Positions 1 through 33,190 of a stretch of 33,190 nt of DNA are shown here, piece by piece (position 1 is the stretch's first letter; every line of letters starts with the position of its first letter). Position numbers and translations under genes: made by a program. The notes beneath the pieces are model-generated. The model saw only the letters and a program-made list of their open reading frames with translations, was not told the origin of the DNA and ran no database searches. The stretch lies in the NCBI GenBank assembly GCA_016930445.1, contig JAFGGT010000084.1:1-33190 (forward strand). The letters run 5' to 3'. The stretch comes from Candidatus Methanofastidiosia archaeon (GTDB lineage: Archaea; Methanobacteriota_B; Thermococci; Methanofastidiosales; NM3).

Positions 1-2
1 GG

Positions 3-2135
3 GCAAGGAAACTTACTGGTTTCAAATCTGAAGAAACAGATATGAGAAATTTCGAAGGCGAGGGTGTCACAAAGATAGTGGTCGGTCAACCATCTGAAGT
101 CAGGACAATTCGGGAATTATTTGAAAAAAACGACATAGAATGCTTTGAATCCGACATAAAATTTGAGAACAGATTTCTGATGGACAATGGCATAAAGGGG
201 TATATTGGCATCGAGGGGGACTCCTATGGGACCAAGAGAATAGACAAGGTCTTCATTAATCCCAAAGTGAGGGCGGTCCAAGATGATGTCGACCTAAGGA
301 TCCTCTCCATAGACATTGAGACCCATGAGAGGGGATTTGAGGACTTTTCACTTCCGATATACTCGGTCGCACTATATGGCGAAGGCCTGAGAGAAGTGAT
401 GATGCTAGAGAAATGTTGTGAGAATGCCACGTCATTTCCTAGCGAGATCGAGCTCCTAAAGGCATTGGAGAAGAGGATAATCGAATTCGATCCGGATGTG
501 ATAGTCGGTTGGAACATAGTGGACTTTGACCTTGTTTACCTCAAGAAGAGGTTTGAGGCCAACAAGATGCCATTTGACATCTGTAGGTCAGAATCCGAGG
601 TCTCCCTTCTACCACAAACATCCTTCATAAAAGCCTCAAGGGCCAAGGTAGAGGGGCGGATGGTCCTAGATGCCATGTACCTTTTGAGGGACTTCTTCTA
701 CAAGTTTGAGGATTACAGATTGGACACGGCCGGAAAGGTCCTTGTCGATGAAGGAAAGCACGTGCTCGACAAGTCAATATCTGAGCTATACCAAAAAGAC
801 CCGTCTGAACTTTCCAAATACAATCTCAAGGATGCCTATCTTGTCTACAGGATCGTGGAAAAGGAGAATCTGGTGAAGCTAGCCATGACGCTTTCATCGA
901 TCACTGGGATGATGATGGACAGGGTCAAAGCGTCCATTGCGACACTGGACTCGCTCTACATCAGGAAGGCAATTGCAAAAGGGATAGTATGCCCCTCTGT
1001 CAAGGGGGAAAAACGCATAGCCGTCGTTGGAGGATTTGTTGAGGAACCCCTGTACGGGATCTACGATAACGTCATACTGTGTGATTTCAGGAGCCTATAC
1101 CCTTCCATCATCGCAACTTTCAACATCGACCCCCTGACTTATGATAAAGGGGATATCTGTGCGCCGAACAATGTGTGCTTCGGAGGAGGGGATTCCATCC
1201 TGCCAGAGATAATCCTAGAGCTCCTCGAAGAGAGGCGCAAGGCCAAGAAGGATGGGCACTACACAAAACAATTCGCCATAAAGATAATCATGAACTCAAT
1301 TTTCGGAGTGTTGGGAAATCCTAATTGCCGCTTTTACAACTCAAGTATCGCCAATGCGGTCACCTCCTTCGGCAGGCACATACTAGTCGAGACATCGCAG
1401 AAGATAGAGAGCTGGGGATATAAGGTCATATATGGCGACACGGACTCTGTATTCGTTGTGTCGAACACCGATGATGCTGGCAGGTCGGCGCAGATAGGCA
1501 AGGAGATAGAGTCCAGGGTGAACGAGTTCTACAGGTCCTATGTTAAGGAAAAATATGGACGGGAATCCTACATAATCTTGGAATTCGAGAAGGTGTTCGA
1601 AAAGTTCTTCCTGCCAAGGCAACGGCATTTGGAGAAGGGCGCCAAAAAGCGCTACGCCGGGATGGTAGATGGAGAACTTCAGATAATAGGGCTTGAGTAT
1701 GTAAGGAGGGATTGGACGCAGCTTGCAAAGGAGTTCCAGTTCAATCTGCTGACCAAGCTCTTCAAAGGCGAGGATTACGAGGATTACATAAGGCGTTACG
1801 TGAAGGACATCTACTCCGGGAAGCTGAACGATAAGCTTGTCTACAGGAAGAAGCTCAGAAAGGACATAGAGAAGTATACAAAAACGACGCCACCCCACGT
1901 CAAGGCGGCAAGGATGCTTGACCACCAAGGCAAGGAGGATGCCTCGCTGATAGAGTACGTGATCACTAAGAAGGGCCCTCAGCCCCTGTCCATAGCCAGG
2001 AACATTGACTACAATCATTATGTCGATAAGCAGATAATGCCCATAGCAAAGTCGGTGCTCTCACTCCTTGACAAAAGATTTGAGGATGTAATCTCAGGTG
2101 CAACGCAGAAGACATTGATGGATTTCTTCACATGA
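3..2135 (+). CDS. polB: Family B DNA polymerase, Pol II-like (5' end truncated by window edge)
   Basis: Motifs SIDIET (ExoI), DFRSLYPSII (motif A), KIIMNSIFG (motif B), YGDTDS (motif C), KKRYAG. The frame stays open upstream of the ATG at 42 to base 3, so the ORF start is not the gene start. Confidence 0.93.
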   Translation, partial: ARKLTGFKSEETDMRNFEGEGVTKIVVGQPSEVRTIRELFEKNDIECFESDIKFENRFLMDNGIKGYIGIEGDSYGTKRIDKVFINPKVRAVQDDVDLRILSIDIETHERGFEDFSLPIYSVALYGEGLREVMMLEKCCENATSFPSEIELLKALEKRIIEFDPDVIVGWNIVDFDLVYLKKRFEANKMPFDICRSESEVSLLPQTSFIKASRAKVEGRMVLDAMYLLRDFFYKFEDYRLDTAGKVLVDEGKHVLDKSISELYQKDPSELSKYNLKDAYLVYRIVEKENLVKLAMTLSSITGMMMDRVKASIATLDSLYIRKAIAKGIVCPSVKGEKRIAVVGGFVEEPLYGIYDNVILCDFRSLYPSIIATFNIDPLTYDKGDICAPNNVCFGGGDSILPEIILELLEERRKAKKDGHYTKQFAIKIIMNSIFGVLGNPNCRFYNSSIANAVTSFGRHILVETSQKIESWGYKVIYGDTDSVFVVSNTDDAGRSAQIGKEIESRVNEFYRSYVKEKYGRESYIILEFEKVFEKFFLPRQRHLEKGAKKRYAGMVDGELQIIGLEYVRRDWTQLAKEFQFNLLTKLFKGEDYEDYIRRYVKDIYSGKLNDKLVYRKKLRKDIEKYTKTTPPHVKAARMLDHQGKEDASLIEYVITKKGPQPLSIARNIDYNHYVDKQIMPIAKSVLSLLDKRFEDVISGATQKTLMDFFT

Positions 2136-2302
2136 GCAAGGCAATGGGAAAGATATGTTCAAGACATCAAATAATTTTGGCATTTAAATAGATTTTAATC
2201 ATTTTCGCCAATATGCACCTTCCCATTATCTTCGATGGAAAGTGTTTTAAAGAGAGGAATAAGAATCAAAAATATTAATTTTTAGCTTATTGGGGCATTA
2301 AT

Positions 2303-4714
2303 ATGGTAGATAACATTATCCCGGTGAACATAGAGGACGAGATGAAGGAGTCCTATATGAATTACGCCATGAGCGTAATAGTGAGCAGGGCTCTTCCAGA
2401 TGTCAGGGACGGATTGAAACCCGTGCAGAGAAGGGTGCTCTATTCCATGTTCGAGTCTGGGATACTCTCTAACAAGCCCCATAAGAAATCCGCCCGTGTG
2501 GTGGGTGACGTCCTTGGTAAATATCACCCTCATAGCGATACTGCGGTCTATGACACTCTGGCCAGGATGGCGCAGAACTTCTCGATGAGGTACATGCTCA
2601 TCGATGGCCAAGGCAACTTCGGTTCCGTGGATGGCGACTCCCCTGCTGCCATGAGGTACACTGAGGCCAGGATGTCAAAGATCTCCGAGGAGATGCTTCA
2701 AGATATCAACAAGGAAACGGTATCGTTTATGCCAAACTATGACAACTCCCTGATGGAGCCCATGGTGCTGCCCTCAAAGATGCCGAACCTACTTGTGAAC
2801 GGCGGATCAGGCATAGCTGTGGGAATGGCGACAAAGATACCTCCTCACAACATTAGCGAGATCGTAGAGGGTATCGTAGCGATAATCGATGATAGGGAGA
2901 TGGACGACCTTGACCTGTTCCAGATCATACGGGGCCCTGACTTCCCCACTGGCGCGACCATCTATGGCGCAGAGGGGATCATATCTGGCTACAGGACCGG
3001 CAGGGGGAGCATAAAGATCAGGGCCAAGGTAGAGATGGACGAGACTAGCCAAGGGCCAAGGCTCATAGTCAAGGAGATACCATACGAGGTCAACAAGACG
3101 AATCTGATAGAGCAGATAGCAGAACTGGTAAAGGACAAGAAGATCGTTGGTATAAGGGATTTGAGAGATGAATCCGACAGAAGCGGGATGAGAATAGTCA
3201 TAGAACTAAAGAAAGAGGCCAACACTGATGTCATACTCAATCAGCTGTACAAGCACACGAACATGCAGACAACGTTCGCCTTCAACATGCTCGCCCTTGT
3301 TGACAACAAGCCCGAACTACTGGGCCTGAGAAGGATTATAGACCTGTTTCTCGAGCATCGCTTCATAGTCGTTAGGAACAGAACGGCATTCGACCTCGAC
3401 AAGGCCTTGAAGAGGGCTCACATACTAGACGGATTGATAATAGCCCTTGACAACATTGACGAGATCATAAGGATAATCAAGTCGGCCTCCAAACCAGAGG
3501 ACGCCAAAGACTCCCTCATCTCTACATTCGAGCTCAGCCCTGAACAGGCCCAAGCCATATTGGACATGCGCCTATCAAGGCTGACAAGCCTCGAACAGGA
3601 CAAGATAAGGAACGAGCTCAAGGAGCTAAGGGAAAAGATCGATGACCTGAGGGACGTCCTTGCAAAGGACGCGAGGGTCTATGACATAATAAAGGAAGAG
3701 CTCCTAGAGATGAAGGAAAAGTATGGTGATGAGAGAAGGACAGAGATAGAGTTCGAAGGCATAGAGTTCGAGGATGAGGACCTCATACCCTCTGAAGATG
3801 TCGTGATCACCCTGTCCCATGAAGGTTACACTAAGAGGATCCCAGTGGACACATACAGGATCCAAAGGAGAGGCGGAGTAGGAATAGTCGGGACCGGTAC
3901 GAAGGAAACAGACTTCATAGAGCACATCATAGTTACGAACACCCACAACTACATCCTTTTCTTCACGAACAAGGGCAAGGTGTACTGGAAGAAGGCATAC
4001 CAGGTCCCACAGGGAGGAAGGCTTTCCAAGGGCAACAATGTGGTAAATCTTCTAAATATAGAGCCTGGTGAGATGATCTCAGCGTTCATTCCGATAAAGG
4101 AGTTCGATCCGAACAAGTACCTGTTCTTCTCAACAAAGAAAGGACTTGTCAAGAAGACCCCACTCAGTGCTTTCTCCCACCCAAGGTCTGGCGGAATAAT
4201 CGCCATGACTCTAAACAAGGACGATGAGCTCATAAAGGTAAGGCTGACCAATGGCGAGAGCAACATTATCCTGGGCACAGAAAAGGGGAAGGCAATAAAG
4301 TTCAACGAGAATGACGTCCGGCCAATGGGCAGGGGCGCTATCGGTGTGAAGGGCATAGGTCTTTCAAAGAACGACAATGTCATAGGCATGGACATAGCCA
4401 CCGATGATGTAGAGATTTTTACCATAACCGAGAACGGTTATGGGAAGCAGACTGAGATATCGCAATATCCCCTCACTAGAAGGGGCGGCAAGGGCGTCGT
4501 CAACATAAAGACGGGAGGAAGGAACGGAAAGGCCGTTGGCATAAGGACCGTCAAGAAGGGGGATGAACTGATGCTTGTAAGCAACGAGGGCATCATCATC
4601 AGGCCGAATCTGGAAGATGTGCCATCAATCGGAAGGAACACCCAGGGCGTCATCATCATGAAGACGAGGCCAGGGGACAAGGTCGGTGCATTGGCAAGGT
4701 TCTCTCTCGACTAA
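2303..4714 (+). CDS. gyrA: DNA gyrase subunit A
   Basis: [33 protein letters not shown], catalytic [12 protein letters not shown]-terminal GyrA-box-like QRRGGVG and TRRGGKG. Confidence 0.95.
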
Positions 4715-4840
4715 AAAGCGACATACTTGAGCAGGTATTGACCCGCCTGAGTAAATTATCTTTCATCATCCATTTTTAGTGAGCGGACAGCTCAATATCT
4801 CTTTCACATTGTTGGCAAACTAAAAGCATCTTGAGAATGG

Positions 4841-4914
4841 CGGGCTCGCCGGGATTCGAACCCGGGATATCAAGGTCCGAAGCCTTGCGCCCTATCCTGC
4901 TAGACTACGAGCCC
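4841..4914 (-). tRNA. tRNA-Arg (anticodon TCG)
   Basis: Reverse complement GGGCTCGTAGTCTAGC...CAAGG-CTTCGGA-CCTTG...GGGTTCGAATCCC...CGAGCCCG; CCA appears encoded directly after the discriminator. Confidence 0.9.
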
Positions 4915-4957
4915 ATGCTAATAAGAAATCGCTGTTTATAAAGATTTGTGATTGACA

Positions 4958-6310
4958 TCATACCATATAGGCCAGATCTGAAGTGTTAGTCGGGAATGCC
5001 CAAGGTATCTCCTTGAGCTCCCTTGCAGGCATCTTCGCCTTGATGGCCAGGGCAAACACGTTGATGAGGTCCCCTGCCCGAGGACATATCAGGTGCGCTC
5101 CCAGGATGTGATCGTGCGCCTTGTCCTTGATCACCTTGGAGTAGGCGTTTCCCATACCGATGTGGCGCGATGAGAACCAGCTGGACATATCCATCTCCTT
5201 GACGACATAGTCGAGCCCCTCGGCCTTAGCCTGGCCCTCTGTAAGCCCCACAGAGGCCATCTCGGGCATCGTGAAGAGCACTGATGGTGTAACTGAATAG
5301 TCCATCTCCAACTTATTGCCATGGAGGATGTTATTTCCTGCAATTATACCCTCGTGCTCGGCAAGCGCTTTCAGCATTGGTCTTCCCTGCACCACGTCGC
5401 CAGCAGCGTACACATTTGGGTTGGATGTGCTTTGAAGGAAGGAGTTGACGATAACGCCCTTGCTGCTATGGTCCACGTTCGCATTGTCAAGGGCAAGGGC
5501 ATCCAGTTCTGGAACGCGCCCAGCGCCATGAACGGCGCAATCCGCCTCGCTATATAGAAATTCCCTGTTCTTCGTCGACTTGACCATGACCCCTTTCTCA
5601 TTACTCTCTATCGAGGCTACCTGGGAGTCAAGTATGACCTCAATTCCCAGTGCTTTCGTGGCGTCCAGAAGCCTTTTGACTACGGCCCCATCAAAACCGG
5701 GAAGCGGGTTTGGACCCTTATGTATGATCTTCACTTCCGCCCCTGCCGATGCCGCAACATGGGAGAACTCGAACGATATGTAGCCGCCGCCGACGAAGAT
5801 GATGCTCTCAGGGAGCTTGTCAAGCTCCATGAAATCCTCGCTTGTCAGGAGATGCCCCTCACCAGGGATGTTCAATTTTCTTGGCACTGAACCGCTTGCC
5901 ACGAGAAAATACCTAGAGCTCAAGGCCTCTTCCCCAACGTACAAGCTATCCGGGCCCCTAAAAGTTGCAACGCCGGAATACGTGTCTATACCGTTCCTCT
6001 TGTAATAGTGCATCCTTTTCTCTGGTATCAGATCTGTAAATGACCTCTTGAATCTAATTAAGCTTCCCCAGTCAAATTCCAGATCCGGCCCGAACATTCC
6101 AAGCCCTTGCATCCTTTTTGCATGCGCCAAGGTGGAAGTCGCTCCCACAAGCACCTTTTTCGGCGCACATCCCCTGAGCGCACATGTGCCGCCATACGGC
6201 CTAAAATCTGCTATCGCGACGCGCATCCCCCCAGAGCTGCACACAAATGCGGCATTAGTGCCTGCGGTACCTGTTCCAACTATGACAAGGTCGTAATCCA
6301 TAGGGATCAA
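4958..6310 (-). CDS. FAD-dependent pyridine nucleotide-disulfide oxidoreductase (glutathione/mercuric/dihydrolipoamide reductase-like)
   Basis: GTGTAGTNAA FAD-binding motif, GGTCALRGCAPKK redox-active CxxxxC, GGGYISFEFSHVAASAGAEV NAD(P)-binding motif, YAAGDV. Confidence 0.88.
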   Translation of the reverse strand: MIPMDYDLVIVGTGTAGTNAAFVCSSGGMRVAIADFRPYGGTCALRGCAPKKVLVGATSTLAHAKRMQGLGMFGPDLEFDWGSLIRFKRSFTDLIPEKRMHYYKRNGIDTYSGVATFRGPDSLYVGEEALSSRYFLVASGSVPRKLNIPGEGHLLTSEDFMELDKLPESIIFVGGGYISFEFSHVAASAGAEVKIIHKGPNPLPGFDGAVVKRLLDATKALGIEVILDSQVASIESNEKGVMVKSTKNREFLYSEADCAVHGAGRVPELDALALDNANVDHSSKGVIVNSFLQSTSNPNVYAAGDVVQGRPMLKALAEHEGIIAGNNILHGNKLEMDYSVTPSVLFTMPEMASVGLTEGQAKAEGLDYVVKEMDMSSWFSSRHIGMGNAYSKVIKDKAHDHILGAHLICPRAGDLINVFALAIKAKMPARELKEIPWAFPTNTSDLAYMV

Positions 6311-6462
6311 ACTAAGATATGTAAAAAGTAGGATATAAAGCTATATACACCATCGAACTAAAGTTTAGCAAAACTCCCTGGCATCAAGATAATAACTACA
6401 CATTAAAAGGTCGTAGCAATTGATAGGTTCAAAATTCTTAAATAAGTGCCCTGATCGATAAG

Positions 6463-6546
6463 TGCGGGGGATGGGATTTGAACCCACGGACCCCTACGGG
6501 ACTAGGCCCTCAACCTAGCGCCTTTTCCAAACTCGGCAACCCCCGC
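6463..6546 (-). tRNA. tRNA-Leu (anticodon GAG)
   Basis: Reverse complement GCGGGGGTTGCCGAG...CTAGG-TTGAGGG-CCTAG...variable arm...GGGTTCAAATCCC...CCCCCGC; long variable arm is class II. Confidence 0.9.
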
Positions 6547-6616
6547 TCCATGTCAATTGGCTGTCTTCCGCCATAATCATCATAGGTATATATAAAATTT
6601 ACTATCTCGTGCTTGG

Positions 6617-7093
6617 TTACATGAACGTCGAATTCACCCACAGTCCGACAAGATAGCTTATTATGATGACTAAGAATGCTATCGAAACGTGCTCGATTAT
6701 TATCCGGACTGGGTTCTCGTTCTTTATCGTAGAGATATAGTAACTAAATAATGTTATCAGGGAAAAGCCCCAGGCGATGTTCACAATAATCGCTCTCTCA
6801 AGCTCCATGAACCATACAGGTACCGCGAATGTGAGCGCAAAGATGAACTTGGAAAGGAATGTCGTTATGGTGCACTCCCAGACGTGTTTGGAATCAGTAT
6901 ACTCCTTGGACTCCTCCGAGATGTGTATGCCCAGTGAGTCGGAAAAGGCATCGGCTATGGCTATCGTTATGATGCCCCCGATTATCGCTATCTCGGAACC
7001 AGTGCCTGAGTACAGGCCCATCATCAGACCGAGCGTTGTGATTATGGCGGACGTAAGGCCAAACCCAATGCCTGTCTTGAATGAATCCTTCAC
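6617..7093 (-). CDS. Small integral membrane protein resembling the VIT1/CCC1 family
   Basis: GFGLTSAIITTLGLMMGL and IIGGIITIAIADAFSDSLGIHISEESKE resemble VIT1/CCC1 helices; several predicted TM segments; GTG start. Confidence 0.6.
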   Translation of the reverse strand: MKDSFKTGIGFGLTSAIITTLGLMMGLYSGTGSEIAIIGGIITIAIADAFSDSLGIHISEESKEYTDSKHVWECTITTFLSKFIFALTFAVPVWFMELERAIIVNIAWGFSLITLFSYYISTIKNENPVRIIIEHVSIAFLVIIISYLVGLWVNSTFM

Positions 7094-7146
7094 AATCTAA
7101 CTTCCTAGGTCGCTATTAAAATTTAACGTCAAGAAAAGAGAGAGTC

Positions 7147-8070
7147 CTAATCCCTGAGCCTCTTCCCAGTTATTGATATGAAGACGTCCTCAAGAGTGGG
7201 TTCCACAGATGATATGGACTTTATCGGCCTGTTTGAAAGCTTTGTTGCTATGTCCAGAAGCAGCTTGTCCCTGTCATCGATGTAGAGTTTCAGCATTCCC
7301 TTGTCATAGAGCGCCTTGGTAACTCCATCCACAGACTCCACATCCTCTATGAGCCTCTCATCGAACTCTATCTGGATCTCCAGTATGTCCTGCCCCTTGA
7401 GCTTTCTCTTTAGATTTCTTGGGGTGTCTATGGCCTGTATCTTTCCCTCATCGATTATCGCGATCCTGTTGCAAAGGTAGTCCGCCTCTTCCATGTAGTG
7501 CGTTGTGAGAAATATCGTCATGCCCTCGGCGTTGATCCTTTTGATGAAGTCCCAGATCATCCTTCGTGCCTGTGGGTCCATGCCGGTCGTAGGTTCGTCC
7601 ATGAAGAGCACATCGGGTTTGTGCAGTAGTGCCAATATGACATTGAGCCTCTGCTTCATGCCACCTGAATAGTTCTTCACTAGGTCATCCTTCCTCTTCA
7701 GCAGGCCCATGGCATCCAACAGCTCATCAGACTTTTCCTTGATGACATTTCTTGGAACATTGTAAAGAGAGCCGTAGAGATATAGATTCTGGCTAGCTGT
7801 CAGAAGGTCGTTCAGTGAAAGCTCCTGTGGCACTACCCCTATCTTTTCTCTGATCTCCTTGGCGTTCTTGATATCAATGCCACACACCCTGGCATTGCCA
7901 GAACTTTTTCTCAACTGGCATGTCAACATGTTCACCGTAGTGCTCTTACCGGCCCCATTGGGGCCAAGGAAGCCAAAGATCTCCCCTTTCTTTATATCGA
8001 AGGATATCTCGTCTACGGCGGTCAGCATACCGAACTGTTTTACAAGGCCGTCTACTTCGACTATGTTCAT
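7147..8070 (-). CDS. ABC transporter ATP-binding protein (DrrA/CcmA-like)
   Basis: Walker A GPNGAGKST, signature YSGGMKQRL, Walker B VLFMDEPTTGMDP, H-loop TTHYMEEAD. Confidence 0.95.
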   Translation of the reverse strand: MNIVEVDGLVKQFGMLTAVDEISFDIKKGEIFGFLGPNGAGKSTTVNMLTCQLRKSSGNARVCGIDIKNAKEIREKIGVVPQELSLNDLLTASQNLYLYGSLYNVPRNVIKEKSDELLDAMGLLKRKDDLVKNYSGGMKQRLNVILALLHKPDVLFMDEPTTGMDPQARRMIWDFIKRINAEGMTIFLTTHYMEEADYLCNRIAIIDEGKIQAIDTPRNLKRKLKGQDILEIQIEFDERLIEDVESVDGVTKALYDKGMLKLYIDDRDKLLLDIATKLSNRPIKSISSVEPTLEDVFISITGKRLRD

Positions 8071-9260
8071 GCCGCCTCACTCCTGTTAAGCATGACTATC
8101 CCAAGGCCTAGGACCAATGCGGCAAATCCTATTGATACTATTAGTTCCGTGCTGACCTCGGATATGCCATAGCCCCTTATCATGACGCCCCTAAGTGCAT
8201 CGTTTATGTATGTTAGGGGGAATAACTTTGATATGCTCTGCATCCATCCTGCGGACAGGGGAAAGAATATTCCTGCAAGGAACATCATTGGGAAGTTTAT
8301 CAGAAGGCCCATCTGTGACGCCTCCTCTGCGGTCTTTGCAAAATTAGATATCAGTATGCCTATACCTATCATTGAAAGTGATCCTATCATGATTATCAAT
8401 GCGGTAAGCATGTAAGAACCCACGATGTTGAGGCCGTATATATATCTGGCGACCAGGAGCAGTATGAATATCTGTAAGCTCACTATGGCAAGCTGCGAGA
8501 GCATGTCACCAAGAATAATAGAGCTTCTCGGAGCGGGGGTCGAGAGTATCCTTCTCCTTACTCCCTTCACCCTGTCCTCGACCAAGCTAGTTGATGCGCC
8601 TGTCACGCCGGTCCAAAGCATCGACATTGCCACAAGGCCGGGGACCAGGAAATCTATGTATTTCAGGTCCCTTTCCTCATCGGGGCTCACGGCAACGAAC
8701 TCAGCTTCTATCGGGGATGAGATGGACTCTATTATCTGGACGTCCTCTGCTGAGAGCATTCCACTCTCCTCTATTACAGCCAGGCTCTGCTCGAACATGT
8801 TAGAAGAGAACTCCTCTATCACGCCAGATGCGATGCCTGTGCCTATGCTCAGCTCGCTCTGGTCGGCGGCCTCGTCATAATAAACTTCTATCTCTACTTT
8901 CGAGCCATCATAGTTCATGAAGGTATCTGGGAGGAATATGACCATCACGACATCCTCATCCTCGATGAGCTTGCTCGACTGCGTAAGATTGGACTCGCCG
9001 GTGTTGGAATAAGTCTTCAGGTTGATGCCGTCCATGTCATCAAAGACACCTATGAACATGTCCATGACGATATCCGTGCTTCCGTCCTCAGGCATCACCA
9101 TCGCCACATCGACCGTTATTGGGGATCCCGCCCCGCCAAATGCACTTCCGAATATGAGCATGAACAGGAGAGGGTATGATATAAGGAAAACCATAAGCTT
9201 TTTCTGATGCCAGACCTCTGAGAGACCTCTCCATGATATTAATAGCGATTTTTTAATCAT
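8067..9260 (-). CDS. ABC-2 type transporter permease
   Basis: N-terminal TM segment, large extracytoplasmic domain, C-terminal TM bundle with FPLTYINDALRGVMIRG; overlaps the ATPase gene by 4 bp. Confidence 0.92.
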   Translation of the reverse strand: MIKKSLLISWRGLSEVWHQKKLMVFLISYPLLFMLIFGSAFGGAGSPITVDVAMVMPEDGSTDIVMDMFIGVFDDMDGINLKTYSNTGESNLTQSSKLIEDEDVVMVIFLPDTFMNYDGSKVEIEVYYDEAADQSELSIGTGIASGVIEEFSSNMFEQSLAVIEESGMLSAEDVQIIESISSPIEAEFVAVSPDEERDLKYIDFLVPGLVAMSMLWTGVTGASTSLVEDRVKGVRRRILSTPAPRSSIILGDMLSQLAIVSLQIFILLLVARYIYGLNIVGSYMLTALIIMIGSLSMIGIGILISNFAKTAEEASQMGLLINFPMMFLAGIFFPLSAGWMQSISKLFPLTYINDALRGVMIRGYGISEVSTELIVSIGFAALVLGLGIVMLNRSEAA

Positions 9261-9378
9261 GCCGTAACCCCCTATAACAAGCGTTGTAAAATAGTACTTA
9301 GACCTAAATTTATAATTTTCGATATATTAAATATATGCCCTATGATAAGGCACTAAAAGGTTAAAAAAAGTACCCGAG

Positions 9379-9452
9379 CGGACCCGCCGGGATTCGAACC
9401 CGGGATCTTCGGCTTAGAAGGCCGACGCCATATCCAACTTGGCCACGGGCCC
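9379..9452 (-). tRNA. tRNA-Arg (anticodon TCT)
   Basis: Reverse complement GGGCCCGTGGCCAAGTTGG...TCGGC-CTTCTAA-GCCGA...GGGTTCGAATCCC...CGGGTCC. Confidence 0.9.
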
Positions 9453-9455
9453 ATC

Positions 9456-10031
9456 TCAACTAAGCTTCTTTATCTTCACTACTTCTACACGCCTTATGGG
9501 ATATATCTTCTTGGCGGACTTGTAGATTTCTGATGTGATCTTGCCTAAGATGAGCTCTTGGACCATTGGGACGAGGTCCGTTTGGGAGGCCATCTCCTTC
9601 ATGTGATTCCTAATGAGGTCATTGACTGCCAAGACCTGGGAGCTCTGCATCCTTCGGGGTGCAATGGCCGTTAGTGTGACCCTTATCTTCATGCCGTCCT
9701 TTGTCCTGAGGTCGAGGATGTTGTCCAACTTAGTGTTATTACGCCTGGTCTGCGAGCGAATGTACGATCTAAGGAGCTCATGCTTCTTGAACTCTGTGTA
9801 AGCGTTATCGCCCTGGACCTCATTTATCCTGAAGAACAGCTTGACATGCGTCTTCGAGAAGTCGCCTGTCAAATCCCTCAGGGATGTCATCATAGTCCTT
9901 CCTATCAAATTATCCGGATCGCTTGAAACGACCTCGCCAAGGCTCTGTTTTCCAAACATGTCAGGAGCATAAACATTATACCACTTCTTGTCCTTCCAAG
10001 TGTCCTTCATCTGACTCGATCTTCTTGCCAT
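9456..10031 (-). CDS. rps3ae: Ribosomal protein eS1 (S3Ae)
   Basis: DTWKDKKWYNVYAPDMFGKQSLGEVVSSDPDNLIGR, FFRINEVQGDNAYTEFKKHELLRSYIRSQTRR. Confidence 0.95.
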   Translation of the reverse strand: MARRSSQMKDTWKDKKWYNVYAPDMFGKQSLGEVVSSDPDNLIGRTMMTSLRDLTGDFSKTHVKLFFRINEVQGDNAYTEFKKHELLRSYIRSQTRRNNTKLDNILDLRTKDGMKIRVTLTAIAPRRMQSSQVLAVNDLIRNHMKEMASQTDLVPMVQELILGKITSEIYKSAKKIYPIRRVEVVKIKKLS

Positions 10032-10177
10032 TTTCTCACCAAAACTCTCAAATAATGGATTGGATGATTATAAAGTTGATGTCTCATATCTTATAGGACC
10101 CTTTTTAACTCTTTCGGAAGAGATATTTTATCAGGGCGAATTTTACTTTTCTCGGGGAAAAAGTTAAGTGCGATAAA

Positions 10178-10186
10178 TTTATAAAT
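10178..10186 (+). promoter_or_regulatory. Archaeal TATA box candidate for tRNA-Glu
   Basis: TTTATAAAT about 24 nt upstream of the mature tRNA-Glu 5' end. Confidence 0.55.
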
Positions 10187-10209
10187 GCATTTGATTTTTG
10201 ATATCTAGA

Positions 10210-10284
10210 GCTCCGATAGTGTAGTCCGGTCAATCATCCAGCCCTTTCGAGGCTGAGACTCGGGTTCGAATCCCGGTCGGAGCA
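10210..10284 (+). tRNA. tRNA-Glu (anticodon TTC)
   Basis: GCTCCGATAGTGTAGTCCGG...CAGCC-CTTTCGA-GGCTG...CGGGTTCGAATCCCG...TCGGAGC. Confidence 0.93.
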
Positions 10285-10338
10285 CCTTCTTCTTCAAAAA
10301 ACAGATAACTATTTTAAATTTCCTCCCGACTTTTTGGG

Positions 10339-10707
10339 ATGGCATCTGTACTGATCGTGGACGATGATGAGGATATACGATTCATATATTCAAAGACCTT
10401 GTCCTCAAAGGGATACGTCGTATTCTCCGCCGAGAGCGGATCCCATGGATTGGAAATCTATGTTAACAAGAGGCCGGACCTGGTGATCATGGACTCTAAG
10501 CTGTCAGACATGAACGGGATTGAGGTGACGAGAAGGATAATAGGGATCGACCAAGACGCAAAGGTGCTTGGCGCGACAGGATATTCAGACCTAGATGAGG
10601 CATTCATAGAAGCCGGCGCCGCCAGGGTTTTGCTAAAACCGTTCACCATGGCGAACTTGTTGGAGGTCGTCTCAGAGATGCTTGGCGATCATCATTGCCA
10701 TAGATAA
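10339..10707 (+). CDS. Stand-alone response regulator receiver (REC) domain protein
   Basis: LIVDDDED, phosphoacceptor VIMDSKLSDMNG, GATG, LLKPF; no output domain. Confidence 0.9.
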   Translation: MASVLIVDDDEDIRFIYSKTLSSKGYVVFSAESGSHGLEIYVNKRPDLVIMDSKLSDMNGIEVTRRIIGIDQDAKVLGATGYSDLDEAFIEAGAARVLLKPFTMANLLEVVSEMLGDHHCHR

Positions 10708-10780
10708 TCAATGTGCTCAAAAATATCGAGACATAGAAAGGCTTATAAAGAGGCGATAATTAATTTTATAGGCGATTTGA

Positions 10781-10855
10781 AGCGGGGTGGGGCAGTTAGG
10801 AGTGCCCGGCGGGCCCATAACCCGCAGGTCGGTGGTTCAAATCCACTCCCCGCTA
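10781..10855 (+). tRNA. Initiator tRNA-Met (anticodon CAT)
   Basis: AGCGGGG acceptor; anticodon arm GCGGG-CCCATAA-CCCGC with the three G:C pairs typical of initiators; GGTTCAAATCC T-loop. Confidence 0.9.
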
Positions 10856-11003
10856 TTCTGATTCTACAAAGATCGAAATCATCCCAAAAAAAAGGTAACT
10901 CGACAAAATATATGCTAATCTATCTATTCTCATTAGAAATGGATAAAAAAATATAAATATAAAGGAAAATAAATTCATATAATTTGATAAAAGAGTGGTC
11001 ACT

Positions 11004-11207
11004 ATGAGAATTTCAAACTATTATGGTCTTAAGATATATAACGACAAGGCGGAATATGTCGGAATAGTCAACGATATAGTCCTGGAGTTCAACAAAGGGG
11101 AGATATTCGGCCTGGCCATAGGTCAGGAGGTCGGCATGGAAAACACAGCCATACCATACACTGATGTCATCTCCGTGAGGGACATAGTCCTAGTGAAGTC
11201 AAAGTAG
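11004..11207 (+). CDS. PRC-barrel domain protein
   Basis: MRISNYYGLKIYNDKAEYVGIVNDIVLEFNKGEIFGLAIG...IPYTDVISVRDIVLV; ATG at 11004 preferred over GTG at 10995. Confidence 0.85.
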   Translation: MRISNYYGLKIYNDKAEYVGIVNDIVLEFNKGEIFGLAIGQEVGMENTAIPYTDVISVRDIVLVKSK

Positions 11208-11208
11208 T

Positions 11209-12459
11209 TCAGATGCCGCTTACTTTTTTTGTCAGGTAGAACTCTTTGTCCATTATCATGTCCCTGAGTTTTTTACAAAGCTTATCAGCCATCGCCCTAT
11301 TGGACTGCCTTAGGCTAATAGGCACATCTCTGCCCTCGCAGTGCAAGCTTCCCAAAGCCCCCGAGTAGGAGCCGTTCGGACATACATAGACGCAAGTACC
11401 GCAATTGAAGCATCTCCTCTTGTCTATGCCACCCTTATTCGGCCTTATGGCGTTTGTCGGACAGTGCATGTCCGCATGGCATTCTTCACATTCCTTGCAC
11501 CTCTTAGGGTCGAACGTGATCTCAAGGTCGGTGCCTTGCCATACTCTGCCATAGTCAGATGAAGCAAATGGCACCCTGTCATGGATGTCGGCTACCGGAA
11601 GGCCGATCCCATCGTCCGTTACCTTCAGATATTCCATGGTCTCCTCTGTGAATGGCAACGGTGCGGCAAGTGTATTGATCACCTCGGGCGTCGCCGAGGT
11701 CTTGAATCCGCCCATGAACTGGGGGTCCATGCCCTTTATCTCACCAAATACCGATAGCACGGGTCTTTCCTTGCTGCTTCTCGTGCCCTGCCCCATGACA
11801 TATGCCACCTGGCCGTTCAAGAGGACCTTCGTGCCCACGCCCATCGTCTTTAAGCAAGGATCGTTCTCGATAGGATTTATCTCCCCACATCCGATGGCAG
11901 TAGCTTCCTTAAAAGGCCCTTTGAGGCCGGTGACAGAGAATATGGTGTCAAAGCTTTCCTCAAGCCTGTTGACAAATGATACATAGTTCCTATAGCTTGT
12001 CCTGGTCGTGACCATCCTTGAGAATAGGAAATCATCGAGCGTTATGGCGTTCTCAAACGTCCTGCCGTCCTCAGATACTACCCTTACGTCGACCTCCTTT
12101 CCCTCTACAAGGTCCCTAAGTAGATGGCCGCCACCATATTCCTTGCTGGCATACGACGTACCGTACAAGAATGCGTCCACCATCCCAAGGCTCTCGTTGG
12201 GGCAAGGCCCTGGAAATGCCGGCACATCATTGAGCCAAAGCTGCTTGGCCTTCTTGAAAGCGCCTTTTCCCGCAACAGGAATGGTAAGGATCGCGGCTGT
12301 CCCAGACATCAGACCACATGTCCCGGCGGTAACGACGTCGACATTGGCAGGGGAAACGCGCTCCCCATCCCTTATCATCGATTTAAGCTCTTGAGCCGTA
12401 TAGACGACCGCCTCGCCCTTACTTATCTTCTCATTGATCTCATCGATGGTCTTTACCAT
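11209..12459 (-). CDS. DUF39-family homocysteine biosynthesis protein (L-aspartate semialdehyde sulfurtransferase-like) with C-terminal 2[4Fe-4S] domain
   Basis: TAGTCGLMSGTAAILTIPV, PNESLGMVDAFLYGTSYAS, IGCGEINPIEND, C-terminal CKECEECHADMHCP and CFNCGTCVYVCP. Confidence 0.85.
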   Translation of the reverse strand: MVKTIDEINEKISKGEAVVYTAQELKSMIRDGERVSPANVDVVTAGTCGLMSGTAAILTIPVAGKGAFKKAKQLWLNDVPAFPGPCPNESLGMVDAFLYGTSYASKEYGGGHLLRDLVEGKEVDVRVVSEDGRTFENAITLDDFLFSRMVTTRTSYRNYVSFVNRLEESFDTIFSVTGLKGPFKEATAIGCGEINPIENDPCLKTMGVGTKVLLNGQVAYVMGQGTRSSKERPVLSVFGEIKGMDPQFMGGFKTSATPEVINTLAAPLPFTEETMEYLKVTDDGIGLPVADIHDRVPFASSDYGRVWQGTDLEITFDPKRCKECEECHADMHCPTNAIRPNKGGIDKRRCFNCGTCVYVCPNGSYSGALGSLHCEGRDVPISLRQSNRAMADKLCKKLRDMIMDKEFYLTKKVSGI

Positions 12460-12528
12460 AAGAACGTCTCCAAAGAAAATGGAAGTTGATAAGAAATCTC
12501 TTGCAAGATATAAATAATCTTGGTGAAC

Positions 12529-13002
12529 TCAGCGGGATGCCTTTCTCTTGACTACCTTCTTCAGTGCGCTGCCGCATACGTCGCACACTTCTTCAGTGCC
12601 ATTGAAAGCCTTGCCGCATCCAGTGCACTTCTTCGACCAGAAGAATACACTTCCTATCCCGGCTGACTTTGCAGTTGCATATCTTATCCCAGATATCTTT
12701 GCCATGTTCTGGATCCCATAATCGTCGGAGATGACCGTCGCCCCAAGCTCCAATGCCAATGCCAGGACGCTCACATCCGCAGGTGAGAGCGAATCGCCGG
12801 TCCTCAGGACCGCCTGCCTTATCTTGTCCAAGAACTCAAGCTTTGGATGCCTTACCTCTATCCTTCCAGAGCCGATATTGGAGAGAAGATTCTCTGCCGA
12901 CAACGAATCCTTGATCTCCGCCTCCACCTCCGGAGTGATGAAGCACCTCTCGGAAGGTATGTGGCCAGAGAATATGGCTGATGAATCAAGGACGAACATC
13001 AA
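12529..13002 (-). CDS. nob1: Nob1-like PIN-domain endonuclease with zinc ribbon (16S rRNA maturation)
   Basis: FVLDSSAIFSG, TGDSLSPADVSVLALALELGATVISDDYGIQN, C-terminal CTGCGKAF...CDVCGS. Confidence 0.9.
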   Translation of the reverse strand: MMFVLDSSAIFSGHIPSERCFITPEVEAEIKDSLSAENLLSNIGSGRIEVRHPKLEFLDKIRQAVLRTGDSLSPADVSVLALALELGATVISDDYGIQNMAKISGIRYATAKSAGIGSVFFWSKKCTGCGKAFNGTEEVCDVCGSALKKVVKRKASR

Positions 13003-13745
13003 TTCCTCCTTCTTATGAATCTGGCCACCTCTGAAGATTTACAGACAATTATGCTCTCGCCATTCTGGAGAATATGTATCGGTTGGCCATCTAATATTAC
13101 ATAGCTGTCCTTTCCCAGATTTACTATCTCTATCTCCAGATCATCGGGGACCACATAGGGATGCCATTCCCTAAAAAGCGGGCTTATGGGGGTTATCATG
13201 AATACGTTGGCCTCGGGATGCAAGAGCGAACCCCCTGCAGAAAGGGAATACGCTGTAGAGCCGGTCGGAGTAGCCACTATCACTCCGTCGCCCCTGACAT
13301 CGTAAGGCTCCTCGCCTTCGACAATTATGGAAAGATAGTCGATCTTTATCGGAGACGTAGATCTGACAACGACCTCGTTCAGTACATTGCCTAGAAGCCT
13401 TCCCTCAAAGTATATGGCCAGCTTCCCCCTGCAATCGAGTTCATAATCCTCGAGCAGGGCAGGGATCTTCGTTATCTCTTCGACCTCGAGCTCACAGAGG
13501 AAACCGAATGTGCCCATATTGACGGTCAATATTGGGATGTCACCGTACTCCTTGCATGCCTTCAGGATCGTGCCGTCACCTCCAACAGCGATCAGAATGT
13601 CGACCTCAACTATCTCGGGTCCACCGAAAATAGCGCTAAGGGGTTTATCGAAGAAGAGCTCATGGTCATGCAATAGAGATGCTATTTCCTTCACCAGATC
13701 TACTGCCTCTGACCTGTCGGTCCTGGAAATAAGTCCAATCTTCAT
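12999..13745 (-). CDS. nadK: NAD kinase
   Basis: GGDGTILKACK, NMGTFGFLCE, DGVIVATPTGSTAYSLSAGGSLLHPE. Confidence 0.95.
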   Translation of the reverse strand: MKIGLISRTDRSEAVDLVKEIASLLHDHELFFDKPLSAIFGGPEIVEVDILIAVGGDGTILKACKEYGDIPILTVNMGTFGFLCELEVEEITKIPALLEDYELDCRGKLAIYFEGRLLGNVLNEVVVRSTSPIKIDYLSIIVEGEEPYDVRGDGVIVATPTGSTAYSLSAGGSLLHPEANVFMITPISPLFREWHPYVVPDDLEIEIVNLGKDSYVILDGQPIHILQNGESIIVCKSSEVARFIRRRN

Positions 13746-13757
13746 TTAAGAATCATC

Positions 13758-14504
13758 TCATTTGAGCTTATTTATAATTTTCTTATGCAGCTCCTTGTCG
13801 GCGCTGGCCACGACATTGACATGGTCCTCCTCCATGCCTATGGGGTCTCCGTTGAGGTCGGTCACTATCCCGCCAGAGCTCTCGAGAACTATCCTGCCTG
13901 CAGCTATGTCTGTCGCCCTCATCTTCTCCCTGGCATCGACAAAGGCCAAAAGGCTTCCATTCGCCACATAGCATATCTCAAGTGCGACGGACCCGAAGCA
14001 TCTCAGCTTGTTTGTGATCTCCCTGAGCTCATCTATGTATCTGCCCTTTCTTGTATAGACAGAGATCATCTGGGAGTGTGGGGTGTATTCCAATGGCCTG
14101 CCGTTCATCAGGGAGCCATACCCTCTTATTCCCTCGAACCATTCATTCCATACCAGATTCCTTACCAGGCCATATTGAGAGTCTTCCCTTATTATGGCCA
14201 AGGATGTGCAATAGAAAGGCAGGCCCGATATCGCATTGTTGGATCCGTCCACAGGGTCGAGTATCATTGTAAAATCGCTGCCAAGTTCGACCTTCCCTGC
14301 CTCTTCGCTTATCAGGTTGCACCTGATGTCGTTGCTCTTGAGATAAGTTACGACGGCATCCTCCGCATTCTTGTCCAAAAGATAGGTATTTCCGCCATTT
14401 GGGTCCATGGCGACTATCTGGTGAGGGTTTCCTGCCCTCTTGCAGCTTTCAACAGCTGTCTTGATCTCTTCAGAAAGCTTCCAACAAAGAGTCCTATCCT
14501 TCAT
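13758..14504 (-). CDS. Inositol monophosphatase / archaeal FBPase family protein
   Basis: LISEEAGK, LDPVDGSNNAISGLPFYCTSLAI, MRATDIAAGRIVLESSGGIVTDLNG. Confidence 0.9.
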   Translation of the reverse strand: MKDRTLCWKLSEEIKTAVESCKRAGNPHQIVAMDPNGGNTYLLDKNAEDAVVTYLKSNDIRCNLISEEAGKVELGSDFTMILDPVDGSNNAISGLPFYCTSLAIIREDSQYGLVRNLVWNEWFEGIRGYGSLMNGRPLEYTPHSQMISVYTRKGRYIDELREITNKLRCFGSVALEICYVANGSLLAFVDAREKMRATDIAAGRIVLESSGGIVTDLNGDPIGMEEDHVNVVASADKELHKKIINKLK

Positions 14505-14515
14505 CGCAAATCAAC

Positions 14516-14983
14516 TCAATAAAGCAGGAGGCACAATGAGATACAACATCCCCATCCCTGTTCGACCAGCATCTCTGCCGATGTCGTGTCGATGGAACTT
14601 GGAGTGGCATTCCTTATGCTCAGCATCTCCTTGCACATCTCCCTTGCCCGCTCCTCTGATTCCCTGCTAGAGAAGCTGCCGCTGGATTCGGTTACGACCC
14701 CAACGGTCTCCTTTGTCCTGGCGCAGGCAATTGCAGAGGATATTGTCTCCCCTTTCATGTTGCTTGAGGCCTTGGACATCACGCAGTACATGAATGAACC
14801 CCTCTCTATCCCCTTTATCGCATCCATCGTCGTCTTTTTGCATCCCTTGGGCAGTATCGAGGACACCGTGATGAAGTTGAAATCTGCTATTCCGGCGCTG
14901 TGCAATGCGGCATCGAACGCGTTCAATCTGCTATCCGCCGCACCCTTGCAGGATATTAGGACATAACTGTGGGGCGTAATCAT
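14516..14983 (-). CDS. pdaD: Pyruvoyl-dependent arginine decarboxylase
   Basis: NFITVSSILPKGC self-cleavage Ser-Ser site, ERGSFMYCVMSKASSNMKGETISSAIACA. Confidence 0.9.
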   Translation of the reverse strand: MITPHSYVLISCKGAADSRLNAFDAALHSAGIADFNFITVSSILPKGCKKTTMDAIKGIERGSFMYCVMSKASSNMKGETISSAIACARTKETVGVVTESSGSFSSRESEERAREMCKEMLSIRNATPSSIDTTSAEMLVEQGWGCCISLCLLLY

Positions 14984-15107
14984 AGGACATAATAATGCTA
15001 TGCTGAATTTAAGTCTTTTTATTCTATATTAAAGGCAAAAGTAAGATAATTCAATACAGATAAATTTTTAAATTGGTCATTTATAAAAGGAGAGGAGGAA
15101 GATTATT

Positions 15108-15506
15108 ATGGGTACTACTAAACCAGAGAGAGTCGGACTGTTGAAAGTTGGAAGATACATCGTGATAGACGATGAACCTTGTAAGATCATTGCATACAGC
15201 ACATCCTCACCAGGAAAGCATGGTGCGGCAAAGGCGAGAATCGATGCCAGGGGCATATTTGACAATCAGAAGAGAAGCATCATCAAACCAGTTGATGCCA
15301 AGGTGCCCATCCCTATAATTGATAAGGCTAGCGCCATGGTAACGGCCATCATGGGCGACACAGTGCAGATAATGGATATGAACTCCTACGAGTATTTCGA
15401 CATCAACATAAACGATGACATAGAGGGAGACCTTCAGGAAGGGGTCCAAGTGGAATACATGGAGACCCTTGGAAGGATGAAGATACTCAGAGTAAAGGGG
15501 TCTTGA
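15108..15506 (+). CDS. eif5a: Translation initiation factor aIF5A
   Basis: LKVGRYIVIDDEPCKI, hypusination loop TSSPGKHGAAKARI; strong SD GGAGG upstream. Confidence 0.96.
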   Translation: MGTTKPERVGLLKVGRYIVIDDEPCKIIAYSTSSPGKHGAAKARIDARGIFDNQKRSIIKPVDAKVPIPIIDKASAMVTAIMGDTVQIMDMNSYEYFDININDDIEGDLQEGVQVEYMETLGRMKILRVKGS

Positions 15507-16345
15507 TGTCCGAAGACCTCTATTTCTATACTTACAGAAAATGTTATTTTCCTCTGGACACAACTAGGATAGACGAAGCCGAATATCTCTTGTTGGGAGT
15601 ACCTTTCGATTCTACCCAGACAGGCATGACCGGGGCCAGATACGGCCCGAGCAGCATAAGGATGGCCTCATTCGACCTGGAGCACTATGACCCTGAGGAG
15701 GACCTAGACCTATCTGAGATCAGGCTTCACGACATTGGTGATGTCGATTGTGTGCCGGGATCGCCGGTCGAGACATTCAACAGGATCCGCCACACGATGG
15801 AGAACATCCCTCCTCAAAAGAAATTGATATCCCTTGGGGGGGAACATTCCATATCCCTTCCCATTATCGACATGCTGAGGCCCCAGATGGTGATATCATT
15901 CGACGCACATCCTGATCTCAGGAACGATTATATGGGTGTAGGGCTCTCGCACTCTAGCGTCATGAGGCGCGTGAACGAACGGGGCATACCGCTTGAGATC
16001 ATCGGAGCGAGGGAAGGCTCGAAGGAAGAGTTCGATTATGCCAAAGGCAACGGCATTGGGGTCGTTCCTCCGCAATTGATAGATGATTATAAGGGCCCAA
16101 GCGATAAGGACATCTACATATCAATAGACCTGGATGTCTTCGACCGCCTGGAAGTAGGAAATCCCGTGCCTGGAGGCATCGATTTCAACACCTTCTGCAA
16201 GATCACAAAGGAACTTATTAGAAAAAACTCGATTCGGGGATTCGATATTGTTGAGCTGTCCTCACAACCAAATGAATACAGTTCCTACTTTGCAGCTAAA
16301 CTTCTCTTCAAGATGATATCCTACCTTGAATCTTACAAGGATTGA
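15506..16345 (+). CDS. speB: Agmatinase (ureohydrolase family)
   Basis: GGEHSISLP, SFDAHPDLRND, YISIDLDVFDR Mn-binding motifs; ATG overlaps the aIF5A stop codon (TGATG). Confidence 0.92.
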   Translation: MSEDLYFYTYRKCYFPLDTTRIDEAEYLLLGVPFDSTQTGMTGARYGPSSIRMASFDLEHYDPEEDLDLSEIRLHDIGDVDCVPGSPVETFNRIRHTMENIPPQKKLISLGGEHSISLPIIDMLRPQMVISFDAHPDLRNDYMGVGLSHSSVMRRVNERGIPLEIIGAREGSKEEFDYAKGNGIGVVPPQLIDDYKGPSDKDIYISIDLDVFDRLEVGNPVPGGIDFNTFCKITKELIRKNSIRGFDIVELSSQPNEYSSYFAAKLLFKMISYLESYKD

Positions 16346-16404
16346 ATCATAGAAACTACTAAATAATGGGAAAATAGGAATTTGACACTTGATTTAAAAA
16401 TGCT

Positions 16405-16545
16405 TCAGATTATTCTAGATTCCTCGTAGAACTCCATTGCCCTTGCTAGGAACTCAGCCCAAGATTTGGCGTTAATCTTAATCCTCATGTCCCATGCTTT
16501 CTCGTACAGCTCTTCTTCACAGTTCTTTATTTCAATGTTTCTCAT
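16405..16545 (-). CDS. 46-aa small protein, possible ribbon-helix-helix DNA-binding protein (not in ORF track)
   Basis: Manual translation MRNIEIKNCEEELYEKAWDMRIKINAKSWAEFLARAMEFYEESRII ending in TGA; GGGGTG SD-like sequence upstream of ATG; strand-helix-helix pattern. Confidence 0.6.
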   Translation of the reverse strand: MRNIEIKNCEEELYEKAWDMRIKINAKSWAEFLARAMEFYEESRII

Positions 16546-16568
16546 AGTCAACACCCCTATAGTGTGGA

Positions 16569-16599
16569 GGATAAGATGGGCATAAGGTCCATCTTATCC
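16569..16599. promoter_or_regulatory. Perfect 11-bp inverted repeat GGATAAGATGG-N9-CCATCTTATCC
   Basis: Arms at 16569-16579 and 16589-16599, upstream of the 46-aa small ORF. Confidence 0.75.
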
Positions 16600-16698
16600 A
16601 ATTTGAGGGAGGGATACCAATTGCGTGCGTATATAATATTGCTCATCAATACTATTTAAATCTTTCGGTAAAACTAGTATTCAATATTGATAAAAAAC

Positions 16699-17454
16699 TC
16701 AACAGCCGTTCTGGAAGAAGCGCCTGTCGACCATAATTATCTCCTTGCCCATGGATATGTCGTCCACATATCCAAGCCAATAGGAGACTAGCCCGGGTCC
16801 AAATAGCTTCAAATAATGGCTCAACTGATTGTCATAGTCGTATCTGGTCTGGTAAGGCGAACCAAAACTGCCCTTGCTCTCGAACCATCTTATCGACTTC
16901 CCATCCATGATGTAGGGTTCCTTTAGAAGGAAATCTGGGGTCTTGCTTCTCTCTAGGGCCCTCGACTCTTCCTCGGTGCAGTATTCCATCTCCCTGTCAT
17001 CAAGCCAATATTTTATCTGTTCCTCGCAAAATATGCCCCTGTTCTTCTGGTTCTCTATGCCTTGGGGAGAGTAAATTATGTCCGCATCGAGGATATCTAT
17101 TATCTCCTTCCTGAACCTATCGTCCCTTATTGAGTCTGGGTTGTGCAAGAGGTCCTTGAACTGCTTCTTCGTATAACCATCGTTCTTCAGGATGAAAGAG
17201 GCAGTGAGAATTGGCGAGAACATCCTTTCCTCTGCAATCTCCAAAAGGCTCTTTCCATTCCTCCATTCCCTCAGCATAGTAAGGCTTTGCCGCTGGATCA
17301 GGTAGAAATCCCTCTTCGTCCTCCTTACCATCTTTTGGGAATATATGCTGTAGAGCACATCCTCGGGCACCTTGAATCTCTTGGATGTCCTTGGTATGTC
17401 CCTAACAGAGTTTAATCTGTCGTTCAATTTAAAGAAAGTGACCCTTTTCATCAT
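16699..17454 (-). CDS. CDIN1 (C15orf41)/TPD-domain family predicted nuclease
   Basis: KTPDFLL...WFESKGSFGSPYQTRYDYDNQLSHYLKLFGPGLVSYWLG matches the TPD / PD-(D/E)xK signature; ATG chosen downstream of the ORF-track start. Confidence 0.75.
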   Translation of the reverse strand: MMKRVTFFKLNDRLNSVRDIPRTSKRFKVPEDVLYSIYSQKMVRRTKRDFYLIQRQSLTMLREWRNGKSLLEIAEERMFSPILTASFILKNDGYTKKQFKDLLHNPDSIRDDRFRKEIIDILDADIIYSPQGIENQKNRGIFCEEQIKYWLDDREMEYCTEEESRALERSKTPDFLLKEPYIMDGKSIRWFESKGSFGSPYQTRYDYDNQLSHYLKLFGPGLVSYWLGYVDDISMGKEIIMVDRRFFQNGC

Positions 17455-18101
17455 AATTCGCCATTGCATTCTTGTTGTAGTCTCGAGAAGTATCGCCTCA
17501 TGAATGCGTCTCTCTCTTCAGCCATCCGCTTTCCTTCGCCAGTCAGCATCCTGTCCTTTATCTTTGAAAGTTTCACCTTATATTCTTTTATGGGAGAATG
17601 GTCAGAATGGTCCACCTTAAGGTCGGAACCATAGTCGGATTCAAAGTCTGAGACCAGCATCTGATTATGTTCGCCTGCATAGGAGTATGCCCTTGCTATC
17701 CCAATAGCCCCAATGGCATCCAGTTTGTCGGCATCGTAGAGTATCTTAGCTTCGAGGGTCGACGGTACATTCTCATTTCGGAATCTGTGGGACCTTATAC
17801 AGTGGACGACCGCCTCGATGACGTCCTTGCCCATGCCTGCCCTCACCATTATGTCCCTTGCAATGGCCGCCCCTTTCTCAGCATGGCAAATGCTTATGTC
17901 TCTCTCTTCGAAACATCTGCCAACGTCATGCAGATATGCGGCGTGGGATAGGATATTCAGATCCGCTCCCTCGATCCTGCCAATGTGCATGCATAGATTA
18001 TGGACCCTGAGAACATGAGCCCAATCGTGGGTGGGTTTTGAATCTGCGAAGAATCCCCTTGCCTCGGTCATAATGAATAACGATTCCTTGTCCTCATTCA
18101 C
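17451..18101 (-). CDS. HD-domain phosphohydrolase
   Basis: THDWAHVLRVHNLCMHIG...LSHAAYLHDVGR...AVVHCIRSHRF...ILYDADKLDAIGAIGIAR. Confidence 0.92.
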   Translation of the reverse strand: MNEDKESLFIMTEARGFFADSKPTHDWAHVLRVHNLCMHIGRIEGADLNILSHAAYLHDVGRCFEERDISICHAEKGAAIARDIMVRAGMGKDVIEAVVHCIRSHRFRNENVPSTLEAKILYDADKLDAIGAIGIARAYSYAGEHNQMLVSDFESDYGSDLKVDHSDHSPIKEYKVKLSKIKDRMLTGEGKRMAEERDAFMRRYFSRLQQECNGEL

Positions 18102-18266
18102 GATGAAGCTTTAATTGATTCGTATTTAAGTCTTTTGAATGGATCGACAGTGCTCTTGCCGTCTTACAAGAACGAAAATCGGTTTTTGATATTCAATTTA
18201 CAAAATCAAGCGACCATAGCTTAGCCACATAGAAAGAATAAAAAATATCAAATTAAATTATTCTCA

Positions 18267-18944
18267 ATGCTAAAGGACATCAGGGCCAAACAGCACAAAG
18301 GATTTGATTGCACATCTGTAGATGAGGTGGTGGCAGTCGAGAGCCCATTCACCATAAGGTGCATGGGATATGAGTTCAGGGGATTCGCAACGCCTATCGA
18401 GCTCAAGGAGCTATGTATAGGCCATCTTGCCACCCAGGGCATAATAGGCCGCATGGAAGATATAGGGAAGCTGGATGTAATAGTCGAGGATAATGGATTT
18501 ACCCTATGGGCATCCATCAATGCTCATCCATTCGTATTGAAAGGAGGAATGGGCATAAGCCTAGATCCAGACGACATCTACAAGATGAACGACTATGTCA
18601 GGGAGAACGCAGAGCTCTTCGATAAATCCGGCGCCCTGCACTACGCCTATGTTTTCGACACAAAAGGCAATATCCAATGCAACGCCTATGACATTGGCAG
18701 GATGAACGCCATCGACAAGGTCGTGGGGAAATGCCTACAGATGCGATTGGACCTAAACGACAAGATAATATACACTACGGGCAGGATTGCCACCAGGACT
18801 GTCGAAAAGGCGATAAGGGCTCATATACCTGCCATCATCTCGAAGGCGCCTCCAATGTACGAGGCCATTGAGCTGGCAAAGGAGCGTGGGATAACGCTCA
18901 TCGGTTTCTCAAGGGGAAGGAGATATAACGATTACACAGGATGA
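18267..18944 (+). CDS. fdhD: FdhD-like formate dehydrogenase accessory sulfurtransferase
   Basis: SGALHYAYVFDTKGNIQCNAYDIGRMNAIDKVVGKCL...TTGRIATRTVEKAIRAHIPAIISKAPPMYEAIELAKERGITLIGFSRGRRYNDYT. Confidence 0.88.
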   Translation: MLKDIRAKQHKGFDCTSVDEVVAVESPFTIRCMGYEFRGFATPIELKELCIGHLATQGIIGRMEDIGKLDVIVEDNGFTLWASINAHPFVLKGGMGISLDPDDIYKMNDYVRENAELFDKSGALHYAYVFDTKGNIQCNAYDIGRMNAIDKVVGKCLQMRLDLNDKIIYTTGRIATRTVEKAIRAHIPAIISKAPPMYEAIELAKERGITLIGFSRGRRYNDYTG

Positions 18945-19507
18945 CCAAGATGGATATCAGCATAGCGATACTATGTGGAGGGAGATCGAGGAGGTTTGGA
19001 ACGGATAAGACACTCTTCGAATATAAGGGGAAACCGCTCTATAGGCACCTCTATGACAAGCTATCAAAGCTCTCCGATGACATATTCATACAATGTGGAA
19101 AGAAGGATAGTTCGCTCTATGGGGTGAAATGCCACAATGACGATTACCTAGACCTTGGCCCTATAGGGGGCATATATTCTGCCCTCAAGAGCTCCCGGCA
19201 TAATAGGACATTCGTTGTCGGATGCGACATGCCAAACATTGAAGCATCATTCGTGGAGCTCCTTTCTAGCTATGATGCGGATATCGTGGTCCCTGTATGG
19301 GAAAATGGCTACTACGAGCCGCTCAGTGCCGTATATTCTAAGAAGATAGTCCCATATCTGGAATATAACATAGTGACTGGGAATCTGAAGATATCACAGA
19401 TATTCGAAGAAAATGATGTTAAAAAAATAAGTATAGAATCCCTGATATCTCAGGGACTCATCGACAAATTCACGTTCAAGAATGTCAACAGGCCTGATGA
19501 CATTTGA
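18941..19507 (+). CDS. mobA: Molybdenum cofactor guanylyltransferase MobA-like
   Basis: ILCGGRSRRFGTDKTLFEYKGKPLYRHL, LGPIGGIYSAL, VVGCDMPNI; overlaps fdhD by 4 bp. Confidence 0.9.
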   Translation: MTKMDISIAILCGGRSRRFGTDKTLFEYKGKPLYRHLYDKLSKLSDDIFIQCGKKDSSLYGVKCHNDDYLDLGPIGGIYSALKSSRHNRTFVVGCDMPNIEASFVELLSSYDADIVVPVWENGYYEPLSAVYSKKIVPYLEYNIVTGNLKISQIFEENDVKKISIESLISQGLIDKFTFKNVNRPDDI

Positions 19508-19508
19508 A

Positions 19509-20348
19509 CTAAGCTGGACATAGCTCCTTCCTTCTCTCCCTATAGTGCTCCAGTATGTACTTTGTTATGATCACTGATGTGAAGCCTATGGTACCAAGCT
19601 TTCCTCCACCGCCCGGGACCATGTCTACTGTCACTGTGAACAGGATCGCAACAAAGACACCGCATGCCGCAAAGTGCCTGTAGTCTTGGAAAACGCCTGG
19701 CACGGCTGTCATTCCGGCAAAGGAGGCCGAGAATCCCACCAACGCCAACGTAAGACCATAGGTGGACGATATCTCAGGGAATAGCGCCCCGATTATGATA
19801 CCCACCAATGCGGACCCTAGTACGGCATCGGCGCACTTATCCGTGAGCAGCCTCTGGAAGAGGTCCCTTCGTATGAACCATGTCAACGGTGTCAGAACTA
19901 CGGATGTTACAAGCACCAGTAGGAACCATTTAACCGTTATCGCCTGTGATGCCGTTGCTACCACGCCATTGTAGTCCTTGCCGACAAGCGCCAGAACGAT
20001 CAGTCCGAAGCATACTGCCATAAAGGCCGTAGTTCCGAACTTTCCGCCATGGCCATTGAGGTAGTCCTTCCAGATAACATATATCAGACCAGCGATTATT
20101 CCAAAGAATATGGAAAAATATATGTTTTCAATGACCAATGAGGAGCTCATACCGGCAAAGGAGCCACAGAAGATCTGCCCTGCATATCTTTTCAGGAACA
20201 GGCCTCCTAGGAATCCCACAATACCGGATGCTAGAACCGCATTCATGTCATATCCACCTATCACCAGCTCGTTGTTAAGGTACCATGTGACTACGGTACC
20301 TCCCAACACAGCCAATATGGATCTAAAATCCGATCTTTCGTAAGGCAT
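19509..20348 (-). CDS. Polytopic membrane protein with internal duplication, unknown function
   Basis: Roughly ten hydrophobic segments; repeated AVLxSxxVGxxxGxLF / SFAGM / GGKxGTxxF blocks. ATG at 20348 is preceded by a GGTG SD-like sequence (ORF track starts at a TTG at 20360). Confidence 0.8.
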   Translation of the reverse strand: MPYERSDFRSILAVLGGTVVTWYLNNELVIGGYDMNAVLASGIVGFLGGLFLKRYAGQIFCGSFAGMSSSLVIENIYFSIFFGIIAGLIYVIWKDYLNGHGGKFGTTAFMAVCFGLIVLALVGKDYNGVVATASQAITVKWFLLVLVTSVVLTPLTWFIRRDLFQRLLTDKCADAVLGSALVGIIIGALFPEISSTYGLTLALVGFSASFAGMTAVPGVFQDYRHFAACGVFVAILFTVTVDMVPGGGGKLGTIGFTSVIITKYILEHYRERRKELCPA

Positions 20349-20349
20349 T

Positions 20350-22401
20350 TCATTCACCAATTGTCTCTATTTTACATGCACATACCTTGAATTCAGGTAT
20401 CTTCGCTATTGGATCTAAAGCGGGATTTGTCAGCATGTTCGCAGCGCATTCGTTGAAGTGGAACGGAATGAACACAGTCTTCAGCGGCACCTTGCGCGTC
20501 ACGTAGGCAGGGATGTCTATTGTTCCTCTCCTCGTGCTTACCTTGACCTTTTCCCCATCCTTTATTCCCAGTTCCTCCGCATCCTGGGGATTTATCTCGA
20601 CATATCCTGTCGGCACCTCTTTGTTAAGCTTCTCAGAGCGCCTTGTCATGGTCCCTGTATGGAAGTGGAACAGGATACGCCCAGTAGTCAGGGTGAACGG
20701 GTATTTTTCATCAGGCAGCTCTGCAGGAGGTTTGTATTCGACCGCAAAGAAATGGCCCGGGCCGCGCGAACATTTGTCCTTGTGCAGGAAGACGGTCCCG
20801 GCATGCTCGGCATTCGGACATGGCCATTGCAAATAGCCAAGTTCATCGAGCCTGTCGTACGTTATCCCACCATAGATGGGCGTCAGGGATGCTATCTCGT
20901 CCTGTATCTCCTTCGGAGACTTGAATTCGAATCCCTTGGAACCCATTCTTTGGGCAAGTTCGCATATTATCTTCCAGTCCGGCCTTGAGTCGCCTATGGG
21001 TTCAATGGCCTTCCTGACCCTCTGAACACGCCTGTCCGTTGCAGTGAAGGTCCCATCCTTCTCTAGGAACGAAGTCCCTGGAAGAACCACATCGGCAAGG
21101 GCTGCAGTCTCGGTCACGAAGAGGTCCTGTACGACCAGAAAGTCGAGATTCTCCAGGGCTTCCTTGACATGTGTTATGTCAGGGTCGGAGATCATGGGAT
21201 TCTCACCCATGATGTAGATGCATTTGAGATTGCCCTTGTGGGCCTCGTTCATCATCTCTACAACGGTGAGACCGATGTTGTCGGGTATCTTCTCGGCCAT
21301 TCCCCACGCCTTCTCGAACTTCTCCCTGAAATCAGGATTCACGACTGCCTGATATCCGGGGAAGACGTTCGGAAGAGCGCCCAGGTCGCATGCGCCCTGC
21401 ACGTTGTTCTGCCCCCTGAGGGGGTTGACCCCCGTGCTCGGCTTGCCCAGATTCCCTGTGACCATCGAAAGGTTGGCACAGGACTTGACGTTGTCGACGC
21501 CGGTGGTATGCTGCGTTATCCCCATGCTGTATATTATTGAGGCGCTATCTGCACCTGCGTACATCCTTGCCGCCTTGACGAGGTCTTCCTTCGGAATGCC
21601 TGTGATCTCCTCCACCCTCTCGGGAGTGTAATCCTTCACCAGCTCCTTGAGCTCCTCAAAGTTCTCTGTCCTAGTCGTTATGAACTCCTCGTCTGCCAGT
21701 CCTTCTTCTATTATGACGTGTATAAATCCGTTGATCCATGCCACGTCCGTTCCAGGTCTCTGTCTCAGGTGCAGGTCGGCGAACTTTGAAAGCTGTATCG
21801 CCCTTGGGTCTATGAGGATGATCTTTGCCCCATTCTCCTTTGCCTTGAATATCCTGGACCCTATCAAAGGATGCTGCTCTGTTGTGTTCGAGCCTGTTAT
21901 TAGGATGCAATCCGCCTCTTCGACCTCGGGAGTGCTGTTGGTCATAGCGCCGCTGCCAAATGCCGCAGCCAGCCCTGCCACTGTGGAGGCATGGCACAAT
22001 CTTGCACAATGGTCCACGTTGTTCGTCACTATGACGCTTCTGGCGAACTTTTGCATCAGGTAGTTCTCCTCGTTGGTGGTCTTTGCAGAGGACAATAGTC
22101 CAAGTGCATTCGCTCCGTGGGTCCCCTTGATGTCCTTGAACTTGGAGGCTATGAGCCCATAGGCCTCATCCCAAGAGGCTTCCCTGAACTTTCCATTCTC
22201 CTTGATCAAAGGCGTCTTCAGCCGGTCCCCGCTATATACAAAGTCCACCGCGTTCCATCCCTTGATGCAAAGCTTTCCCTGGCTTATGGGATCCTCCTTG
22301 CACGGAAGTACATCCTTGGCCACGCCATCAATGACTTCTATGTAGTACTTGCACCCGCAACCACAATATGGGCAAGTCGTCAAAACTGTCTCATATTCCA
22401 T
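20350..22401 (-). CDS. fdhA: Formate dehydrogenase alpha subunit (Mo/W-bisMGD, Cys form)
   Basis: CPYCGCGCKYYIEV...CIKGWN; active-site DHCARLCHASTVAGLAAAFGSGAMTNS with Cys at the Sec position; QNNVQGACDLGALPNVFPGY. Confidence 0.95.
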   Translation of the reverse strand: MEYETVLTTCPYCGCGCKYYIEVIDGVAKDVLPCKEDPISQGKLCIKGWNAVDFVYSGDRLKTPLIKENGKFREASWDEAYGLIASKFKDIKGTHGANALGLLSSAKTTNEENYLMQKFARSVIVTNNVDHCARLCHASTVAGLAAAFGSGAMTNSTPEVEEADCILITGSNTTEQHPLIGSRIFKAKENGAKIILIDPRAIQLSKFADLHLRQRPGTDVAWINGFIHVIIEEGLADEEFITTRTENFEELKELVKDYTPERVEEITGIPKEDLVKAARMYAGADSASIIYSMGITQHTTGVDNVKSCANLSMVTGNLGKPSTGVNPLRGQNNVQGACDLGALPNVFPGYQAVVNPDFREKFEKAWGMAEKIPDNIGLTVVEMMNEAHKGNLKCIYIMGENPMISDPDITHVKEALENLDFLVVQDLFVTETAALADVVLPGTSFLEKDGTFTATDRRVQRVRKAIEPIGDSRPDWKIICELAQRMGSKGFEFKSPKEIQDEIASLTPIYGGITYDRLDELGYLQWPCPNAEHAGTVFLHKDKCSRGPGHFFAVEYKPPAELPDEKYPFTLTTGRILFHFHTGTMTRRSEKLNKEVPTGYVEINPQDAEELGIKDGEKVKVSTRRGTIDIPAYVTRKVPLKTVFIPFHFNECAANMLTNPALDPIAKIPEFKVCACKIETIGE

Positions 22402-23178
22402 CTAGAACTCCTCCTTCGTATAGAGCGGATTGACTTCCTCAGTATTTCCGACCACATAATCGAAAAGCTCCTTCATGTCATCGCGGAGCAATCTGTTAAT
22501 GGTCATTAGCGGTATTCCAGCCGGACATGCGGATTCACACTCACCACAACCGACACACTTCCCAGCAAGGTGGAAGGCCCTGATGAGGTGGTATACGGGG
22601 AAGTCCGGAGGCAGCCTGCCCTTCTTCAGCCATAGCTCGTTCTCAAGCTCGCAGTCCTTGCAGAAGCACATCTGGCATATGTTCCTACAACCATAGCACT
22701 TGTTGCACTTCTCGAACTGCTTCTTCCAGAATTCCAGCTTCTCGGCGGTGGACATCCTCTTGTAGTCTTCGAACGCATCCCCGAGCTCAAGCTCCTCCAG
22801 CTTCTCGCCTATGAGGTCCTCGCAGCTAGGGTAAGGGACTGAGCAGTTGCAATCCTTGGCGGTCTCTTCGTCACATGCGATGCCGATTATACTCAGCTTG
22901 TCCATGTCGATCTGATTCCTCTTCGCCATCTCAAGGAGGGCCCTCTCATCACAGCCCCGGCAAAGTATCGCTATCTTGTATTCCGGGTCCATCTTGTGCA
23001 TCTTCATGGCTAGTGTGGCCAACGGATAGTGCGGTGAGAGCCTCAATGATGAGAGGTCGTCCCCTTTCTTGAAGACGCACGGGGTCGTCATTCCAAGGAC
23101 GTCCTTGAGAGCGATGACGGCAGTTACCTCGCCGGAATCGAGCATCTCAGCTATCCTCTTTCGTACCTCGTCCTCCAT
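22402..23178 (-). CDS. fdhB: FdhB/FrhB-like beta subunit with C-terminal 4Fe-4S domain
   Basis: ILCRGCDERALLEMAKRNQI, IGIACDEE, CNKCYGCRNICQMCFCKDC, CVGCGECESACPAGIP. Confidence 0.8.
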   Translation of the reverse strand: MEDEVRKRIAEMLDSGEVTAVIALKDVLGMTTPCVFKKGDDLSSLRLSPHYPLATLAMKMHKMDPEYKIAILCRGCDERALLEMAKRNQIDMDKLSIIGIACDEETAKDCNCSVPYPSCEDLIGEKLEELELGDAFEDYKRMSTAEKLEFWKKQFEKCNKCYGCRNICQMCFCKDCELENELWLKKGRLPPDFPVYHLIRAFHLAGKCVGCGECESACPAGIPLMTINRLLRDDMKELFDYVVGNTEEVNPLYTKEEF

Positions 23179-23609
23179 CAGATCGCCTCCCTTGCGATCT
23201 CCCTGAGCGGGCTTGGACCAAGCTTTTTGATATCGTCACGGAGTTCCTTCATGGTCTTTGCGAACTCTTCTCCCTCTGCTGCAGATATCCATTCCAGCCT
23301 CAGCCTTTCGGGCTCGATGCCTATATGCTCGATGAGCCTCTTTAGAAGGTCTATCCTCTTCTTCGTTCTGTAATTCCCATCGACGTAGTGACAGTCGCCC
23401 GGATGACAGCCGCCTATGAAAACGGCGTCGGCACCGGTCTGGAACGCCTTTATTATCATCTCTGCGTTTATCCTCGAAGAGCACATCACCCTTATGACGC
23501 GTATGTTCGCGGGATAATGCATACGAGACGTTCCTGCCATGTCTGCTCCTGCGTAGCAACACCAGTTGCATAGGAATCCCACAATCTTAGGTTCCCATTC
23601 ATCGGACAT
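23178..23609 (-). CDS. mvhD: MvhD-type iron-sulfur subunit
   Basis: KIVGFLCNWCCYAGADMAGTSRMHYPANIRVIRVMCSSRI, AVFIGGCHPGDCHYVDGNY. Confidence 0.94.
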   Translation of the reverse strand: MSDEWEPKIVGFLCNWCCYAGADMAGTSRMHYPANIRVIRVMCSSRINAEMIIKAFQTGADAVFIGGCHPGDCHYVDGNYRTKKRIDLLKRLIEHIGIEPERLRLEWISAAEGEEFAKTMKELRDDIKKLGPSPLREIAREAI

Positions 23610-25562
23610 TTAAAGCACCTCCAGAAGTTGAGCTATTATCTGATCGTTCGTGAAGTGATTCATCCTGATGGATCCCGAAGGACATGCGGCCGCACATGAA
23701 CCACAACCTTTGCAAAGCGCTGCATTGACCTTCATCACACCTTTCTCCTCATCGAACTCATGAGCTTCGAATGGGCATAGGAGCATACATGTCTTGCAGC
23801 CTACACAGGCATCCTCATCGACCACGGCTATGGTGGGCTCGGCGAAGATCTCGTCCTTGGAGAGAAGGTTCACCACATGGGACGCGGCACCAGAGGCTTG
23901 GGCCACTGTATCGGGTATGTCCTTTGGCCCCTGCGCTACGCCTGCAAGGAAGACGCCGTCTATCACCGTGTCGACAGGCCTCAGCTTTGGATGGGCCTCA
24001 AGGAAGAATCCATCGGAGCTGAGTGACAGGTGCAGAAGCTTTCCGATGCCCTCAGCAAGCGGATTAGGCGTAAGCCCGGTCCCGAGCACCACAAGGTCTG
24101 CCTCAAGCTCATATGGTTCCCCAAGGAGCGTGTCCTCGGCACGGACGAATAGCTTTCCATCCTGGCCATAGACCTCTGCGGCATTGCCGCGCCTGTACTT
24201 GATGCCTTCCTTCTGGACCCTCTCATAGAACTCCTCATATCCCTTTCCGAAGGCCCTCATGTCCGTGTACATGACGGTGATGTCCGCATCCGGTATCTTC
24301 TCCTTGAGCAGATGGGCCTGCTTCGCGATATACATGCAACAGACACGGGAACAGTATGCATTTCCCACTTTCTTGTCCCTTGAACCAACGCAGGATATGA
24401 ATACAATCCTCTTTGGCTCCTTTCCATTGATCTTGGGCTTTCCTCCTGTTGGGCCGGAAGGTGCGAATATCCTCTCTAGCTCGAGGCCTGTCATGACGTT
24501 GGGATACTTGTCATAGCAGTATTCGGGCTTGAGCTCTGCAGAGAACTCCTTGAATCCCGTTGCAACGACTATCGCTCCAACATCGAACTCGACGAACTCG
24601 GGCTTGTCATCGAACTTTATGGCGTCAGTAGTACAGACATCGGCACATTTGGGTGAAGTCCCGCATTTTCCGTGCTTGAGGAAGAGACATTTCTCGGGGT
24701 CTATAGTATACCTTAGCGGCACGGCCTGTGGAAATGGAACATATATGGCGCCCCTCTTGCCTAGCCCCATGTCGAACTCCGAGGCTATCCTCCCAGCAAG
24801 CCTGCACGCCTCCGCGCAACTTCCACAGCCCGTGCATTTTTCCATGTCCACATATCTTGGGTTCTTCTTGACCCTTACATGGAAATTGCCCACAGACCCA
24901 TCGATGCTCTCGACCTCGCTGTAGGTTAGAAGCTCTATGTTCGGATGCCTTGCGACATCCACCATCTTTGGCGTCAATATGCATGCGGCACAGTCAAGTG
25001 TGGGGAATGTCTTGTCAAATCTCGCCATGTGGCCTCCTATGGACGGTTCCTTCTCCACCAGGTAAACCTTGTATCCAGAATTAGCGATGTCAAGCGATGT
25101 CTGGATCCCTGCTATGCCGCCGCCGATGACCAATGCCTTTGGCACGACTGGCACACCCTGGCTTACCAATGGCTCAAGAAGGGATGCCCTTGCAACGGAG
25201 CTTTTCACCAGGTCGATGGCCTTCTTGGTGGCCTTCTCCCCGTCCAAATGGACCCAAGAGCACTGCTCCCTGATGTTCGACATCTCGAAACAGTATGGAT
25301 TCATGCCCGCATCGCTCACAGTTGCCCTGAAGGTAGGTTCGTGCATCCTTGGAGAACATGCCGCAACGACCACTGAGTCGAGCTGGTTCTCCTTTATGGC
25401 CTTCTTTATCATATCCTGTCCAGGGTCTGAGCACATGTATTGGTAATCCGCACATGCGACCACGCTAGGGATCTTCGATATCTCCTCGACGACCTTCTTT
25501 ACATCGACCGTGTTTGATATGTTGACACCGCAGTGACAAATAAATACACCTATTCTCTTCAT
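23610..25562 (-). CDS. hdrA: Heterodisulfide reductase subunit A (HdrA-like, FAD + 4Fe-4S)
   Basis: IGVFICHCGVNIS, VIGGGIAGIQTSLDIANSGYKVYLVEKEPSIGGHMARFDKTFPTLDCAACILTPKM, C-terminal CVGCKTCMLLCP and CKGCGSCAAACP. Confidence 0.95.
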   Translation of the reverse strand: MKRIGVFICHCGVNISNTVDVKKVVEEISKIPSVVACADYQYMCSDPGQDMIKKAIKENQLDSVVVAACSPRMHEPTFRATVSDAGMNPYCFEMSNIREQCSWVHLDGEKATKKAIDLVKSSVARASLLEPLVSQGVPVVPKALVIGGGIAGIQTSLDIANSGYKVYLVEKEPSIGGHMARFDKTFPTLDCAACILTPKMVDVARHPNIELLTYSEVESIDGSVGNFHVRVKKNPRYVDMEKCTGCGSCAEACRLAGRIASEFDMGLGKRGAIYVPFPQAVPLRYTIDPEKCLFLKHGKCGTSPKCADVCTTDAIKFDDKPEFVEFDVGAIVVATGFKEFSAELKPEYCYDKYPNVMTGLELERIFAPSGPTGGKPKINGKEPKRIVFISCVGSRDKKVGNAYCSRVCCMYIAKQAHLLKEKIPDADITVMYTDMRAFGKGYEEFYERVQKEGIKYRRGNAAEVYGQDGKLFVRAEDTLLGEPYELEADLVVLGTGLTPNPLAEGIGKLLHLSLSSDGFFLEAHPKLRPVDTVIDGVFLAGVAQGPKDIPDTVAQASGAASHVVNLLSKDEIFAEPTIAVVDEDACVGCKTCMLLCPFEAHEFDEEKGVMKVNAALCKGCGSCAAACPSGSIRMNHFTNDQIIAQLLEVL

Positions 25563-25565
25563 GGA

Positions 25566-26441
25566 TCATTCTCCCCCCTTCTTGAGATCCTTGAGCTTCT
25601 TTTCAAGGTCGCGTGTCGATACCAGATGGGTGTGCAAAGCGAGATGCTTCGGCCTTATCCCAAATGCAAGCCCGAACAGCTGATTGAGGTGCAGTACAGG
25701 TATCTCGGTCGTCTTAAGCTTCTTTTGGCTCTGGTCGAACTGCATGTGGCAGAAGGAACAGATATTGACGATGGCGTCGACATTCGCATCCTTCATATTG
25801 TTCAGCTTGGTGTTGATTATCTTCAGTGACACATCCGGCTCGCCACTCATGACGCCTCCGCCTGCGCCGCAGCAGGTCAGGCCGTCCTTGAACGGGACCG
25901 CCTTGCAACCTGCAAGTCCCACCAGCTCATCGAGCAGTGTCGGCCTCTCAGAGTTCTCGCCTGTCACCGAGGATGGTTTAAGATAATGGCAGCCGTAATG
26001 GACAGCCACGTTGAGCCCCAGGTCTATCTCCTTGAGCTCCGCTATCTTTTCCTTGTAGTTCTTCAATATATCCACGAAATGTATTGGATGTACCTTTCCC
26101 TTGTACTCAGCATCTATCCTGCCAAGATGGTCGTTCACAAAGCCCATGAGGTCAGGGTCGTTCTTGAGGGCGTACCACACATTGTGGAGCGTACCGTAAC
26201 AACCTGAGCAGACGGTCATCGGATTTAGGCCATCCTTTTCAGACTGGGAAAGATTCCTGGCCCCCATCACCAGCCATGACGGCTTGTCATAGCATGCCAG
26301 CACTCCAGGCGGAGGACAACATGAATATTCATAGTCCCTCAGGCCTATTCCGAGCTTCTCGAAAACGATCCGAGTGGCCTTCTCTATCCCAGGATAAACG
26401 TTCTTTGCGATACAGCCTGGGAAGAATGCATATTCCTCCAT
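25566..26441 (-). CDS. hdrB: Heterodisulfide reductase subunit B (HdrB-like)
   Basis: FFPGCIAKNVYPGIEKA, YSCCPPPGV, VCSGCYGTL, YGCHYLKPS, TCCGAGGG, ICSFCHMQFD cysteine-rich CCG modules. Confidence 0.94.
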   Translation of the reverse strand: MEEYAFFPGCIAKNVYPGIEKATRIVFEKLGIGLRDYEYSCCPPPGVLACYDKPSWLVMGARNLSQSEKDGLNPMTVCSGCYGTLHNVWYALKNDPDLMGFVNDHLGRIDAEYKGKVHPIHFVDILKNYKEKIAELKEIDLGLNVAVHYGCHYLKPSSVTGENSERPTLLDELVGLAGCKAVPFKDGLTCCGAGGGVMSGEPDVSLKIINTKLNNMKDANVDAIVNICSFCHMQFDQSQKKLKTTEIPVLHLNQLFGLAFGIRPKHLALHTHLVSTRDLEKKLKDLKKGGE

Positions 26442-26926
26442 TATCTCAGGCCTCCCTTCTTGGTGATCTCAAGACCGTCGAGAAGCCTTTGGAACTTTTT
26501 AAGGGTCTCAGCATTCGTCGAAACATCGTATGCTTCTTTTTTAAGCCCTATTATGGCCCTGATCTTGGACACTTCTGGTGATAGCGGTTGGCCTGCCCCA
26601 GTATCGTAAAGGCTCTTGATAATGATCTTCGGAACGTCTGACATCGTCGGAAAGTACCCTTCCTCGACAGCCAGATTCCTTAGCTCTATTATCATGTCGG
26701 TAGTTTTTACTTCCTTAGGGCAACGTTCCTGACATGTAAAGCATGTTGTGCAATCCCACAGCTCTTCAGTCTTGATAACGTCCATGCCCATCCTTGCCAT
26801 GTGAATCAGTTTTCGCGTACGTAAACTGCATTCACGTCCGGAAGGGCAAGATCCCGTGCATCTGCCGCACTGGATACACGCGTATCCATTTCCGTCGATT
26901 AAGATTTCTTTAACTGATTTTCCCAT
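26441..26926 (-). CDS. hdrC: Heterodisulfide reductase subunit C (HdrC-like)
   Basis: CIQCGRCTGSCPSGREC and CTTCFTCQERCPKEV; ATG at 26926 preceded by GGTGGTC SD, favoured over the ORF-track start at 26968. Confidence 0.92.
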   Translation of the reverse strand: MGKSVKEILIDGNGYACIQCGRCTGSCPSGRECSLRTRKLIHMARMGMDVIKTEELWDCTTCFTCQERCPKEVKTTDMIIELRNLAVEEGYFPTMSDVPKIIIKSLYDTGAGQPLSPEVSKIRAIIGLKKEAYDVSTNAETLKKFQRLLDGLEITKKGGLR

Positions 26927-28085
26927 TAGACCACCAATTATTTCGTTTAAGGTTGAAGTAAGTGTCAAATAGACCTTTGGAGAGTTTTTTGGTAGCTTCT
27001 ATCAACATCTCGGCCTCTTTACTGGTGTCTTGCCCCCCTTTCGATAAGACACGTATCTCGGCCAGCAAGGAGTGTATCAGCCTCGCATTCGTTTCCAGCC
27101 CTTTAGGATCCTCTATGGGCAGAAGATCATACCTCTGCAAAGTCCTTATCGTCTTCCATGTCTCGTTCAGGAAGTAGATTATCTTCTCATCCTCCCAGAT
27201 CTTTTCCCCTATCTTCCAACGGAGATTGACGAGACCGCTGGATAGCACCCTGGCGGAGGAAAGCTCCCTCTTGATGATGCCCAGCCATTCGCCGAGATCA
27301 TCGCCGTGCAGAAGCACAATGTCACCTTTCTTTGCTGGACCGATGGCAAAAGGCTTGATCTTGCTCATTATGTCGTATAGAAACATGTTTGCCCTTGGGT
27401 AACTTGGGTGCTCGAAATGAGGCCCAAATAGGTATAGGCAGCCTCTGCCTACCGGCACCCTTATGCCAGCTGCATTGCCGACCATGGTCTTCTTCGCTGT
27501 ATCCTCCTCTACGAGATACAATGTCTTATCATCGAAGTCTACATAGTCTAGCAGCCTATTCTCTGCAGGAGCCATCATTGATGGACCGCCATATAGCGGT
27601 GCCTTGAAGCTCATGTCCTTGTTACCAACTTCCAAGGAACCCCTGACCGGGTGAAATACAAAACCGTCCTTGTATGGCACGATGTACTTGTACTTCATCC
27701 TGATCGCCTCTGGGGGGCGTTCAGAAAAATTGTTTATCGGGACCTCGGCAAAATTTAACCATGGCATTGGGTCATCGTTGAATATTATAGAAAGATAAGT
27801 GCCTGCACATACCCCAATATAAGTGCCACCGTTCTTGACAAACTGTCTTATTTTGTCAAGCCCCTCTTCCAGAAGCCCATCAGCAATCAGGAAGGGATCC
27901 CCTCCGGGCAATACCAAGCAATCGTAGTTACTTAGCTCACCGTTCTTTATGTCAGATTCATCCAGAAAATAAACCTCATTAAAATCTAGCGAATCAAAGG
28001 TCTTCACGAACCATATCCATGAGTAGGATGCCCCATGACCAATATATATGGCAATTTTCAGGTTCTCAGAGTCCATTCTCCCCAA
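26910..28085 (-). CDS. BPL_N-like (glutamine amidotransferase-fold) domain protein with extra C-terminal helical region
   Basis: IAIYIGHGASYSWIWFVKTFD, LVLPGGDPFLI, nucleophile-elbow-like YIGVCAGTYLSI, GRGCLYLFGPHFEHPSY; TTG start at 28085 or ATG at 28076. Confidence 0.75.
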   Translation of the reverse strand: MGRMDSENLKIAIYIGHGASYSWIWFVKTFDSLDFNEVYFLDESDIKNGELSNYDCLVLPGGDPFLIADGLLEEGLDKIRQFVKNGGTYIGVCAGTYLSIIFNDDPMPWLNFAEVPINNFSERPPEAIRMKYKYIVPYKDGFVFHPVRGSLEVGNKDMSFKAPLYGGPSMMAPAENRLLDYVDFDDKTLYLVEEDTAKKTMVGNAAGIRVPVGRGCLYLFGPHFEHPSYPRANMFLYDIMSKIKPFAIGPAKKGDIVLLHGDDLGEWLGIIKRELSSARVLSSGLVNLRWKIGEKIWEDEKIIYFLNETWKTIRTLQRYDLLPIEDPKGLETNARLIHSLLAEIRVLSKGGQDTSKEAEMLIEATKKLSKGLFDTYFNLKRNNWWSNGKIS

Positions 28086-28121
28086 AATAACTCTCCACCC
28101 TTGATTTTAAAAAATAAAGTA

Positions 28122-28138
28122 GAACCTTTTGAAGGTTC
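28122..28138 (-). terminator. Terminator-like hairpin downstream of the AOR-like gene
   Basis: On the minus strand GAACCTT-CAA-AAGGTTC followed by TACTTTATTTTTT, immediately after the AOR-like stop codon. Confidence 0.6.
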
Positions 28139-28141
28139 AAT

Positions 28142-29371
28142 CTACATCTTAAACGCATCAGCGTCGAAGTCAATGCCTGTCGATATGCTCGCAAGCTCTG
28201 CTAGTGTCTCGGCGTTCAAGGCCTCAGCCTTTGCAGCTAGGACTGGGCAGATGCCAGCGATGTATGCGGCCTCTGTTCTCTCGCTCTCTGGAGAGATCGG
28301 GCTGTATACGGCGTCAAACTTCTCTGCTTCTGAGGATTCAGCTAACTTCTCGAGGTCTGCAATCGCACCCTTGGCATCCTTAGCCTTTATCTTTGATGCT
28401 ATTGCCACTGGGTTCAGGCCAAGCCTGAATACTGCCTCGAGGACCTCGCCGGCCGCTTCTGGGTTGACCGCATTTCCAATTGCGGCAAATCCAATTGGGT
28501 CGGATACTAGCACTCCTGGATTCCATATGTCAGACATGGCCATGACACTGGGGTCCTCCCTGTACTTGAGATAGACCTTGTATGCCAGGGGGCTGTTGAA
28601 GTCTGCCTCTACCCTGTGCGTCTGCTTGGCTGCGGCGGCCTTGACGGCAGCCGGGATGTTCGCGTATGCTGCTGCGTCGAATCCCTTTGCGCTTCCGACC
28701 TGGGACACGACATCCTTGAACACTTCCTCGACCTTCTCGAGGAATCCTTCAGCATCGTCAACATCTAGTTCGCCCATACCTCTCATCGCTATTGCCTTGA
28801 GATTCTTCTCACCGAATATGGCGCCGAAACCGAATCTGTCCCCGTCTCCCCAATAGTTATTAATGACTTGGGCAGATGTGAGCTTGTTCTCTCCGGCCTT
28901 TCCTATGACAAGAAGCTGGATCCTGTCCTCTCCCTGTTCCTCTCTTATCGCATCAGTCGTCTGCCATGTGTCCTTGCCCCAGAGGGCGGTGGCATCCACG
29001 AAATCAGCTATCTCATCATGCAACCAAAGGTATGTTGGCTTCTCAGCCTTGTTCTTGACAACTACAAATGAATATCCTGTAAACTTAAGCTCTGCTCCAG
29101 CGTTCCAAGTGATCGGTGCGTGGGCTATCTTGCCCGTTACTGGGCTCTTTGCTGTAAGAACTCCAAGGCAGGAACCTGGAACCATAGTGCTGGTGAAAAG
29201 ACCGCTACCAAAAACGATCGGGTCTTCGTCCTTATACTTCTCATACAATGCAAGATTTAACTTTGCTCCGCCCACGTATTCTTTGACAAACTTCTCCTCG
29301 AGTTCGACTTCCTCTGCTTCCCCTGTGGCCAGATCCACTACAAGATAATATTCAGTATACATGTAATCCAA
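28142..29371 (-). CDS. Aldehyde ferredoxin oxidoreductase N-terminal-domain protein, lacking Fe-S ligand cysteines
   Basis: NAGAELKFTGYSFVVVKNKAEKPTYLWL and GDGDRFGFGAIFGEKNLKAIAMRG match AOR N-domain motifs; only two Cys in 409 aa; TTG start with AGGTGG SD. Confidence 0.75.
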   Translation of the reverse strand: MDYMYTEYYLVVDLATGEAEEVELEEKFVKEYVGGAKLNLALYEKYKDEDPIVFGSGLFTSTMVPGSCLGVLTAKSPVTGKIAHAPITWNAGAELKFTGYSFVVVKNKAEKPTYLWLHDEIADFVDATALWGKDTWQTTDAIREEQGEDRIQLLVIGKAGENKLTSAQVINNYWGDGDRFGFGAIFGEKNLKAIAMRGMGELDVDDAEGFLEKVEEVFKDVVSQVGSAKGFDAAAYANIPAAVKAAAAKQTHRVEADFNSPLAYKVYLKYREDPSVMAMSDIWNPGVLVSDPIGFAAIGNAVNPEAAGEVLEAVFRLGLNPVAIASKIKAKDAKGAIADLEKLAESSEAEKFDAVYSPISPESERTEAAYIAGICPVLAAKAEALNAETLAELASISTGIDFDADAFKM

Positions 29372-29707
29372 TTAGTCCACCTCTATTAAACATCCTGTTG
29401 GACAAAATCTAACGCAAAGCGCGTTCTTACATTTATCACATGGTTCTCTCATGAGGATAGGCTTTGCAGATGCGCCCGCTTCACTGTCAGAGGCTTCTCC
29501 CTCAGCTACGAATTTGGCTCCTTCTGGCCTACCTTCTATCATTCCGTCCTCTTCCTTTAGCATGAGACCGAAGTAGTTCCTGACTTCCTCACGGTACATC
29601 ATGATTGATGAGGACATCGTTGTGAAAACTTCATCCCTGTAGAAACTACAGGCCAATTCACATGCGCCGCAATTTATGCATTTTTCTGGTTCGACCTTAA
29701 TAGACAT
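29372..29707 (-). CDS. 4Fe-4S ferredoxin-type subunit (AOR/BamC-associated type)
   Basis: CINCGACELACSFYRDEVFTTMSSSIMMYREEVRNYFG and CDKCKNALCVRFCPTGCL; GGAGGT SD. Confidence 0.88.
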   Translation of the reverse strand: MSIKVEPEKCINCGACELACSFYRDEVFTTMSSSIMMYREEVRNYFGLMLKEEDGMIEGRPEGAKFVAEGEASDSEAGASAKPILMREPCDKCKNALCVRFCPTGCLIEVD

Positions 29708-29736
29708 TTTTTTACCTCCTTAATAAAAAAAAAGGA

Positions 29737-31074
29737 TTAAAGAGCTTGGTCTAGAAGCTCTATTAAGTCCATTGTCTTGCATTCTGATTTAATTACCTTT
29801 GCACCATCGTTGAGGTTCGCGTGGCAGAATGGGCAACAGCTGATTATCATTTCCGCGCCAGTGTCTATTGCTTCCTCTACCCTGAGTGATGCGTTCTCGG
29901 CTGCCCAGTCCGGGAATGCGGTCTTTATGCCGCCGCCGGATCCACAGCAGAACGAGTTGTTCCTGGAACGCTTCATCTCTTCGAACTCAATTCCTGGGAT
30001 GGCCTTTATCAGTTCCCTTGGCGCTTCGAACACGCCTCTGTCAATGCAATCGAGGTATGAACCCTTCCATTGCTTTGAACCGTCCCAATCGATGATCCAA
30101 TCCTTAAGATGCCTTCCAAGGTGACATGGGTCGTGGTATGTGACCTTCATCTTAACTTCTTTGGTCGGTTCCCACTCGCCGTTCTTGAACTTCTCGTAGA
30201 GAAGCTCGGACGTATGCATTACCTTTATTCCATCCATACATTCCTTGTATGCATCTGAATGTGGGTAGTCCTCTACGAAGGCCCTGTAACAACCAGCACA
30301 TGACGTGACTATGGTGTCAACACCGCGCTCGTCGTGGAGCATCTTGAATTGCTCAAGATTCTTTGATGCTACGCGCTCGAACTGGTCACGCTCACCAATC
30401 CTTAGCACTGTGGAACCACAGCATACCTCGTTCTTTCCGAGTGCACCGTAGTTAAGCCCTATCTTGTCAAAGACTCTGACGGTTGAGAGGGCAAGGTCCC
30501 TTACTGGTGCGTTGTATGCTGGAGTACATCCTGCATAGTAGAGAACAGGTGCACTTTCCTTGTTGATGTCCTTAAGCTTTGAATCATTATCGATCTTCTT
30601 CATCCACTTTGCCCTGATGGCCCTTGGCCCTGTGTAGGGGTTGTCATTGTTCTTCATTGACATGACAAGAACGTGGTGCTCCTTCAATGGACCCTTGCCA
30701 TCCTGGACTGCCTTTGCTCTCATTGCCTCTATTGTGTCGATGATGTGTGGTTTGAAGTCGATCATACACTGATTCTGGCAGCCACCACACTCAGTACAGG
30801 AGTATAGTGTATGCAAGAACTCGGGTGTGTACTCGAATTTCTCATCCTTCAAATATGAACAGCCGGTCATCCAACGAGCCAAGGCGGCCTTACCCTTGGA
30901 ACCGTAGTATCCCTGGTATCCAAATTTGTTACCCTGGGGACAGATTACCCTGAACGTTGGTGGTGGACCGTATGTATATCCACTCCTACATGTACCACAG
31001 GCTGTGCACTTCCAGAAGAATTTCTTGAGATTGAGTTCTCCCTCATCGTCTATGTTTCTAAAATCCCATTCCAT
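29737..31074 (-). CDS. HdrD/GlcF/BamD-like iron-sulfur oxidoreductase with two CCG domains
   Basis: CTACGTC, CTECGGCQNQC, YYAGCTPAYN...EVCCGS, TSCAGCY, YHDPCHLGRH, FCCGSGGG, SCCPFCH; ATG at 31074 with AGGTG SD. Confidence 0.92.
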   Translation of the reverse strand: MEWDFRNIDDEGELNLKKFFWKCTACGTCRSGYTYGPPPTFRVICPQGNKFGYQGYYGSKGKAALARWMTGCSYLKDEKFEYTPEFLHTLYSCTECGGCQNQCMIDFKPHIIDTIEAMRAKAVQDGKGPLKEHHVLVMSMKNNDNPYTGPRAIRAKWMKKIDNDSKLKDINKESAPVLYYAGCTPAYNAPVRDLALSTVRVFDKIGLNYGALGKNEVCCGSTVLRIGERDQFERVASKNLEQFKMLHDERGVDTIVTSCAGCYRAFVEDYPHSDAYKECMDGIKVMHTSELLYEKFKNGEWEPTKEVKMKVTYHDPCHLGRHLKDWIIDWDGSKQWKGSYLDCIDRGVFEAPRELIKAIPGIEFEEMKRSRNNSFCCGSGGGIKTAFPDWAAENASLRVEEAIDTGAEMIISCCPFCHANLNDGAKVIKSECKTMDLIELLDQAL

Positions 31075-31079
31075 CGTAC

Positions 31080-32510
31080 TCACCTAATCAATAATTGTCC
31101 TGGATTCATTATCCCATTGGGGTCGATCATATCCTTGATATCGCACATGAGTTTTAAGTATCCTTTATCTGCACGCTTGTTGATTTCCACATTGAAGTCA
31201 ACAGGTGGCTTGTATGGGATACCTCCGGCATCAAGAATAGCTCCAAGTGCCTCAACAATTGCCATCTTGGCGTTCTCTGTTTCCTCTGGAGATTGCTTGT
31301 TGATTGGCGTCATTGCCCTAAGCATACCGTAGTGGATGCCCCTGTACATAGTAATACGGGTGGCTGGTGAAAGATTCCTTGCTTTGTAGATCTTCTCCCA
31401 CTTGTTGTAGACCTCTTCCCACTTGTTTGCTGGTGTGAAAGTGCCAGGCCATGATATGCCTCCGCCGGCTTCCTTACAGTAGTTCTTAGTTGAACCTACT
31501 ATCTGTGAGGGCAATTCCGTCCTGCCTCTCTTTGCTTCTTCGGGATACTCGGTAACCTGGACCGTGCTTCCAAGCTCTTGCTGATGCTTTATAACAGTGT
31601 GGAAAGCATCGACCTTTGCCTCAAGCTCCTTCTCAGTGTAACCGTATAGTACAGCATAGCTGTTCCACTTGTGCTGGTCTGCAGGTTTCTCCTTGTATGG
31701 GTATGGTATTGGGACCTGTGACAGCCACCAGTTGACTGCTGTGAGGTCGTCAGCCATCTCATACCTGCCGAACTCGAGCATGTACTTGTACATGTCCCTT
31801 ATTTCCTCTGTAGAACAAGTGACAACATCTACGTAGGGTGGTACTGCAGGTGTATAAACGGCCAATTTCGTAACTATACCGGTCGTTCCAAACCATCCGG
31901 TGAATATGCCGTCCATTCTTGGCAATGGTAAAAATGAGTGCCATGAGTCTTCCTTAATTGCACATGAACCAACTCTACAGACATCCCCAGTAGGGCGTAC
32001 TACTTCCATACTGGTGATCATTTGGCTGTTAAGCCCGTATCTTCCAGACATACCACTGATACCGTGACTGATTGCACACCCAGTGACTGTGCCGGATGGT
32101 GGACCCACTGGCCAGCCAAATCTGAGGCCCCTCTTGTAAAGTTCCTCTGCAAATTGAGCATGAGAAACACCTGGCTCGATTATGGCATATCTTGTCTCTT
32201 CATCAATTCTGATGATTTTATTAAGTCTTCTTAGATCAATTAGCAATGTATTGTCCTTCTTGGGAATACATAGACCACCGATATTCGTGTTCGCTCCTAC
32301 TGGGATCACTGGTGTCTTTGTTTTATTGCAGAGCTTCATTATCTCTACGATCTCTTCGACATTTGCTGGTTGGGCGACATACTGTGGCAACTTGTTCGGA
32401 ACAAAACACATGTCGTATGAATAGGCATACATTATGTGCTTGTCAGAGGTTGCGTGTTCATCGCCGACTATCCCTTTAAGCTCCCCTAAGATATTAGTAT
32501 TTCCTACCAA
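31080..32510 (-). CDS. FAD-binding oxidoreductase, GlcD-like (FAD_binding_4 / FAD-oxidase C)
   Basis: VIPVGANTNIGGLCIPK, IIEPGVSHAQFAEEL, GTVTGCAISHGISGMSGRYGLNSQMITSMEVVRPTGDV, MIDPNGIMNPGQL; TTG start with AGGAGG SD. Confidence 0.9.
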   Translation of the reverse strand: MVGNTNILGELKGIVGDEHATSDKHIMYAYSYDMCFVPNKLPQYVAQPANVEEIVEIMKLCNKTKTPVIPVGANTNIGGLCIPKKDNTLLIDLRRLNKIIRIDEETRYAIIEPGVSHAQFAEELYKRGLRFGWPVGPPSGTVTGCAISHGISGMSGRYGLNSQMITSMEVVRPTGDVCRVGSCAIKEDSWHSFLPLPRMDGIFTGWFGTTGIVTKLAVYTPAVPPYVDVVTCSTEEIRDMYKYMLEFGRYEMADDLTAVNWWLSQVPIPYPYKEKPADQHKWNSYAVLYGYTEKELEAKVDAFHTVIKHQQELGSTVQVTEYPEEAKRGRTELPSQIVGSTKNYCKEAGGGISWPGTFTPANKWEEVYNKWEKIYKARNLSPATRITMYRGIHYGMLRAMTPINKQSPEETENAKMAIVEALGAILDAGGIPYKPPVDFNVEINKRADKGYLKLMCDIKDMIDPNGIMNPGQLLIR

Positions 32511-32640
32511 ATTCCTTCCTCCTTCATCAAATTATTCGGTAGCTATAAAAGGACACAAAACTACCGATGACAAAAAATAAAGATAGTAATATAAAAAACT
32601 TTCGTTAATTAAAAATAATTGTTGAAATGGCATCAAAAAT

Positions 32641-32653
32641 AGAATCATATTCT
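32641..32653. promoter_or_regulatory. Palindromic element AGAAT-N3-ATTCT, copy 1
   Basis: AGAATCATATTCT in the AT-rich divergent intergenic region. Confidence 0.45.
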
Positions 32654-32682
32654 TAAATTTATTCGGTATTTCATGCATAAGT

Positions 32683-32701
32683 ATAAGAATAATATTCTTA
32701 T
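32683..32701. promoter_or_regulatory. Palindromic element ATAAGAAT-N3-ATTCTTAT, copy 2
   Basis: ATAAGAATAATATTCTTAT, perfect 8-bp arms; shares the AGAAT-N3-ATTCT core with copy 1, centres 45 bp apart. Confidence 0.55.
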
Positions 32702-32764
32702 TATATATAAATACTAATATTACAGCATAGATAATTTTTTATGATGCAGCTAATTAATTGAATC

Positions 32765-33085
32765 ATGACGATTACTAAAATCAAGCCAGGGGCATGTGGA
32801 TTCAATACCATAATAGAGGCCAAACAGGTCGCTCCCGGTCACGTTTATGTCAAGGTGATATCGGACTGTGAGAGCCTTAATAAGCTGAACATCGGAATAG
32901 TGAACGCAATGGAGGACCTTTTCGGCAAGTTCGAGGACTCGAAGGTATACAAGAGGGCGAATGAATGCATAAAGCACGTGTCATGCCCAGTGCCGTGCGC
33001 GATCCTTAAAACGGTCGAGGTGGAGGCAGAGCTTGCAGTCCCTCGTCAAGTGAGCATTGAGATAGTCAAGGAAGAAGAAAAATAA
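32765..33085 (+). CDS. Small conserved-looking Cys-containing protein (106 aa), unknown function
   Basis: GACGFNTIIEAKQV...SDCESLNKL...CIKHVSCPVPCAILKTVEVEAELAVPRQVSIEI; conserved-type Cys spacing; divergent to the glcD-like operon. Confidence 0.75.
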   Translation: MTITKIKPGACGFNTIIEAKQVAPGHVYVKVISDCESLNKLNIGIVNAMEDLFGKFEDSKVYKRANECIKHVSCPVPCAILKTVEVEAELAVPRQVSIEIVKEEEK

Positions 33086-33086
33086 T

Positions 33087-33190
33087 TCAGTGCCTTATCT
33101 CAAAATCGGACATCCCATCATCCAATTCAACATCATTTACGATGACGCTTCTCACAATGGCCATGGAAGGCCCTTCCCACACCCACTTCA
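33087..33190 (-). CDS. C-terminal fragment of an unidentified protein (5' part outside window)
   Basis: Minus strand reads ...KWVWEGPSMAIVRSVIVNDVELDDGMSDFEIRH* with TGA at 33087-33089, convergent with the 106-aa gene. Confidence 0.4.
   Translation of the reverse strand, partial: KWVWEGPSMAIVRSVIVNDVELDDGMSDFEIRH

What the first reader, a model, noticed from the sequence alone, without database searches (positions are those of the whole stretch)
19509..20348. Duplicated polytopic membrane protein translationally linked to formate dehydrogenase
Seen: two halves share blocks (NAVLASGIVGFLGGLFL...GSFAGM...GGKFGTTAF versus DAVLGSALVGIIIGALF...ASFAGM...GGKLGTIGF). About five hydrophobic segments per half would give an inverted-topology repeat. 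It is not the FNT formate channel pattern and starts right after the fdhA stop. Established: 5+5 inverted repeats are typical of transporters and channels. Inference: a candidate new formate, CO2 or oxyanion (molybdate/tungstate) transporter.
Basis: partly seen in the sequence, partly recalled or inferred. Interest (0 to 1): 0.65.

Follow-up and report, generated by a model that had tools for sequence, protein, structure and literature searches.

The report
Unclassified membrane protein beside formate dehydrogenase
Next to the formate dehydrogenase gene of an uncultured methane-producing archaeon lies a gene for a two-part, ten-helix membrane protein of no recognised family; it sits where related archaea carry their known formate channel, so it may be an undiscovered way of bringing formate into the cell, though this is not yet tested.

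Summary
The ORF at 20348-19509 encodes 279 aa. Its ATG lies one base after the fdhA stop, behind a ribosome site shared by relatives. The two halves are true repeats (hhalign E 2e-18). Ten hydrophobic segments with strong positive-inside bias give a 5+5 inverted topology. No Pfam, NCBIfam, PHROGs or PDB family matches. All five genomes held of its taxonomic family (Methanofastidiosia MAGs) carry it directly after fdhA, facing fdhD-mobA. None of the five has a FNT formate channel. In the same class, the 11 Thermococcales genomes with the closest fdhA are exactly the 11 with FNT; in the four I opened, FNT lies in the fdh cluster. Distant homologues exist away from fdh: a fused one on a Natrinema plasmid, and an adjacent split pair on a Pseudoalteromonas plasmid whose topologies match the two halves. 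So the protein belongs to a wider, unnamed inverted-repeat family and is not FDH-specific. Best reading: a transporter or channel, here most likely for formate (about 50%). A urea-transporter-like fold is only a hint (Foldseek probability 0.84, TM 0.44, not significant; no sequence support). Molybdate/tungstate and CO2 roles have no positive support.

The parts
19509..20348 (-). Protein X: 279-aa, 10-segment membrane protein with 5+5 inverted repeat
19941..20348 (-). N-terminal repeat (residues 1-136), motifs CGSFAGM and GHGGKFGTTAF
19512..19940 (-). C-terminal repeat (residues 137-279), motifs SASFAGM and PGGGGKLGTIGF
20350..22401 (-). fdhA, catalytic subunit of formate dehydrogenase (TIGR01591, 908 bits vs cut-off 666)
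22402..23178 (-). 258-aa iron-sulfur protein in the FdhB position, no Pfam/NCBIfam match
   Evidence: no family; cysteine motifs read from sequence
23178..23609 (-). mvhD/FlpD
   Evidence: PF02662
23610..25562 (-). hdrA
   Evidence: NF040770 HdrA2, below its cut-off
25566..26441 (-). hdrB
   Evidence: TIGR03288, slightly below cut-off
26441..26968 (-). hdrC
   Evidence: TIGR03290, below cut-off
18267..18944 (+). fdhD-like FDH sulfurtransferase, convergent
   Evidence: PF02634
18941..19507 (+). mobA-like Mo-cofactor guanylyltransferase; its stop abuts the stop of X
   Evidence: PF12804 / NF001457

Best explanation
X is a membrane transporter or channel of a so far unnamed inverted-repeat family, and in this archaeal family it most likely serves as the formate entry route for the cytoplasmic formate dehydrogenase-heterodisulfide reductase complex encoded by the same operon. 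Shown here: duplication, predicted 10-segment 5+5 topology, coupling to fdhA, conserved linkage, absence of FNT. Inferred: that it transports anything, that the substrate is formate, and that the two symmetry-related GGK motifs, predicted to sit at the starts of segments 5 and 10 and to reach the membrane from opposite sides, form the anion-binding or gating sites.
For: 5/5 family genomes have X directly 3' of fdhA with a conserved ribosome site. FdhA is a true Fdh-alpha. None of these 5 genomes has FNT (PF01226), while the 11 Thermococcales genomes with the closest fdhA are exactly the 11 with FNT, and FNT lies in the fdh cluster in the four opened; X and FNT never co-occur. X is absent from sister families lacking this fdh cluster. 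The genome has McrA, and published phylogeny places Methanofastidiosales HdrA-linked molybdopterin proteins with FdhA, i.e. formate oxidation (PMC12054007). The lysine of GGK is invariant in both halves of the orthologues and in Natrinema.
Against: Remote homologues lie outside any fdh context, so formate cannot be assumed for the whole family. Only five genomes of one taxonomic family, so the linkage counts are phylogenetically not independent. The same genomes carry other possible carriers: SatP-family PF01184 in 4 of 5 (but also in fdh-less relatives) and 7-11 MFS matches each. One of the split Pseudoalteromonas halves has GGA instead of GGK. No structure good enough to see a pore.
Confidence: 0.5

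Rival explanations
1. X is a transporter/channel for another small solute or ion used with FDH (molybdate, tungstate, bicarbonate/CO2, or a counter-ion), not formate.
For: Convergent neighbours fdhD and mobA are Mo-cofactor genes; conserved lysines would suit several anions; homologues occur away from fdh.
Against: X is in the fdhA gene string and not in the mobA one; molybdate/tungstate uptake is known to be done mainly by ABC importers (general knowledge; their presence was not tested here); no positive evidence for these substrates.
Confidence: 0.22
2. On fold rather than substrate (compatible with the best explanation): X is a remote member of the urea transporter/NqrB/RnfD/Amt fold group, i.e. 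a urea-channel-like pore that in these archaea passes formate (also small and planar) or another ion.
For: AlphaFold2 model of the orthologue in G001 (pLDDT 66, pTM 0.68) gives, among the 50 listed PDB matches, its highest probabilities and TM-scores to the Desulfovibrio urea transporter 3k3f (0.84, TM 0.44) and 3m6e (0.77, 0.42) and RnfD 8rbq_D (0.60, 0.37); NqrB, a relative of RnfD, is reported to resemble urea and ammonium transporters (PMC10643135). Same 5+5 plan.
Against: Foldseek E 0.5, not significant; not reproduced with the poorer window model (pLDDT 46); profile-profile scores against urea transporter halves are within the range of 44 unrelated polytopic proteins; no PF03253 match.
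Confidence: 0.25
3. X is a small membrane anchor or assembly factor for the FDH-Hdr complex, not a transporter.
For: Strict linkage and coupling to the catalytic subunit.
Against: Homologues occur as stand-alone genes without FDH; ten segments, short loops and internal inverted duplication are typical of transporters; no conserved paired histidines for haem.
Confidence: 0.13
4. Formate enters these archaea through SatP or a MFS carrier and X does something unrelated, kept near fdhA by shared ancestry.
For: SatP-family gene in 4/5 genomes and several MFS; only one taxonomic family sampled.
Against: SatP occurs equally in relatives without this fdhA; X and fdhA stay coupled although X has diverged to 58-62% identity between genera.
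Confidence: 0.12

Closest known systems
FNT formate/nitrite channel family (FocA, FdhC, NirC; PF01226)
   Same: Genomic role: next to or in the cluster of fdhA in Thermococcales; small polytopic membrane protein, likely small-anion passage.
   Different: No PF01226 match in X or anywhere in the five genomes; 10 rather than about 6 segments, different repeat motifs; profile comparison with FocA at background.
Urea transporter family (PF03253) and NqrB/RnfD/Amt fold group
   Same: 5+5 inverted repeat; moderate, non-significant fold similarity of the predicted model.
   Different: No sequence-level similarity above background; the UT signature LPxxTxPF is absent.
Natrinema zhouii WP_226777817.1 hypothetical protein (plasmid)
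   Same: Homologous over nearly the full length of X: phmmer E 2e-30 to 8e-27 with four orthologues, 37-39% identity; same two SFVGM...GGK(L/Y)G repeats.
   Different: N-terminal extension with two extra predicted segments; no annotated fdh genes within 6 kb.
Pseudoalteromonas THAF3 WP_151174268.1 + WP_152441809.1
   Same: Adjacent small genes (one-base overlap) equal to the N- and C-terminal halves, with matching predicted topologies.
   Different: Split into two polypeptides; first lacks segment 1; second half has GGALG instead of GGKLG; no annotated fdh nearby.
Oxalate:formate antiporter OxlT (MFS) and SatP (PF01184)
   Same: OxlT was proposed as the formate carrier in an FdhC-less methanogen (PMC8115248); SatP moves small monocarboxylates (general knowledge).
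   Different: X has no MFS or PF01184 match; different size and repeat.

Membership tests
FNT formate/nitrite transporters | Match to PF01226 / FNT sequence profile | tested here: not met
   (no match); genome-wide absence in 5/5; FocA hhalign score at background
FNT formate/nitrite transporters | About six membrane helices per protomer | tested here: not met
   ten segments in all five orthologues
FNT formate/nitrite transporters | Formate or nitrite transport | not testable with these tools
   needs uptake assay
Urea transporter (UT) family | Match to PF03253 | tested here: not met
   no match for X; no PF03253 match in any of the five family genomes
Urea transporter (UT) family | 5+5 inverted-repeat fold of UT type | tested here: inconclusive
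   Foldseek prob 0.84, TM 0.44, E 0.5 on a pLDDT 66 model; not reproduced with the weaker model
Urea transporter (UT) family | LPxxTxPF signature in each repeat | tested here: not met
   X has GGK[LF]GT[TI][AG]F before segment 5 and 10 instead; profile comparison at background
Inverted-repeat secondary transporters/channels (general class) | Homologous halves with odd segment number, hence opposite topology | tested here: met
   (topology is a prediction); split pair with matching opposite predicted topologies
Inverted-repeat secondary transporters/channels (general class) | Demonstrated solute movement | not testable with these tools
   no experiment possible
b-type cytochrome membrane subunit of FDH (FdoI/FdnI type) | About four to five helices with conserved haem-binding histidines | tested here: not met
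   no paired conserved histidines inside segments; conserved H100, H225, H268 lie at segment edges and are not kept in Natrinema

The most novel reading that the evidence does not exclude
X founds a new transporter/channel family (fused in archaea, split into two half-size genes in a bacterium) whose methanogen branch has replaced FNT as the formate channel, giving a candidate answer to how some formate-using archaea without FdhC/FocA take up formate.
Probability: 0.4. Interest if true: 0.75.

Novelty: new variant of a known kind. Interest (0 to 1): 0.56.

Why it matters
Formate-using archaea without any known formate transporter have been reported (Samail Ophiolite Methanobacterium, PMC8115248; Lost City MAGs, PMC9469722, whose authors invoke 'uncharacterized proteins'). 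X is a concrete, testable candidate from another formate-linked methanogen lineage. The fused and split forms also give a natural case of inverted-repeat evolution: two adjacent half-size genes of matching opposite predicted topology in a bacterium, one fused gene in archaea.

Tried and rejected
FNT identity rejected. Urea-transporter membership rejected on sequence; fold link left as a lead. Weak phylum hits G101 and G044 (E about 0.01) are a different membrane protein lacking both motifs, probably a PrsW-like protease (that name is from memory). Viral-contig scans, phage tblastn, viral structure library and PHROGs found no relatives. Genome-contig scans reached only the same taxonomic family. 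Centres outside the phylum could not be used for genome searches. A literature search for the GGKLG motif gave nothing relevant.

Full report
Observation. The feature is an ORF on the minus strand, 20348 to 19509, 279 aa. The ATG lies one base beyond the fdhA TGA (20352-20350). A GGTGA ribosome-binding site 5-6 bases before the ATG is present in the window and two orthologues, and GGTGG in the other two. Between G003 and G004, the only unsaturated pair, dN is 0.008 and dS 0.185 for X, as for fdhA (0.008 and 0.17), so the gene is under purifying selection. X evolves faster than fdhA between genera (58-62% vs 78-80% protein identity to the window).

Internal repeat. hhalign of the N- and C-half profiles gives probability 99% and E 2.2e-18 with 27% identity over 100 columns. 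Within each of six proteins the two halves align with z 10-16 against shuffles. The shared core of both halves is V-x2-SA-x2-GL-x2-G ... SF-x-GM ... G-x-GGKLGT-x-AF. Ten hydrophobic segments are found in each orthologue and K+R are distributed 14:1, 12:1, 12:3, 15:0, 14:0, which predicts N-in, C-in and an inverted relation of the two halves.

Families. There is no meaningful match in Pfam, NCBIfam, PHROGs or PDB sequences for X or its homologues.

Relatives. Five genomes of one taxonomic family carry X, and in all of them X follows fdhA and faces mobA-fdhD; the string hdrA-mvhD-(FeS protein)-fdhA-X is read wherever the fetched stretch allows (in L008 and L009 the mvhD/FeS stretch was not called cleanly by the simple ORF picker). 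Public record names are archaeon NM3, Methanomicrobia archaeon SpSt-1146, Methanomicrobia archaeon CSMAG_1224 and Ca. Methanofastidiosia MAG 293; this points to the Methanofastidiosia (inference). X is otherwise absent from 115 genomes of the phylum.

Wider family. tblastn found a Natrinema zhouii plasmid protein of 325 aa (E 1e-5). In the reverse direction it matches all four orthologues searched at E 2e-30 to 8e-27 and aligns over nearly the full length. A Pseudoalteromonas megaplasmid carries two adjacent genes of 102 and 125 codons overlapping by one base. Both match the Natrinema protein (E 8e-5 and 1e-7). P0002 has four segments, equal to segments 2-5, and P0003 has five, equal to segments 6-10, with predicted orientations that match the two halves of X; P0002 scores slightly better with the N half and P0003 slightly better with the C half by profile, but the margins are small. 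Neither plasmid locus has annotated fdh genes within 6 kb.

Context and role. FdhA is above the curated cut-off for Fdh-alpha (908 vs 666 bits) and the genome has McrA. Nickel-iron hydrogenase genes are also present, so formate is not shown to be the only electron donor. A published survey groups Methanofastidiosales HdrA-linked molybdopterin proteins with FdhA (PMC12054007). In the four loci opened, FNT is adjacent to fdhA or within the same fdh cluster. Family f3 has a different, hydrogenase-linked FdhA and neither X nor FNT. The methanogens of family f4 have neither fdhA nor X. This mutual exclusivity is the main argument for formate. It rests on few independent lineages.

Alternatives for formate entry. 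SatP-family genes are in four of five genomes but also in fdh-less relatives; MFS carriers are numerous. They remain possible formate routes.

Structure. AlphaFold2 on the window protein failed (pLDDT 46). On the G001 orthologue it reached pLDDT 66, pTM 0.68 with a poor C-terminal end. In the PDB search no match is significant; the highest probabilities and TM-scores among those listed are to the Desulfovibrio urea transporter and RnfD. NqrB, a relative of RnfD, is reported to resemble urea and ammonium transporters (PMC10643135). Profile comparison with urea transporter halves taken from PDB sequences stays within the null of 44 polytopic archaeal proteins, and the weaker model did not reproduce the match. 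I treat it as a lead only.

Conclusion. X is a real, conserved, unclassified inverted-repeat membrane protein, coupled to fdhA in one archaeal family and related to stand-alone and split homologues elsewhere. A formate transporter or channel is the most likely role (0.5). The substrate is untested.

Noticed in passing
window 22402-23178 (-): 258-aa cysteine-rich protein in the FdhB position between mvhD and fdhA; no Pfam or NCBIfam match at the thresholds used, although conserved in the cluster.
   Followed up: no
window 28142-29371 (-): 409-aa protein with only the N-terminal domain of aldehyde:ferredoxin oxidoreductase (AFOR_N, residues 9-198), in a conserved string with a glcD-like oxidoreductase, an FeS protein and a 391-aa protein before hdrC (similar order in L006).
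   Followed up: partly
G047:C1:197271-199309: Thermococcales-type fdhA in two overlapping fragments (frameshift or assembly error) in a genome without FNT, unlike the genomes with an intact close fdhA, which all have FNT.
   Followed up: no
L080 and L081 (G006, G009): Family f3 has a 900+ aa FdhA-like protein inside a NuoE/F-like plus NiFe hydrogenase gene cluster, without FNT or X.
   Followed up: partly
L022:5926-6611: Pseudoalteromonas THAF3 split half-size membrane protein pair, one-base overlap, N-half with GGKLG and C-half with GGALG.
   Followed up: yes
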